From Alkalicoccobacillus plakortidis (GTDB lineage Bacteria > Bacillota > Bacilli > Bacillales > Bacillaceae_D), in contig NZ_JAMQJY010000001.1 in assembly GCF_023703085.1 (NCBI RefSeq), positions 1,736,001 through 1,800,000 on the forward strand: 64,000 nt of DNA, read 5' to 3'. Below, piece after piece: positions 1 through 64,000 of the stretch. The notes under the pieces were generated by a model that was not told where the DNA came from, did not search any database, and saw only the letters and a list, made by a program, of their open reading frames with translations. A program made the position numbers and the translations under genes. Within the stretch, counting starts at the first letter, position 1. The number at the start of each line of letters is the position of its first letter.

Positions 1-930
1 GTTTGCTTACCCGTTCGCAGTAAGGCCGCTTCATACTGAGAGACTCGTTGCCATTGTTGAATCAAAGCCTCGTTCTCAAACGTTTTCTGGATGATTGGAT
101 GATCAGGTGACCAGCCGTTCCCAAGCCGTTCTTGTTGATCATAGAGCGTAAGAGTTGGACAGAGAATGACATCATATTCGAGAAGAACCTCACATACTTC
201 TCGAATTTTGCTACTGTTTGGCTCATACCAATCGACTTCGTTCCAACTGTTCTCATCCGAACGGATCTGCCAGCCTGGGTACATAGCTTGAATGATTCCA
301 GAAGCATGCTCAAACCACTTTACCCCCATTTTCGCAGCATCTAAAGCATGTACCGTTGAGGAGTAGATTAAATCACAACTAACTTCTTTTCCATGAACAG
401 CCGCTTCATTTACAACTGCCTTCATTATGTTTTTTCCAAGCCAGCCATATACCTTTATAAAATCAGCACCAAGCTCTCACCTGTCTTTCCACTTCTTTTT
501 TTGCCGCTTCCACTGTTTCGATATTAATACTCCATGGACCTGTTTCTCCCCACAAGCCAGGAGGACCATCTATGATTCGATCTGCAGAGATCACTCTTGG
601 AGTGGGGCTCGCTGGAGACGCCTTAATCATAGGGTCGAGCTCTGTGAGATTGCCGCCAGTATTACGTACAGTGGTGACCCCTGAGGCTGGAAATAGAGGC
701 GCAAATGATTCTTTGATATGTACATGCATATCAATAAGTCCCGGAAGAATATATGTACCTTTGAGATCAAGTCTCTTAACATGAGAATCTGACTGGATAC
801 CTTCCGTATCATCTACCTTCACAATTCTATCTATCAATCCATCTTTTAAAAATATTGCTGCTGAATAAATCAAACCAGTTTCAACATCAATGATCTGAGC
901 GTGATCTAAAATAAGCGCTTGATCCTTCAT
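1..930 (-). CDS. Amidohydrolase (imidazolonepropionase-like), partial and frame-broken
   Basis: Metal-dependent amidohydrolase of the imidazolonepropionase/prolidase-like group; substrate unknown. It starts at an ATG (930) behind a GGGGGAG ribosome site. The N-terminal beta domain leads into PGLIDMHVHI, whose HxH binds metal. The frame breaks near 469-474: on the coding strand AGAGCTTGG should be AGAGCTGG, which gives VRAGADFIKVYGW, including the metal-bridging Lys region. The second frame then stays open to the left edge (FEHASG, later CPTLTLYDQQ), so the gene runs out of the window. The stretch where relatives usually carry HAHG, a metal His, reads SCDLIYSS here, so catalysis may be altered or lost even after frame repair. 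No operon partner is visible. Family call is fairly sure; function is not. Confidence 0.7.
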
Positions 931-1083
931 GTAACTCCCCCTTTTTCAATACTGTTACGTTTATTACGTTTAAATCATTCATTTTGTTTCAATAATAGGT
1001 ATAATTTTCAAGCGCCACCGCTAACAGTTACCATACCAACAATATCCGCTTAAAAAACGTCACTTTTCCACTCTTCCAACCTA

Positions 1084-1119
1084 AAAAGACCCCTGAGAAT
1101 AAAATCCTCATGGGTCTTT
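1084..1119 (-). terminator. Rho-independent terminator after minJ
   Basis: On the minus strand AAAGACCC and GGGTCTTT arms, partly extended by TGAG/CTCA, close a hairpin followed by a T run. It lies just beyond the restored minJ stop codon. Confidence 0.75.
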
Positions 1120-1130
1120 GTTCGTATCTC

Positions 1131-2316
1131 TTATGTGATTGAGTCAGATAGGGAAACATCTTTTTTTACTAGTAATACACCTAGCTTGGTGGTGTTCGCT
1201 ATCGTATAGTGCACCTTGTTCAAAGCGAACTTCTTGATCATAATCAAGTACATCCAGCTTACAAAAAGCCGAATTTGATTGTAATGCTTCATAAAAACTT
1301 GTTTCATCCTGTACCTTCTGCCCATTCACTTTCACAATGGTTTCGCCAATTTTTATGTTCATTTTTTCTGCAAGACTACCAGGCAAAACGCCCAAAACGG
1401 TGCAACCATCTGCTCGTTCCGCAAAAAATCGCGTCGCTTTTTTATCACGATTATTCGCTTGAAGCCATAAAAACTCTCGACCTACAATCGCAAAACCAGC
1501 AACAACAAAAGCAAGCCAAGATACATATAAACTTCCGATAGATAACAGAAGTAATATCAACCCAAGATACATCACTTGTTTGCCTACTGGTTGAATTGAA
1601 GCTTTTGGAATAGTGGAAGCAACTTTTTGCTTAAAGCCTATTAGAAATGGAAGTAGCAATGGTTGCAGATCTAGTCCAGCAAATGGGATGACGGGCCAGA
1701 ATTCAAACGTTGGAATGATGCCCTCAGGGATAAACAAAAGAATAGGGACAATCCATAATCGCTCTGAAAGATGATAGCCAATCCATTTTCCTCTTGAGGC
1801 TCGAACAAGTCTAGGAGATGTATACACCGAACCATTACGAAAAATAAGGACGGCTTCAGCCATTACGAGCAAACTCAATAATAATGCAAGAGTGGGTACA
1901 ATTAGCTCTGTATTTATGACGCCAATATAATCTAATATAAACGGTTGGTCTTCTACTACTGGTAAAAATGCTAATGCAATAATGGTTAAACCTATAGCAT
2001 ATGAAGCTGTAAGCCACCTTAGCTGTAAGGTAAGGGCAAGTATGATTGTAATAGCCGTCATTATGATGATAACAGGCAAGCTAATCACCAGACCTACTAA
2101 CACAAATACTAGGGACACACACAAACCGATTAGAATAGCTGGCCAAACAGGCACAAAAAAGTCGGCCATTCTACGATAGACTCTTGTATGAAAAAAAGAT
2201 CGCTCATGACGAACACGTTTTGAAGCTGTTATGTAGATAGCAAGCAATCCAACATATAGAAGTGGATTGGCAAAAAAACTGCCAAGTGCAAGCATTATTG
2301 TTTGAAAAATCTCCAT
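1131..2316 (-). CDS. minJ: MinJ, PDZ-domain cell-division topology protein
   Basis: Polytopic membrane protein that in Bacillus links DivIVA to MinD and places the division inhibitor at poles and septa. Several hydrophobic segments fill residues 1 to about 290, followed by a C-terminal PDZ domain (about 305-370; VLPGSLAEKMNIKIGE, VKVNGQ). The uncorrected frame ends at 1144 with an atypical tail. An extra base at 1184-1189 (GCTTGG for GCTGG on the plus strand) explains this: removal gives HHQLGVLLVKKDVSLSDSIT and a stop at 1131, as in other MinJ proteins. It sits next to ctpB, as in B. subtilis. Start ATG 2316. Confident by family and neighbourhood. Confidence 0.87.
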
Positions 2317-2495
2317 TGATGACCTCCCCGACTTCTATTCTACATTTCTTCTTATAAAAAGGCTGCCTCATTGTAGGCATGAATCTGCGCCCTTATGCAG
2401 GAGCATGCAGAAAACAAAACCTGCTTTCCAATGGGGACAGCCTTCCACTTTTATATCCGTTATTCATTCATTCGACAGATGTGTTGAAATTCCTG

Positions 2496-3957
2496 TTACT
2501 TACTTTGCTCGATCGCAAGTTCAATCGCTTTTTGTAGCTGCACATCATTATCAGAGTTACGGATTTCTTCAACGATACGTTCTTGAAGAGCCGTAGCTGT
2601 TTCTTGATCAATGTCTCCAGTTGCATCTAATCCTGCATCTTCTTGGAACGATTTAACTGCTTCGACCGTCTGTTGATCAAAGTAACCATCCTCTCGACCA
2701 GGATCATACTCTAAGCCTTTTAATATTAGCTGAGCATTTTTTACCTGTTCTCCAAGAGAATCAAATGTAATTGGATCATCTTCTACTGAAACGGCTGTGG
2801 AGAAGAAGTAGTCAGGCTGATTTTCTTCAACAGTTGGTGTGACACCTTCTTGGTTTATACTGTTACCATCTGGTGTTAACCATCTCATCATCGTAAGTTT
2901 CAGGTCACTTCCATCACCTAGGTCTACAGTCTGTTGTACGGTACCTTTACCAAACGTTGTATTACCAACAAGGTCATAACCACCTGACTCCTTAAGAGCA
3001 GCTGCAAGGATCTCAGACGCAGATGCACTGCGTTCATCAATCAGACCAATGATTGGATAGTCTTTGGCTTCTTTTAATTTTGAAGTATATCCACTACGGG
3101 TTCCTTCACGATCTTCCGTTTGTACAATAGCTTTTTCATCAGGGATTAACTCATCACCAATGTGTTCTACTGCATTTAAGTAGCCGCCAGGGTTCCCACG
3201 AACATCAATAATTAAGGCATCTATTCCATCTTGTTCAAGTTGATTTAATTGATCTTTAAAATTAATCGCTGTGTCTTCAGAGAACGATGTAATCTCTAGC
3301 ATTCCAATCGTTTGACCATCTTGCTCAAATGTTTCGGTTCGAACGGTTTCAATTGGAATTGTGTCACGTTCAACTGGAACGTCTAATAACTCCGATGATC
3401 CATCACGTTCAATGGTCAGGCGTACGGTCGTCCCTTTTTCACCACGAATTTTAAGGACTGCTTCATTAACCGATAATCCTTCAATGTTTTCACCATCAAT
3501 TTCAATGATTCGGTCATTCGCTTGTAATCCAGCTTGTTCAGCTTGGAGAATCACGGAACGGAGAAACGATGGTTACTTTACCATTAATCATACTAACTTC
3601 CGCACCAATTCCTTGAAATTCAGAACCTAGTGATTCAACAAATTCATTTGCTGTTTCCTGATCCATATAGTCAGAGAAAGGATCACCAAGCTCATTAATC
3701 ATTCCAGAAATGGCACCTTCTATTAACTGTTGACGATCAACCTCTTCCACATATTGATCCTCAATTGTACTAAGTGCTTTCTCGAACTTTTTCATTAACT
3801 CATCGTCGCTTAGTTCAACTACTTCGCTCTCTTCGGCGCCATTGTCTCCCGCGTTTATTGGAGATGCGTTAGAAGCAAACTTCCCAGTCAGATAATAACT
3901 TCCCGCCCCTAGAATTGCAACAAGTACTACAACAATAAACAATCGTTTACTGTTCAC
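2496..3957 (-). CDS. ctpB: CtpB/YvjB, S41 carboxy-terminal processing protease (frame-broken)
   Basis: Membrane-anchored serine protease. In B. subtilis CtpB cleaves SpoIVFA and so helps activate sigma-K during sporulation. Seen here: one N-terminal membrane segment, a PDZ domain, the S41 core with the catalytic Ser in ERSASASEILAAAL and Lys in NTTFGKGTVQQ, and a C-terminal peptidoglycan-binding-like domain (YFDQQTVEAVKSFQEDAG). The gene is split in two frames by an extra base at 3541-3546 (GCTTGG); removing it joins SPFRDSP to AEQAGLQANDR. The start is most likely GTG 3957, spaced 8 nt after GGAG, rather than the upstream ATGs. Total length is about 480 residues, normal for the family. Confidence 0.88.
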
Positions 3958-4084
3958 CTTCACCACTCCCATATATTCAAACATCAACAAGCCTGCCATC
4001 ATCATATGCATTGCCTGTACACATTATGTCGCTACTCGATTACTACCATTTTAGACAATCACTACTATGAAGTCAAAGCTGTTT

Positions 4085-5734
4085 TCAGAGCTTACACGTA
4101 ATTTCATAATCGATCGTTAAACAGCGCATACCTAAAAAAAACAATTCGTGAACAGCCACTAAATTACCTGGCTCACCTGTAGCTTTCACGTGAAAATATT
4201 CTTCAATTGGTAGACGAAACGTCCATCTTTTTATCGTCAAATAAACCCCTTCATCACCTAACGAACCTGGCTCACGAAAACTTGTCAGAATTAATCCATT
4301 AGAAGAATCATGCTGCGGTCTTAGTATGCCTGTCATCACAGAAAAAGGCAATGGAAGAGCAATATCCATATACGCTTTTTGTTCTGTAAAATAATAGGCG
4401 TAAAAGGCAACAAAGATCTCTTTTTTTGTCACATGATCTTTTCTGATCCACGCTCGAACAGGATTTCGTCCATCAATCGACTCGTTTATCTGATAAATCA
4501 CTGCATCCATCTTTTGCGATTCTGCTTTCTTTTTAGCAGCCTGTAAGTGAAGCTGACCAATTTTGCCCGTCAGCCAGTGATATATCGGAGACAGATAATA
4601 ATAGATTCCGTGCCATTTTGTAACAGCAGCCATCTTGTAATGATTTGTCTTTTCATAAAAATCTCGAATATCTTTATTTACATGGCTCGGTTCGAAATCA
4701 TTTCGACTAAAAACATCGAACTGATCGATTAATCCAAGTGCAGGCTTATTTTCATCTATTATCTTTGTTTGATCAAGAAAGGTTTGTCCTATTTTCCATT
4801 TGCCTCTTAAGTGACTAATCCTAAATTCCCCAAAATCAAATAATGGATCTGGCTTAATAAGCAGCCAACCAACTAAAACGAGAAAACTATAACCAAACGC
4901 CTGAGTATAGCCATGGAACAGAACCATATCCTGAATTGTGATAAAACTTCGATTAAATGATACACCCGAACTGTATAAAGCAGAAAGCATCATTGCAAAC
5001 ACAGATATTCCAGAAGCGACCCCTATACATACTTTCGCTAAAAGTTTGACGTTTGATTTGATCATTACTCGAATCGTTTCAACTGCTAGCCAACAAAGTG
5101 CAAGCACATAAACCGCAACAAATGCGATATCAAATAATCCGCCTACAGTTATTCCAATGCCTACTAACAATGGACCAATAATGACTAAACTACTCAGAAC
5201 CCCATACCCGCGAATCGGTCGTTTTTCTGAATATGTATATCGCCCAAGTAGCCCAGTTACAGACGGTACAATTAAACTTGAGTAATGAAAATGAATAGCA
5301 GTTAGTAACACAATAACAGGCGAAAACGGAAGGCCATCTACCCCTGACCGACTCATAACTAACCAAATACCGCCAACAACCATATAGACATACGAAGCAT
5401 CAATTGCATTCTCTTCCATTCTCCTAAAACCTCTAACAGAAGCTCGTGTAATACCAATACACGTTCGCAAGCATGTAAAAAGCAACCAGAGACAAGCAAG
5501 GAAACCTGAAAATAATCCAGGCTCAAATAATAAACTCCCTGCACCTGCTATAGAGAAGAAAGGCTGCATAACTAAAAACCAATCTCGTTCTTTTCTCTTT
5601 TGATAAGTCAAACTCAATATAAGTGGGAACAAAACTAAGATTGAGAATGCTAATAGTAATTGTATGGATCCTTCATAGCCAAACGCAAAAACTGACCAGG
5701 CTAATAAACCAATTAAAATTTGTTTAATGTACAA
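4085..5734 (-). CDS. yndJ: YndJ-like polytopic membrane protein
   Basis: 549 residues, close to the length of B. subtilis YndJ. The first 300 residues contain about ten hydrophobic segments. The rest is a soluble domain (from about GEFRISHLRGKWKIGQ) with aromatic-rich segments and no catalytic motif I recognise. Function is unknown in the family. It lies alone between ctpB and the M23 hydrolase, with 73 bp and 125 bp gaps, so its place in the cell-division neighbourhood may be incidental. The family assignment rests on overall recognition and size, so moderate confidence; the reading frame itself is clearly real. Confidence 0.62.
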   Translation of the reverse strand: MYIKQILIGLLAWSVFAFGYEGSIQLLLAFSILVLFPLILSLTYQKRKERDWFLVMQPFFSIAGAGSLLFEPGLFSGFLACLWLLFTCLRTCIGITRASVRGFRRMEENAIDASYVYMVVGGIWLVMSRSGVDGLPFSPVIVLLTAIHFHYSSLIVPSVTGLLGRYTYSEKRPIRGYGVLSSLVIIGPLLVGIGITVGGLFDIAFVAVYVLALCWLAVETIRVMIKSNVKLLAKVCIGVASGISVFAMMLSALYSSGVSFNRSFITIQDMVLFHGYTQAFGYSFLVLVGWLLIKPDPLFDFGEFRISHLRGKWKIGQTFLDQTKIIDENKPALGLIDQFDVFSRNDFEPSHVNKDIRDFYEKTNHYKMAAVTKWHGIYYYLSPIYHWLTGKIGQLHLQAAKKKAESQKMDAVIYQINESIDGRNPVRAWIRKDHVTKKEIFVAFYAYYFTEQKAYMDIALPLPFSVMTGILRPQHDSSNGLILTSFREPGSLGDEGVYLTIKRWTFRLPIEEYFHVKATGEPGNLVAVHELFFLGMRCLTIDYEITCKL

Positions 5735-5859
5735 ATTGAACGCTCCTAGATAAAGTTATTCTACTAGCAAAAAAACAAGCATAACCTACAATCCTATTGT
5801 ATCATCCTTAAAAGGAGATCAGAAATTGTAGATAATGCTTGTAAATTTATATGTGTAAA

Positions 5860-7306
5860 TTATCTAGATACATAGTTTAATGGATTAACTGAATTTGATT
5901 TAGAACCATTCCAAGCTTCCTTCGTGAACTTCAAAGTGTAAATGCGCTCCGAAAGACTGTCCAGTGTTCCCCATTAGTCCAATTTGTTGAGATTGAGACA
6001 CTTTTTGTCCAGCACTTACATCGATACGCTCCATGTGACCATAAAGAGTTGTAACTGTACGACCATCAACAACATGAGTAATGATGACTGTATTCCCGTA
6101 CCCATTCATCCATCCAGCTGATGATACAGTACCTTCTTTAGCTGCTACAATTGGAACATCACCTGTACGTCCGTTTTTACCAAAATCAATACCGTGGTGC
6201 ATTTTACCCCAACGTTGACCATATGTAGACGTTACTGATCCAGTTGTAGGTCTAACAAAGCCACTTGTTGATTTTTGCTCAGCAGCCGGTTCACTGCTAG
6301 CTGTTTGGCTTTTCACTTGTGGAGAAGCCTCTGATCTAGATGACTCAGATGAAGAATTTGATGACGAGCTTGAACTTGAATTGCTAGAAGAGCTTGATGA
6401 AGAATTCGAACTCTGTTGAGCTGCTTCTTGATCAGCTGATTCTTGAGCTACTCTTGCTTTTTCAGCTTCTTCTTGTCGTTTCTTCTCTGCTTCTTCCTGA
6501 CGCTTTTTCTCTTCAGCTAAACGCTTCTGTTCAGCTTCCCAATCAGCTAATTCTTTTTCAAAAGCAGCTTCTTGTTGAGCAAGGATCTCGTCTTCATTTT
6601 CAATTTCGCCAAGCTCTGCTTCAAGCTTATCCTCTTTTGATTGAAGATCTCCGCGTTTGCTATCTTTTTCAGAGCGTTGTCCCTCTAAATCTGCTTTTAG
6701 AATCTCTAAGTCTTCTAAATGTCCTTCTAGATTACTAAGCTCTTCTTCTACTTCTTGTTTAGCTGCTTCTAGATCTTCATGATCTTGAATATGAGCATCA
6801 AGAATAGATTTATCTTGATTAGCAATTGTACTCAGAGCGTTCACGCGGTCAAGCAAATCACCAAAATCTTTTGCTCCTAAAATAACTTCAAGGTAATTTA
6901 CTTCGCCGCCTGATTGATACATGTTTTTCGCACGATCTTTTAATAATTCATCTCGTTCAGCAATACGTTCTTCAATTTCTTTAATCTCTTCTTTTAATTG
7001 TTCAATATGAGCCTCTACCTCTGCAATCTCAGCTTCTTTTTCAGAGATTTTTTCAGCCGTATCTGCTTCTTGTTTCTCAAGCTCACGAATTTCATTACTT
7101 AAAACTTCCATCTCTTGTTTTAAGTCAGCAACTTCAGCTTCTTTTTGTCTTGCTAGTTCTTGATTCTGTCCTCGTTCGCCTTGTACATCAGATATCTTAT
7201 TTCTTAAATCTTCATTTGCTAAAGCAGTATTTGTTAACCCACCAAATCCAACTGATCCAAACGCAATTGCCGCGGCTAAAGTAATATATCCTACCTTCTT
7301 TTTCAT
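5860..7306 (-). CDS. Secreted coiled-coil M23 peptidoglycan hydrolase (EnvC/PcsB-like), likely FtsEX partner
   Basis: Cell-wall endopeptidase or activator. A signal peptide (first about 30 residues, ending near TNTALA) is followed by a long Glu/Lys-rich coiled coil (about 35-280), a Ser-rich linker (about 290-345) and a LytM/M23 domain. Zinc ligands are visible in HHGIDFG and the HLHFEVHEG end motif. The frame runs out at 5900 because of an extra base at 5911-5916 (CCAAGC on the plus strand). With it removed the tail reads GSWNGSKSNSVNPLNYVSR and stops at 5860, as in complete M23 domains. It is directly downstream of ftsEX (46 bp gap); FtsEX controls such hydrolases in other bacteria (PcsB, CwlO, EnvC), which suggests the same here. 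Confidence 0.85.
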
Positions 7307-7352
7307 TCAACCATTTCCTCCTTAAGTTCTCTGCATCATTTATATATTCGCT

Positions 7353-8247
7353 TTATACTTTTAGGAATTTACGTACTGACATCACACTACCCCAAGCCCC
7401 AATGAATAATCCAACTACTAGCAACAATAATGCAATTTGCAGCATATAAGGATAGACCGGAAGTAGAGCAAAGAAATTACCTTCTATTTGTGTTCCATAA
7501 TTATCGTATACATAACCGTACCCATAAATAACAAGTAAGATTGGTAATAACGATCCGATTAGACCAAGCAGTAAACCTTCAACTAAAAATGGCCATCTAA
7601 TAAAACCATTTGTCGCTCCTACAAGCTTCATGATTCGGATCTCTTTTCTTCTAGCAAGGATTGTTAGTTTAATCGTATTAGCGATTAGGAACATAGCCGT
7701 TAACATTAATGAAATAACTAATCCTAAGCCAATATAACGACCGACATCTGTGACCTGCAGCAGTCTCTCAACAAAATCCTGACCGTATACAACTCGTTCG
7801 ACTTGGCTAAATTCCTCAATTTCACTCGCTAGTTGTTCAATTAGCTGAGGGCTAGTTGCTTCAACTACAAATACATCATTTAAGGGATTTTCCTCTCGAA
7901 CCGACTCAAAAGCCTGTCCATTATCACCTAAACTATCAATGAGATTACTTAATCCATCATCTTTTCCTAAGAAGGTCACATCCTGTACTTCAGATAATCC
8001 TTCTATATTTGCTCGGAGTTCATCTTGCTGTTCTTGGTTTGCCGTTAGATCTATGTATGTTCGTATTTCAACATCATCTTCGACCTGTGTAGCCATATGA
8101 TTCATATTAAGAATGAGTAGGATAAACATTCCTACCACTAGAAGCATGACAGCAACAGCACTAATAGATGCAAATGTCATCCAAGCCGTTACGTCCTAAG
8201 TTCTTCGTTCCTTCTTTTAAATGGCGGCCGACGGTTCTAAACTTCAT
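7353..8247 (-). CDS. ftsX: FtsX, cell-division ABC transporter permease-like subunit (frame-broken)
   Basis: Membrane partner of FtsE; transmits ATP-driven change to extracellular peptidoglycan hydrolases. Four membrane segments are seen, one near the N-terminus and three C-terminal, around an extracellular loop of about 120 residues. The ATG at 8247 overlaps the end of ftsE by 11 nt and begins MKFRTVGRHLKEGTKNLGRN. The frame is then lost at 8181-8186 by an extra base (GCTTGG on the coding strand); removal gives WMTFASISAVAVMLL, the conserved first membrane segment. Without repair only an internal start at 8180 is available. Confidence 0.92.
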
Positions 8248-8935
8248 AACCGTAGTTCCCCCTTAACTCATCACGTACAACTCGACCACTTTCGATTGCA
8301 ATAACTCGACGCTTTAATGTGTTTACAATGCTTTTATTATGGGTAGCCATAATAATAGTGGTGCCACGATGACTGATATCATCTAAAATGTCCATAATGC
8401 CCCATGCCGTGTCAGGATCTAGATTCCCTGTAGGCTCGTCTGCTATCAAAACTTCTGGACGATTCACAATCGCTCTAGCAATCGCTACTCGCTGTTGTTC
8501 GCCACCAGAAAGTTCATCAGGCAAGAATTTTGCTTTACCTTTTAATTTTACAATATCAAGAACTTCCATAACTCTTCGCTTAATTGAAGCGCTAGGCTCT
8601 TCAATTACTTCAAGAGCAAAGGCAATATTCTCGTAAACTGTTAAAGTAGGTAATAGTTTAAAATCTTGAAAGATGACACCGATGCGTCTTCTAAGCTTCG
8701 GAACATGTCTCTCTTTTATTGTACCTAGCTTTGTCTTATCAATAATGACATCGCCCTTTGTTGCTTTCTCTTCTCGATATAACAAACGAATAAATGTTGA
8801 TTTACCTGCTCCGCTTGGTCCCACTATATAGACGAATTCGCCTTTTTCTATTTTAAGAGTCATACCATTAATTGCTTTAACATTATTGGAATAGACCTTC
8901 CATACATCATTTAATTCAATCATAAGATTCTTCAC
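8237..8935 (-). CDS. ftsE: FtsE, cell-division ATP-binding protein
   Basis: ABC ATPase of the FtsEX complex, 232 residues, intact. Walker A GPSGAGKS, signature LSGGEQQR, Walker B VLIADEPTGNLD and the switch His in MATHNKS are present. First gene of the ftsE-ftsX-M23 hydrolase run, translationally overlapped with ftsX. The start is the second Met (MIELNDVWKVYSNNVKAING) or the ATG at 8935; the ribosome site GAAGTGAAG lies just ahead of the latter. Confidence 0.94.
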   Translation of the reverse strand: MKNLMIELNDVWKVYSNNVKAINGMTLKIEKGEFVYIVGPSGAGKSTFIRLLYREEKATKGDVIIDKTKLGTIKERHVPKLRRRIGVIFQDFKLLPTLTVYENIAFALEVIEEPSASIKRRVMEVLDIVKLKGKAKFLPDELSGGEQQRVAIARAIVNRPEVLIADEPTGNLDPDTAWGIMDILDDISHRGTTIIMATHNKSIVNTLKRRVIAIESGRVVRDELRGNYGYEV

Positions 8936-9065
8936 TTCCTTGCAGTATTGCTAAAATATCTTGTAGAAAAAACACTAATCCTAAAAGCTCTTGTCGTATT
9001 GCTCATTTATTATAACATCCATCAAGGCTTTGTATTATTACAGTTTTATTTCAGTTTGTGACATG

Positions 9066-9215
9066 TTATTGTTGAAACACTCTAATTACAAGGACTAAAG
9101 TCCCTAAAATGAATGATAGCTGCTTTTCTCCTTCAATAGTCACAAGGTATTTTTTCCCATTATAAAAGGATGAAACAAAGTGACTCTCATACGTTATCGC
9201 CCGGTTATTGTTGAT
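9066..9215 (-). CDS. Possible small protein downstream of yitT, start unclear
   Basis: A reading frame of about 49 codons ends at 9066 and overlaps the last codons of yitT in another frame. It contains FYNGKKYLVTIEGEKQL followed by a hydrophobic tail ILGTLVLVIRVFQQ, which reads like protein, not noise. AGGAGAAGG stands 8 nt before an ATC codon at 9215, but there is no ATG, GTG or TTG in a good place, so either a rare start or a base error at the start must be assumed. I do not recognise a family. Confidence 0.3.
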   Translation of the reverse strand: MNNNRAITYESHFVSSFYNGKKYLVTIEGEKQLSFILGTLVLVIRVFQQ

Positions 9216-10050
9216 TTTTAAAGCCTTCTCCTAGTACTTCAGTTGCGTTAGAAACAATGACAAAAGCATTAGGATCTGCTAAGCGAACAACTTCCTTGAG
9301 TTTTGTAACCTCATTTTGGTTCACTACACACATTAACACAGGTCTTTCCTCATTTGTATATCCACCATATCCACTGAGTTTTGTAACACCCCGATCAATA
9401 TCCCGAAGAATATGTTGCCTAACATTCTCCTCATCTTTAGAAATGATATAAGCAATTTTCGCATAACCAAAACCCATCTGAACTAAATCAATTGTTTTAC
9501 CCGTTACAAATAATGAAATTAACGCATAAAGAGCTAATTCCAAACCAAACACAATGGCTGATGAAATGACAACAAGTCCATCAATTAAAGCAACTGAAAG
9601 ACCAGATGTTAGACCCGTGTATTTCTGTAGAATTTGAGCAGCAAGGTCCGTCCCCCCCGTGCTAGCTCTTGCTCTGAATGCTAATCCAAGACCTGCACCA
9701 ATACCAATTCCACCAAAAAGCGCCCCGAGTAAAGGGTCTGTAAATCCAACATCCCAATCACGGGTTAAGAAGACTACAAACGGAAGAAACAGGGTTCCAA
9801 CCAGGGTTTTTGTTCCGTAAGATAAACCTCCTAATAATAATAGACCTGCAACAAAAAGCGGAATATTAAACGCCCATTGAATATAAGCAGGCTCAATGCC
9901 CGTCAGATTAAAAACAATCGTGCTAATTCCACTGACACCACCAGGAGCAATTTGATTAGGTAATAAAAATAAGTTAAATGCAATCGCAACGATAGCAGAG
10001 CCAGCTAAAATATATAGATAATCGGCAATTAGCCGACGAGCAGTTTTCAT
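9205..10050 (-). CDS. yitT: YitT/DUF161 family membrane protein
   Basis: 281 residues. Five or six membrane segments in the first about 170 residues (YILAGSAIVAIAFNLFLLPN, then LALYALISLFVTG) precede a cytosolic domain (about 190-275) with GYGGYTNEERPVLMCVVNQ, a pattern typical of YitT proteins. The C-terminal DUF2179 domain is thought to bind a small ligand; transported substrate, if any, is unknown. Intact, with its own leader; the repeat array lies upstream of its start. Paralogues are frequent in Bacillus, so the exact symbol is uncertain. Confidence 0.82.
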   Translation of the reverse strand: MKTARRLIADYLYILAGSAIVAIAFNLFLLPNQIAPGGVSGISTIVFNLTGIEPAYIQWAFNIPLFVAGLLLLGGLSYGTKTLVGTLFLPFVVFLTRDWDVGFTDPLLGALFGGIGIGAGLGLAFRARASTGGTDLAAQILQKYTGLTSGLSVALIDGLVVISSAIVFGLELALYALISLFVTGKTIDLVQMGFGYAKIAYIISKDEENVRQHILRDIDRGVTKLSGYGGYTNEERPVLMCVVNQNEVTKLKEVVRLADPNAFVIVSNATEVLGEGFKNQQ

Positions 10051-10220
10051 ACAAGTGTTCTCCTTCTATTCAAGTTGATATGTAAGTAAAAGTCCGGATG
10101 TAGTATAGCACTGCCTCCCCCTATTGTAAATGAGCCTCAAGTGACGCGGTAGCAGAGTGACGTATATCTTTAGTTTGTGCAAAAACTTTTAAAAAAGAAG
10201 GTGGTATGAAATTTTGGAGG

Positions 10221-10884
10221 GCGAGAACATCGGGTTTTAGCAAGACGGATTGAGGAGTGGTATGAGGTGAGGGAGAAAGCAAGAAAGAAATAAATCTGTT
10301 CATTAAGAAGGAGCACGTTTTAAACAAGAGCCCAGTCTTCATAGCAAGACGGATTGGTTGTTAAGCAAGGAGCGTATGCAAGAAAGAGCCGCTTCCAAAT
10401 AAGAAGAAGCACATGTTTAACAAGAACTCAGCCTCCATACCAAGAACCCGAGCTCCATAACAAGATCCCCGCTCTGTTACCACCATGAACGGAGCAGCAG
10501 CGAGAGGAAGATCATAAAAGCATGACCCCCTGCCTAACCAAGAAGGAGCACGATAATAGCAAGAGCATCTCATTTAAAACCAGACGGATTGGTTGTTAAG
10601 CAAGAGCTTAGTGGAGAAAGCAAGAAGGAATCGCGTTTAATCAAGATGGATTAGGTGCAAAGCAAGAACATCGTTCTGTTAGCAAGAAGGAACACAGGTC
10701 AAGCAAGAGGCAGGTAATGAAATCAAGAAAGAATCCCTTCCAATTAAGAAGGAGCACGTATTTACCAAGAACCTTGCCTCCATACCAAGAACCCTAACTC
10801 CGTGCCAAGAGCCCAAGCTCCATAACAAGATCCCCGCTCTGTTACCAAGATGAACGCATCCCATCAAGACTTCATCCCATACTC
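10221..10884. repeat. Array of about 32 degenerate 20-21 bp units with a CAAGA anchor
   Basis: From about 10221 the motif CAAGA (sometimes TAAGA or CGAGA) recurs at 10241, 10280, 10304, 10325, 10345, 10366, then regularly every 20-21 bp through 10421, 10441, 10461 and on to 10826, 10846 and 10865. The 15-16 bases between anchors vary but are drawn from a few words: GGAGCACG at 10304, 10539 and 10745; CGGATTGG at 10345 and 10581; ATCCCCGCTCTGTTAC at 10461 and 10826; CTCCATA at 10421, 10441, 10766 and 10806. Blocks of words recur in the same order. No hairpin structure, no strict repeat-spacer pattern and no coding potential is evident. It lies 3' of the prfB terminator and upstream of yitT and fills the 900 bp gap. 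Confidence 0.85.
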
Positions 10885-10905
10885 ACTATTCTAATCCTAA
10901 AATCC

Positions 10906-10938
10906 AAAAAAGAACGATCCTAAATATAGGACCGTTCG
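10906..10938 (-). terminator. Terminator after prfB
   Basis: On the minus strand arms GAACGGTCCT and AGGATCGTTC with a short AT loop are followed by TTTTTT. The hairpin separates prfB from the repeat array. Confidence 0.85.
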
Positions 10939-10951
10939 CAGTTGTTATTCA

Positions 10952-12056
10952 TCACAGTGCCAGAGAAGAACGTAGGTACGCGTCAATAAACGGGTCAAGA
11001 TCGCCGTCCATTACGGAACCAGTGTTGCCAATCTCATGGTTTGTTCTGTGGTCTTTTACCATACTGTATGGATGGAAAACATAGGAGCGGATTTGGCTAC
11101 CCCAACCTATGTCTTTTTGTTCGCCACGAATTTCTGCTAGTTCTTGCTGTTGCTCTTCAATCTTGAGCTGATATAGCTTGGCTTTCATCATCTTCATCGC
11201 TTGCTCACGGTTTTTGATCTGTGAGCGTTCGTTTTGGCACGTTACCACTGTATTTGTGGGAAGGTGTGTGATACGAACAGCTGAATCCGTTGTATTAATA
11301 TGCTGACCACCAGCACCACTTGCCCGGTACGTATCAACTTTTAAGTCCTCTGTTAATATTTCTATCTCGACATTTTCATCTAACTCAGGCATCACTTCAC
11401 ATGATACAAAGGATGTATGTCTGCGACCAGATGAATCAAAAGGAGAGATACGAACAAGTCGATGCACGCCTTTCTCAGCCTTTAAATAGCCATACGCATT
11501 ATGGCCTTTAATTAATAGCGTGACACTCTTTACACCTGCTTCATCACCAGGCAAGTAGTTCATTGTTTCTACTTTAAATCCTTTTTGGTCTGCCCATCTC
11601 GTATACATGCGCAGTAACATGGAAGCCCAGTCCTGTGATTCCGTACCACCTGCACCGGGATGCAACTCAAGAATTGCGTTATTCCGGTCGTATGGTTCAC
11701 TTAAAAGAAGTTGAAGTTCAAACTGGTCAATTTCTTTTACAAGCTCACCAACACCTGTTGCGAGTTCCGCTTCAAGTTCTTTATCTGCTTCTTCTTTTAC
11801 TAATTCATAGGAAACTTCTAGATCTTCGTATGTTGTTTCCATTGCAAGGAATGTATCTACATGTTCCTTAAGACCATTTGATTCATTAATAACAGATTGA
11901 GCGGAATCCTGATCGTTCCAGAATTCCGGGTCCGTCATTTTTTCCTCTAATTCAGCAATTCGCTCTTGCTTCTCGTCGAGGTCAAAGTGACCCCCTAAAA
12001 TTAATAATCCGCTTCTGTATTGAAGCAAGCTCTTGCTTAATCTCTACCATATCCAT
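10952..12056 (-). CDS. prfB: Peptide chain release factor 2, with programmed +1 frameshift
   Basis: RF2 recognises UGA and UAA stop codons. Translation begins at ATG 12056, reads 24 codons ending FRGSL, meets an in-frame TGA at 11984-11982, and continues one base later as [14 protein letters not shown]. The site has the classic CTT-TGA-C slip and an AGGGGG Shine-Dalgarno-like stimulator just ahead; this is autoregulation by RF2 level and not an error. The GGQ catalytic loop is seen in [15 protein letters not shown]-terminal sequence [16 protein letters not shown] is typical. It follows secA with a 34 bp gap, the standard Bacillus order. Confidence 0.96.
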
Positions 12057-12090
12057 AGCTTTGGACCCCCGCAATTACCGTACCTGAATC

Positions 12091-14613
12091 TTATTGATTT
12101 TGGCCGCAGCAATTTTTATATTTTTTTCCGCTCCCACAAATACACGGATCGTTTCTTCCGATGACCTCACCTTTTTGGATTGGACTTTTCTTTGGTTTTT
12201 TATCACCTTGATCGGCACTTTGTTGAACGGCTTTTCCTTCTGCCACTTTTTGACGTTCAAGGTTTTGTTGTACTTGAGCTTTCATGATATACATCGCTAC
12301 TTCTTCTTCAATCGCTGCAATCATCGTTTCAAACATCTCAAAGCCTTCAAAACGATATTCTCTTAATGGATCATTTTGACCATACGCACGTAAATGGATA
12401 CCTTGACGTAACTGATCCATCTGATCAATATGATTCATCCATTTCCGGTCAACGGTACGAAGTAGAATAACCTTTTCAAACTCACGCATATGCTCAGGTG
12501 TGAATTGTTCTTCCTTCGCTTTATATGCCTGCCATACCTCCGCTTGTACAATTTCAATGATTTCAGGTGTGTCCTTGCCTTTTAGCTCTTGTTCTGTTAA
12601 TTCATCTTCAGAGAGAAGCTGCGTATTCATATACGTCACAATGGCAGACAGATCCCAGTCTTCTTGTACTTCAGCTTCTGGAGTATGAAGCGTGACAACT
12701 CTCTCAACAACTGAATGCATCATGTCTTCTACAATTTTGCTTAAGTTATCTGATTCAAGCAATTCAAGTCGTTGTTTATAAATGATCTCACGTTGTTCAC
12801 GCATAACATCATCATATTGAAGAATTTGTTTACGGGCATCAAAGTTATTACCCTCAACACGTTTTTGAGCCGTTTCTACTGCCTTCGAGACGATTTTACT
12901 TTCAATCGGCTGATCTTCTTCCATGCCTAGTCTTTCCATCATCGACCTCATGTTATCAGAACCAAATCGACGCATCAGTTCATCTTCCATAGATAAGTAA
13001 AATTGAGAAGAACCTGCATCTCCCTGACGTCCTGCACGACCACGAAGCTGATTATCAATTCGTCTACTTTCATGTCTTTCTGTACCTAAAACATGAAGAC
13101 CACCAAGTTCAATAACACCTTGACCTAGTTTGATATCCGTTCCACGTCCTGCCATATTAGTGGCAATGGTTACGGCACCTTTTTGACCGGCATTTTCAAT
13201 GATCTCTGCTTCACTCTCATGGTTTTTTGCATTTAAAACATGATGTGCAATTCTACGTTGTTTCAAATATTTAGAAACAAGTTCTGATGTCTCTACGCTA
13301 ACTGTACCTACTAAAACAGGTTGTCCGGTTTTGTGCAGTTCTTCAATCTTAACAACCGCTGCACGGAACTTAGCTTCCATCGTTTTATAGATTAAATCAG
13401 GTTTGTCATCTCTTGCAATCGGACGGTTTGTTGGAATAACCATAACATCCATTCCATAGATGTTACGGAACTCCTCTTCCTCTGTTTTTGCCGTACCTGT
13501 CATACCTGCTAACTTTTGATACATTCTGAAATAGTTTTGGAAAGTGATCGAAGCAAGTGTCATACTCTCCTTTTGGATTTGCATACCTTCCTTCGCTTCA
13601 ATAGCTTGGTGTAGACCGTCACTATACCGGCGTCCTTTCATAAGACGTCCAGTAAATTGGTCAACGATTACAACCTCACCGTCTTCAATCACATAATCAG
13701 AGTCACGTTGCATAACAACATGAGCCTTAAGTGATTGATTCAAATGATGATTTAGTTGCACATGCTTTTGGTCATATAAATTCTCAATACGAAACGCACG
13801 CTCAGCCTTATTTACACCTTCTTCTGTTAACTGAACAGACTTTGCTTTTTCATCAAATGTATAGTCCGTCTCTGATTTTAACATACGAATAAAAGAATTA
13901 GCTTGTACATAAAGCTGCGTTGTTCTTTCGACAGAACCAGAAATGATAAGCGGAGTTCTTGCCTCATCCACTAGAATGGAATCGACCTCATCCACTAATG
14001 CAAAATAAAGTGGTCTTTGCACCATTTGCTCTTTAAAAAGAACCATATTATCACGTAAGTAGTCAAAGCCAAGCTCGTTGTTTGTACTATACGTAACATC
14101 TGCTGCATACGCTTCTTGTTTCTCTTCTTTAGAAAGACCAGTCTCATTTAATCCAACTTCAAGGCCTAAGAAAAGAAAAATTTGTCCATATTTCTCCATA
14201 TCACGGCGAGCGAGATAGTTATTCACTGTGACAATGTGAACGCCTTTTCCAGCTAAGGCATTAAGGTATACAGCCATAGTTCCCACAAGTGTTTTACCTT
14301 CACCTGTTTTCATTTCTGAAATATTACCTTGATGAAGGGCAACCGCACCCTGTACTTGTACACGATAAGGAAACTCGTTAATAACTCGACCGGCCGCTTC
14401 ACGGGAAACAGCAAAGGCTTCAACTAGAAGATCATCTGTTGTTTCACCATCTTCAATTCTTTTCTTAAATTCTACTGTCTTATTTTTCAACTCATCATCA
14501 GACAGTTTTTTTATGTCGTCTGCAAGAGCCTCTATTTTGTCAACAATACGCTCATTTTTTTTCAATTGCTTTTGACTCGGATCACCAATGACCTTTTTTA
14601 ATAGACCTATCAT
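12091..14613 (-). CDS. secA: SecA, preprotein translocase ATPase
   Basis: Motor of the Sec export pathway, 840 residues, intact and of normal length. Walker [10 protein letters not shown] (about residue 100), Walker B region [20 protein letters not shown], helicase motif GRAGRQGD, and the C-terminal zinc tail [13 protein letters not shown] that binds SecB-like partners or ribosomes. ATG 14613 is the first codon. It lies upstream of prfB and probably shares its transcript. Confidence 0.98.
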
Positions 14614-14743
14614 GGAACTCGTCCTCTCTTCCTTTTGCCTTCTTAGAAATCCCAGGCAAAATCACACTACAGTTAAAGCTTATTTTATCAGTTTAAATGA
14701 AGGCTTACAAGATGAACAGGTTGTCTAACACGTAATATGACAC

Positions 14744-14771
14744 CAAAAAAAGACACGAGTTACCTCGTGCC
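14744..14771 (-). terminator. Terminator after hpf
   Basis: Minus-strand hairpin GCACGAG / CTCGTGT with a 4-nt loop, followed by TTTTTTT, 20 bp past the hpf stop. Confidence 0.85.
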
Positions 14772-14790
14772 CTTCATTTTTAACATATAT

Positions 14791-15352
14791 TTAAGCTTCA
14801 GGCTCAATTAATCCATACTTTCCATCTTTACGACGGTACACAACATTTGTGTCTCCACCTTCAGCATTAGAAAATACGAAGAAGTTGTGTCCTAGCATGT
14901 CCATCTGCAAAATAGCCTCTTCCGCATCCATTGGTTTTAGATTAAAACGTTTTGTGCGAACTACTTCAAGTTCATCTTCTAATTCTAATTCATCGCCAGC
15001 TTCCTCAAGAGGTTCTAGCTCATTTTTGAACATATATTTTAGACTGCCTTCTTGTCTAAATTTTCGGTTTACCTTTGTTTTATGTTTGCGAATTTGACGT
15101 TCTAGCTTTTCAATGACCTTATCAATTGCTGCATACATGTCAGAGTGACTTTCTTCCCCACGCAATAAGAGCTGCGGCATAGGAATGGTCACCTCTACAC
15201 CTTGTTGACTGTTAATCACTGATAGCTTGACATTGACATCCGCAACCGGAGTTGTGTCAAAATAACGCTCAAGCTTGCCTACCTTTTTTTCTACGTAGTC
15301 GCGAAGAGCTTGGAGTTACTTCGATGTTCTCGCCACGAATATTATAATTCAT
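14791..15352 (-). CDS. hpf: Long-form hibernation-promoting factor (frame-broken)
   Basis: Ribosome dimerisation (100S) factor, YvyD in B. subtilis. The start is ATG 15352 behind AAAGGAGGCG, giving MNYNIRGENIEVTP. An extra base at 15308-15313 (GCTTGG on plus) then breaks the frame; removal yields ALRDYVEKKVGKLERYF and joins the rest. The N-terminal ribosome-binding domain spans about 1-100, a linker rich in Glu/Leu follows, and the C-terminal dimerisation domain (about 125-185) ends VVYRRKDGKYGLIEPEA. Restored length is about 186, normal for the long form. Without repair only a start at 15219 remains, losing 45 essential residues. Confidence 0.93.
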
Positions 15353-15433
15353 TAAGAACGCCTCCTTTATATGTATACATTAACACATACCCTTAACAAA
15401 AGCTCACTTAAACATCATTTTCTCTTTAAAATA

Positions 15434-15460
15434 AAAAAACCTGCCCTAGGGCAGGTTTTT
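15434..15460 (-). terminator. Terminator after the cold-shock gene
   Basis: Perfect arms AAAACCTGCCC / GGGCAGGTTTT with a 2-nt centre and flanking A and T runs; could act on both strands. Confidence 0.9.
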
Positions 15461-15503
15461 GATTATTTAGCAATGATTCATTTCCTAAACCCAGGAATGT
15501 GAA

Positions 15504-15701
15504 TTAAAGCTTTTCGACGTTAGAAGCTTGAGGTCCACGAGCACCTTCAACGATTTCGAACTCAACTTCTTGACCTTCGTCAAGAGATTTGAATCCTTCT
15601 GCATTGATTGCTGAGAAGTGTACGAATACGTCATCCCCATCTTCGCGTTCGATGAAACCAAAACCTTTTTCTGCGTTAAACCATTTTACTTTTCCTTGCA
15701 T
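15504..15701 (-). CDS. Cold-shock protein (CspA family)
   Basis: Single cold-shock domain, 65 residues, acidic. RNP1 KGFGFIE and RNP2 VFVHF, which bind single-stranded RNA or DNA, are intact. It works as an RNA chaperone and transcription antiterminator in related bacteria. It is monocistronic: own sigma-A promoter at 15751-15779, a leader of about 45 nt, and own terminator. B. subtilis has three such genes, so I give no symbol. Confidence 0.95.
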
Positions 15702-15750
15702 GCTTCACATTCCCTTCGTAACTTAATTCATGTGGTCTTTCCACGCTTTT

Positions 15751-15779
15751 AATATATCAGTGCTGTATATCAATGTCAA
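15751..15779 (-). promoter_or_regulatory. Sigma-A promoter of the cold-shock gene
   Basis: Minus strand TTGACA (15779-15774), 17-bp spacer, TATATT (15756-15751). Near-consensus, 50 bp ahead of the csp start. In the rest of the gap 15780-16107 I see only AT-rich sequence with no clear gene. Confidence 0.8.
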
Positions 15780-16107
15780 ACGCTAGAGTACGGGTAATAC
15801 CGTCAAAGTTTGATGATTTCTGACGATTCATCTTCAATTTATTGATAACGCTTTCTTTTGTATCAAGGGTTTCACATGCTTTTTCATAATATTTGAGGTC
15901 CTAATGATCTTAGCAAATAATGTCGAAAAATTTTCAAAGTTTGTTAGATAATTAGATAATATGATTCAATATACCTGTTGGTTTATATTGGGTATGTTTG
16001 TTACCATATTACATGTTGCCGAAATGTTTCAATTACTGAGAACCAGGGTAATTGATTCATGGATAATCTAACCAGTTAAGCAAATTACAACATAGGGGTG
16101 TTATAAC

Positions 16108-17046
16108 ATGAAAAAAGTAAAATGGTTTGTGACAGGTTTGGCTTGTACAGTTGCACTCGTTGCATGCGGAAATGAAGACGCAACCACAGAAGATGTCTCT
16201 GATGATACATCTAATTCTAGTCAGGAAGAAGAGACTACAGAAGCTGATGAGCAAGGAGAAGACATAAACGAAGATGCCAGGGCTATTCTTGAACAGTCTA
16301 TAGAAGCAATGGATGATGTGAAAAGCTTTAGTATGGACATGAGCATGGATCAAACGATTGAAGTGGCTGATGAGGAACCGATGGAAACAGCTACTAAATT
16401 AAAAATGGACGCGATCCAAGAACCACTTAAGTTTTATCAAGCTATTGAAAGCCCTGACCCAATAACAGGTGAAACCTATGAAATTGAACAATATTTTGCA
16501 GATGGCGATATCTACACATTTGATCCAATGGAAGATCAATGGATGAAAATGTCTGGTGAGCTAATGGGCTTAAATGATCTTGAAGATTTAGACATGTCTC
16601 CAGAAGATCAACTTGAAACATTAATTGGTTTTGCCGACGAAATTACTGTTGAAGATGAAGGAGATCGATACGCCTTAACCATTAACGGTTCTGGTGATGA
16701 ATTGAAGGAAATTGCGCAAGAATTAGCTAGCGCCGAAGCAGATCCAACTATGCAGGCAGAGATGAATCAAATTTTTGAAGGCATGAATATCTCAAAACTG
16801 GATTATGTACTCTACATCAATAAGGATACGTACTTCCAGGAAGAAATGAGTATGAATCTAGATATGCAAATGGATGCAGATGGTGAAAGCTTCACCATTA
16901 GTCAATCTTCTCACGGAACATTTAGTCAGTTTAATGAAATTGATGAAATCACTATTCCAAGTGAGGCCATAGAAAATGCAGTTGAGATGACCGAAGAAGA
17001 CTTTGGTGCCATTGAAGGTGAATTGGATACGGAAGATGACCAATAA
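16108..17046 (+). CDS. Acidic lipoprotein, DUF6612/LolA-like fold
   Basis: One of few plus-strand genes. Lipobox LVAC at Cys 21 is followed by a Asp/Glu/Ser/Thr-rich linker (to about 55), then a domain of about 250 residues with the repeated pattern of MDMSMDQTIEV... and LTINGSGDELKEIAQEL seen in LolA-like lipoproteins of Bacillus. Function unknown; perhaps a carrier or sensor at the outer membrane face. ATG 16108 stands behind GGGTGTT, a weak ribosome site. It is followed by a strong terminator and converges on fliT. Whole-protein acidity fits an alkaline habitat. Confidence 0.8.
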   Translation: MKKVKWFVTGLACTVALVACGNEDATTEDVSDDTSNSSQEEETTEADEQGEDINEDARAILEQSIEAMDDVKSFSMDMSMDQTIEVADEEPMETATKLKMDAIQEPLKFYQAIESPDPITGETYEIEQYFADGDIYTFDPMEDQWMKMSGELMGLNDLEDLDMSPEDQLETLIGFADEITVEDEGDRYALTINGSGDELKEIAQELASAEADPTMQAEMNQIFEGMNISKLDYVLYINKDTYFQEEMSMNLDMQMDADGESFTISQSSHGTFSQFNEIDEITIPSEAIENAVEMTEEDFGAIEGELDTEDDQ

Positions 17047-17055
17047 ATAACACAA

Positions 17056-17097
17056 AATGCGGAGAAATCACTTCCTTTGATTTCTCCGCATTTTTTT
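17056..17097 (+). terminator. Terminator between the lipoprotein gene and fliT
   Basis: Arms AATGCGGAGAAATCA / TGATTTCTCCGCATT around CTTCCTT, followed by seven T on the plus strand. The symmetric arms may also stop minus-strand transcription from fliT. Confidence 0.92.
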
Positions 17098-17101
17098 ATG
17101 T

Positions 17102-17461
17102 TTAAACCCCTCTTTTATCAAAAAATGCCCCATCAGTCATGCCTTCAAATGGTTGTTCGTATTTTCGACCTGTTTCTTTTTTCAAATGAATCTGTTGGAG
17201 GTCTCGACGAATTTGATTTTGGAGCATTAGAATCTTCGCCTGGAAAGAAGTGTTTTGCTTCAATACCTCGTCTCTACGTTCATGTTCGGATGGCTTCACT
17301 ATGTAGTCAGCTAGTTGATCAATCAACTTACCTCGTTCAATTAAGCCATCATCCAAGGTTCTGATAAAATCCATTCGTTCTTCATCACCAGGTGGCAGTC
17401 CAGATTCAACATGCTTTTGGAGCTCAGCAGTTTGATGTAATAGCTGAGTTAAGATAGACAT
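17102..17461 (-). CDS. fliT: FliT-like flagellar export chaperone
   Basis: 119 residues, mainly helical, no membrane segment. Placed directly after fliS with a one-base TAATG overlap, as in the Bacillus fliD-fliS-fliT operon. FliT binds the filament cap protein FliD before export. Sequence alone is weakly conserved in this family; assignment rests on size, helical pattern and position. Confidence 0.8.
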   Translation of the reverse strand: MSILTQLLHQTAELQKHVESGLPPGDEERMDFIRTLDDGLIERGKLIDQLADYIVKPSEHERRDEVLKQNTSFQAKILMLQNQIRRDLQQIHLKKETGRKYEQPFEGMTDGAFFDKRGV

Positions 17462-17862
17462 TAAGCTTGTCCGCCAGATCCATGTCGTTTTTGCCTGTCA
17501 ATTTGAATGACCTGTTTCCATGTATCCCGGAACTCTACAACTAGCCCCTGTGCGTCATGTAATGCCTGCTGATCATTTTTTATATTGGCGTCTATTAATC
17601 GAGAAAGGATAAACTCATACATTCTAAGCATGTCCTTACCAACCTCGTTCTCCGCCTTGAGTGTCACCATCAATTCTCGGATGATGTTTTGAGCTTTTGT
17701 TAAATAAACATTTCGTTTTTCTACATCCTGGTCTTTCATTGCTGCATCTGCTTGATGGATAAACTTTAAGCACCCGTTATAAAGCATAAGTGTTAGTTCA
17801 CCTGGACTTGCTGTATTTAACGCATTTTGCTTATAGGCAGATTGCATATACGATACGGCCAT
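17461..17862 (-). CDS. fliS: FliS, flagellin export chaperone
   Basis: 133 residues, four-helix protein. The N-terminus MAVSYMQSAYKQNALNTASPGEL and LMLYNGCLKFIHQA match the FliS signature closely, shown here only in parts. It caps flagellin C-termini in the cytoplasm; in B. subtilis it also works with FliW in the feedback loop that frees CsrA. Second gene of the fliD operon. Confidence 0.95.
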   Translation of the reverse strand: MAVSYMQSAYKQNALNTASPGELTLMLYNGCLKFIHQADAAMKDQDVEKRNVYLTKAQNIIRELMVTLKAENEVGKDMLRMYEFILSRLIDANIKNDQQALHDAQGLVVEFRDTWKQVIQIDRQKRHGSGGQA

Positions 17863-17892
17863 TACTAATCATCCTTTCAGCTCTGTTTCTTT

Positions 17893-19871
17893 TTAGCCAT
17901 TACCCATTAGCTGTGACATGAGCATATCACCTTGATTGTTTGCTCGTTGAACAGCCGCTTCCATGGCATTAAATTGTGCCCAATACCGTTTCTCTTTTTG
18001 TTCTAGTCTCATCTCAAATGTTTGGATCCGTTTTTCAATATCGTTTAATTCTCTACCAATTGTAAATTGATGACTTTGTGCATAACCTGCGCCACCAGCT
18101 CGTTTGGAAATAGAGTCAACCGTAGTTGAAATTGAGCTACGCAATCTTCTGGCTAAACCTTGTTCACCAGATGTTTCTCCATCTGCATTAAATAGATCAA
18201 AAACTCCATCTGGATCCTTCTCAATCGCTGCTCTTAGTTTATCTTCATTAATTTCTAGTTTCCCTCTAGACATATAATCACTTGATGTCGTAATGCCTAT
18301 TGTTGCAAGTTGGGAGAATTCACTGTCTGTTCCTGTTGAAACAGATTGATACAATCCTTGTCTCAATTGATCAAAGCTACCTCTGAGTAATGGATCATTT
18401 CGAAGGTGCCCGGCTCTTGCTTTCTCATCCAAGCGCTCCGCTTCTTTCTCAGACAATCCATCTCGTTCTTCTTCTGTTAATGGTTCAAAATCACGATTCC
18501 GTGATTCAGTCAGCTTTCCATTTACATGATCAAGTAATTCATTATATTGTTTGACAAACTCTTTAATCGTATCGACAACAGAATCTACATCAGTTGATGC
18601 ATTCAGAACAACCTCTTGATCAAAGGTATCTTTTAAAGTAACGGTCATTCCACTGATCGTAAAGGAATTTGTTCGACGCTCTGTCTCAAGTCCATTTACT
18701 GTGAAGGTAGCATTTGTTCCTGCTGTTTCTTCACCATCTAGACTAAACGTATTTGTCATCAAACCGCCGACAAATGACATTTCGGGTCCACCTTCATTAT
18801 AAACCCCTGTGTCCTTGCGTGTTACGGAGATTCTACCACTATGGTCATCCCAGAACATATTCACTCCAGCATTCGAATCGTTAAAGCTTTTCATTACCGA
18901 ATCAAGCGTCTGAGAATCCGTGAAAATAAATCGCCCTCTAACCGTTTCACCATTAGCATCTACCGTATCTACACCGGCCGTTGTGTAGTTCTGTTTATAT
19001 TCAACTGTGAAGTTTTCTTTAGGTTCTTGTCCTTCAGAAAATATTAGTTGTCCAGTCGATTGATTAACTTCAGCTGTGTACTCTTCTCCACTCGCCCCAA
19101 TGATTTTAACATCATGAACATTCTTAACTCCAATACTATACGACAGCTTTGATTTCGCACCCTCAGCAGGTGTGGTATACGTAAATGACTTCTCTGAATG
19201 ATCAGCAGCATACGTAACATCAACAGTTGTTTTGCCTGTTGATGCTTTGGCAAAAGTCATCTTGCCTGTATCATCTATACGTACCTGTCCATCATTTAGT
19301 TCAGCATTCGCATCTGTTACAACATCCATCGTTTTTCCGTTCACTTTCACCACCACAGCATTTAAATCCGTGGGTGCAACTTTTAGTTCGGCTTCAGTAG
19401 TTCCAGAATCAAGAGAAATTCTCTCCGTTCTAATTCCACCTGACTCCCATTCAACACCTGTAGTAAAAGAATTATCCAAATCTTTTAACGTTGAAGTAGA
19501 GGATTTTGTACCTTCTCCAACCTTAATAATTGAAGAAGAACTTGAATTTGTCGCAGACGTTGCTAGCTTCGAAACTTTCGATAGCGTAAATGACGTATTC
19601 CCTATATTAGAACTAGCAGTAGCTGTAACTAGGCTAGAGTTAGAACTTTCTACTTTTCTTTTTTCATGACAGAACTTCTCATTAACGTATCAAAAATCGA
19701 GTCACTGAATGTACGGAGCTTTAAGTTGATCTCACGGTAATCTTCCATTTTCCATTCTAATTTGGACTGTGTTTTTACTATTTTATCAAGTGGCATACGT
19801 TCTGCTCTCATTAAGTCTTTTACAATCTGGTCGATGTCCATACCCGTGGCCATTCCACTTAGACGCATCAT
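17893..19871 (-). CDS. fliD: FliD, flagellar filament cap protein (frame-broken)
   Basis: Hook-associated protein 2 that forms the cap under which flagellin polymerises. N-terminal domain begins MRLSGMATGMDIDQIVKDLM, typical FliD_N; the C-terminal FliD domain ends with QANNQGDMLMSQL-like sequence. A frame break lies near 19662-19668, in an A-run of six that should be seven: with one more A the text reads KRKVESSNSSLVTATAS and joins the downstream frame. Restored length is about 659 residues, longer than B. subtilis FliD (498), the extra being in the variable middle domain. A sigma-D promoter precedes it. Confidence 0.92.
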
Positions 19872-19909
19872 TTATACTTCACCTCGAATTTAATTAATCT
19901 CTATAGCTT

Positions 19910-19937
19910 ATATCGGTTTCTATCTTATGATGATTTA
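19910..19937 (-). promoter_or_regulatory. Sigma-D (flagellar) promoter of fliD-fliS-fliT
   Basis: Minus strand TAAA (19937-19934), 16-bp spacer, ACCGATAT (19917-19910). This is close to the sigma-D consensus TAAA-N15-GCCGATAT. It lies 40 bp before the fliD ATG and after the flaG terminator, so the cap operon is transcribed on its own. Confidence 0.8.
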
Positions 19938-19946
19938 GCCGGCCGC

Positions 19947-19978
19947 AAAAAAAGAGAGCAACGTTCAATTCGCTCTCA
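19947..19978 (-). terminator. Terminator after flaG
   Basis: Minus-strand arms GAGAGC / GCTCTC followed by TTTTTTT immediately after the flaG stop. Confidence 0.8.
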
Positions 19979-20332
19979 TCACACTCTTTCATCTACAATT
20001 AATCCTGCGTTTTTCAACATTGAGGCTACCATATCCAAAAATTCTTCAGGTGGGATCTCTTTTACTACTTCTTTCGTCTGAAGGTCCACCACTTGCACAT
20101 ATATACGATCCAAATCCTTATGCATGTTAAATTTAATAGAGGTTGGTGTTGTACTAAGTAGATCATTCATACTCTCAATCTGGTTCTCTACATCATTTAG
20201 TGCCTTTTCTTGATTACCGAATGGCGGTTTTGGATCAAACTGTCCAACTGGCTTTTGTTGGTGATTAGCTTTGACTACCGCTTGAGCACGATTTACGTCA
20301 GGTATTGTTGGTGAAGTTGGTTGAATGTCCAT
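19979..20332 (-). CDS. flaG: FlaG family protein (YvyC)
   Basis: 117 residues. The C-terminal FlaG domain is clear: LDRIYVQVVDLQTKEVVKEI, then PPEEFLDMVASMLKNAGLIVDERV. In other bacteria FlaG affects filament length; exact role in Bacillus is unclear. In B. subtilis the flagellin gene hag lies between csrA and this gene; here only 97 bp separate them. It ends at its own terminator. Confidence 0.93.
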   Translation of the reverse strand: MDIQPTSPTIPDVNRAQAVVKANHQQKPVGQFDPKPPFGNQEKALNDVENQIESMNDLLSTTPTSIKFNMHKDLDRIYVQVVDLQTKEVVKEIPPEEFLDMVASMLKNAGLIVDERV

Positions 20333-20429
20333 AATATTCTCCTCGTCGTTTAAATTTGCAAATGTCTTGTTCTCATCTCATTGACTTTATCGGCAAAAGA
20401 AACAAAAAGGTGAAGAATCATGTATCTAC

Positions 20430-20657
20430 TTATAGCTTAGGAAGTACTTCTTTTAATTGGTCAAATGAAAATTCATTTACTGCCTCTGCATTTTCTTGTT
20501 GTATTGTTATATAAATTTCTTTTCTATGAATATCAATATGACGTGGCGCTTGAATTCCAATTTTAATCTGATCGCCTTCTATAGCTAAAATTGAGATCTC
20601 AATATCTTCTCCAATTTGGATATGCTCATTTTTCTTACGTGTTAATACAAGCATCAT
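20430..20657 (-). CDS. csrA: CsrA, translational regulator of flagellin
   Basis: 75 residues. [20 protein letters not shown] is the standard CsrA N-terminus, with the RNA-binding region [16 protein letters not shown]. It binds GGA motifs in mRNA leaders; in B. subtilis it represses hag translation and is sequestered by FliW. ATGA overlap with fliW couples the two. The ORF opens with two Met codons; the second matches other CsrA proteins. Confidence 0.96.
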
Positions 20658-21100
20658 TTAACCTCCTTCTGGTGCACTGGCTTAAAGATGGCATGTTTTG
20701 TATGGTAGATCGATTCATTCGTGAATACTTGCTTTCCAATTTTTGAATGAGTATTAACAATAACTGGCGCCTGTAAGTTTGCAGTTGTTTGTTCAAATGG
20801 ATCTTGAACGGTCAACAGCACATATACAGCAACATCTTCTTCTTTCTGTATCTTTAATTGTTTAATCGTTGAATCAGAAAGCTCTAACTGGTAATCCGGA
20901 ATATATTGAAATGGAGACACTGTAATAAAAGCTACTTCAGGTTTCTCTGTTGACTGTAAAACAAAAAACGGAGTTCCTTCATCAAAAGGTAACAGTACGT
21001 ATTTTTTTTGATCCTCAAAAGCAGGAAGACCTGCTGGAATTATAATCTGTTCATTTTCATGAATCGAAATCTCACCAAAGTATTTAGAGTGAATGTTCAT
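20654..21100 (-). CDS. fliW: FliW, flagellar assembly factor and CsrA antagonist
   Basis: 148 residues. Recognisable by [19 protein letters not shown] and the C-terminal [14 protein letters not shown]. FliW binds either CsrA or flagellin, so flagellin export sets free translation. Start ATG 21100 after GGATGAGATAA. First gene of the fliW-csrA pair. Confidence 0.95.
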
Positions 21101-21318
21101 TTATCTCATCCTTTTTAGACATGTTTTCTCTTAAGTATAGGGAGTTCCGCACTGATGAATCAAGAAAAATCATTACTTTTTCTTTTTGAATTGTAAATAG
21201 AATTGAACCCGAAACAAAAAATGTATATTTTTTCGAAAAAGTTGAAGGGTTTTGGCGGCTTATGTAGAAACTATTACTATAGCCCTGCATAAATCGTAAT
21301 TCCAAAGGAGTATACCTC

Positions 21319-21883
21319 GTGTCAAAATCCCCACTATCAAACCAAAAACTACATTGTACGTATTTAACCTGGCATACTCCAAGTTCAATCTATTCATATG
21401 AGGCAATGCCGATTTTGACTGGCGAAAGGTTAGAGCCCTCACTCGCAGACTACTATTATGAACACTCCCAATTATTGATTCAGTGTGAACAACAAGAAAA
21501 CTCTCTGCAGGCTCTAGTTCATGTAAAAAAAGACTTTTATCATCGTCCACAATTTATTCATAGTCTGTCTAAAGCTTTTTCCTCATTAGACAGAGTCAAC
21601 TCTCAACTCATAAATTTTTGTGGAATTATCATCTACGACCCAGTCCATTGCATAAACATTAAAACCTTTAATCAAGTTGCCAATACTAGTCAGATTTGCG
21701 AATTCAGTGTATACCCATTTTCCCTCTACAAATGCTAATAGCGAATCAACGCCACCTGATTCGACGTTATCTTTTGAGAGGGTGATAGGTAACGCTAGGT
21801 ATCCTTATATGTTTGATAACTTACAGGTTGAAGCCGAAGCTGCTTACGAAGTTGCATCAAATTTTTATCTTTCCATCCTCTAG
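21319..21883 (+). CDS. Unrecognised plus-strand gene between fliW and yviE, probably frame-broken
   Basis: GTG 21319 stands 7 nt behind a strong AAAGGAG. The first frame runs 139 codons to 21738. In the +1 frame a second open stretch runs from about 21656 to a TAG at 21883, with protein-like text ending ARYPYMFDNLQVEAEAAYEV, and a hairpin terminator follows at 21961. I infer one gene of about 187 residues with a single-base error near 21650-21660 (ATAAACATTAAAACC). It has no membrane segment, several Cys and many Tyr/His. I know no family for it. It is inserted against the direction of the flagellar operon, where B. subtilis has nothing. Confidence 0.55.
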
Positions 21884-21960
21884 GGCCTGTAAGTTGCAGT
21901 AGTCGTCCGAATTTAATTTTTTTAATATTCTTCATACTCGGACATCGGTTTGAATAGAAG

Positions 21961-21989
21961 AAAAGCAGCCGTTCCCGCGGCTGCTTTTT
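21961..21989. terminator. Shared terminator between yviE and the plus-strand gene
   Basis: AAAAGCAGCCG / CGGCTGCTTTTT with a 3-4 nt centre. A runs and T runs on both sides fit use from both directions; yviE ends at 21995. Confidence 0.85.
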
Positions 21990-21994
21990 CACAT

Positions 21995-22558
21995 TCAAGA
22001 ACTCGTCTCTACTGAGAAGGAGAGCGAGGGCTTTTGCATCGTATAAGTATTCACGTTCCATTTAGGTATACCAATTTTTACAGGGTGTGGTGTTGCATTA
22101 ATCTCCATTTTGGCAGTTGGAGCCTGAATATCAAGTCTGCCTGGCTGCACTTGAATGCGCACTCGATCAATGGAATGTGGCATATACGCAATATTGCTCA
22201 TTGCAGGCATCTGCTGACTCTTTTGCTGAGCCAGTTGAGCGACCGTCACTCCTCGCTCTATTTTTGCAAGTTGATTGCCTTCTTCTGCCTTTGAACCAGC
22301 ATATTGTTGAACGGAAGCACGTCCCTTTGCCGCCCAATCTGCCGCTAGCTGTGTAACACTTTTTAAATTCGCCTCAGCAAATGCTTTTGATTGGTCGATA
22401 TATAAGCTTGCTGCCTCTTGACTGATACTGAGATAATCTGAACCGCTTTTACGAATAGAGAGGTCCGCTGCACCTTGATCTATGTTCATTGGAGGGCGCA
22501 CAGACTGCATACCGATCTTAGCATCTGTTGAATGAATGTGAACTTGACTTGTGATCAT
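21995..22558 (-). CDS. yviE: YviE, DUF6470 flagellar-operon protein
   Basis: 187 residues. N-terminus MITSQVHIHSTDAKIGMQSV with a His-rich strand and the repeat-like RPPMNIDQGAADLSI, C-terminus VKIGIPKWNVNTYTM: typical of the Bacillus YviE family. Function unknown, but always placed between flgL and fliW. It starts 9 nt after the flgL stop, so co-transcribed. Confidence 0.88.
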   Translation of the reverse strand: MITSQVHIHSTDAKIGMQSVRPPMNIDQGAADLSIRKSGSDYLSISQEAASLYIDQSKAFAEANLKSVTQLAADWAAKGRASVQQYAGSKAEEGNQLAKIERGVTVAQLAQQKSQQMPAMSNIAYMPHSIDRVRIQVQPGRLDIQAPTAKMEINATPHPVKIGIPKWNVNTYTMQKPSLSFSVETSS

Positions 22559-22567
22559 CGGACTAGC

Positions 22568-23725
22568 TTACCTTAAAAAATCCATAAGGGACGGCTGCAT
22601 AATTCGGGCACCTGAAGCAAGCGCAACTCGATTAACATTTTCCGCCATAACCAAGTTCATGATAGTTTCTTCTATATCAACATCTTCATTATTCGTCATC
22701 ATTTTTTTCAAATTAACGTCTTGATCTTCAAGTCTTGTGACCATCATGTCAATTCGATTTAGACGAACACCCACTTCAGAGCGCTCCGAGACAAACGTTG
22801 CGTGGTGATTATCAATGTCCGTAATATAACCAGAGAGGTCGCTACCTGTTGTGTTTGGATCCTTTAGTGCCGCTTCTAATCGAGTGATATCCCCAAAAAG
22901 AGAAGCAGAAAAGAGATCACTACCTTGAACATTAACAGGGATCTTAATGCCTTTGTTCACCTCTATTGTAACGTCCTGTGTATTCTGAGATACTGCACGA
23001 TTTTCAATAGTTGCTACTTGACTCAGTTCTACGTTTGTTGAAATTCCTCCAGCTTCTGGACTGGTAAATGTAACTGTCGGTCCATCATCCTCTGTGGTAC
23101 GAATCGTCAGTAGAACTCGATCCTCTTCGTCAATGTTCTCTCCAAATTGGCGCACATCCTGAAAGGTGAATTCACCATTTTCTCCCTCAAGATAGCGGAA
23201 ATTCTGCCCATTATATACAATGGTGAAATCTTCGGGAGCCGCTCCTCTCTCTAGTGGACCAACCCCTGCCTCCATAATGGCATCCTTCATAATCGGTGCT
23301 TTATCTGTGTTTGCTCCGTTAAACAAATACCGATTATCTACCTTCGAATTGCCTAAGTCTTGCATATATTGTTTCAGTTGACCAATTTCCTTGGCTATAT
23401 TTTCTCGTTGACCTTCATCATATGTATCATTTGATGCCTGCACAGCAAGTTCAGAGATACGTTTTAAGATCTGAGAACCCTGATCTAGTACACCCTCTGA
23501 ATGGTCGAGCCAGTTCTGGGCTTCACTAATATTTCGTTTAAATTGACCTATTTCTGATGAAGCCTGACGATGTTGAAGACCTTTCATCGCAATAACCGGG
23601 TCCTGTGACACTCGCGTAATCCGTTTACCTGTTGTTAACTGGTCTTGCAGCTTGCCTAGTTGGTTATACCCTTGGTTAATATACCTCATCGTGTTAGCTG
23701 ATAGCATTTGTTGAGTGACTCTCAT
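22568..23725 (-). CDS. flgL: FlgL, hook-filament junction protein 3
   Basis: 385 residues, flagellin-like. N-terminal MRVTQQMLSANTMRYINQGY and C-terminal MNLVMAENVNRVALASGARI form the paired coiled coil of the junction. Length is above the B. subtilis protein (298), the excess in the surface-exposed middle. It follows flgK with a 16 bp gap. Confidence 0.95.
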   Translation of the reverse strand: MRVTQQMLSANTMRYINQGYNQLGKLQDQLTTGKRITRVSQDPVIAMKGLQHRQASSEIGQFKRNISEAQNWLDHSEGVLDQGSQILKRISELAVQASNDTYDEGQRENIAKEIGQLKQYMQDLGNSKVDNRYLFNGANTDKAPIMKDAIMEAGVGPLERGAAPEDFTIVYNGQNFRYLEGENGEFTFQDVRQFGENIDEEDRVLLTIRTTEDDGPTVTFTSPEAGGISTNVELSQVATIENRAVSQNTQDVTIEVNKGIKIPVNVQGSDLFSASLFGDITRLEAALKDPNTTGSDLSGYITDIDNHHATFVSERSEVGVRLNRIDMMVTRLEDQDVNLKKMMTNNEDVDIEETIMNLVMAENVNRVALASGARIMQPSLMDFLR

Positions 23726-23741
23726 TATTCAACCTCCTCTC

Positions 23742-25418
23742 TTATCGTCCTACTACACCCATACCATTAATGATTCGATCCAACATTTCATCTGCAACCG
23801 TAATACTTCTTGCTGCTGCGTTATAAGCATGCTGGTATTGAATCATCATTGTTAATTCCTCATCCATAGAGACGTTGCTGACTTCTTGGCGTCTGCTATC
23901 AATTGAGAATAAGAGTAAATCAGAATTTACATAGTTTTGTGCTGCTTGTTTCCCTTTGCTACCCATTTGACCAACAAAATCGCGATAAAAAGTTCCGATT
24001 TGTTTTGATTCCGTACCAAATGAAACTTTTACATCCCTTATCTCTGAGATTAATTGAGCATTTGTATGGTTTCCAGTTATCGCTTTTGGTGTTCCATCTT
24101 TAAAGTTGTTATCATTCGAAAGAAAAGCTTGGATGGCCGTATAATCAAGTGGACTCTGCTTAAGTAACTCCTGATACGCTGTTTTATCAACAAGCGAATC
24201 TAGATTTACCCCTAGTGAAGCAATGTTATCTGTGTTAGCCAAAATCTCTTCATTTACCGTAAGAGAAAAAGGAATTCCATCATCTGAGAAAGTAAAGAAA
24301 TCTCCACCTAACTCCATTTGTCCACCTGCATTTGGTTCCTTATATCCAATGGAATGAACGGCATTTACTTCACGAGCAAAAGCCTGCGTCACATCTTTTA
24401 GTTGATTTAAAGCCCACACATAATCGCCTTCAATTGAATTTGGATCGGTGCTGTCCTCTAAATAACCAAATGCTTTTATTAATCCGGACCATTCCCCTTT
24501 AGCAAGATCACCTGCGTCAAGGGTTGTTGTTTCTGTGCCTTTTGTTACAGTCATACTCGAAACCTCTTCAAAATCGGAATCATTATAATTAATGGAGAAG
24601 GATGCTACGTTAGAAGGATCGTTGTACGTGACAAGTTCCGTTCTTGAACCGTCTGCTCCACGCATCGTGATAGTCGCAGCACCCTCTGCTACCTTGCTAG
24701 CTTGTCCACCACTTGGTGATCGAGTAACCGTTATATCAATTAAATTTGATAGCTGATCTATTAAAGCATCCTGTCTATCATATAAATCATTAGGTACATA
24801 TCCATGAGGTTCAACACCACGTATTTGCACATTTATTTCATTAATCGAGTCCAAAAGAGAATTAATTTCTCTTTGTGTAGCATCTATCTCTTCTTTAATT
24901 TGTCCTCTTGTTTCAACTAAATCCCGTGCCACACTATTAAAGCTTTCAGCAATGGTGTTTGCTTCTTCTTTTAAGACGCTTTTGCTTTCTTTTCCAGATG
25001 CAAGATCACTCCATGCATTCCAGAACTGATTCAATTGTTTTGAGATATTACTTGATTGTGCTTCAGATTCAGGCGTTTTAAAGGATTCGTTAAAAATATC
25101 CTCCATACGTTCAAAGCTTTTATAAGAAGCATGCCAAAAACCTGAATCGGCTGCTCTGCTACGAAATTGTACGTCCAAAAACTGATCTCGTATACGTTGA
25201 ATTGAACCACCCTCAACACCAGTTCCAATTTGACCAGGGATGGATGGTTGGTTCATTCCAGCAGTTGGAAAGGCAGTGGTCGGGTTTAGGTTCACCCTTT
25301 GTCGTGAGTAACCTTGTGTATTTGCGTTGGCTATATTATGGCTTGTTGTTTGTAAGCCATAACGCTGAGCATTAATTCCACGTCTGGCCGTTTCTAATCC
25401 AAAAAAAGTTGATGACAT
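23742..25418 (-). CDS. flgK: FlgK, hook-filament junction protein 1
   Basis: 558 residues. Signature MSSTFFGLETARRGINAQRY and SHNIANANTQGYSRQRVNL at the N-terminus; C-terminal VSMDEELTMMIQYQHAYNAA. Forms the ring between hook and FlgL, exported by the flagellar apparatus. Intact; preceded by flgN, its likely chaperone, 18 bp upstream. Confidence 0.97.
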   Translation of the reverse strand: MSSTFFGLETARRGINAQRYGLQTTSHNIANANTQGYSRQRVNLNPTTAFPTAGMNQPSIPGQIGTGVEGGSIQRIRDQFLDVQFRSRAADSGFWHASYKSFERMEDIFNESFKTPESEAQSSNISKQLNQFWNAWSDLASGKESKSVLKEEANTIAESFNSVARDLVETRGQIKEEIDATQREINSLLDSINEINVQIRGVEPHGYVPNDLYDRQDALIDQLSNLIDITVTRSPSGGQASKVAEGAATITMRGADGSRTELVTYNDPSNVASFSINYNDSDFEEVSSMTVTKGTETTTLDAGDLAKGEWSGLIKAFGYLEDSTDPNSIEGDYVWALNQLKDVTQAFAREVNAVHSIGYKEPNAGGQMELGGDFFTFSDDGIPFSLTVNEEILANTDNIASLGVNLDSLVDKTAYQELLKQSPLDYTAIQAFLSNDNNFKDGTPKAITGNHTNAQLISEIRDVKVSFGTESKQIGTFYRDFVGQMGSKGKQAAQNYVNSDLLLFSIDSRRQEVSNVSMDEELTMMIQYQHAYNAAARSITVADEMLDRIINGMGVVGR

Positions 25419-25436
25419 GCGTGCCTCCTTATTTCT

Positions 25437-25931
25437 CTAAGCTTTTGAATCAAATAATGATCGTCCGATTCCTTTATCTGAACCTTGATGATCTGCTGTA
25501 TATTGAAAATCTTCAGCTGACGGCGCCAATAAATCGAGTGAAACATGAACATACTGAAGCGCATCCTGAATGAGTAGTTGATTTTGATCATTTTTAGCTT
25601 TTACCTGAAAGACTAATTCAGTTAACTCATTATATACATCGGTTAAAAGCGATTTTTCTTCACCATTAATTTGGTCAAGCACCATAGAGAAGGTATGCTG
25701 ATCAGTTGGTAGATCCTTTGAATCAAGCAGGTCGGTTACCGCTTTCATACGAATTGATTCCGTCACCTGCATTCGATGAACAAGCTTTGTTTCATTCCGA
25801 ACAAGCGCTTCAAGTTCTATTGTGTTTTGTTTAATCAAACATTCTTTTTTCTGGTCAGCTAACTGGTTTAACTGTTCATGTAAGTCAACCAGTTCAGTCA
25901 TAGTAGTTACGAGATGTTGTGTAGACATCAT
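25437..25931 (-). CDS. flgN: FlgN, chaperone for FlgK and FlgL
   Basis: 164 residues, helical throughout, YvyG in B. subtilis. MSTQHLVTTMTELVDLHEQL begins a FlgN-type coiled coil. Lies between flgM and flgK, the usual position. Export chaperone that protects junction proteins in the cytoplasm. Confidence 0.9.
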   Translation of the reverse strand: MMSTQHLVTTMTELVDLHEQLNQLADQKKECLIKQNTIELEALVRNETKLVHRMQVTESIRMKAVTDLLDSKDLPTDQHTFSMVLDQINGEEKSLLTDVYNELTELVFQVKAKNDQNQLLIQDALQYVHVSLDLLAPSAEDFQYTADHQGSDKGIGRSLFDSKA

Positions 25932-25940
25932 AATCCTCTC

Positions 25941-26204
25941 CTACTGTTTCCAATAATCATAGAATCTCTCTGCTGTTTTTTTAGCATTCACTTGATATTC
26001 ACCAGACTCTATTTGTTTCTTAAGTTCTTCTACTCTCGCCGCTCTTTTTGCATCTTCTTGTTTGCTTAATTGCAAATCAAGGGCTTCAGATGATATTTCG
26101 ATCTTATCTTTTTTTTCTTTAGAAGTCATAAGCTCCTCTTGAGACGACGGTTTTGTTCGTGGTGATGACGCCGACTGGATCGTTGAGTATGGATTAATTT
26201 TCAT
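25941..26204 (-). CDS. flgM: FlgM, anti-sigma-D factor
   Basis: 87 residues. N-terminal MKINPYSTIQSASSPRTKPS is unfolded and exported; the C-terminal half (KDKIEISSEALDLQLSKQED, later RVEELKKQIESGEYQV) binds sigma-D. It delays late flagellar genes such as fliD until the hook is complete. Nine bases separate it from flgN. Confidence 0.95.
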   Translation of the reverse strand: MKINPYSTIQSASSPRTKPSSQEELMTSKEKKDKIEISSEALDLQLSKQEDAKRAARVEELKKQIESGEYQVNAKKTAERFYDYWKQ

Positions 26205-26231
26205 TTAATTTCCCTCTCTTTCCTTATTCGA

Positions 26232-26642
26232 TCAAAGAAACTGATTTAATCGGCTCTGCGTTGCTTGTTTATCGGTTACTTCTTTATCTTGTGGCTGTTT
26301 CCCTTTTAGAGAATCCAACTCTTCCTCTAATTCACGTTTACAAGTAGAACAGATTCGGTTCATCTGTATCATTTTTCCACAGGACTCGCATGGATACCCC
26401 AGGTTTGGAAAGGATGTTACTATGAGTCGTCCTTCACGAATAAATTGACGAACCCGGCGCTCCTCTACTTCTGTATGTTCACATACATCCAGTAAGGTAG
26501 CCATTCTATTTTTCTTTTGCCTCATGTATAATGAAACCTTTTTATAGTCTTCTTCCTGCTTGCGATAACAGGAGGTACATAAAGGACGAAGAGTCTGAAC
26601 AAACAAAGACCCGCATTCCGAACAGTTCGCTAACTCACCCAT
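26232..26642 (-). CDS. yvyF: YvyF, flagellar-operon zinc-finger protein
   Basis: 136 residues, TIGR03826 family. Two zinc knuckles are visible: CSECG with CTSCY near the N-terminus and CESCG with CSTCK near residue 100. Between them lies a MerR/HTH-like stretch (ATLLDVCEHTEVEERRVRQF). Probably DNA- or protein-binding regulator of the flgM operon; role not established. Confidence 0.9.
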   Translation of the reverse strand: MGELANCSECGSLFVQTLRPLCTSCYRKQEEDYKKVSLYMRQKKNRMATLLDVCEHTEVEERRVRQFIREGRLIVTSFPNLGYPCESCGKMIQMNRICSTCKRELEEELDSLKGKQPQDKEVTDKQATQSRLNQFL

Positions 26643-26666
26643 GAATACCTCTCCCTTACTTACATC

Positions 26667-27377
26667 TTACCTGGCTACGGTCAAAGATGCGACCGTTTGT
26701 GCACCTGCTTTTTTTAATGTTTTAGCGGCTTGTCGCACGGTTGTGCCTGTAGTATAAATATCGTCTATTAACACTACTTTATTTAATAGGTCTTTTTCAG
26801 CGATTTCTTCTACATAAAAAGGACTATCTTGAACAAGCAAGATCCGATCGTTTCTTGATTTTTTGCTTTGTTTTTCTCGATCAATTCTACCTAATGTCAT
26901 GGTGTTACACCTCCAACTTTCTATCAACAATTCGACTTGATTAAATTCACGTTCTTCTAAACTTCTTTCACTTAAAGGTATTGCTGCTACAGTATATTCT
27001 TGATAATGTCGTTGGTATTGTTTATAGAGGATTGAAGAAAAATATCGTGCAGCTACAGCATCGCCATTAAACTTAAATTGGGCAAACCACTCCTTCAAAA
27101 ACTCGTTATAAAAAAGCAAGGAGTAGTTTCTCTCAAGTAGATCTTTTGTCTCAACCCTTTTGTCCCATCTAATACAATCAAAGCATAGACTATCCTTTTG
27201 TAGTCGTTTGCTTAGTTTGTCTAACGAGCGTGAGCAGGAAAGACACCTCGGACCATTAATACATTCTATTTTCTCCTCGCACTTATAACAGAGGTAGCTT
27301 GGTTGTTTATTCATCAGAATGTGAGACCAGCTCGGCCGTTCATAAAAAGAATCCAAACACTTTAAACAGCGTGTCAT
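26667..27377 (-). CDS. comFC: ComFC, late competence protein (phosphoribosyltransferase-like)
   Basis: 236 residues. N-terminal zinc motifs CLKC, CYKC and CLSC, then a type I phosphoribosyltransferase domain with the PRPP loop VVLIDDIYTTGTTV. Needed for natural transformation with ComFA. The start overlaps the comFA stop by four bases (ATGA). There is no comFB between them, unlike B. subtilis. Confidence 0.94.
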   Translation of the reverse strand: MTRCLKCLDSFYERPSWSHILMNKQPSYLCYKCEEKIECINGPRCLSCSRSLDKLSKRLQKDSLCFDCIRWDKRVETKDLLERNYSLLFYNEFLKEWFAQFKFNGDAVAARYFSSILYKQYQRHYQEYTVAAIPLSERSLEEREFNQVELLIESWRCNTMTLGRIDREKQSKKSRNDRILLVQDSPFYVEEIAEKDLLNKVVLIDDIYTTGTTVRQAAKTLKKAGAQTVASLTVAR

Positions 27378-28747
27378 GCTTGCACCTCTTCCTCATTCAT
27401 TTTCCTAATGTGATTGATTGCAGCTTGCATAGCTAAGGTCTTACCATAATGAAAAAACACAGCATCTCCTGTTGGTGCCAAATGATCTCTGCCTACTCTT
27501 CCGGAAATTTGCACAAGTGCTGATTCCGTAAACAAATCTGCTTCTGCACCGAGTACCGCAATATCCACTCGTGGAATCGTAATACCTCTCTCTAATATGG
27601 TCGTTGTGATAAGCAGCGGCAATCTAGCCGCTCTAAACGATTCAATATGCGTATGTCGATCTTCTGATGCTGAATGAACCGCCGCATGACGAATCTGGTG
27701 TGTCGTTAATACAGCTGATACTTGATCAAGAACATAGATGGAAGGTACAAAGAGCAATGCTGGTGTTCTTTGATTAACATGTTCAATAATCCATTGCATC
27801 ACGACTTTTGGTACCCTCTCTTTTTGTAGCGCTTTTTTCCAGTTTCCACACCAAACCATTCGTGGAACAGGAAGGTCATACCCATGATAACGCCTTGGAA
27901 TACGCACAACTCTAAGGTTCGCCTCATTTCTTAATTCCTTTGAAGGCGTGGCGCTAAGATAAACCTCACAAGCATCCGTTTTCTTAGCTTGCAACACACC
28001 ATACTTTAAACTTGGATCAAATGTATACGGAAAGGCGTCGACTTCATCCACAATCACAACATCAAAAGCTTGATAAAATCGCATCACTTGGTGAGTGGTG
28101 GCCAAAATGAGGGGAGCAGACGTATCTTCTTTTGTATGTCCGCCGTACAACGCAGCCTGTTTGACTTCAGGAAAGGCTTTTTTAAACCGGGGAGCTAGCT
28201 CTTTGACTACATCTGTTCTAGGTGTGGCTAGAAGTACTCTCTTTCCTGCTAATAAGGCGGCCTCAATACCATGAAAAAGTACTTCTGTTTTTCCAGCTCC
28301 ACATACTGCCCAGACTAAAATCGAAGAATTCTCTTGAATAGCTTTTATCACTTGATTAGAGGCATTACTTTGCCCTGTTGAGAGTGTACCTGTCCATTGA
28401 AGGGGTTTAGAAGGAATGACGTACGTTGGAGTTGGAGCTTTCCATGTATAGAGACGTGTCGTGGAGGAGATTTTACCAAGTGCTAAGCAGTGACGGCAAT
28501 AGTAGATGTGTTCTTGTTTAAGAGGTGAGTTGAATCGGCCAAATAATGAGGGGTCTTTGTTGCCACAGCGTTTGCACATATGATGAGGAGAACTTGTGAG
28601 ACCTTGAGTGTGTTGAATGTATCCGGCAAGTTCATGTTCTTCGAGGATACTTTGAGGAAAGGGGATTTCTTTTTGTGTGAGCCTACGGCCGGCTAAAAAC
28701 CGGCGTAGAGGCTCCCATGGTACGTTTACTAGTTTATGATCAGGCAA
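27374..28747 (-). CDS. comFA: ComFA, competence DNA-uptake ATPase/helicase (open frame fused to DegV)
   Basis: Membrane-associated motor for single-strand DNA import. Zinc finger CKRCG and CRHC (about residues 60-100 from the TTG), Walker A AVCGAGKTE, DEAD-type VIVDEVDAFPY, motif III SATPSKE and motif VI QISGRVGRD. The frame is continuous with degV upstream. A TTG at 28747 preceded by TTAGGAG (9-nt spacing) would give a 457-residue protein, close to the 463 of B. subtilis ComFA, so independent initiation is likely even if the fusion were real. Confidence 0.9.
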   Translation of the reverse strand: MPDHKLVNVPWEPLRRFLAGRRLTQKEIPFPQSILEEHELAGYIQHTQGLTSSPHHMCKRCGNKDPSLFGRFNSPLKQEHIYYCRHCLALGKISSTTRLYTWKAPTPTYVIPSKPLQWTGTLSTGQSNASNQVIKAIQENSSILVWAVCGAGKTEVLFHGIEAALLAGKRVLLATPRTDVVKELAPRFKKAFPEVKQAALYGGHTKEDTSAPLILATTHQVMRFYQAFDVVIVDEVDAFPYTFDPSLKYGVLQAKKTDACEVYLSATPSKELRNEANLRVVRIPRRYHGYDLPVPRMVWCGNWKKALQKERVPKVVMQWIIEHVNQRTPALLFVPSIYVLDQVSAVLTTHQIRHAAVHSASEDRHTHIESFRAARLPLLITTTILERGITIPRVDIAVLGAEADLFTESALVQISGRVGRDHLAPTGDAVFFHYGKTLAMQAAINHIRKMNEEEVQA

Positions 28748-28772
28748 AGACTTCACACTCCTAAATACATGG

Positions 28773-29614
28773 TTACTGCAGCAGATCCCAATGCTACCTT
28801 CTCCTAGATGTGTACCGATTACTGGCCCAAAGAAACTGATAGAGATCGGGATATCTGTGTGTATCCCTTTAAGCATTGATACTATTTCCTGTGCTTTTTC
28901 TATACGGTTTGCATGAATAACGGTTATTTCTGTTACTTTGCGAGAGTCTGCATCCTCTTTTAACAGATCAAAGATTCGAGAGAGTGCTTTTTTCTCTGTA
29001 CGTACTTTTTCATAAGGGACAATTTCTCCTTCAACAAATTGAAGGATCGGCTTGATTTTTAACATATTGCCTACGATTCGCTGTGCACCACTTAATCGTC
29101 CACCACGGTGCAAATGATTCAGATCATCCACCATAAAATACGCCATCACACGTTGTTTAAGATCTTGTAAATGCTTGATAATCTCTGCTGCTGTTTGTCC
29201 GTCTCTTGCTAGCCGCGCTGCCTCTAAGACAAAATAAGATTGAGGCGCACAGCTTATTTCGGTATCAAACCCTAAAATCTCGACACCTTCCACCATATCA
29301 TCAGCACTAAGAGCTGTTTGGTACGTTCCACTTATTTTAGATGATAAGTGAATCGAAATAATTTCTTCATATCCGTCCTTCGCCAATGATTCAAATAACT
29401 GGACAAAGTTCCCGATTGCCGGCTGTGAAGTAGTTGGTAACACTTCATTTGCTGCCATCTCTTGATAAAATTGCTCCGTGCCTAAATCAACTAGCTCTTG
29501 ATAGGCTTCGTTCCCTATTACTACATTTAGGGGAATGATATGAATATCTTGTTCCTTAGCGGTTTCATCCGATATGTATGCGGTACTGTCTGTAACAATC
29601 GCTGTTTTTTTCAT
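28773..29614 (-). CDS. degV: DegV-family fatty-acid-binding protein, frame open into comFA
   Basis: Binds a fatty acid for the fatty-acid kinase FakA or related systems. MKKTAIVTDSTAYISDE at ATG 29614, LPTTSQPAIGNF, HRGGRLSG and GTHLGEGSIGI are DegV hallmarks. In the given sequence the frame does not stop but continues through SNHVFRSVKS into ComFA, making a 746-residue fusion. One more base just before CTGCTGCAGTAA would end DegV at 28773 with 280 residues, the normal length, so a single-base loss is the simplest explanation. The gene is preceded by a tandem copy of its own start. Confidence 0.88.
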
Positions 29615-29829
29615 AAGGTTCCTCACTTTTAATGTAACTTTGCTGCCATCTCTTGATAAAATTGCTCCGTGCCTAAATCTACTAACTCTTGATAGGCTTC
29701 GTTCCCTATTACTACATTTAGGGGAATGATATGAATATCTTGTTCCTTAGCCGTTTCATCCGATATGTATGCGGTACTGTCTGTAACAATCGCTGTTTTT
29801 TTCATAAGGTTCCTCACTTTTAATGTAAC
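29448..29829 (-). repeat. 191-bp tandem duplication of the degV leader and first 59 codons
   Basis: Positions 29448-29638 and 29639-29829 are direct copies, period 191, differing at about three bases (around 29498-29504 against 29689-29695, and GCGG against GCCG). Both contain the ribosome site GTGAGG and the degV start. The few differences suggest an old duplication and not an assembly stutter. Confidence 0.95.
29629..29805 (-). pseudogene. Truncated upstream copy of degV
   Basis: ATG 29805 opens the first copy of the duplication. It reads the first 54 or so residues of DegV, then AKLH and a stop where the second copy of the leader begins. The product, if made, lacks the fatty-acid site. 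Translation could still deliver ribosomes to the true degV start 15 nt downstream of its stop, so it may act as a leader ORF. Confidence 0.85.
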
Positions 29830-29892
29830 AATGTTAATCTCTTCCTAATGTACCGTGATTTTAGAATAGATTCAAGACAATCAATAATAAAA

Positions 29893-29926
29893 AGAGAGAA
29901 TCCATTTAAATAAATGAATTCTCTCT
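29893..29926 (-). terminator. Terminator after degU
   Basis: Minus-strand arms GAGAGAATTCATTT / AAATGGATTCTCTC with a TTTTT tail, directly after degU. DegV is therefore not strictly in the degSU transcript. Confidence 0.88.
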
Positions 29927-29932
29927 CAATCA

Positions 29933-30649
29933 TTACCTAACAACCACATAACCTTTTTTAATGGCTTCGACTACTGCTTGCGTCCGGTCGTTTACGTTCA
30001 TTTTTTGTAAGATGTTACTTACATGGTTTTTAACGGTCTTTTCACTTATATATAATGTTTCGCCAATTGCTCGGTTACTTTGGCCATCCGTCATTAATTG
30101 TAAGACTTCACATTCACGACGAGTAAGGATGTGCAAAGGCTTTCGGTATTCTACTTCTCTAAAACCAATCGATTCCTCATGCTCCTCATCTTCTTTTGCA
30201 AGTCGACGATATTCTTTAATAAGATTATGCGTAACCTTTGGATGGATGTACGCACCACCAGAAGCGACAACCTTCACAGCTTCAATAAGTGCTTCGGCAT
30301 CCATTTCTTTTAATAGATAGCCTGAAGCTCCCGTTTTTAAGACGTGAGTCACATAGGTCTCGTCATCATGAATTGAGAGTATGAGAACTTTAACATGAGG
30401 AAATGCTTTAACTAGATCTCTTGTTGCCTCTACGCCATTCAGCTTAGGCATATTAATATCCATTAGAATAACATCAGGACTATGTTGTCTCACAAGTGAA
30501 ACCGCATCGGCTCCATCTTCTCCATCCGCTACCACTTCAAAGTTATTTTCTAAAGCAAGAATTCGTTTAACACCTTCTCTAAAAAGTTGGTGGTCATCAA
30601 TGATGACTATACGTATGTTCTTTTGTTCTGTTTCATTCAATGGTATCAC
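29933..30649 (-). CDS. degU: DegU, response regulator
   Basis: 238 residues. Receiver domain with the phospho-Asp in [13 protein letters not shown], and a LuxR-type HTH ([20 protein letters not shown], then [17 protein letters not shown]). Phosphorylated by DegS; controls competence, motility and exoenzymes. Intact; 69 bp after degS. Its ribosome site AGAGAGGTG precedes ATG 30649. Confidence 0.97.
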
Positions 30650-30718
30650 CTCTCTGAAAACCAGTAATAGTAGTTGTTTTAAATAGCATGCACTTTTGTG
30701 TATATTCTTGTTGGTGTG

Positions 30719-31856
30719 TTAGTTAATTGGAATATGAATAAAAACAGTCGTACCAACCTTTAACTTCGAATGGATTTTCAACTCACCTTTTAACATATTC
30801 ACTCGTTCTTTCATTCCTAGTAAACCAAATGATCCTTCCACTTGTTGGGAAGTATCAAAACCTTTGCCATCATCTCTAATAATCATTATAACCATTGATG
30901 GTTTGATTTCAATTTTCACTTGTATTTCTTTCGGTTCAGCATGCTTAGATGCATTCTGAACCGCTTCTTGAACGAGGCGGAACATTGCAACTTCAAATTG
31001 TTGGGATAATCGATGTTCTCGTCCAAAATGGCGAAAGATAACAGGAATGTTATGACGTTCTTCAAATGTAGTTAAGTACTTTGATAACGTTGGTACAAGG
31101 CCTAAATCATCCAATGCCATTGGGCGAAGATCATAAATGATTCTTCTGACCTCAGCAAGTGATGCTTTCACCATTTTTCTTAAATCCCTAATTTCAACAA
31201 GCGCAGCATCCATACCATCCTCCAAGAAAACTCGTTCAACAAGCTCAGAACGGAGAAGGACATTTGCCATTGTTTGTGCCTGGTCCATCATGAATTTCCC
31301 TAGAGAGTCTTCTTCGCTCTTCTTCTTGCGCCTCGATAATCTGTAAGCCAAATGCCTGTTTTTCTCTGGCATCCTTAAGAGCTTCGCCTACTTGTTTCAA
31401 ATCACTCGTTAAGAAATTGTACACAACCGTCATTTGAACAGCCAGTTGCTCGGCATGTTCAATGGTTTCATTCAAATTAATTAATCTTCTTTCAATATCA
31501 TCTCTTCTCTCTCTTAATTGCATTTCCTCTTGTTGCAGAACAGCTAATTGAACTTGATATTCATTTGCCTGCTCATATACTGCTCTAACTTCTTCACTAC
31601 TATATCGGTTAAAAGCGCGACTAACTTCAGCTAATCGATTCCTGGCAAATTTAGAGTGCATCTCTGTTTTATCATGCTTCTCAATAATGTCAGCTACTTT
31701 AATCCGAACATCCTTTAACTGACTTTGGAGTGTTTCATATTCCTGTCTGGATGTTTCTCCAATATCAAATATTTTTTCCCGGCTTGTCCCAACCGAGTCC
31801 AAAGTATGAGTAATAATGTCATCTAACATATTTTTGTTTGCAATCAGTAGTCTCAC
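30719..31856 (-). CDS. degS: DegS, cytoplasmic sensor histidine kinase (frame-broken)
   Basis: No membrane segment, as expected. N-terminal coiled-coil sensor (about 1-185), then the phospho-acceptor His in SREIHDGP and the HATPase domain (NASKHAEPKEI, DDGKGFD, GSFGLLGMKERV). An extra base at 31278-31283 (GCCTGG for GCTGG on plus) splits the gene exactly after IHDGP; removal gives IHDGPAQTMANVLLRSELVE as in B. subtilis. The start may be GTG 31856 or ATG 31829; neither has an ideal ribosome site. Confidence 0.94.
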
Positions 31857-31959
31857 TCACCTTTAACGCTTTAAAGGAAAATCTAGGACCTATTACCCTC
31901 CCACTTTCCTTGCGCCCTTCTACTTTATTGGCTATCCTAATCATACAACACTAAAGTAA

Positions 31960-32020
31960 CTAGTCGTTTTATTAATTTTTCCCAAAAATCGATTATATTA
32001 GTCTTTATCTAGTCGTTTTA
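31960..32020. promoter_or_regulatory. Paired direct repeats between degS and yvyE
   Basis: CTAGTCGTTTTA occurs at 31960-31971 and 32009-32020, 49 bp apart, in the 243-bp divergent intergenic region. Possible operator for either gene; no known regulator motif recognised. Confidence 0.4.
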
Positions 32021-32099
32021 ACAGTGTTATCGTAACAGACCATTATTACATAGGGATTTCGCCTATTTGTAAAACTATGAAAAAAAGAGGAGAAGTTAT

Positions 32100-32747
32100 A
32101 TGCAACCTAGCCATTTAACGATAAATGATAACGGGACACATGAAATAATCATTCAAAAGTCTCGTTTTATTTCACACTTCAAGCACACAACAACAGAAGT
32201 AGAAGCACAGACCTTTATCTCAGAGATAAAAAAACAGTTTGCTAGTGCCAATCATAATTGCTCAGCCTATGTCATTGGGGAGAATAATGATCTGCAAAAG
32301 GCAAATGATGATGGCGAACCATCTGGTACTGCAGGTGTTCCAATGCTAGAAGTCTTAAAGAAAAGAAACGTACGAAATACGACTGTTGTTGTCACTCGTT
32401 TTTTTGGCGGAATCAAGCTTGGCGCCGGTGGACTTATTCGTGCATATAGTCGATCTGTAAGTGATGGGATGAATGCTGTAGGTCTTATTCAGCGACTACT
32501 CGTTAATGAAATTTCCATTACATTTGAGTATGGCTGGTTAGGAAAAATGGAGAACGAACTCAGACAATCCCCTTATCCAATTAAATCATTTGATTATGCT
32601 GAAGCAGTGCAAGTTGTCCTATACATCCAGCCTAAGGACTTACAAACGTTTAAAGAATGGATAACTGATTTAACCAGTGCACAGGTAGTTATAAAAGAAG
32701 GCTCTAAGACCTATCTTGACCTAGACTTCCCAACAACCTCTATTTAA
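32100..32747 (+). CDS. yvyE: YvyE, YigZ/IMPACT family protein
   Basis: 215 residues. N-terminal UPF0029 domain with FISHFKHTTTEVEAQTFI, NDDGEPSGTAGVPML and RFFGGIKLGAGGLIRAYS, all hallmarks; C-terminal DUF1949. Relatives interact with translation or nucleic acid; role in Bacillus unknown. ATG 32100 behind AGAGGAG. Its 3' end overlaps the restored pcp by 8 nt, tail to tail. Confidence 0.95.
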   Translation: MQPSHLTINDNGTHEIIIQKSRFISHFKHTTTEVEAQTFISEIKKQFASANHNCSAYVIGENNDLQKANDDGEPSGTAGVPMLEVLKKRNVRNTTVVVTRFFGGIKLGAGGLIRAYSRSVSDGMNAVGLIQRLLVNEISITFEYGWLGKMENELRQSPYPIKSFDYAEAVQVVLYIQPKDLQTFKEWITDLTSAQVVIKEGSKTYLDLDFPTTSI

Positions 32748-33343
32748 GTTGAGTAATCATAATCCGGACTGCCTTTTCCATTTCTTCATATGAAAGGCTT
32801 GGATTTTTAGAGTGAAGACTCATCTCATGAGAGAATGGTATATGAACAAAACCTGCCGGGATATCTAACTCCCTCTGTTTAAGGGAATGGAGCATGCTAT
32901 ACATCACTTTATTGCATAGATATGTTCCAAGCTGTATTTGAAATACTTGCAGGAATATTCTGCTCGTGTAATGTTTCTACAAAGCTTTGGATAGGAAGAG
33001 TAGAGAAATAACAAGCCGGTCCATTCTCTAAAATAGACTCATCTTGAAGCTTCACCCCTTTATTATCAGCAGCTCCCCCTTGAATATTAATGGCAATCCG
33101 TTCCGGTGTAATATTAGACCTACCTGCAGCAAGCCCTAACATAATTACTGCGTCAGGATTTACTTCTTTCTCCGCTTCCATAAGTACAACTGTTGATTCG
33201 TCAAATGCCACAGGAAGAACTTTTCCAATAACTGTGAACTCACCAATTGTTTCTCCATTTAATTGCTTCACTATTTTTTCTGTAGGATTTGATGCATGAT
33301 CTAAAAAAGGTTCAAATCCTGTAAGTAGTAGAGTTTTCATCAT
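32740..33343 (-). CDS. pcp: Pyrrolidone-carboxylate peptidase (frame-broken)
   Basis: Cysteine peptidase (C15) that removes N-terminal pyroglutamate. Catalytic Glu in PERIAINIQ is in the first frame. An extra base at 32927-32932 (GCTTGG on the coding strand) breaks the frame just before the active-site Cys; removal gives NTAGTYLCNKVMYSML, then the catalytic His in VHIPFSHEM, ending ITQLK at 32740. Length about 200, as usual. ATG 33343 is spaced 9 nt after GAAAGG. Unrepaired, the protein would lack Cys and His. Confidence 0.93.
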
Positions 33344-33454
33344 TAAATCGTACCTTTCTGACAATTTGTATGTTTATGTAATAATATGAGTATGCTTTAT
33401 TCTACGATTGTTTTTATAGAAAAAGCAAGAACGTTTTAGTTTGCTCCACACAAA

Positions 33455-33491
33455 CTAAAACCGCGGAAGGATAAGCTTCTCGCGGTTTTAG
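33455..33491 (-). terminator. Terminator of the first opp operon
   Basis: CTAAAACCGCG / CGCGGTTTTAG arms, 15-nt loop, just past the oppC stop. Confidence 0.85.
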
Positions 33492-33497
33492 TACATT

Positions 33498-34409
33498 CTA
33501 TGATTTACTATCAAATGCATCACGTAATCCGTCTCCAATAAAGTTAATGGCTAGTACCACTAATAGTATGCTTAAACCAGGTGGAAGCCATGTTTCAGGG
33601 TTGTTACGTAACACTCGGATACTTTGAGCTTCTGATAACATATTTCCCCAAGTAGGCGTAGGCTGAGGAATCCCTGCCCCAATAAAACTCAACCCTGATT
33701 CAATAATAATCATAATGGCCATCATAATCGTTGCATTAACAATGATTGGACCCACTGCATTGGGAATAAAATGTTTACGAATAATACGGAAATCAGAACA
33801 GCCAATGCTTCTTGCACTCATTATAAAATCTTTCTCTCTAATAGAAAGGAACGTACCTCGTAATACCCTCGCAATATTTGGCCAGTTTGTTAATGCCATA
33901 ACGAGAATAAAGATCGTAATATTCATTCGTTCAAGAATGGACACAACTGTTAAGACCATTAAAAGAAACGGGAAGATTAGAATTAAATCTGTTAATCTCA
34001 TAATTAATCCGTCTACCCATTTGCCATAATAACCAGCAATTGCTCCAAGAGTTCCTCCAACGATAACGGTTGAAAGCATTGAGAAAAAACCAATCATTAA
34101 TGAAATACGTGCACCATAAACAAGTCTTGAAAAATTATCACGTCCTGAACCATCTGTTCCAAGAATATGCTCTGCACTTGATCGTTGCTCAATATTTAAT
34201 AAATCCGCCCGGGTTGGATCATGAGTAGCAATCACATCAGCAAAAATAGCTACGATCACCATTAAGATCATGATGATAACTCCAACAATGGCAAGCTTAT
34301 TTTTGAAAAAGCGTCGAACAGCTAATTGCAATGGACTAAGGCTTTTTTCTTCGTCAGGCACTTTATTACCGACAATGACGTCCGGTTGTCTGGAAAGCTC
34401 AGGCTCCAT
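33498..34409 (-). CDS. Oligopeptide ABC transporter permease, OppC type (operon 1)
   Basis: 303 residues. Six membrane segments, N-terminal cytosolic stretch, HDPTRADLLNIEQRSSAEHI then LGTDGSGRDNFSRLVYGARI, and the EAA loop ARSIGCSDFRIIRKHFIPNA that docks to the ATPase. Last gene of operon 1 (lrp, D, F, A, B, C). Twelve bases after oppB. Substrate unknown: peptides most likely, nickel or sugars cannot be excluded. Confidence 0.93.
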   Translation of the reverse strand: MEPELSRQPDVIVGNKVPDEEKSLSPLQLAVRRFFKNKLAIVGVIIMILMVIVAIFADVIATHDPTRADLLNIEQRSSAEHILGTDGSGRDNFSRLVYGARISLMIGFFSMLSTVIVGGTLGAIAGYYGKWVDGLIMRLTDLILIFPFLLMVLTVVSILERMNITIFILVMALTNWPNIARVLRGTFLSIREKDFIMSARSIGCSDFRIIRKHFIPNAVGPIIVNATIMMAIMIIIESGLSFIGAGIPQPTPTWGNMLSEAQSIRVLRNNPETWLPPGLSILLVVLAINFIGDGLRDAFDSKS

Positions 34410-34420
34410 GATTATTCACC

Positions 34421-35395
34421 TCAATCATAACGAATTCGTGGATCAGCCACTGCATACAAGATGTCAGCAAGCAGATTTCCTAAAAGAGTAGTCATGGCAA
34501 GAATTAAGTTGATTCCCATAATAACCGGATAATCACGGTTGGATATTGAACCAACAAATAATGTACCTAACCCTGGATAATTAAAGACGGTTTCTACTAA
34601 TACTGCACCACTTAATAGTGTGCCAAACTCTAATCCTAGTAATGTAATAATTGGGATTAGGGCGTTTCGTAGCGTATGCTTATACAATACCGATCGGTTG
34701 CCTAAACCTTTTGCTCTTGCCGTTCGAATAAAATCACTTCCACGCAGCTCAAGCATTTCAGTCCGCATGTAACGCATATAAATCGCTGTACTCGCAAGCC
34801 CCAATGTAAAGCCTGGTAGAATCATATGTTTTAACTTGCTTCCAATATAATCTAAACCAGTTAAATTTGGTGCAGATATTGAGCCCTGTGAAGGTAACCA
34901 TCCTAAGCCAAATGAAAAAATATAGATTCCAAGCAAGGCTGCAAAAAAATTGGGGATAGCCAGTCCAATAAATGCAAACGTTGTAGCAGAATAATCCGCA
35001 ATTGAATATGGTTTTCTACTTGAATAAATTCCTATAGGGATTGAAATAACTAACGTGATAATTAAAGAGAATATAGATAAATTTAATGTATTTTCAAGCC
35101 GACCTCCAATTAAATCAGAGACAGATCGTCCTGTATGATGCATGGACATGCCAAGATCACCTGTTACCGCTCGTTTTGCCCAATTATAATATTGAATATG
35201 TATAGGATCATTCAAACCAAGTGCTTCTCGGCGTTCCTCAAGAACCTCTCTTGGAATATTCGGATCTAAATTTTCTCCACTTAATGCATCACCTGGCGCT
35301 AAGTACGCCATGAAAAATACAACGATACTTGCCAAAATTACCATTGGAATAAACTGAAGTAATCTACGGATGATATACTTTGTCACTTTGTTCAC
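34421..35395 (-). CDS. Oligopeptide ABC transporter permease, OppB type (operon 1)
   Basis: 324 residues. N-terminal YIIRRLLQFIPMVILASIVV membrane segment, GLNDPIHIQYYNWAKRAVTG DLG motif and EAA loop RTARAKGLGNRSVLYKHTLR. Partners with the OppC-type permease to form the channel. Ribosome site AGAGAGGTGAA before ATG. Confidence 0.94.
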   Translation of the reverse strand: MNKVTKYIIRRLLQFIPMVILASIVVFFMAYLAPGDALSGENLDPNIPREVLEERREALGLNDPIHIQYYNWAKRAVTGDLGMSMHHTGRSVSDLIGGRLENTLNLSIFSLIITLVISIPIGIYSSRKPYSIADYSATTFAFIGLAIPNFFAALLGIYIFSFGLGWLPSQGSISAPNLTGLDYIGSKLKHMILPGFTLGLASTAIYMRYMRTEMLELRGSDFIRTARAKGLGNRSVLYKHTLRNALIPIITLLGLEFGTLLSGAVLVETVFNYPGLGTLFVGSISNRDYPVIMGINLILAMTTLLGNLLADILYAVADPRIRYD

Positions 35396-35453
35396 CTCTC
35401 TTATAATGAGAAGACGTATGGTCTAAAGCCATACGTCCTCCTGTACTGGTGTA

Positions 35454-37241
35454 CTACTCAGTCCACTGCCATAAGTGAGTGTCATTTTTAAACGTAAACG
35501 GTTTAATAGTTACACCTGTCAGTTTACTATTCCAAGCATGAATTTCATTTTCTGAGTAAACCGGAAGTACTGGAAGCTCATCAACAAAATTCTGTGCCCA
35601 TTCAACATATTTCTCTTGGCGGTACTCTTGTTCAAATGCGAATTCTGGATTCACTGCATCATCTAATAATTGATCAGAAGCTTCATTTACCCATCTTGGG
35701 TAGTTGTACGGAGCAGTTGATTTGTATAGTGATGATGGATCTGGGTCACCAGAATCTAATGACCAACCAGCCAAATACAAGTCCACATCTGTGTTGTTTT
35801 TCTCTACCAATTCAAAATGAGCTGGCGCTTCACGAGGAGTTTTAAGTTCTACTTTCAGACCAACTGCCTCTAGATCTTGTTGAATAATTGGTGCCATTTT
35901 TTCACGTGTTTCATTTCCTACAGGGTAATCAAGATTTAGTACAAGCTCGTTACCATCTGGATCTTCACGGAAGCCGTCATCATTAGCATCAACGTAACCT
36001 GCTGCTTCTAGAACTTCTTCTGCTTTTTCTGGACTATATTCATACCCTTCAATTACATCAGGATTGTACGCCCATGAAGCTTCAGGGAATGGAGCGTCAA
36101 GAACGATTCCTCGACCACCAAGTAAACCATTTCCTGCTTCAGGATCTCCAACAATACCTGAACGGTTAAAGGCATAAGCAATTGCTTGTCTTAATTCTTT
36201 ATTATCAAGCTTTTCATTTACTTCCCATGTGCTTGGATCACTTAGTGATTCATCTGGTCCGTGATGAAGCTTGAAGCCCATGTATTGATAGCCAAGTTGA
36301 GGCTGCTCAAACAATTCAATACCTTCTAATTCATCAATCGTTGCAGCGTCTTGTGGTGCAACGTCACGAGGGATATAGTCAAGCTCTCCGTTTTCAAGCA
36401 TACCAGCTGCTACAGATTGCCCAACAATCTTCCATGTGATTGTGTCAAGATGGGGAGCTCCTCCATAATAGTCTTCATTAGCTTCAAGAATGTATTGCTC
36501 ACCTTCCATGTATTCTTTTAATTTAAATGCACCCGTACCAATAACTGATCCTGCATCACGAGATTCAGCTACTTCTGGGATTTCAGCAACTGGAATATCA
36601 GCAAATACATGTTCAGGAATGATCGCTAGCGCTGTATCCGATAGAGCTTTAACACTTGCTTCTTTGAACTTAAAGGTAACCGTGTAATCATCTACCTTTT
36701 CAATTCCTTCAAACTCATCTGAATCACCGGAGCTGTACTCCTCGTAACCAACTAAACTATTAACATAATCAACACGAACACCACCAGCTGTAACATAATC
36801 AGGGTCAGCAAGGCTTGTAAATGTAAAGACAACATCATCAGCTGTAAAGTCTTCGCCATCATGCCATTTAACATCTTGACGAAGCTTGTACGTTAGTTCA
36901 GTATTGTCATCATTAAAATCCCAATCTTCAGCTAATTGGGGGATAAAAGTGAATTCCTCATCTTGGCTAACTAAACCTTCATGTGTAATATCTAGAATGT
37001 GTGCATCGTATAGGGCTGTATAAAAAATAGGATTAAATAAGTTCTCTGGAGGAGAGAACATCGCAAGGTTTACGTTGCCACCTTCTACTGGACCACCGCT
37101 TGGTTCTTCAGTATCTCCACCGTCTGACGTTCCGCCACCTGAATCAGAAGGACTATCTACCGTATCGCCAGAGCAAGCTCCTAGCACCAGTCCTAATGAA
37201 AGTGCACCACTTAATAAATACCAATGTTTGTTTTTCATCAA
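35454..37241 (-). CDS. Peptide-binding lipoprotein, SBP family 5 (operon 1)
   Basis: 595 residues. Lipobox LGAC (Cys about 23), a Gly/Ser/Asp linker, then the two-lobe SBP_bac_5 fold (YKLRQDVKWHDGEDFTADDV, GTGAFKLKEY). It holds a dockerin-like loop VDANDDGFREDPDG that probably binds calcium, common in this family. Captures peptide at the membrane face. Stands between the ATPase and permease genes with a 91-bp upstream gap carrying AAGGAGGTGAGG and GAGGGGG. Confidence 0.94.
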   Translation of the reverse strand: MMKNKHWYLLSGALSLGLVLGACSGDTVDSPSDSGGGTSDGGDTEEPSGGPVEGGNVNLAMFSPPENLFNPIFYTALYDAHILDITHEGLVSQDEEFTFIPQLAEDWDFNDDNTELTYKLRQDVKWHDGEDFTADDVVFTFTSLADPDYVTAGGVRVDYVNSLVGYEEYSSGDSDEFEGIEKVDDYTVTFKFKEASVKALSDTALAIIPEHVFADIPVAEIPEVAESRDAGSVIGTGAFKLKEYMEGEQYILEANEDYYGGAPHLDTITWKIVGQSVAAGMLENGELDYIPRDVAPQDAATIDELEGIELFEQPQLGYQYMGFKLHHGPDESLSDPSTWEVNEKLDNKELRQAIAYAFNRSGIVGDPEAGNGLLGGRGIVLDAPFPEASWAYNPDVIEGYEYSPEKAEEVLEAAGYVDANDDGFREDPDGNELVLNLDYPVGNETREKMAPIIQQDLEAVGLKVELKTPREAPAHFELVEKNNTDVDLYLAGWSLDSGDPDPSSLYKSTAPYNYPRWVNEASDQLLDDAVNPEFAFEQEYRQEKYVEWAQNFVDELPVLPVYSENEIHAWNSKLTGVTIKPFTFKNDTHLWQWTE

Positions 37242-37332
37242 ATCCCCCTCACATCTTTTTCATTATTTTTTTAACACATGTTGCGTCTTTAAGATCGGTC
37301 CCCCTACCTCACCTCCTTAAAGCAGGACCATT

Positions 37333-38340
37333 TCACTCAGCTTTTGCCGCTGCAGCTTCTGTTGTATACAAATGACACGCTGTCATTTGCCCTTCCCCTT
37401 GTTGCGTTAAAATTGGCCGTTCAACCTTACAACGATCATGTACATGTGGACATCTTGTGTGAAACGCACATCCTTTAGGTGGATTAGCCGGACTTGGCAG
37501 TTCTCCTGTGAGGGCTACTTTTTCACGTTTAATCGTTACATCTGTTGATGGCACTGCTGAAATTAATGCTTGTGTATATGGATGCAGTGGCTTCTTGTAC
37601 AAAATGTCTTTATCCGCAATCTCAACAATTCTTCCAAGGTACATTACTGCCACTCGATCGCTAATGTGTTTTACAACACTTAAATCATGTGCGATAAACA
37701 TATACGTTAGATCAAATTCCTTTTGAAGATCCTGCATCAAGTTGAGTACTTGTGATTGAACAGAAACATCAAGTGCGGAGACTGGTTCATCCCCTATAAT
37801 AAATTCAGGGTTTGTACTAAGAGCTCTCGCTATGCCGATACGCTGTCGTTGTCCTCCTGAAAATTCATGAGGGTATTTAGAATACGCTTCTCGTGGCAAC
37901 CCTACTTTCTCTAACAGTTCGAATGCCTTTTCTTTTCGTCCTTCTTTACTTGAAATGGTTTTATGTACAAGCAAAGGCTCCTCTAACAATTCTCCAATAC
38001 TCATTCGTGGGTTTAGTGATGCATAAGGATCTTGGAACACCATTTGCATATCTCTTCGCAATTTACGAACTTCGGAGTTTTTAATCTTGGCAAAATTCTG
38101 TTCATTAAAAATAATTTCACCTTCTGTTGCATCGATAAGCTTTAATACCATTCTGCCTAAAGTCGATTTTCCTGAGCCGGATTCACCCACTATACCAAGC
38201 GTTTCACCCTTATATATGGTAAAACTAACATCATCAACCGCTTTTACATCTCCTACTTTTCGCTGTAAGACACCCTTATTTATTGGGAAATATTTTTTAA
38301 GACCTTTCACTTCCACCAATGGAACTTTTTTATCTGTCAT
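37333..38340 (-). CDS. Oligopeptide ABC transporter ATPase, OppF type (operon 1)
   Basis: 335 residues. Walker A GESGSGKS, signature FSGGQRQRIGIARAL, Walker B FIIGDEPVSALD, and the C-terminal Cys motif CAFHTRCPHVHDRCK that in OppD/F proteins holds an iron-sulphur or zinc site. Four-base overlap with oppD. Confidence 0.95.
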   Translation of the reverse strand: MTDKKVPLVEVKGLKKYFPINKGVLQRKVGDVKAVDDVSFTIYKGETLGIVGESGSGKSTLGRMVLKLIDATEGEIIFNEQNFAKIKNSEVRKLRRDMQMVFQDPYASLNPRMSIGELLEEPLLVHKTISSKEGRKEKAFELLEKVGLPREAYSKYPHEFSGGQRQRIGIARALSTNPEFIIGDEPVSALDVSVQSQVLNLMQDLQKEFDLTYMFIAHDLSVVKHISDRVAVMYLGRIVEIADKDILYKKPLHPYTQALISAVPSTDVTIKREKVALTGELPSPANPPKGCAFHTRCPHVHDRCKVERPILTQQGEGQMTACHLYTTEAAAAKAE

Positions 38341-39326
38341 ACACTCACCGCCTCTTCCTTATACAACACACATCGAACAGCTCGAGTGTCATCTACTTGA
38401 AGAAGATTAGGCATCTCAGCTGTGCATTCATCTGTCGCATGTGGGCATCGAGGTGCAAATCGACATCCTACTGGAAAACGGTGTGCAGCAGGTACAACTC
38501 CCGGGATCGCATCCAAACGTTCTTTTTGTTCATCATCAATCTTCGGCATGCTATTAAGTAGACCTACTGTATACGGATGTTTTGGATTTGTGAACAGTTC
38601 GTACGCAGTAGCCTGTTCAACAACTTGGCCTGCATACATGACCAATACCCGATCAGCCATCTCAGCCACAACTCCTAGATCATGTGTAATTAGAAGAATA
38701 GAAGATTGAAACTCTTTTTTGACTTTAAGCATTAAGTCAAGAATTTGCTGTTGAATTGTCACGTCTAAAGCTGTTGTTGGCTCATCTGCGATTAGAAGCT
38801 TTGGATTACAGGCCATTGCAATGGCAATCATAACCCGTTGTCTCATCCCACCAGACAACTGATGTGGAAACTCCTTGACCATTTCTTCAGCACGACCAAA
38901 ACCAACTAATTTTAATAATCGAACCGTTTCGTTTTTCGCTTCTTTTTTTGAAATTTTTTTATGTTTAATTAAGGTCTCAGCTATTTGATTTCCAATTGTA
39001 AATACCGGGTTTAAAGAAGTCATGGGTTCTTGAAAGATCATCGACATCTCATTGCCTCTTATTTGATCTAGCTTTTTATCAGAGAGTCCAATTAACTCCT
39101 TACCACTAAGTTTAACGGAGCCTTGAATGTTAGCCGGTGGTGAGAATAGCAACCCCATAATTGAAAGGGACGTTACACTTTTTCCACTTCCCGACTCTCC
39201 TACTACTGCAAGAGTCTCTCCTTTATTCACTTGAAAACTTACATCATCAACAGCCTTAACCGTTCTAGTTTTGTTAACTTCAAAGTAGGTCTTTAAATGA
39301 CTGACCTCAAGAAGTGGCTCTGACAT
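38337..39326 (-). CDS. Oligopeptide ABC transporter ATPase, OppD type (operon 1)
   Basis: 329 residues. Walker A GESGSGKS, signature [16 protein letters not shown], Walker [14 protein letters not shown]-terminal [14 protein letters not shown]. Forms the ATPase pair with OppF. Starts 22 bp after the lrp gene. Confidence 0.95.
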
Positions 39327-39348
39327 TCTGTCCCCTCCTCACATATAT

Positions 39349-39804
39349 TCATTCATTTGTAATATATGAAAACGAATCCTTATACTGTTTTAATTCAATA
39401 CTTAAATCTGAGGTTATAATTCCATCGATAGATGCTAGTTGTTTATTAACAAACGTAATAAGATCATTTTTATTCTTAAAATAGGCTTGAACAATTAAAT
39501 CATACTGACCTGAAAACGCAGCTACAAATCTGACTTCTGATAACTGACTTAATACATCAGCAACCTGATCTTGACATCCAAGCTGTGTCTGAATCCAGAT
39601 AATGACTTGAACCTCCAGTCCTAGACTGGCAGGGTCCATATGTATAATAAATTGAAAATACTTATTTTTCAGCATTTTTTTAACCCTTGTTCTTACAGTT
39701 CCTTCACTAATTTGCAAATTGGATGCAATTTTAGTAAAGGCTGATTTACCATCCATTTGCAAGTGCATTAATATCGCTCGATCAAGCGCATCAATTTTAT
39801 CCAT
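39349..39804 (-). CDS. Lrp/AsnC family regulator of opp operon 1
   Basis: 151 residues. N-terminal HTH (MDKIDALDRAILMHLQMDGK, ISEGTVRTRVKKML) and a RAM ligand domain with EVRFVAAFSGQYDLIVQAYF. First gene of the operon, so probably autoregulated and tuned by an amino acid or peptide product. Closely resembles the regulator at 45848-46298. Confidence 0.93.
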   Translation of the reverse strand: MDKIDALDRAILMHLQMDGKSAFTKIASNLQISEGTVRTRVKKMLKNKYFQFIIHMDPASLGLEVQVIIWIQTQLGCQDQVADVLSQLSEVRFVAAFSGQYDLIVQAYFKNKNDLITFVNKQLASIDGIITSDLSIELKQYKDSFSYITNE

Positions 39805-39863
39805 ATAACCTCCTACCAGTTAAATTCTTTAACTATTTAACATATTCTTGAATAGTTTTCTAA

Positions 39864-39892
39864 ATTATAATAGATTCTCACACAGTACGCAA
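39864..39892 (-). promoter_or_regulatory. Promoter of lrp-opp operon 1
   Basis: Minus strand TTGCGT (39892-39887), 17-bp spacer holding GTGTGAG, TATAAT (39869-39864). Further upstream, ATTCGTAT at 39958 faces ATACGAAT at 40011, and CAAAATCG/CGATTTTG lie at 39966 and 39984: candidate Lrp sites. Confidence 0.75.
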
Positions 39893-40070
39893 TATTCTTT
39901 TTATTTAAATAGTGATTTTATAGTAAATTTTCTGACAAAGATTGTCGAATAGTTATAATTCGTATCAAAATCGCGATAGAATACGATTTTGTGACGTTTT
40001 TTAGTTAGGAATACGAATCTTTATAAGGGTCAGTTAATCAAAAAATATGAGAAGTTTTACTGAAATATCA

Positions 40071-40101
40071 AAAAAGAGCCTGGAAAATATCCAGACTCTT
40101 T
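40071..40101 (-). terminator. Terminator of opp operon 2
   Basis: Minus-strand AAAGAGTCTGGA / CCAGGCTCTTT arms with a T run, 14 bp past the restored oppA stop. Confidence 0.85.
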
Positions 40102-40114
40102 CGATTAGGTTACA

Positions 40115-41951
40115 TTAGTTAGCTGTTTCAGGGCTATCTGCTGTAACAGCAAGTTCATTTAGATAAACTTCAGTACCAGATGCTCTGAATGGAGCAAAGT
40201 TTACAACACGGTTGTTAACTGCTGTTAACTCAGAACGATAAAGTGTAGGGAATGCCTGGAATTTGCTCTACCATATATTCCTGCCACTCTTTATAGATTT
40301 CTTGTCTTTTTGTTACATCAAGAGCTTCCGTAGAAACACCTTGTGCTAGTAACTCATCGTTTTTGTCATCAGTCCAACGAGTATAGTTGTAAGCAGCACT
40401 ACTTCCCCATAGACCAGTTGGGTCAACATCAGAACCTACACCCCAAGCTCCTTGATATACATCAATGGCTTGATCAGCAGCTTCTAAACGATCATAAAAA
40501 GTATTGAATTCTTGTAGACGACCATCTAGTAATTCAACGTTAATTCCTACAGCTTTCCAAGCTTGAATGTAGTAGTTAGCGATTGGTTCAGCAGTATCTC
40601 CACCACTCATAGAAGCAAAGTTTAGCGTTAATTCATCACCATTTGGATCTTCACGCATACCATCATCATTGACATCTACATAACCAGCATCATCAAGGAT
40701 TTTATTAGCCATATCCTGGTCATAAGAGTATCCTTCAATTGTTTCATCATGATAATCAGGATGTGAAGGTGGAATTAGGGTCGTACCTGCCCATCTTAAA
40801 CCATCATAAAACTGGTTAGCTACAGTTGCATTGTCTACTGCATACGCCATTGCTTTACGGAGGTTAATATCAGAAATCTGTTTGTCTTCATCAAATACGT
40901 TTTTATTATCTTCCCATGTTCCCATTTGGAAACCAATGTATGTGTATGCTAAATCAGTAATACCTAAAAATTCTACATTAGTTAGAGTTTCATAATTATC
41001 TTTATATTGATCAGTTGGATATACCGCGATATCTACGTCGCCATTTTCTAGTGATTGAGTGATTGTCTGAGGATTTACTATAGACAATACTACTTCATCT
41101 AAGTTTGGCTCTCCACGCCAGTAGTCTTCATTTTTCTTATAAACAACAGCTTCTCCTGGAGTGATTGAATCCACTTTAAATGCACCAAATCCAATTGGAT
41201 TTTGACGTACTTCTGGAGAAGATTCCATATCTGCTACAGGAATGTCTTCAAAGATGTGTTTAGGCATTGGATATGCCCAAATTCCACTAGCAAGTAGGGA
41301 AGGATTTGCTTCAGTAAACGTAATTTCTAACGTTTTATCATCAATGATATTTAATCCAGAAATATCTTCTGCATCACCAGCACGGAATTCATTAAATCCT
41401 TGTACATTCGATGCTTCTGTGAAACGAGTAGCAGGATAGTCTTCATCTCCTAGTACTTCAAATGCAAAAACCCAGTCTTCAGCTGTAACAGGCTCACCAT
41501 CGTGCCAGTTTACATTGTCACCTATTGTGAATGTGAAGACATCACCATCGTCATTTATTTCAAATGTCGCTGCACCATCTTGCGTGTAGGTAAAGTTCTC
41601 ATCAACAGCTAACAAGCTCTCATCAAACCACTGAAGTACCTGAGCATCAAACGTACCTTGGTAGAAGTTGTAGTTTAACGTTCCTTCAAATGGGCTGTCA
41701 TTAACTAATGCTACGTTAATAGACCCACCATCTAGAATATCATCTCCATTTTCACCTTTGACAACTTCAAAATCATCAATAGAGAACATTGGCTCCTCTT
41801 CTTCAGAACCTCCGTCAGCCGTTCCTCCTCCATTTTCAGAAGAACCTCCATCTGAATCTGAACCACCACTGCACGCAGCAAGTGCTAAGACTAACGCTGT
41901 TGTTGAAGCAAGTAAAACCGTCTTTTTCTTCGTACGATCAAACTTTTTCAT
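40115..41951 (-). CDS. Peptide-binding lipoprotein, SBP family 5 (operon 2, frame-broken)
   Basis: Lipobox LAACSGG, acidic linker, SBP_bac_5 fold (NVNWHDGEPVTAEDWVFAFE, FGAFKVDSITPGE) and a calcium-type loop VDVNDDGMREDPNG. The frame is lost at 40254-40259 by an extra base (GCCTGG for GCTGG on plus). Removal turns the tail into EQIPAFPTLYRSELTAVNN and ends near 40115, adding about 40 residues that other family members have. Restored length about 612. Last gene of operon 2. Confidence 0.92.
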
Positions 41952-41968
41952 ATTATGACTCCTCCTTT

Positions 41969-42862
41969 TTAACCTCTTCTTTGTTTTGCGTCAGTCGCCC
42001 GCTTCAGCGCTTGTCCGACATTATTTATACACAGCATCAAAATAAAGATTAGTAATGATGCAGGTAACCAGATCCATGGTCTTAGCTCTAAAACTTGAGG
42101 GTTTCGTGCATACCCAACTAATGTCCCCAAGCTTGGGGTTGATTCAGGAAAACCAAATCCCAAGAAAGATAAACTAGCTTCAATTCCTATATTTGCCGCA
42201 AGATTTAAAGTCATCGTAACGATAATGAGCGACATAATATTGGGAAGCAAATGCCCAAATAAAATTTTAAAATGAGACGAACCTAATGTTCTTGCCGCAT
42301 GGACATATTCCAGTGACGCTTCCTGCATAACTTTCGCCCGTATAATTCTCGCAATTCCCATCCATAAAAAGATAGCCATAATTAATGAAAATGTAGGAAC
42401 GTTATATTTTGGAACCATTGTTACAAACACTATAATTAACATGATAGTAGGCAAAGATTGGAAAAAGTCTAAAATTCTCATTAAAGTATTATCTACTAAA
42501 TTTCCAAAATATCCCGCTAACAATCCTACTAAAATTCCAGTGACTCCACTTATAAGAGTTACTAAAATTCCAACCGATAATGAATTACGAGTACCGATTA
42601 TAAGTTGCCCAAAAATATCTCTACCACCATAATCAGTGCCTAACCAAAACTGCGCTGATGGTGGTTCATACATTGCAAATAAGTCAACTGTAACAATTTG
42701 ATCTTTATCAAGAAATAAGGATACACCATATACAGCAAGTGCTATTAAAGCCACAAGTAAAAATGAGAAAAACGCTATTTTATCGCGGAGAATTTCCCGC
42801 CATATTATACGGATACCAGAAGGGGTTTTTTCTTCCGTTTCCGTTGCAACACTTTTAGCCAA
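41969..42862 (-). CDS. Oligopeptide ABC transporter permease, OppC type (operon 2)
   Basis: 297 residues. Six membrane segments, FWLGTDYGGRDIFGQLIIGT and EAA loop ARTLGSSHFKILFGHLLPN. Long periplasmic-side segment after the first helix as in OppC. Lies between oppB and oppA. Confidence 0.93.
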   Translation of the reverse strand: MAKSVATETEEKTPSGIRIIWREILRDKIAFFSFLLVALIALAVYGVSLFLDKDQIVTVDLFAMYEPPSAQFWLGTDYGGRDIFGQLIIGTRNSLSVGILVTLISGVTGILVGLLAGYFGNLVDNTLMRILDFFQSLPTIMLIIVFVTMVPKYNVPTFSLIMAIFLWMGIARIIRAKVMQEASLEYVHAARTLGSSHFKILFGHLLPNIMSLIIVTMTLNLAANIGIEASLSFLGFGFPESTPSLGTLVGYARNPQVLELRPWIWLPASLLIFILMLCINNVGQALKRATDAKQRRG

Positions 42863-42884
42863 AACGATTCACCCCTGCTCAAAA

Positions 42885-43850
42885 TTATTTAATTCTAATT
42901 CTTGGATCGACAATACTCATTATAATATCCGATATTAATCCACCTATGATAAAGGCAAATCCAAATAATAGAACAATAGCCGTTACCACACTAAAATCCC
43001 TTGTATTAATCGACTGAACAAATAGCTGTCCCATTCCCGGATACGTAAATATTGATTCAACAAAAATCGATCCAGATATCAGCAAGGTAATTTCGTAGCC
43101 AAAAAGCGCTGCAATTGGCATTAATGAGTTTCTAAAAATATGGTTATTGTATAATCTTTTCTCTGAGACCCCTTTAGATCTAGCTAACCTGACAAAATCC
43201 TTTTGTTTTGTATCAATAATCTCACTACGCAGGTATTGCACCGTTCCGGTAATCCCAATCAAAGCAATTGAGAATGATGGTAAAATTAAATGATAGATTT
43301 TACTAACAAAATAATCCCATGTTCCTGGTACTAAACCAGGGGCAACACTCCCACCAGTTGGGAACCATCTAAGCATGAATCCAAATACTAACAACATGAT
43401 TAAAGCAAAGATAAATAGCGGCGTTGCAAAACCAATATACGTATAGCCTGTAATTAGACGATCACGTAACGTATCATGATATTTCCCACTCCAAATGCCT
43501 AAAGGAATACCCATTAGATAGATTAAGATTGTCGAGAATAAAGATAACCAAATGGTATTCCAAATTCTAGACTGGATTAGATCTGTAACTGGTACTTTTT
43601 GTCTAAAAGAAGTACCCAAATCACCTTGTAGGGCACTTAAGATCCAATCCTTATATTGGATATACCATGGATTATCAATTCCTAATCTTTCCCTTAAAGC
43701 CTGTATAGCCTCTGCAGAAAGATCTGGATCCCCTATTAATCCTGTTAATGCATCTCCTGGCATCGCCTTAGCCATTAAAAACACTAGTATGGATAAGAGA
43801 AACAGCTGTGGGATCGCAATAAACAAACGTCTGATAATAAATTTCCACAT
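42885..43850 (-). CDS. Oligopeptide ABC transporter permease, OppB type (operon 2)
   Basis: 321 residues. MWKFIIRRLFIAIPQLFLLS start helix, DLGTSFRQKVPV, EAA loop RLARSKGVSEKRLYNNHIF. Stop of oppF and start are one base apart, so coupled. Confidence 0.94.
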   Translation of the reverse strand: MWKFIIRRLFIAIPQLFLLSILVFLMAKAMPGDALTGLIGDPDLSAEAIQALRERLGIDNPWYIQYKDWILSALQGDLGTSFRQKVPVTDLIQSRIWNTIWLSLFSTILIYLMGIPLGIWSGKYHDTLRDRLITGYTYIGFATPLFIFALIMLLVFGFMLRWFPTGGSVAPGLVPGTWDYFVSKIYHLILPSFSIALIGITGTVQYLRSEIIDTKQKDFVRLARSKGVSEKRLYNNHIFRNSLMPIAALFGYEITLLISGSIFVESIFTYPGMGQLFVQSINTRDFSVVTAIVLLFGFAFIIGGLISDIIMSIVDPRIRIK

Positions 43851-43851
43851 A

Positions 43852-44787
43852 TTAATTTACCTTTACAGGCAATGCAGCTAGATGTGTATCAGAGATGCGC
43901 TGCAAATCAAAAACCTGTCCTTCTTCATCAAAATAATCATTAAAGGAATTAGCATATTGTTCTGAGACTTCTTTACGAAATGCGTCTCGTTCGTCTCGAT
44001 TATCAGGATCAATATCCGGAATAGCAGATAGTAACCTTTTAGTATAGATGTGCTGAGGGTTATTAAAAATATCATCACTTGTTCCCTCTTCGACAAATCT
44101 ACCTTTGTACATAATCCCGATTCGATCACAAATATGGCGAATGATTCCTAAATCATGACTAATAAATAAATACGTTAAGTTTAATTCTTGTTGAATTTCC
44201 TGTAGAAAATTCAATACTTGAGCCTGAACCGAAACATCTAGTGCAGAAACTGGTTCATCAGCAATAATTAGTTTAGGCTTTAGTGCAATCGCACGAGCAA
44301 TACCAATTCGTTGCCTTTGCCCACCGGAAAATTCATGAGGGTACTTATAGATACTCTCTGGATTTAATCCTACTTTTTCTAATAGCTCTTTAACTGCTTG
44401 TTTCTCTTCAACCCTAGATAGGTTTTCGAAATTACGAAGAGGTTCGGCAATAATATCTATTACTCTCTTTTTTGGATTTAACGAAGAGTATGGATCCTGA
44501 AAGATCATTTGAATATCTTTACGAAAATCAAATCCACCTTTTAGCCCTTTGGTAATGTCTTTACCATCAAAGAAAACTTGTCCATCTGTAATTTGATTTA
44601 ATCCTATAACAGCACGACCTGATGTTGTTTTCCCTGAACCGGACTCTCCTACCAAACCATAGGTCTGACCAGGTTCCAAGTCAAAGGAAACTCCATTTAC
44701 CGCTTTTACATGTCCTACTGTACGATTTAATATCCCTGCTTTAATAGGGAAATGCACATTAAGATCTTTAACTTCCAGTAACGCCAT
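43852..44787 (-). CDS. Oligopeptide ABC transporter ATPase, OppF type (operon 2)
   Basis: About 311 residues from ATG 44787, chosen because GAGGAGG stands 9 nt ahead; the longer open frame to 44823 has no ribosome site. Walker A GESGSGKT, signature FSGGQRQRIGIARAI, Walker B LIIADEPVSALD. C-terminus differs from OppF1: the Cys cluster is missing and replaced by FNDYFDEEGQVFDLQR. Confidence 0.93.
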   Translation of the reverse strand: MALLEVKDLNVHFPIKAGILNRTVGHVKAVNGVSFDLEPGQTYGLVGESGSGKTTSGRAVIGLNQITDGQVFFDGKDITKGLKGGFDFRKDIQMIFQDPYSSLNPKKRVIDIIAEPLRNFENLSRVEEKQAVKELLEKVGLNPESIYKYPHEFSGGQRQRIGIARAIALKPKLIIADEPVSALDVSVQAQVLNFLQEIQQELNLTYLFISHDLGIIRHICDRIGIMYKGRFVEEGTSDDIFNNPQHIYTKRLLSAIPDIDPDNRDERDAFRKEVSEQYANSFNDYFDEEGQVFDLQRISDTHLAALPVKVN

Positions 44788-45793
44788 TGCCAACTGCCTC
44801 CTCAACCTTATCAGGGAATTCAAAATGCTTATAACAAGAACATCTTACAAAGTGCCCTGGCGAGATTTCATGTAATTCAGGATGCTCATCATGAGCAGAT
44901 TCAGAAACCCACGGAATCCTTGGAGCAAATCGGCAACCTGTTCGTGGAAGCTTTTGCAAAGAAGGAACCATTCCTTGAATAACATGTAGTTTGGTTTTAG
45001 CTTCGTGACCATGGGGTACTGAGTTTAATAAAGAGCGTGTGTATGGATGCTTAGCGTTTTTAAACAATTCCCTAACTGGAGCAATTTCAACAATTTGCCC
45101 TGCATACATAACTGCAACACGGTCAGCCATTTCAGCAACCACTCCAAGATCATGAGTGATTAAAATGACGCCGCTATTTGTTTCATTTTTCAATTTTTTT
45201 ATTAATGAAAGAATTTGCGCTTGAATGGTCACATCCAATGCTGTTGTTGGTTCATCTGCAATTAAAAATTCAGGATCACACGCAATAGCAATCGCAATAA
45301 CAATACGCTGTCTCATTCCACCTGATAGTTCATGAGGAAACTGATCATACACGTATTCCGGACGCGGTATACCTACTTGGTTAATTAAATCAAGAACTTT
45401 TGCTTTTCTTTCTTTTTTCCCAAGTTTGGTATGCAAATAAAGCATCTCGCTAATTTGCTCACCAACTACCTTTAATGGATTCAGTGCAGTCAAAGGATCC
45501 TGAAAGATCATCCCGATTTCTTCACCGCGTAACTTGTTCATTTGCTTTTCTGAAAGGGCGGCGATGTTTTCACCCTTATAATTAATTTCACCATCTATTT
45601 TAGAATTCAATTTGTCATGAAGTCCCATAATTGAAAACGCAAGTGCACTTTTGCCTGAACCGGATTCCCCAACAATTCCTAAGATTTCGTTCTTATTTAC
45701 ACTTAGTGACACATCATCCACAGCCGCATAGTATTGATCATTAATTCGGAAAGAGGTTGATAGATTTTTAATGTTTAATAACCCTTTATCCAA
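44768..45793 (-). CDS. Oligopeptide ABC transporter ATPase, OppD type (operon 2)
   Basis: Walker A GESGSGKS, signature [16 protein letters not shown], Walker [14 protein letters not shown]-terminal GCRFAPRIPWVSESAHDE lacks the middle Cys pair seen in OppD1, keeping CSCYKH only. The start is uncertain: TTG 45793 follows GGGGTGG at 5 nt, while ATG 45814 and 45832 lack ribosome sites. It overlaps oppF by 20 nt. Confidence 0.92.
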   Translation of the reverse strand: MDKGLLNIKNLSTSFRINDQYYAAVDDVSLSVNKNEILGIVGESGSGKSALAFSIMGLHDKLNSKIDGEINYKGENIAALSEKQMNKLRGEEIGMIFQDPLTALNPLKVVGEQISEMLYLHTKLGKKERKAKVLDLINQVGIPRPEYVYDQFPHELSGGMRQRIVIAIAIACDPEFLIADEPTTALDVTIQAQILSLIKKLKNETNSGVILITHDLGVVAEMADRVAVMYAGQIVEIAPVRELFKNAKHPYTRSLLNSVPHGHEAKTKLHVIQGMVPSLQKLPRTGCRFAPRIPWVSESAHDEHPELHEISPGHFVRCSCYKHFEFPDKVEEAVGNGVTGS

Positions 45794-45847
45794 GTAATCC
45801 ACCCCGATATTCATAAATGTGATTATTTTCAAACAATTTAGTCTGTA

Positions 45848-46298
45848 TTAAGCCATATAAGAGAATGTATCTTTATATTTCTTCAGTTCAATGCTGACAT
45901 CTGCTGAAACGATACCATCTAATTTAGCTAATTCCTTGTTCACAAAGTGAACAAGATCTTCATTGCTTTTAAAATACGCTTGTAAAATTAAATCATGTCT
46001 TCCTGAAAAAGCAGCAACAAATCGAACCTCAGGATATTGATTAAGATGTCTGGCTACAGCCTCTTGCTGACCAAGCTTTGTTGTAATTCCAATAATAGCT
46101 TGTACTTGTAAACCAATCGCATCAGGTTCTATATGAATAATGAATTCAAAAACCCCATCTTGAAGCATTCGACTAATTCTCGTTCGTATAGTCCCTTCAC
46201 TGACCTCAATATGCTTTGCAATCTCTGTATACGGTTTTTTTTCCGTTTTCTTGTAGTAATTTTAGGATGGCAAAGTCCACGTCATCCAATTTCGCCAT
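45848..46298 (-). CDS. Lrp/AsnC family regulator of opp operon 2 (frame-broken)
   Basis: Starts ATG 46298 with MAKLDDVDFAILKLLQENGK. The frame breaks in a run of eight A (46234-46241); seven A would give KKPYTEIAKHIEVSEGTIRT and join the rest of the HTH and the RAM domain (EVRFVAAFSGRHDLILQAYF). Restored length about 149. It is a clear paralogue of the regulator at 39349, including the end KYKDTFSYMA against QYKDSFSYITNE. Confidence 0.9.
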
Positions 46299-46406
46299 AA
46301 GACCACTCACTTTGCACTGATAAATTTAGTATTAAAGAGTAGAAAAAACTACGTTTAATAGATTTATACGAGATTTTTTTGCAAATTTCGTAATTTGAAT
46401 ATTTTT

Positions 46407-46435
46407 ATTATAAAAGACTCACACAAGGAATGCAA
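46407..46435 (-). promoter_or_regulatory. Promoter of lrp-opp operon 2
   Basis: Minus strand TTGCAT (46435-46430), 17-bp spacer with GTGTGAG, TATAAT (46412-46407). Same architecture and spacer word as the operon 1 promoter. Inverted TTCGAA-type elements stand upstream at 46492-46500 and 46537-46546. Confidence 0.75.
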
Positions 46436-46987
46436 TATTCAATCTTTTTAAAATAGTATTTTTTATTGATAGATAATCTGACTAGCTAGAGCGAAATTCG
46501 AAAAATCGTAATGTTTTCAGGCATTTTTCATGAAAAATTTCGAATCTATGTAATTTAAAGAAGATATACTACGAATTCTTATTAATGAACAAACACCCAA
46601 CAAAACCTTAAATTATACCAAGATAACAATGGAGCTTCAAAAAGAAGTTCTGCTGCTTTTTTTGTCGAATATCAATCTACTAATATTCACTTTTAGACGA
46701 GTTTCTTCATTATAATGTATCCGTATAATTCTTCCGTTTTAAAATGTCTTACTAAACATAAACTCACGTTACATTAGTTTGTGATTCACGCACATTTTCT
46801 TGATTTTTTTCTATCTCCATACTAGACCAAATAAATTTATAGGTATATTATACCGGTTACAATGAATCAATTAGCGGTTTTTATCGAATTTCGCCGTCAA
46901 AACTCTTAACTTTTTACCCATTTACACCGATAATGTTCTTAGGAGTCTAGTTATTTAGTTTCCTAAAATTATAATAAATATGAAGAG
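46436..46987. other. Intergenic region before the glucosaminidase
   Basis: AT-rich, no gene seen. On the plus strand CCGATAAT at 46927-46934 resembles a sigma-D -10 element, with TTAA about 17 bp ahead; B. subtilis autolysin lytD is under sigma-D, so this is a candidate promoter for the downstream gene. A poly-T after AGAAGTTCTGCTGC near 46655 is not a convincing terminator. Confidence 0.4.
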
Positions 46988-49898
46988 GTGAGTATCATTA
47001 ACATTCGTCATGTTGTCGCAGGCACTTCACCCGTTGTCTTAGCTTTCTTGATGTCATCAGTACCTTTTCAATCTGCCTTAGCTAATTCAAACTATAAGGT
47101 CACTCAATACGACCTTGATTTTAATAATGTTGTCGAGAAACAAGTGAAGGCAAACGCCCAAACAGATAAGAGTTATGATGTCTATATTCATGCAGACGGA
47201 GTAAATCTTGATGCTGGAGGTAAAACTGGAACATCTAAGGGAGCTTGGAATGTACGTGGTGGTGCTGGATCACAATCTTGGAAAGTTGGCCAAACGTCAA
47301 ACGGTCAAAAGCTGACGATTCTGGGAAGCAAAAAAGCTAATGATGGTTCTACATGGTACCAAATTAGATATGATCGCACATGGAAAAATGCAAGCCCTGA
47401 AGATGTTGCTCATTATCTAAATCCGAATAATGTTCAACCTGGAACAAGCAATTTTTATCAATTTTTAAATTTAGGTGAGACAGCAAACCTTAGTGCACAG
47501 TCTATTAATAATCAACTTCTTAATGGAAAAGGATCATTATCTGGACAAGGACAAGCCTTTATCAATGCGGCTAAATCAAATGGTGTAAACGAAATTTATT
47601 TAGTCTCTCATGCTTTGCTCGAAACCGGAAATGGCTCTTCACCATTAGCTAGAGGAATCAATTATAATGGAAAAACGGTTTATAATATGTACGGAATTGG
47701 CGCGTATGATGGAAATGCCGAGCAAGCAGGTGCCGCTTACGCATATAGTCAAGGTTGGTTCACAAAGGAAGCCGCTATTGTCGGTGGAGCAAAGTTTGTT
47801 GGAAACAACTACATAGCAAAAGGTCAGAACACGCTTTATAAAATGCGTTGGAATCCTGATGCTCCTGCTACCCATCAGTACGCGACAGACATCGGCTGGG
47901 CAGAGAAGCAAACATCTCGAATGGCTAGCATGTACAATTTGGTTGAAGACTACACTCTTCATTACGATATTCCTCAATACAAAAATCAACCAGGAACAAC
48001 ACCTGACTTTTCAAAAATTGATGATAATCAAAAGAAAGACGGGACTCCTGGAACAACAACAGCCAACTTAAATGTACGTTCTGAGCCTAGCACTAGTGGT
48101 AACCGTCTGACTCTACTTCCGTCCGGCACAAAACTAACCATTATTAGTAAAAAAGAAGGTTGGTATCAAATCCATGCAAATGGAGTAGACGGCTGGGTAT
48201 CTGCTGAGTTTGTAAAAGTTAATGCTAGCACACCTACTGAAAACAACAATACAGACAAAGAGCAAGTTAAAGATGATAGCAATTACGATGTTATTGGTAC
48301 TGGTACAACAACAGCTCGCCTAAATCTGCGTTCTTCTAATAAGATCGAGGCTAACAACATCGTGACTACACTAAACAACAATCAAAACGTCGACATCCTT
48401 GAGAAAAGCGGCACTTGGTTAAAGGTGAATGCTGCTGGCAAAATCGGTTGGGTTTCCGCTCAGTATGTGAAAACCGCTTCATCTACTACTAAGCCATCTG
48501 AACCAAAAGAAGACACAAAGGCTGAAGACAAGGTCATCTCTACCGGTACCACTACGGCTCGTCTAAATCTGCGTTCTTCTAACAAGATCGAAGCAAATAA
48601 TATCGTGACTACATTAAACAATAATCAAAAAGTCGACATCCTTGAGAAAAGTGGCAGTTGGTTAAAAGTTAAAGCCTCTGGCAAAACTGGTTGGGTTTCC
48701 GCTCAGTATGTGAAAACTGCCTCATCTACTGCTAAGCCATCTGAACCAAAAGAAGAAGCAAAGGCAGAAGACAAGGTCATCTCTACCGGTACCACTACGG
48801 CTCGTCTAAATCTGCGTTCTTCTAGCAAGATCGAAGCAAATAATATCGTGACTACATTAAACAATAATCAAAAAGTCGACATCCTTGAGAAAAGTGGTAA
48901 CTGGTTAAAAGTTAAGGCTGCCGGCAAAACGGGTTGGGTTTCGGCTCAATATGTGAAAACCGGTTCTACTACAAAAGCACCTACACCATCCGTTGAAAAA
49001 GCAACTGATACAGGCACAACAACGGCTCGTTTGAACATGCGTTCTTCAGCTAAAGTTGCAAGCAACAACTTAATTACTACCCTCAACAACAACCAAAAAG
49101 TTGAGATCATTGAGAAAAGTGGCAGTTGGTTAAAGGTTAAGGCCTCTGGCAAAACTGGTTGGGTTTCGGCTCAGTATGTGAATGCAGGTTCTACTACAAA
49201 AGCACCAACTCAATCTGTAGATAAATCAACTGGCACCGGCACAACAACGGCTCGTTTGAACATGCGTTCTTCAGCTAAAGTTGCAAGCAACAACCTAATC
49301 ACTACGCTCAATAACAACCAAAAAGTTGAGATCATTGAGAAGAGTGGCAGCTGGTTAAAAGTTAAAGCCTCTGGCAAAACTGGTTGGGTTTCGGCTCAAT
49401 ATGTGAATACAAGCTCTACACCAACAGCATCTGCACCTAAACAAGAAGCAAAAAAAGAAGTGAAAACAGCAAGTACTGGAACAACTACTGCTCGTTTGAA
49501 CCTTCGCTCGTCTGCAAAGGTCGAAAACAACAACTTAATCACAACTCTTAATAACAATCAAAAAGTTGAGATTGTCGAGAAAAACGGTAACTGGTTAAAG
49601 GTTAAAGCCTCCGGTAAAACTGGTTGGGTTTCGGCTCAGTATGTGAATACAGGTTCTACACCAACAGCATCGGCACCTAAACAGGAAGCAAAAAAAGAAG
49701 TGAAAACAGCAAGCACTGGAACAACTACTGCTCGTTTGAACCTTCGCTCGTCTGCAAAAGTAGCAGCAGATAATTTTATTGTCACACTAGCTCAGAACGC
49801 CAAAGTAGAAATCCTCGACAAACAAGGTAACTGGTATCAAGTGAAATCCGGTGGCAAAACCGGCTTGGGTCTCAACAGAATTTATAAAAGCTAGCTGA
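46988..49898 (+). CDS. Secreted N-acetylglucosaminidase with eight SH3 repeats (LytD-like autolysin)
   Basis: Peptidoglycan hydrolase. A signal peptide (to about FQSALA, residue 32) precedes an N-terminal segment and a GH73-type glucosaminidase domain (about 180-330) with the catalytic Glu in LLETGNGSSPLARG and NMYGIGAYDGNA. Eight bacterial SH3 domains follow from about residue 355, each with TTTARLNLRSS and GWVSAQYVK, likely wall anchors. An extra base at 49863-49868 (GGCTTGG) spoils the end; removal gives GKTGWVSTEFIKAS and a stop at 49898. The start is uncertain: GTG 46988 lies inside its ribosome site, and AGAGGTGAG would better serve an ATT at 46994. Confidence 0.9.
48050..49895 (+). repeat. 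Tandem SH3-coding repeats, period about 222-246 bp
   Basis: Repeat starts fall near 48050 (divergent), 48297, 48543, 48786, 49010, 49234, 49472 and 49716. Neighbours 48543/48786, 49010/49234 and 49472/49716 are almost identical in DNA, linkers included, pointing to recent pairwise duplication. Such DNA is prone to copy-number change and to assembly collapse. Confidence 0.9.
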
Positions 49899-49911
49899 TC
49901 AGACAAAAAGA

Positions 49912-49947
49912 AAGACGGAGTGGCCATCATGCCACCCCGTCTTTTTT
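49912..49947 (+). terminator. Terminator after the glucosaminidase gene
   Basis: AAGACGGAGTGGC / GCCACCCCGTCTT with a 6-nt loop and six T. Confidence 0.9.
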
Positions 49948-49956
49948 GACTCGAAT

Positions 49957-50058
49957 TCAAGTACTCTTAACGCGTTTAAAAATAAGTAGTACAATAGCAA
50001 TGACAAGTAAAGGAACTGCGATAAACGTACCAAATAAAAAGATTGTATTCAAAGGCAT
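49957..50058 (-). CDS. Small membrane protein, 33 residues
   Basis: ATG 50058 behind GAGGGGAG (10-nt spacing). The product starts MPLNTIFLFGTFIAVPLL, continues hydrophobic and ends FKRVKST: a single membrane helix with a basic tail. No family recognised. It lies alone between the glucosaminidase terminator and tagO. Confidence 0.5.
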   Translation of the reverse strand: MPLNTIFLFGTFIAVPLLVIAIVLLIFKRVKST

Positions 50059-50160
50059 TTCGTTTTGACTCCCCTCTTGATTGAATAGTTCCTTCAACAA
50101 CAAGAATAGATCTAAGAGGCGAATGATTGATAATTAAATATAGAATATCATGAGAACGCC

Positions 50161-50220
50161 TTAATTCAATAAGATTGCAAATATATATTTATCGACTACA
50201 TTTAATATGTTTTGAAACAT
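50161..50220 (-). CDS. Possible 19-residue peptide
   Basis: ATG 50220 follows GAGGGGTGA at 5 nt and reads MFQNILNVVDKYIFAILLN before a stop. Amphipathic and hydrophobic. With the 33-residue ORF downstream it may form a small transcript after tagO. Weak evidence; could be chance. Confidence 0.25.
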   Translation of the reverse strand: MFQNILNVVDKYIFAILLN

Positions 50221-50304
50221 AAAAATCACCCCTCACATTATATTGTAAGGAGCGACGCCGGAGCGATAGATATGATATTAATCCGCACTATTTGCTGGCC
50301 CATC

Positions 50305-51387
50305 TCATTCATATTTCTTCACCAACTGCATCTTCTCCAATGCCTTTAACAAAGGTTTTCTCTTTTGACCAATCAAACCAATACCTTCAGCAAAGACAAA
50401 GATTCCAAACAAGATTACAACTAACAACACAAGCGATACCCAGTTGGCTGTTTGAGAAAAAAGAACAGCCACTGCACCAAACAATAAAGAGATTCCGTAG
50501 ATAATTAAAACAGTTTTTCGGTGACCATACCCCATCGCTAATAGACAATGATGCAAATGCCCTTTATCGGGAGTACCTATGCTTTGTTGATTTAATGTAC
50601 GTCTAATCACCGCAAAAGTCGTATCAATAAATGGAACAGCTAATATAAGTAAAGGCACAATTAAGCTAAACATCGTTACACTTTTAAATAAACCCATCAT
50701 TGATATAATCGCCATTGCATAACCGAGAAACATCGACCCTGTATCGCCCATAAAAATCTTTCCTGGATAAAAATTATAAAGCAAAAATCCAGTCGTACTA
50801 CCTAACAACGACAGCGATAACACAATCACACTTGCATAGGCTATAGGATGCCCAATCGCCATGATAAGCATTGTTAACACAGCAATTGTTGTAACACCTG
50901 CTGCCAGTCCGTCTAATCCGTCAATTAAGTTCACCGAATTAATAACAGCTAGAATCCAAATAACCGTTACTAAAAAGCTAAGATAACCAAACTCCCAATT
51001 CCCGATAAAAGGAATTTGAATAAATTCAATTCGAAGTCCTGATGAGGCTGCACAAACCGCCGCGATTGTTTGTCCAATTAGTTTTGTTTTGGCTCCGAGT
51101 GCAAAGCGATCATCCACTAACCCTACTATCGCAAGGACCAACGCCCCACCGATTAAAAAGATCATATCATCTCGTGTTTCCCCTAGCTGTGGCCACAAAA
51201 CAGCTACTCCTGCAGCTACTCCAAGCATCATCGCAATCCCACCAATACGTGGCATGTTTCCTTTATGTACTTTGCGTTGATCTGGCTTATCAACAAATCC
51301 CCATTTTCTCGCTAATACAATGACAACAGGAACCGTTGCAATTGTAACAAAAAATGCTGCTATTAAACCTAGTAAATACATCTGCAT
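50305..51387 (-). CDS. tagO: TagO/WecA-type undecaprenyl-phosphate GlcNAc-1-phosphate transferase
   Basis: First membrane step of wall teichoic or teichuronic acid synthesis: moves GlcNAc-1-P from UDP-GlcNAc to undecaprenyl phosphate. 360 residues, about eleven membrane segments. Catalytic motifs GLVDDRFALG, NLIDGLDGLAAG, IFMGDTGSMFLG and DKGHLHH are all present. Intact; 141 bp after the glycosyltransferase gene. Confidence 0.95.
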   Translation of the reverse strand: MQMYLLGLIAAFFVTIATVPVVIVLARKWGFVDKPDQRKVHKGNMPRIGGIAMMLGVAAGVAVLWPQLGETRDDMIFLIGGALVLAIVGLVDDRFALGAKTKLIGQTIAAVCAASSGLRIEFIQIPFIGNWEFGYLSFLVTVIWILAVINSVNLIDGLDGLAAGVTTIAVLTMLIMAIGHPIAYASVIVLSLSLLGSTTGFLLYNFYPGKIFMGDTGSMFLGYAMAIISMMGLFKSVTMFSLIVPLLILAVPFIDTTFAVIRRTLNQQSIGTPDKGHLHHCLLAMGYGHRKTVLIIYGISLLFGAVAVLFSQTANWVSLVLLVVILFGIFVFAEGIGLIGQKRKPLLKALEKMQLVKKYE

Positions 51388-51528
51388 CCTGATTCACCTC
51401 AGCCCTATTTTCTTGCATTAAAATGCGTTTCTTTGCTGCTACTCTACCCAAACAATAGCAAAGCAAATGGCCACTGTGCGCAGATTTACAAACGTTTAAC
51501 AAAGGGTTTAGAATAGCGATTATTTTGT

Positions 51529-52278
51529 TCACAATTTCTTAAAACCGTGCCATGCATAACTGGCAAATACATAACACGCCTTCCATAAGGGAAGGTTTTC
51601 ATTGTCTCTATAAATGCTCCAGTTTCTTTTTGCTGCATGTAGCTTGTTACTTGATATGGAAGTAGACACTTTCCTGTAACAGGCAAGCTCTTCGTTTAGT
51701 CCATACGCTTGATAACCACGTTTTAATATGGTTAACCATAAGACAAAATCCTGTCTCGTTCTTATTGTTGGCATTTGCACTTTTCCTAACACGTCAATAT
51801 TTAACATGACGGTCAAACAGCCAATGATTGTATTTTTTAATAAGCTGTTATACGTTACAACCTCAGGTGCATGAACAACCTTATCGCGCTTCTCGCCATT
51901 CTCTCTTATGATTCTGTAGCTCGTGAAACTGAAAACATATTGATTAGCTTCCATAAAGTGCACCTGTAACTCAAGTTTTTCTGGCATCCACAAATCGTCG
52001 CTATCTAAAAAAGCTACATATTTCCCGTTTGCCCGGTTAATGCCTTCATTCCGTGCCCCTGCTGCTCCTTGGTTTGTTTTTAATTGAATGATGGATATTC
52101 TCGAATCTTTTTTCGCAAAACTCTCAGCAATCTCCATACTTCGATCGGTTGATCCATCATCAACTAAGAATAGCTCCCAATGAGCATACGTTTGTTTCTG
52201 AATAGATTGAATGGTTTCTCCTAAAAACTTTTCCGAATTGTATACAGGTGTTATGACAGAAACTAAAGGTTCAGTCAT
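51529..52278 (-). CDS. GT2 family glycosyltransferase (TuaG-like)
   Basis: 249 residues from ATG 52278, which overlaps the stop of the upstream gene as ATGA; the longer frame to 52317 is not needed. GT-A fold: SVITPVYNSEKFLGETIQSI, LVDDGSTDRS, FLDSDDLWMPEKLE with the DxD metal site. Transfers a sugar to the growing wall polymer on the lipid carrier. Resembles TuaG of the teichuronic acid operon in size and order. Confidence 0.88.
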   Translation of the reverse strand: MTEPLVSVITPVYNSEKFLGETIQSIQKQTYAHWELFLVDDGSTDRSMEIAESFAKKDSRISIIQLKTNQGAAGARNEGINRANGKYVAFLDSDDLWMPEKLELQVHFMEANQYVFSFTSYRIIRENGEKRDKVVHAPEVVTYNSLLKNTIIGCLTVMLNIDVLGKVQMPTIRTRQDFVLWLTILKRGYQAYGLNEELACYRKVSTSISSNKLHAAKRNWSIYRDNENLPLWKACYVFASYAWHGFKKL

Positions 52279-52751
52279 CCTCTCACTCCCTTTTTCTCTA
52301 CTTGTTCTAGAAGCCAATAATCTGCAGGCTTATGATAGGTGAAGGTTACATGTTCATGCTGCTCGGAGCTCCAATCAATCGAAATCTCGCCCTCCAGATG
52401 CTCATCTACCACAACCGGCTGCCCACTGATGTCAACTGAGATAAGTGCATCTATTTCTGGAACATCCTCACCCTTCACCCAGCTAATAGCTTGTTCTAAT
52501 AAGCGTTGACCAATATAAGGAACTAGTTCTTTCTCTACACGTTCTTCGGGCAAGTTTGCTGCTCGCAATTGTTCTGTCTTAAATGCTGCGGCGGCATGAT
52601 TGAGTCGAATGGCTATTAATCCTTCTTCATCAATCGTTACAGTTTGTGGCTCGTTTGACTCTGGTTGTTCAGTTTCTTGGTCTAAAAAGAAAAAACCACT
52701 GAGAAATAGAAGAGCGAGTAAGGACCAAAACAGCTGATACCATCTTTTCAT
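52275..52751 (-). CDS. Unrecognised membrane-anchored protein
   Basis: 158 residues. One N-terminal membrane segment (YQLFWSLLALLFLSGFFFLD), then an acidic extracellular domain with no motif I know (VTIDEEGLIAIRLNHAAAAF). Coupled to the GT2 gene by ATGA. It holds the place of tuaF in the B. subtilis order but does not have two membrane ends like TuaF, so I do not name it. Confidence 0.7.
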   Translation of the reverse strand: MKRWYQLFWSLLALLFLSGFFFLDQETEQPESNEPQTVTIDEEGLIAIRLNHAAAAFKTEQLRAANLPEERVEKELVPYIGQRLLEQAISWVKGEDVPEIDALISVDISGQPVVVDEHLEGEISIDWSSEQHEHVTFTYHKPADYWLLEQVEKKGVRG

Positions 52752-52783
52752 GATTGTTGTTCTCTCCTTTATCCATCAAAAAA

Positions 52784-52825
52784 GGGGATAGATGACACGC
52801 AAATTCATGCGTGTCATCTATCCCC
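52784..52825 (-). terminator. Strong terminator after the epimerase gene
   Basis: An 18-bp perfect stem (GGGGATAGATGACACGCA and its complement) with a 6-nt loop, then TTTTTT on the minus strand. It splits the cluster into two transcripts. Confidence 0.93.
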
Positions 52826-52832
52826 TCACTCA

Positions 52833-53742
52833 CTAGCGATAAAAAGAGTAGGTCTCCCCCAAGCCCTTCTTAATATCGATTCGTGGTGTCCAAGCCCATT
52901 TGAGCTAATGCCTTATGATTTGTTAAGTAACTATGTTTAATATCTCCCTTACGTTCATCTTTTATTTGTTTTTCAAGTTCAAATCCAGCAACTTCTTCCA
53001 TAAGTTGAATAGTCTCTAGTAAGGAAGTGGCTTTGCCTGTACTAATATTAAAGACATCATTAAATGATTCATCACTAGCTAAAAGGTTAGCTGCTGTAAT
53101 ATCGGCTACATGAACAAAATCTCGTGTCTGTTCACCATCACCAAAGATCGTGAATGAATCCTTTTTTAGTGCACTATTCATTAAGACACAAATCACTCCA
53201 CCTTCACCTTTTGGATCCTGGTATTGCCCATATACGTTTGCATAACGGAAAATGGTATATCTGATCCCATATAAGTTTGCATAGGTTCGAATGTATTCTT
53301 CTGGATTGTATTTAGAGATACCATACATAGATAATGGTCGAATGGGATGTAACTCATCCACTCCAAGATATTCTGGCGTACCGTATATAGCGGCCGATGA
53401 TGGATATATCAAACGGCAACCTGGCACTGCTCGACAAGCCTCTAACACATTTATTGTGCCTAATATGTTGATGGATGCGTCTTTAATCGGATCTTTAATT
53501 GCTGACTGCACATCAATTTGAGCAGCATGATGATTAATTAGATCTGGTTTTTCTTTTTTTACGATCTCTATGAATGCCACGTCTCGAATATCCACACCGT
53601 ATACAATGCAATCACTTAACCATTCAAATTCTGTATGAGCGGCTTTGATATCAACAACAACCACTTCATCCCCTCGATTGAGGTAGGCTTCAACTAAGTT
53701 TCTGCCGATGAAGCCTGCTCCCCCTGTAAGAAGTACCTTCAT
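52833..53742 (-). CDS. NAD-dependent nucleotide-sugar epimerase (frame-broken at end)
   Basis: Extended SDR family. GGAGFIGRN nucleotide site, Ser of YPSSAAIYG, catalytic YGISK(Y) with Lys, RYANVYGQYQDPKGEGGV. Likely UDP-glucose or UDP-glucuronate 4-epimerase, feeding galactose or galacturonate to the polymer; placement beside UDP-glucose dehydrogenase fits the latter. An extra base at 52890-52895 (GGCTTGG on the coding strand) breaks the tail; removal gives MGWTPRIDIKKGLGETYSF and a stop at 52833. Confidence 0.9.
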
Positions 53743-55060
53743 AACTCTCTCCTTCTATCTCTATTTTTATTCGGCCTACGGAATCATAATAAAATCCATG
53801 GCTTTTCATAAGCTGTGGTTCAAACAAATTCCTACCGTCAATGACAATCGGTGATGCTAGTTGGTTTTTTAACTCTTGTAAGTTTAGTTCTTTAAATTCG
53901 TTCCAGTCCGTCAAGATTATGACTGCATCTGCATCACGTGTGGCTTCCTGCCAACTTGAGGCAAATGTAATATGAGGCAAATAGCTAATTGCCGCCTGCA
54001 TGGCAATTGGATCATACGCCCTAACGTCAGCTCCAAGACTAGTCAGCATCGGAATAATATCTCTTGCCGGTGCTGCACGCATATCATCGGTATTCGGCTT
54101 AAAAGCAAGTCCAAGCACAGCTATTCGTTTGCCTCGTAAGCCTTCGAGTCCAAAGGCTTGTTTTGCCTTCATGACGAGACGTTTTCGTTGTTCAAAATTA
54201 ACCTTTTCTACTTCTGGTACAATTTTTAATGCATAACCTGCACTCTGTCCCATCTGAATAAATGCCTGTGTGTCCTTTGGAAAGCAAGAGCCACCGTACC
54301 CAATACCGGCTCCAAGAAATGCTGAGCCAATTCGAGGGTCAAGCCCCATTACTTCAGCAACCTTTGTGACATCGGCATCTAGCTGCTCACAGACATTAGC
54401 CACTTCATTAATAAAACTGATTTTTGTTGCTAGAAAAGCATTGGCCGCGTATTTGCTCATTTCTGCAGTAGCTAAATCGGTGATAACCAAACGTGTATCA
54501 AACGGTTGGTGTAGCTCTATTAATAATTCTTTTGCTTTTTCCGACTCCACTCCAAGAACGGCACGCTCCATATGCATCGTATCATAAATCGCTGATCCCT
54601 CACGTAAAAACTCTGGATTTGATGCAACATCAAATGCCATTTTACCACATTGTTCCTGAATCCAACTCTTTATTTTTTGTCCGGTCCCAACTGGTACGGT
54701 GCTTTTTGTGACAACAAGCTTATATGATGTTAAGTGATGCCCTATTTCTCTAGCCACTGATTCGATAAAAGACAAATTAGCTGAACCATCCGATTCGGCT
54801 GGCGTACCAACTGCAATGATAACTATGTCCGCTTTTTCCATCGCTCCCTCAAGGTTGGTTGTAAAGCGGAGTCGCTCGTTGTTTTGATTTCGGACAAGCA
54901 ATTCCTCTATGCCTGGTTCATAAATAGGTGAACGACCAGCTATAAGTTGCGCAATTTTTTTATCATCTTGATCTACACATGTGACGTTGTGACCAACCTC
55001 GCTAAAGCATACGCCTGATACAAGTCCTACATATCCAGTCCCTACAATACAGATGTTCAT
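53690..55060 (-). CDS. tuaD: UDP-glucose 6-dehydrogenase (TuaD-like)
   Basis: Oxidises UDP-glucose to UDP-glucuronate for teichuronic acid. 456 residues: GTGYVGLVSGVCFSEVGH, TKSTVPVGTG, NPEFLREGSA and the catalytic Cys in GYGGSCFPKD. Its end overlaps the epimerase start by 53 nt in another frame; the last about 17 residues (EGTSYRGSRLHRQKLS) look like read-through, and one base less would stop it at the epimerase ATGA. Stop codon and start overlap with the polymerase upstream. Confidence 0.95.
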   Translation of the reverse strand: MNICIVGTGYVGLVSGVCFSEVGHNVTCVDQDDKKIAQLIAGRSPIYEPGIEELLVRNQNNERLRFTTNLEGAMEKADIVIIAVGTPAESDGSANLSFIESVAREIGHHLTSYKLVVTKSTVPVGTGQKIKSWIQEQCGKMAFDVASNPEFLREGSAIYDTMHMERAVLGVESEKAKELLIELHQPFDTRLVITDLATAEMSKYAANAFLATKISFINEVANVCEQLDADVTKVAEVMGLDPRIGSAFLGAGIGYGGSCFPKDTQAFIQMGQSAGYALKIVPEVEKVNFEQRKRLVMKAKQAFGLEGLRGKRIAVLGLAFKPNTDDMRAAPARDIIPMLTSLGADVRAYDPIAMQAAISYLPHITFASSWQEATRDADAVIILTDWNEFKELNLQELKNQLASPIVIDGRNLFEPQLMKSHGFYYDSVGRIKIEIEGESYEGTSYRGSRLHRQKLS

Positions 55061-56469
55061 TATTTACCTCCAACCTTTCTTGGCTCCAGAGATTCATGTT
55101 CTATACCTTTTCTATTTGCTTGTAGGCTACGTTTTCCTAGTTCGGCGCATAACACCGTAATCATCACAATGACCCAAAACCGCGGTGAGACAAAATCAGA
55201 GCGGTAGAGCGAGGTTATGCCCAGGTGGAACCACAAAATCACAGCGTACTGATAATAGGTATCTTCATTTCGTCTTTTATATAAATGAATAAAAAATAAA
55301 ATAAAAGCAATAAGAAAAGCTCCACCACCAATTAATCCATGTTCAAATAATAAGTCTACAAACACATTATTGGATGTAGCACTTAATTTAGAACCATACG
55401 CAAGGAATTTTGTTTGTGCCAAGAAGTCATAGCTGCCTGGACCAAATCCAAAAAGTGTATTTATCCATGAGTAATCAAACAACCAAATAAACGGATACAC
55501 TAACATATATAAGCGACTATGATTGGTTACATCAAATAAGACATCAAACCTACCAATAATCGGCATAAAGAGCTCATGTACAAGGCTCCACTTCCACCAG
55601 ATGACCAATCCAATTGGGATAAGCGACACCAATATGGGTTTGATTAACTTTTTCAAATTGATTGTTTTTGACGTAATGATAAGCCATAACGCAAACAATC
55701 CAACAAGCAAAACATTCGCATAACCACTGATTGAAAAAGAAAAAAATAAAACAAAGAGGACAGGCAGCATCCATTGCCAGAGATACGAACGCTTATTTTT
55801 ATACAACATTAAGCCAATAATAAGTCCATCGATCAAAAATGGAACAAGGAAGCTTGGCTCCTCGGTTAGTGAGGTTAATCTAAAATTAATGAGTACCTCT
55901 GACTGAACACTATGTACAGCAGATCTCGTATGAAGGTCTGGCATCGGATAACCAATTGATAAGTGCAAAAACTGCCAGACACCAAACAAAACCAAGACGC
56001 CAATACCACCCAAATACGCTTTGCCTACATAATTCAACTCAGTGTTGGTCAATCGTTTTAGTAATAAAATAAAGAACGTCATGATGCTAATATAAATGAC
56101 TCCATTTAACACTCTACGAGGCAAGGAGTTTTGATAATAATTCACGTATTCGGAAGACAGTATATAAGTCAAATTAAATGTTGCCGCCACTATGGCCAAA
56201 CTAGCTGGAATAAACAAGGCAATAATTGTCCAGTAATACGGTGATTTTAACGACTTCACAAGCTGCGACGTTTTCTCTGATTCAATGAACCAAACAAAAA
56301 ATAGCAAGCAGAGAACAGCAAAGCTTGTTATAACCGACGTAGCAACGGGAAAAGCTTTTTGATACTGACTCACAACTGCAAAAGGTGCCAAAAACGCTAG
56401 CAACACCAAAGCCAAAGCCATTAACTTAGGTTGATAAGGTTGTATGGTTTTTTTTAATAGTGTAATCAT
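55060..56469 (-). CDS. O-antigen polymerase/ligase-like membrane protein (TuaE-like)
   Basis: 469 residues, about eleven membrane segments with a large outside loop (LHTRSAVHSVQSEVLINFRL to EEPSFLVPFLIDG) and GFGPGSYDFLAQ, typical of Wzy_C polymerases. Probably joins repeat units on the outer membrane face. Directly before tuaD, as tuaE follows tuaD in B. subtilis but in changed order. The 288-bp gap upstream holds promoters for both directions. Confidence 0.85.
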   Translation of the reverse strand: MITLLKKTIQPYQPKLMALALVLLAFLAPFAVVSQYQKAFPVATSVITSFAVLCLLFFVWFIESEKTSQLVKSLKSPYYWTIIALFIPASLAIVAATFNLTYILSSEYVNYYQNSLPRRVLNGVIYISIMTFFILLLKRLTNTELNYVGKAYLGGIGVLVLFGVWQFLHLSIGYPMPDLHTRSAVHSVQSEVLINFRLTSLTEEPSFLVPFLIDGLIIGLMLYKNKRSYLWQWMLPVLFVLFFSFSISGYANVLLVGLFALWLIITSKTINLKKLIKPILVSLIPIGLVIWWKWSLVHELFMPIIGRFDVLFDVTNHSRLYMLVYPFIWLFDYSWINTLFGFGPGSYDFLAQTKFLAYGSKLSATSNNVFVDLLFEHGLIGGGAFLIAFILFFIHLYKRRNEDTYYQYAVILWFHLGITSLYRSDFVSPRFWVIVMITVLCAELGKRSLQANRKGIEHESLEPRKVGGK

Positions 56470-56757
56470 AGTCTGGGTTCCTTGTCTTTTAGGCTGGTTT
56501 CATCATAGCACGCATCAATTACCACTTTTGTTAAGTAGCTGTAAAGATTAAATAAAGTTATTTTGAGACAGATCATAAATTTGTGCGATCTTTAAAACCA
56601 TTAGTTGAATAACTATCTATAGCTTTGCCGAAACAAAAGGATTTAACCACCTCACAGTCTGACATTTACCTTCTTTACAAAAGAAATGTGATGAGCTTGC
56701 AAGGACACTAAAAGTCGCTATACTTAAATTCGAACCTACACGAAGGAGGCTGTTCAA

Positions 56758-57108
56758 TTGAAAAAATTGTTGATACTCGCTCTACTCTCATCATTCCTAT
56801 TACTCACCGCATGCGGTCAGCAGCCATTAACCATACGTAGTACACTGGAAGGCGATCAGTATGTGAGAAACAATATAGAATCGTTTACAGGAGAAACCTT
56901 TGATCAACTTATATCAACTGAGCACCCCGTAGATGATTCGGATATCGAAAAACTAAAGGACATCATAAGTAAGAATGAGCAAACACGATATACTCGTTAC
57001 GACGATGAGTTATATCGATACAATTCAACAGGCGAGCTGCTTTATTACACCAAATGGAACGAAGAGGACGGGGAATATAAATTAGCCGCTCTTGAGTTTC
57101 CAGAATAG
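56758..57108 (+). CDS. Small lipoprotein inside the wall-polymer cluster
   Basis: 116 residues from TTG 56758 behind AAGGAGG. Lipobox LTAC (Cys 19). The remainder is polar (NIESFTGETFDQLISTEHPV, then YRYNSTGELLYYTKWNEEDG), no family recognised. Opposite to its neighbours and closed by its own terminator. Could monitor the envelope; that is a guess. Confidence 0.75.
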   Translation: MKKLLILALLSSFLLLTACGQQPLTIRSTLEGDQYVRNNIESFTGETFDQLISTEHPVDDSDIEKLKDIISKNEQTRYTRYDDELYRYNSTGELLYYTKWNEEDGEYKLAALEFPE

Positions 57109-57117
57109 AAGATGTGA

Positions 57118-57163
57118 AAAAAGGTACCAAAGCTCATGAAGATGAGCTTCAGTACCTTTTTTT
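57118..57163 (+). terminator. Terminator after the small lipoprotein gene
   Basis: AAAAAGGTACC...AAGCTCAT / ATGAGCTT...GTACCTTTTT hairpin and T run. Confidence 0.88.
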
Positions 57164-57214
57164 GTGGGATGAGGGCGAGTGATCGGTTACAACCTTGGGC
57201 AGTTTTGCTTTTCT

Positions 57215-57362
57215 CATGAGCGGTTCTTACCATGTTATGAGCGCTTCTCCACCTCTCATGAGCGCTTCTCCACCTTTCATGAGCGCTTCTCCACCTTTCA
57301 TGAGCGCTTCTCCACCTTTCATGAGCGCTTCTCTACCTTTCATGAGCGCTTCTCTACCTTTT
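57215..57362. repeat. Seven-unit 21-bp array with CATGAG anchor, overlapping a gene end
   Basis: CATGAG (or TATGAG) recurs at 57215, 57236, 57257, 57278, 57299, 57320 and 57341, exactly every 21 bp; each is followed by CGCTTCTCCACC or CGCTTCTCTACC. The last unit supplies the TAG stop of the minus-strand glycosyltransferase at 57354. The layout CAnGAGCnC...TCCA is shared with units at 10441 and 10806 in the larger array. In some frames it would encode heptapeptides such as HERFSTF, which I take as a by-product of the 21-bp period. Confidence 0.92.
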
Positions 57363-58157
57363 CACTCCCCTCTCACCAAACGTTAATGCCACAGCCTTCG
57401 CATACGTCTGAACTGGACGTTTCAGATGACGAACCTTCTTTGCAAATAATACGGTTAATAAGATGATGTCCAGTGGTTTTCGGTACAAAGCAGCAAACAG
57501 CGCACCTTTGCTTACCATCGTTCGTTCATCGAGTCGTGATGCTTGTGTGGGCTTTAAATGGTATACGATAACCTCAGGTATATAACTAATGATGTAACCT
57601 GCTCTCTGTAGGGCAAATAGAAAGATATTCTCCTCTCCGCTTGGGTGTTTAGCACCAAGGCCAAAATTTTCATTAAAACGCAAGTACTCACGATCAACCG
57701 TCTGCACATCCACAAATATTTCTATAGAGGACTTCCGGAACAAATCTCTTGTACGCACGTTCTCCGCTTTTTCAACTGGATAGTTTTTGTAAGATTGTTT
57801 TGTTGTTGGATCATATATTTGATAACAAACTACTTGAGCTTTACTCTGGGCAAAAAAATTCTCAACCTTTTCAACAGCATCATTCGGGTACCAGCAATCA
57901 TCATCTGAGAACGTTACATATTGCCCACTTATCACTTTAATACCTTCATTTCGAGCATAAGAAAGACCTCGTTTGCTTAACTGTACTTGCTTATAAGCAA
58001 AAGCCCTTTCACAAAGCAAACCTGCTACTACTTCATGCTTGTCTTGTGAGACAACGATGACTTCAAACTTAGTACTAGTTTGATTCTCAAGGCTTTCAAA
58101 TAATCGGCTGAGCTCCTGCTCTCTTGTACCTAATGTTGGAATGATGATGCTTAACAT
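57354..58157 (-). CDS. GT2 family glycosyltransferase
   Basis: 267 residues. MLSIIIPTLGTREQELSRLF, VVSQDKHEVVAG, YARNEGIKV and FSDDDCWYPNDA with the metal-binding DDD. Probably adds one sugar of the repeat unit. It starts 18 bp after the GT4 gene. Its stop codon lies in the first bases of the 21-bp array, so the array may have replaced an original end. Confidence 0.87.
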   Translation of the reverse strand: MLSIIIPTLGTREQELSRLFESLENQTSTKFEVIVVSQDKHEVVAGLLCERAFAYKQVQLSKRGLSYARNEGIKVISGQYVTFSDDDCWYPNDAVEKVENFFAQSKAQVVCYQIYDPTTKQSYKNYPVEKAENVRTRDLFRKSSIEIFVDVQTVDREYLRFNENFGLGAKHPSGEENIFLFALQRAGYIISYIPEVIVYHLKPTQASRLDERTMVSKGALFAALYRKPLDIILLTVLFAKKVRHLKRPVQTYAKAVALTFGERGVKR

Positions 58158-58175
58158 AGGATCTCCTCCAAATAA

Positions 58176-59259
58176 TTAAAATAATTGTTCATAGGCTTTT
58201 ACACAGTTATCAATCGAGAAAGTAGAGGCTCTCTTTTTTAATAATTCTTCTGGCTGTGGATGATCTAACGCTTGCACAATCGCATCTGCCATCTCTTCCG
58301 CCGCTCCTACTCGGACAAGATTTCCGAGTCTGCCATGCTCGAGTATTTCTGCTTGGTCCACTTGGACAATCCGTAGCGACCACGGTTGTTCCCATGGCAA
58401 ATGCCTCGATCAACACATTACCAAACCCCTCCCATGCTGAGGAAAGCACAAATAAATCAGCTTTTTTCATGTAAGGGTATGGATTATTTTGAAAGCCAAC
58501 AAAGTCGACAACCTCTGTTAGGTTTAGCTCAGCTGTGAGTTCCATCAGGGTGTCTTTTTCAGGTCCATCACCAACGATCATTAACCTTGTATTAGCTCTC
58601 ACATCATTTACCTGCTTAAATGCATGAAGTAATGTCTTATAATCCTTTTGCACATGCAAACGTCCAACTGTCACAATCACTTCCTGCTTTTGTTCAAACC
58701 AAGGATGGTCCACTCCATCCTCTCCGCTTTCCAATAGCTCAGCGGTCACAATCGGATTATAAATCACATGAATTCTTTTATCCGATACACCAGACACCTG
58801 ATGGATGTCATCTGCTACTCCCTTAGACACACAAACGATGTCATCGGCAAATCGATACATCATGGAAATCCCACGCTTAATCTTGTTAAATTGCGGCAAC
58901 CTGCGCGCTTGCTCTGTGATATTGACATGGCTGCTCACAATGATTTTTGTTCGCACACGTGTAAGCTTTTTTGCAAGAAGAACGATCAGGTTAATGTAAT
59001 CCTTAGCTGATATCAGGACATCTGGCTTATGTGTAGAAAGATACTGGCGAATACCTAGTAAGCTTGCCCGTAAATTTGGTTTGTTTAGATCAACCACCGC
59101 GACACCTTCTGGAATATCATGTACGTATTCACCCTTCATTTGCACAACAACCAACTCAACTTGATATCCCTTTTCAAGCAGTCCTTTCATTAGATGCAGA
59201 GTCAGTCGCTCCACTCCCCCACCTTCGAGAGAATACAAGATAAAGGCAATCTTTTTCAT
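58176..59259 (-). CDS. GT4 family glycosyltransferase, TuaC-like (frame-broken)
   Basis: GT-B fold. N-terminal MKKIAFILYSLEGGGVERLT, then VTVGRLHVQKDYKTLLHAF and SAWEGFGNVLIEAFAMGTTV with the catalytic EGFGNVLIEA region. An extra base at 58351-58356 (GCTTGG on plus) follows CPSGP; removal gives CPSGPAEILEHGRLGNLV and a stop at 58176, completing about 360 residues. The start abuts the flippase stop. TuaC transfers the second sugar in teichuronic acid assembly. Confidence 0.9.
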
Positions 59260-60697
59260 TTAATGTTCCTCTCCTTCCCGAGATCGCAGCCGACTCCTAA
59301 TGAGGTTTCGAACACCTAGTGCATCCACAAACCAAATCAGTGTCACATAGATCACCAGTCCAACCACAACCTGAACGAGTAACCAGCCTAACCCCACTTC
59401 TGCTCGCATAAACCAAAGCACCAAACCCATCACAATCGAAGCACATAAAATCTTAATAAAATCTTTACCTGGAAACGGAAAGTCTCGGATGCGAATGTTC
59501 ATAAAAAACAAACTCAATAAAATAGCAGCCGCATAAGCAGCCACAGTTGCTGCGGCTGCCCCCCGTAAGCCAAAGTCAGGAATCAACAGGATCGTTAAGA
59601 TGACATTTAACAAGGCGGCTAGGAAAACTGGTAGAACCTGCACAGACGTTCGTTTATGTAAATGAAAGATGATATCAACCGCATATAATTTTATTCCTTT
59701 TAAGAAAGCCCCCACCGCAATTAAGGGCATAATGAGCAGCGCCTGCTCTCTAAAACCTTCACCTAGCATCAATCCCACCACATTTGGTGTCAGTATAATT
59801 AAACCAATCATTGCAGGCAACGCGATCAACAACAGTAGTCCAGTATTCTCCTTTACTTGCTTTAAAGCCTCAGCCTCACCCTTTTGCTCCATCGTTCGAA
59901 CTGCAATCGGAAAGGCTGCCAGGTTAATGACAAGCATTAACGTAAAAATCGTCTGTTCAGTCAAATCATAAGTTGCCGAATAGGTTCCATTTGCACCAAC
60001 ACCAATCATCGCACTAATAATAAACCGGTCCGAATTATGAATCACTACACCAAGCAAAAGGGTTAATGCAAGCGGTACTCCATATCCAGGCAAAACCTTT
60101 CACAATCTCTGCATCAAACGTTTTTAGACGTATTGCTCCTCCCCACTTTTTGACTGTTGGCCACGCTAACGTCACAACAAATGCTAGAACTAGCCCCCAG
60201 AGCAAACCAAGCTCCTCAAAACCAGCTAAGATCAGCACAACGCCAAATGCTAACGCTAAAACCGAACGCAAAAACGATAGGTATCCATACAGCTTTGGAT
60301 TAAACTCCGAACGAATCACATTTAAGTTCATTTGATACCATGACTGACACCACGACAAGATGAGTGCCAACAACACATGAACCCAACCCAAGCCATCAAT
60401 GAAAAAGTAAAGCGGAAGCCCTGCTATCGCACTAACTCCAACCAATGCCAAAAAACATAATTTTACCGTATCAAAAAATGGCCTCTCTCCTTGATACATT
60501 GGATAATACCGAAGCAAACTCACCTTCAACCACTCAAACACAATCGCATTAATCATCGCCGCAATTGCAAACACCAACGCATAACGGCCATATTCAACCT
60601 CCGTCAATAGTCGTGTATACACAGCAATCGCTGCAAAACCAACCAAAGCAGGAATTCCATGTGATAGTAAATAAGCAAATGCATGTCTAGCCAGCAA
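59260..60697 (-). CDS. Polysaccharide flippase, TuaB-like (frame-broken)
   Basis: MOP/Wzx family, fourteen hydrophobic segments. TTG 60697 with GGAGGAGG 7 nt ahead is the likely start (LARHAFAYLLSHGIPALVGF); the frame is open to 60730. An extra base at 60086-60091 (GCCTGG for GCTGG on the coding strand) breaks it; removal gives VKGFAGYGVPLALTLL. Restored length about 478, as for TuaB. Moves lipid-linked repeat units to the outer face for the TuaE-like polymerase. Confidence 0.9.
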
Positions 60698-60771
60698 CAG
60701 ACTTCCTCCTCCAACAACAACCTTATACACCCAGTATGGTCACAAACTGATTGTAGCAGAATCGGATCACG

Positions 60772-60806
60772 AAAAAAAAGCGCCTCCCGATCAGGGAACC
60801 GCTTTG
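60772..60806 (-). terminator. Terminator after the TagE-like gene
   Basis: Minus-strand arms AAAGCG..CC / GG..CGCTTT around TGATC, followed by a long T run. Confidence 0.8.
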
Positions 60807-60897
60807 CCTTTACAGTATTTACGTAGGGTTTACAAACTTTATGCGGGCTTAAACTAACCATAAATCAGGTATATATCCATTTTTTAATCTATTGTAT

Positions 60898-62424
60898 TCA
60901 CCCTAATTCTTTAAGCATATTCATCCACTTTTGATAAACCACTTCGTTTGAATATTTATCTATCATCTTCAATCTACCGAATTTACCCATATTTGAGGCG
61001 ACTTCTTTTTTATCCAATAGATATAAAATTTTATCGGCCATTATTTTTTCATCATCAAGCTCCACTATAAAACCAGTTTCATTGTGATCTATAATATCAG
61101 TTGCACCATAATTAAAATCATAAGAAACCACAGGAGTTTCATTCTCTAATGATTCAACAGCTGCCAAAGGAAGACCCTCATAATTAGATGTCAAAAGACT
61201 TAAAACGGATGATTTAATTTCTTCTTTAATATCTCTTGAGTACCCTTTTAAGAAAACATTATTACCCAATTTATATTCATCAATTTTATTTTGTAATTTT
61301 TTCTCCTCCTTTCCTTTTCCAAAAATATTTAATATAGCATCAGGTCTTTTTTCAACTACTAGACGAAACATAGCAATAGCTCTCTGAATATTTTTCTGAG
61401 GTTCTAACCTAGTAACCATTATTATATTATTATCTCTTTTTTCTCTTTGTTCGTGTTTAGAAATGGTTATCGCATTAGGAATAACATATATATTATTATG
61501 TTTTCCATACTGCTCTTGTATGTCTTTTTTTTGTTTTTCTGTAAGCACAATCAGTGCATCTAACTTATCTATTCTCTTAAACACATAATCGTATTTATTC
61601 TTCACTTTGCTTCCTGTAGTAAATGGAGATTCAAAATGATTATTATGGACAAAGTAAGCTCTCTTTGCGTGTTTCTTATCAATTCCCATTATTTTCGGTC
61701 CACTTCCTTGGCCATTAGAAATAAAGAGTGGTTTTTTATTCTGATGTTTAAACCTGATAGCTATTTCATTGAGCCAAAATTTATCATGTGCTTTATTCCC
61801 ACTAAATTTTTTTACTTCAGTACTATCAATGTCAAACAAAAAAACTTGACCAGGTTCACCTATTTCATTGTAATATCTTGTAAGGAAACAAAAACCATTA
61901 TCCGAAAAATATGACTCCCTTGCAATGTTTTTCGTAATCTCACTATAATAGATTTTTCTTGAAACGCTTTGTCTCTCATTAAATTCCACACGCTTTACTA
62001 GATCAAAGACTTTATTGTAGTATTCAAGGGCAACAAGTTCATTTTTCTGATAGAAATGTGACTTAATTAAAGAACCTTCTTCAAAGTAACTAAGAATAGT
62101 TTCATTTTCTTTCTCTTCTTTAAAAAAACTCTTTCCTTTAATTTCTATTTCGTTTTTATAAATACTTTTGTCAATCTCACCCGAATTATTATTTTTCTGC
62201 GAATAATACTCATATTTATTTAGATGATGTACATTTTCATAAACTCGATTCATTGACTTCAAGTCGTCAAAGATACTTTTATACTTTGGTTGGTAATCAA
62301 AGGTTGTTATGGAAACATTGTAATTAGCATCTGTAAACATTTTTGATTGATTCAACGTTGCTACAGTAACCCCAGATTCAGGGGATATCCCATACGTCAC
62401 TAAAAAAACTTTATTCTCAAACAT
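60898..62424 (-). CDS. TagE-like GT4 glucosyltransferase for teichoic acid
   Basis: 508 residues. N-terminal domain of about 250 residues as in TagE/TarM (VFLVTYGISPESGVTVATLN), then a GT-B C-domain with VTRLEPQKNIQRAIAMF, ISNGQGSGPK and SNYEGLPLAAVESLENETPV (EGLPLAAVE catalytic motif). Likely decorates poly(glycerol phosphate) with glucose. It is noticeably richer in A+T, Lys and Asn than the tua-like genes, and is closed off by terminators on both sides, suggesting separate acquisition. Confidence 0.82.
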   Translation of the reverse strand: MFENKVFLVTYGISPESGVTVATLNQSKMFTDANYNVSITTFDYQPKYKSIFDDLKSMNRVYENVHHLNKYEYYSQKNNNSGEIDKSIYKNEIEIKGKSFFKEEKENETILSYFEEGSLIKSHFYQKNELVALEYYNKVFDLVKRVEFNERQSVSRKIYYSEITKNIARESYFSDNGFCFLTRYYNEIGEPGQVFLFDIDSTEVKKFSGNKAHDKFWLNEIAIRFKHQNKKPLFISNGQGSGPKIMGIDKKHAKRAYFVHNNHFESPFTTGSKVKNKYDYVFKRIDKLDALIVLTEKQKKDIQEQYGKHNNIYVIPNAITISKHEQREKRDNNIIMVTRLEPQKNIQRAIAMFRLVVEKRPDAILNIFGKGKEEKKLQNKIDEYKLGNNVFLKGYSRDIKEEIKSSVLSLLTSNYEGLPLAAVESLENETPVVSYDFNYGATDIIDHNETGFIVELDDEKIMADKILYLLDKKEVASNMGKFGRLKMIDKYSNEVVYQKWMNMLKELG

Positions 62425-62457
62425 GATTCTGCCTCCATATTAATATATTTAAAAGCC

Positions 62458-62490
62458 AAAAAACGGTGAGAAATTGCATTGCTCACCGTC
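62458..62490 (-). terminator. Terminator after galU
   Basis: Minus-strand GACGGTGAG / CTCACCGT arms, then TTTTTT. Confidence 0.88.
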
Positions 62491-62522
62491 ATTAATTACA
62501 CAGTTTTGTTTATAACTAATTA

Positions 62523-63405
62523 TTATTTCAAAATGTCCTCAAGCTGAAGATATTCCTTCATTTTTTTGATAAGCTCTGGCTTTAACTCATCACGTTGCAT
62601 CGCAAATTCTAACGTAGTCATAACAAAACCTAACTTCTCACCAACATCATATCGCTTGCCTTCAAAATCATAAGCAAATACCGGTTGCTTTTCATTTAAA
62701 CGCTGAATCGCATCCGTTAACTGAATCTCTCCACCTGCACCAGTTTCCTGGTTTTCAAGGTATGTAAAGATTTCTGGAGTTAGTAGATAACGTCCAAGAA
62801 TAGCAAGGTTAGATGTTGCCGTACCAAGCTTGGGCTTCTCAACAAATTGATTTACCTTATATAAACGACCATCTTGACTAATAGGATCAATAATACCATA
62901 ACGATCGGTTACACTTTCATCAACCTGCTGCACACCAATAATGGAAGAACCCGTTTCATTATACTGCTCAATTAATTGCTGTAGGCAAGGCTTTTCGTTT
63001 TGTACAATATCATCACCTAATAAAACAGCAAACGGTTCATCTCCAATAAACTTACGCGCACACCAAACCGCATGACCAAGTCCTTTTGCTTCTTTTTGAC
63101 GAATGTAATGAATATCCACTTTTGATGCTTCTTGTACTTTTTCAAGAAGCTCAAACTTTTCCTTCTCAATTAAGTTCTGTTCTAACTCAAATGCATGATC
63201 AAAATGATCCTCAATCGCACGCTTACCTTTACCCGTAACGATGATGATATCCTCGATGCCTGACTTAACTGCTTCTTCAACAATATATTGAATTGTCGGC
63301 TTATCTACAATCGGGAGCATTTCCTTTGGCATTGCTTTTGTAGCCGGCAGGAATCGTGTTCCGAGTCCAGCAGCTTGGAATAATGGCTTTTCTTACTTTT
63401 TTCAT
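62523..63405 (-). CDS. galU: UTP-glucose-1-phosphate uridylyltransferase (frame-broken near start)
   Basis: Makes UDP-glucose, precursor for UDP-glucuronate and for teichoic acid glucosylation. ATG 63405 behind AAAAGGAG reads [10 protein letters not shown]. An extra base at 63373-63378 (GCTTGG on plus) then breaks the frame; removal gives [20 protein letters not shown], the nucleotide-binding loop. Later [20 protein letters not shown] and the catalytic-site [13 protein letters not shown] are intact. Length about 293, normal. It supplies both wall-polymer branches in this cluster. Confidence 0.95.
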
Positions 63406-63419
63406 GAGGAATCTCCTTT

Positions 63420-64000
63420 TTAATCACTATTAATAATAACTCTCTCACTGATTCTTTTAGATGCTTGTCCATCATCAAGATCACAATAAAGATTATGAAA
63501 TTTCTCTAGTCGGTCTTTGTATTGTATATTTACCTGATCTATATTTTTTAAAACATTAATTAGTTCATCATTATTCATTATCAGAGGACCTGGACCATCT
63601 TCTTTTAAATCAATATAGAACCCCCTCAACGTATCCCGATATTTCTCTAAGTCGTAGGTAAAAAATAATATTGGGCGTTTAAGATTCGCATAATCAAAGA
63701 AGACAGATGAATAATCTGTTATTAATATATCAGATAGCAAATATAATTCAGAAATATCATCATATTTAGACCCGTTATAAACAAAATCACTAACATTTTC
63801 TAAATCCAAGTGATCTGCAATAAAATAATGAGTTCTAATAATAAAAAAGTACTCTTTTCCTAACTCCTCTCGCAATCTTTCCAAGTCTAAAGTTAATTTA
63901 AATTTGTACTGCCCAGGCTTATAATACTCATCATCTCTCCATGTAGGTGCATAGAGTACAATTTTTTTATCGATAGGTAAACCAAGTTTTTGTTTGAGCT
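63420..64000 (-). CDS. CDP-glycerol glycerophosphotransferase (TagF/TagB family), partial
   Basis: The frame is open to the right edge. It contains KKIVLYAPTWRDDEYY near the edge, then IIRTHYFIADHL and DILITDYSSVFFDYANLKRP, the conserved motifs of teichoic acid glycerophosphate polymerases and primases. Transfers glycerol phosphate from CDP-glycerol at the inner membrane face. Only the last about 190 residues are in the window, so TagB, TagF and related forms cannot be separated. AT-rich like the TagE-like gene. It ends 14 bp before galU, likely same transcript. Confidence 0.88.
   Translation of the reverse strand, partial: LKQKLGLPIDKKIVLYAPTWRDDEYYKPGQYKFKLTLDLERLREELGKEYFFIIRTHYFIADHLDLENVSDFVYNGSKYDDISELYLLSDILITDYSSVFFDYANLKRPILFFTYDLEKYRDTLRGFYIDLKEDGPGPLIMNNDELINVLKNIDQVNIQYKDRLEKFHNLYCDLDDGQASKRISERVIINSD

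Follow-up and report, generated by a model that had tools for sequence, protein, structure and literature searches.

The array of phased short words that lies between prfB and a gene that we take to be yitT-like in Alkalicoccobacillus plakortidis belongs to a dispersed class of noncoding, iteron-like arrays, whose units step by two helical turns and whose words are specific to lineage and site. It was found in a window of 64,000 nucleotides, which is the whole stretch of DNA analysed. The main word in Alkalicoccobacillus is CAAGA, which is used beside other words, and the common word elsewhere is CGCNCAWA. The arrays have grown as blocks of two, three or about a dozen units were duplicated, and the word evolves slowly against the spacer. 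The interpretation that we favour, with moderate confidence, is that the arrays are same-face sites for putative oligomerising DNA-binding proteins, grown by block duplication, and neutral or word-independent processes are disfavoured.

Exact CAAGA occurs 23 times on the forward strand of the array region (first at 10241, last at 10865), and for 14 of the 23 the next CAAGA follows at exactly 20 or 21 bp, compared with 0.027 such pairs on average, and never more than 2, in 2000 dinucleotide shuffles. The remainder of the window has 75 CAAGA on this strand, none with the 20/21-bp spacing, and the period within the array is strongest at 20.1 bp. These counts uphold the original prediction of CAAGA anchors phased at 20-21 bp. 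Its start at 10221 is backed by a degenerate CGAGA unit read from the sequence at 10222, and its figure of about 32 units holds when degenerate anchors are counted but not for exact CAAGA. The array proved to be noncoding, as predicted. Self-alignment yielded three block matches, two of which are listed in Table 1 and the third of which joins 10304-10349 to 10400-10445 with an 80% match; this bears out the recurring word order that had been described and supports growth by block duplication. A CRISPR array, which requires long identical repeats with unique spacers, was rejected on account of the five-base word and duplicated spacers, and a BLAST search of plasmids gave no match to the array. 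The word of the second phased array in the window is close to the order-wide CGCNCAWA word without matching it exactly. Two further tandem repeats were observed in the window, one at 29448-29829 with a 191-bp near-perfect duplication and one of 225-243 bp at 48298-49835 that may be coding.

Table 1. Coordinates of the features in the window and of related arrays in other stretches
Feature	Position	Strand	Remarks
CAAGA array	10221..10884	+	about 31 units, step 20-21 bp; CAAGA exact in 23; anchor extends to A-N-CAAGA
Duplicated block	10379..10491	+	second copy 10724..10856, 74% identity (self-alignment)
Duplicated block	10305..10369	+	second copy 10540..10604, 77% identity (self-alignment)
prfB (release factor 2)	10952..12028	-	TIGR00020, 541 bits; 3' end faces array
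Presumed YitT-like membrane protein gene	9205..10050	-	downstream of array
Terminator-like site after prfB	10912..10937	-	11-pair stem (5 G-C), then T run; array begins just beyond
Promoter-like site before yitT-like gene	10102..10130	-	TTTACA-17-TATACT; array ends upstream of site
Second phased array	57214..57361	-	7 units of 21 bp; - strand word CGCTCATGA
Site 2 stretches	L155 12335-13299; L235 10976-11201; L236 (reverse) 11213-12075; L237 9971-11228; L238 4374-5311
Bacillus suaedae super-repeats	L066 3224-3796; L178 4403-5216; L178 10003-10323

Four terminator-like sites were found compared with 1.4 expected; besides the one that follows prfB, the other three are weaker (7 pairs each) and lie within the array. 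The promoter-like site is a consensus match only, with one found compared with a shuffle average of 2.4. The listed start of the prfB open reading frame is probably not the true one, because the gene carries AGGGGGTCACTTTGAC at 11981-11996 of the reverse strand, presumably of the known programmed-frameshift type. The presumed YitT-like protein had no NCBIfam model at the cut-off and is 91% identical in A. murimartini, its nearest named relative in a scan of genome contigs. In A. murimartini, A. porphyridii and A. gibsonii neither a gene nor such an array was seen in the gap between these two genes, which makes the window array either a recent gain or one that was lost elsewhere. The same gap in Bacillus suaedae is occupied by GCTCATAA units and in Evansella vedderi by CGCACATA units, both with a 21-bp step.

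A pattern search of the genome and its relatives, of the kind that the original prediction had proposed, yielded numerous further arrays in A. plakortidis and its congeners, so that the window array is not alone of its kind. The A. plakortidis genome contains 238 forward and 274 reverse overlapping matches to a three-anchor CAAGA pattern versus 1+0 for the reversed pattern, and 82+90 versus 0+0 for a four-anchor pattern. Three-anchor counts in four congeners were 45+11, 81+126, 21+40 and 412+641, with 0 to 6 for the reversed pattern. Altogether 22 of the 40 genomes searched (own included) had a three-anchor match; outside the genus only G026 (66+145) and G023 (22+0) exceeded 10, and the reversed pattern reached 17 in G030 and 14 in G032. 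In 474 kb of the A. plakortidis genome, consisting of stretches mostly picked for listed arrays, same-strand CAAGA pairs numbered 7, 168, 186 and 2 at distances of 19, 20, 21 and 22 bp, 276 at 41 bp and 159 at 62 bp, with fewer than 10 in most other bins, and pairs on opposite strands showed no phasing. These distances support the two-helical-turn step that had been read from the window array. Dividing 32 CAAGA arrays into units gave 638, of which 298 are 21, 290 are 20, 32 are 19 and 18 are 22 bp long; as this segmentation was forced to 19-22 bp, the pair distances are the fair test of the step. Arrays reach 47 units, and word order is common to arrays at different loci (68% over 273 bp). Polarity along the replichores was ruled out, as arrays of both strands are intermixed along the genome.

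The step was also recovered by a scan that is blind to the word, which picked out 32 regions stepped at 19-22 bp in the same 474 kb, compared with 1, 0, 1, 1 and 0 regions for steps of 15-18, 23-26, 25-28, 29-32 and 33-36 bp. The overlapping class of 17-20 bp gave 5 regions and the double step of 40-43 bp gave 23. Words other than CAAGA on which arrays of this genome are built include ATCGTTTCA, ATTGCTCCA, ACATGCRAG, GATGTAT and more.

The placement of these arrays was surveyed with simple gene calls for 41 arrays of the genome, one of which was dropped for lying at a stretch end. None of the remaining 40 lies mostly inside a called gene. Their gaps are convergent in 16 cases, codirectional in 21 and divergent in 3, compared with 32, 149 and 50 among all 231 gaps of at least 60 bp (array gaps included); at least two gaps have two arrays each, and one left neighbour is 5.4 kb off. 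The suggestion that arrays always sit between gene ends thus fails, with only 16 of the 40 in convergent gaps.

In order to describe the arrays at orthologous positions, we refer to the A. plakortidis genome as G000 and to its congeners A. gibsonii, A. murimartini, a fourth congener and A. porphyridii as G001, G002, G003 and G004. A 20-kb region with three CAAGA arrays has the same order in all four congeners, partially so in G004. At site 1 all CAAGA are on one strand in G000, G002 and G001, where they number 23, 16 and 28; in G003 there are 26 and 9 on the two strands, within a 5.7-kb gap. Site 3, an array in a divergent gap, has 38, 25, 37, 34 and 10 CAAGA in G000, G002, G001, G003 and G004 (the last count being cut by a contig end) and none on the other strand, and it adjoins a guanidine-I riboswitch in G000, G001, G002 and G003. 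At site 2, G000 has 30 CAAGA and a further one on the opposite strand, and the other species have 0 to 3. Its position is occupied in G001 and G003 by TTGTTGATTC-type units after a terminator, in G002 by a short series of TTTRCTGAT units that resemble these, in a gap of 225 bp and with a step judged by eye, and in G004 by units with GGTGCGAT, GGAGCGAT and GAAACGAT. The word-blind scan gave site 2 steps of 20, 20 and 20.6 bp in G001, G003 and G004. Site 2 in the five species thus has phased units on three different words: one place, a constant step and differing words. Orthologous arrays in sister species therefore have the same word at two sites and different words at the third.

An AT-rich head, TAAGGAA-(N)-AAAATG-NN-CATTTTT, stands within or before some arrays, with 8, 8, 16 and 6 copies in G000, G001, G002 and G003 and none in G004 or in the 35 genomes outside the genus in the 40-genome search. 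The two central bases of its palindromic part, AAAAATG-NN-CATTTTT after TAAGGAA, were seen to vary in L155 (sites 1 and 2), L235, L236 and L237. The dyad AAATGNNCATTT occurs eight times in 464 kb of the A. plakortidis genome, each time within a CAAGA array or under 170 bp ahead of one. Six of 32 sampled arrays have a dyad or head, and the other 26, the window array among them, have no head.

Outside the genus, CAAGA is one word among others. Of 397 genomes from 135 genera of the order to which Bacillus belongs, 30 genomes in 13 genera had the four-anchor CAAGA pattern, a count that includes some plain tandem repeats and possibly coding matches, and 15 genomes had the reversed word with the same step, which indicates that CAAGA is not special beyond the genus. 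Three copies of CGCNCANA at 19-22 bp were sought in 150 genomes of the order, from 83 genera, and occur in 20 genomes and 15 genera, patchily within genera; these 150 genomes gave 942 matches versus 23 for the reversed pattern (in 8 genomes). The A. plakortidis genome itself has 0+0 matches to this triple and 0+2 to its reversal. Seven of 46 named relatives carry it (B. suaedae, E. halocellulosilytica, Bacillus sp. V3-13, [Bacillus] enclensis, Amphibacillus sp. MSJ-3, Rossellomorea aquimaris and E. vedderi), as does one of 119 genomes of a phylum sample, through a single GC-rich match. CGCNCAWA pairs numbered 2, 26, 100 and 1 at 19, 20, 21 and 22 bp; there were none at 5-18 or 23-38 bp, and 60 of the 129 pairs come from stretches fetched otherwise than via that pattern. 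Among the matches listed, its fourth base appears by eye to be often uniform within an array and to vary between the arrays of one genome (CGCGCATA, CGCTCATA, CGCCCATA, CGCACATA).

Presumed noncoding arrays in 1.54 Mb of other genera, drawn partly from array-rich genomes, had steps of 20 bp (6 arrays), 21 bp (11), 25 bp (1), 31 bp (1), 42 bp (1) and 52 bp (6), after 7 of 33 rows had been set aside for lying in an open reading frame with a period divisible by three. A 40-bp period was seen once, in a congener, and 320 kb from outside the order had no array of any step. The generalisation that all periods are whole helical turns is therefore only partly borne out. The 52-bp arrays come from several genera (L071 16-353, L084 3493-3707, L125 761-1398, L125 2878-3257, L128 2964-3596 and L244 14679-14893) and make 52 bp, about five helical turns, a second preferred period; they are not obviously alike in sequence, and the five that were read, those outside L244, have inverted repeats by eye. 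The super-repeats of B. suaedae measure about 229-242 bp and consist of five GCTCATAA anchors and a further block, which at L178 4350-4600 has a stem-loop, TGGCTGGC...GCCAGCCA.

Neighbouring units share little but A-N-CAAGA. Between neighbours of equal length (60 and 69 pairs), mismatch is 0.07-0.22 per anchor base and 0.22-0.28 at the conserved A, compared with 0.43-0.80 per base elsewhere. Two-unit copies of 41 bp make up many arrays, and in A. porphyridii there are three-unit copies of 62 bp. Comparison of such copies after segmentation gave mismatch of 0.02 at the anchor versus 0.13 in the spacer for 20-mers and 0.05 versus 0.14 for 21-mers; since the segmentation itself favours CAAGA, the comparison was repeated without it, using every CAAGA whose next 15 bases show 70% or more likeness to those 41 bp further along, in stretches chosen for arrays. 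The 145 pairs obtained had a mismatch of 0.012 per CAAGA base versus 0.141 per spacer base, and a shift of 82 bp (116 pairs) gave 0.021 versus 0.132; only 2 pairs passed at 62 bp, too few to be informative. When frequent five-letter words with 25 or more pairs were treated alike, CAAGA was the slowest of the 32, the rest ranging from 0.051 to 0.179. Between species the contrast is about twofold, with 0.08-0.17 per anchor base versus 0.11-0.30 per spacer base; it was reversed in one of 16 directed comparisons, 10 of 26 having too few anchor bases. For the 13 arrays whose copy likeness is low, the anchors deviated from a straight line by a residual of 0.85, versus 0.73 in shuffled unit orders, with p<0.05 in none. 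The prediction that all anchors keep to one face of the helix thus stands from unit to unit, where the step is kept, but does not extend to long-range phase, which is missing where there are no recent copies, the window array included. The spacing constraint on the arrays is local.

A fixed local step, a slow word, orientation on a single strand and a CGCNCAWA word common to many genera together argue for recognition by proteins on one face of the DNA. A single subunit of a putative DNA-binding protein would recognise each word, and subunits would line up along one helix face and touch their neighbours, a contact that would place the local step under selection. One protein cannot read all arrays, since words differ between the arrays of one genome and between species at site 2; the variety of words within a genome and the different words at site 2 point to several readers, or to a read-out of the repeat itself. 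The word would then track the specificity of whichever member of the protein family reads the array. The likely effect, as a guess, would be a nucleoprotein block that insulates adjoining transcription units or organises the chromosome locally. More tentatively, as a possibility that we would not call probable, the arrays may form an order-wide and so far unnamed class, with lineage- or site-specific words on one strand at two helical turns, read by putative fast-evolving oligomerising proteins as a chromosome-wide boundary or anchoring system whose dialects (CAAGA, CGCGCATA, CGCTCATA, ATATCAAGAAA, TTGTTGATTC) are interchangeable at one site.

The likeliest rival account is that of neutral minisatellites, in which lineage-specific slippage or end-joining makes tandem copies of about two turns at favoured sites and the word is merely their incidental shared part. 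Several words per genome, higher-order repeats of 41 and 62 bp typical of satellite turnover, arrays of different words at site 2, patchy distribution inside genera and the lack of long-range phase are all consistent with it, as are the tandem units and block duplication. However, minisatellites would show uniform divergence and a drifting step, and here neighbouring units differ far more in the spacer than in the anchor (a contrast that is weaker between species), the step keeps to 20 or 21 bp, CAAGA changes least among the 32 words in copies, and 15 of 83 genera have the CGCNCANA triple; on balance we consider this account rather unlikely. Words that differ between arrays, and between species at one site, over a constant step would also be expected if the step matters and the word does not, as when short homologies at whole turns allow duplex pairing of arrays or some other word-independent structure. 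The steps of 20-21, about 31 and 52 bp near whole turns fit this idea, but such support is indirect, the 25-bp array is off the rule and CGCNCAWA is common to several genera, which leaves it very improbable. A selfish repeat that spreads among intergenic sites, some copies with a head element, to no use of the host would account for the hundreds of matches in the genome, the word order common to separate loci, and the heads and dyads inside or shortly before arrays; against it are the 26 arrays without a head, the retention of arrays, their strand unchanged, at orthologous sites of up to five species, and the four-anchor pattern being found in only 23 stretches of the viral collection. Neither an empty site nor a terminal repeat came to light, and we judge a selfish repeat quite improbable. 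A further, speculative idea is that the words are recognition sites of type IIG, type III or BREX systems.

The arrays might instead act as RNA, with read-through from upstream producing TCTTG every 20-21 nt (or CAAGA from the other strand) for a binding protein or for folding. Of 15 codirectional CAAGA arrays, 12 have TCTTG on the coding strand, and the reverse strand of the window array, with its three weak terminator-like sites, folds better than shuffled sequence (z -2.65, 20 shuffles). The forward strand folds in an ordinary way (z -0.67, 20 shuffles), a terminator-like site precedes the array, and Rfam gave no match above threshold in the arrays searched, with a chance-level match in the window array and only the guanidine-I riboswitches beside site 3; a role as RNA is accordingly improbable. 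A real or decayed coding repeat of seven residues is scarcely credible. Its nearest case, which comes close to the decayed gene that the original prediction had named as telling against itself, is an open coiled-coil gene between prfB and the yitT-like gene of Thermolongibacillus altinsuensis (L083 3212-3498) that has CAAGA inside a 42-bp coding repeat. This gene was set aside because CAAGA is on the prfB strand there and on the opposite strand in the window, four-anchor matches in that genome number 0+0, and three congeners showed neither gene nor array in the gap. The equal abundance of 20- and 21-bp units, which shifts the frame, does not fit a seven-residue repeat, the mixed steps refute a coding origin of the window array, and no surveyed array lies mostly in a called gene.

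No description of such arrays appeared in searches of open-access literature. If the proteins exist, they would constitute an undescribed DNA-organising system across a large and well-studied order, in which natural word dialects make specificity readable from genomes. If there are no such proteins, a repeat-making process with two-turn steps that spares a short word would need explaining. In either case, the arrays are abundant, easily cloned and easily tested.

Several known systems share features with these arrays. Bacterial intergenic minisatellites, VNTR and MIRU loci are tandem and intergenic, with block duplication and higher-order repeats, and the arrays resemble them in all of these respects but differ in having a 20-21 bp step across genera and a word slower than the spacer. 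REP and BIME elements are palindromic repeats dispersed in many copies between genes; the arrays share the intergenic dispersal and the many copies, but are non-palindromic direct repeats on one strand, except that 52-bp arrays do have inverted repeats by eye. Iterons of plasmid and chromid origins are spaced near whole helical turns beside an AT-rich neighbour. The arrays are likewise head-to-tail direct repeats at about whole helical turns, and differ in their hundreds of dispersed chromosomal matches and in a word that varies by array and lineage; for the window array, whose neighbours are prfB and the yitT-like gene, no initiator gene is adjacent. Iterons serve as short binding sites for one protein, arranged head to tail (PMC6090056). 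MocR-type regulators recognise direct repeats that lie on one side of the DNA at a distance of two or three helical turns, and a genome has several MocR/GabR-type paralogues (PMC5320631). The arrays resemble MocR/GabR operators in having direct repeats two turns apart; the operators have two or three boxes each and the arrays up to 47 units, mostly outside divergent promoter gaps (3 of 40 divergent).
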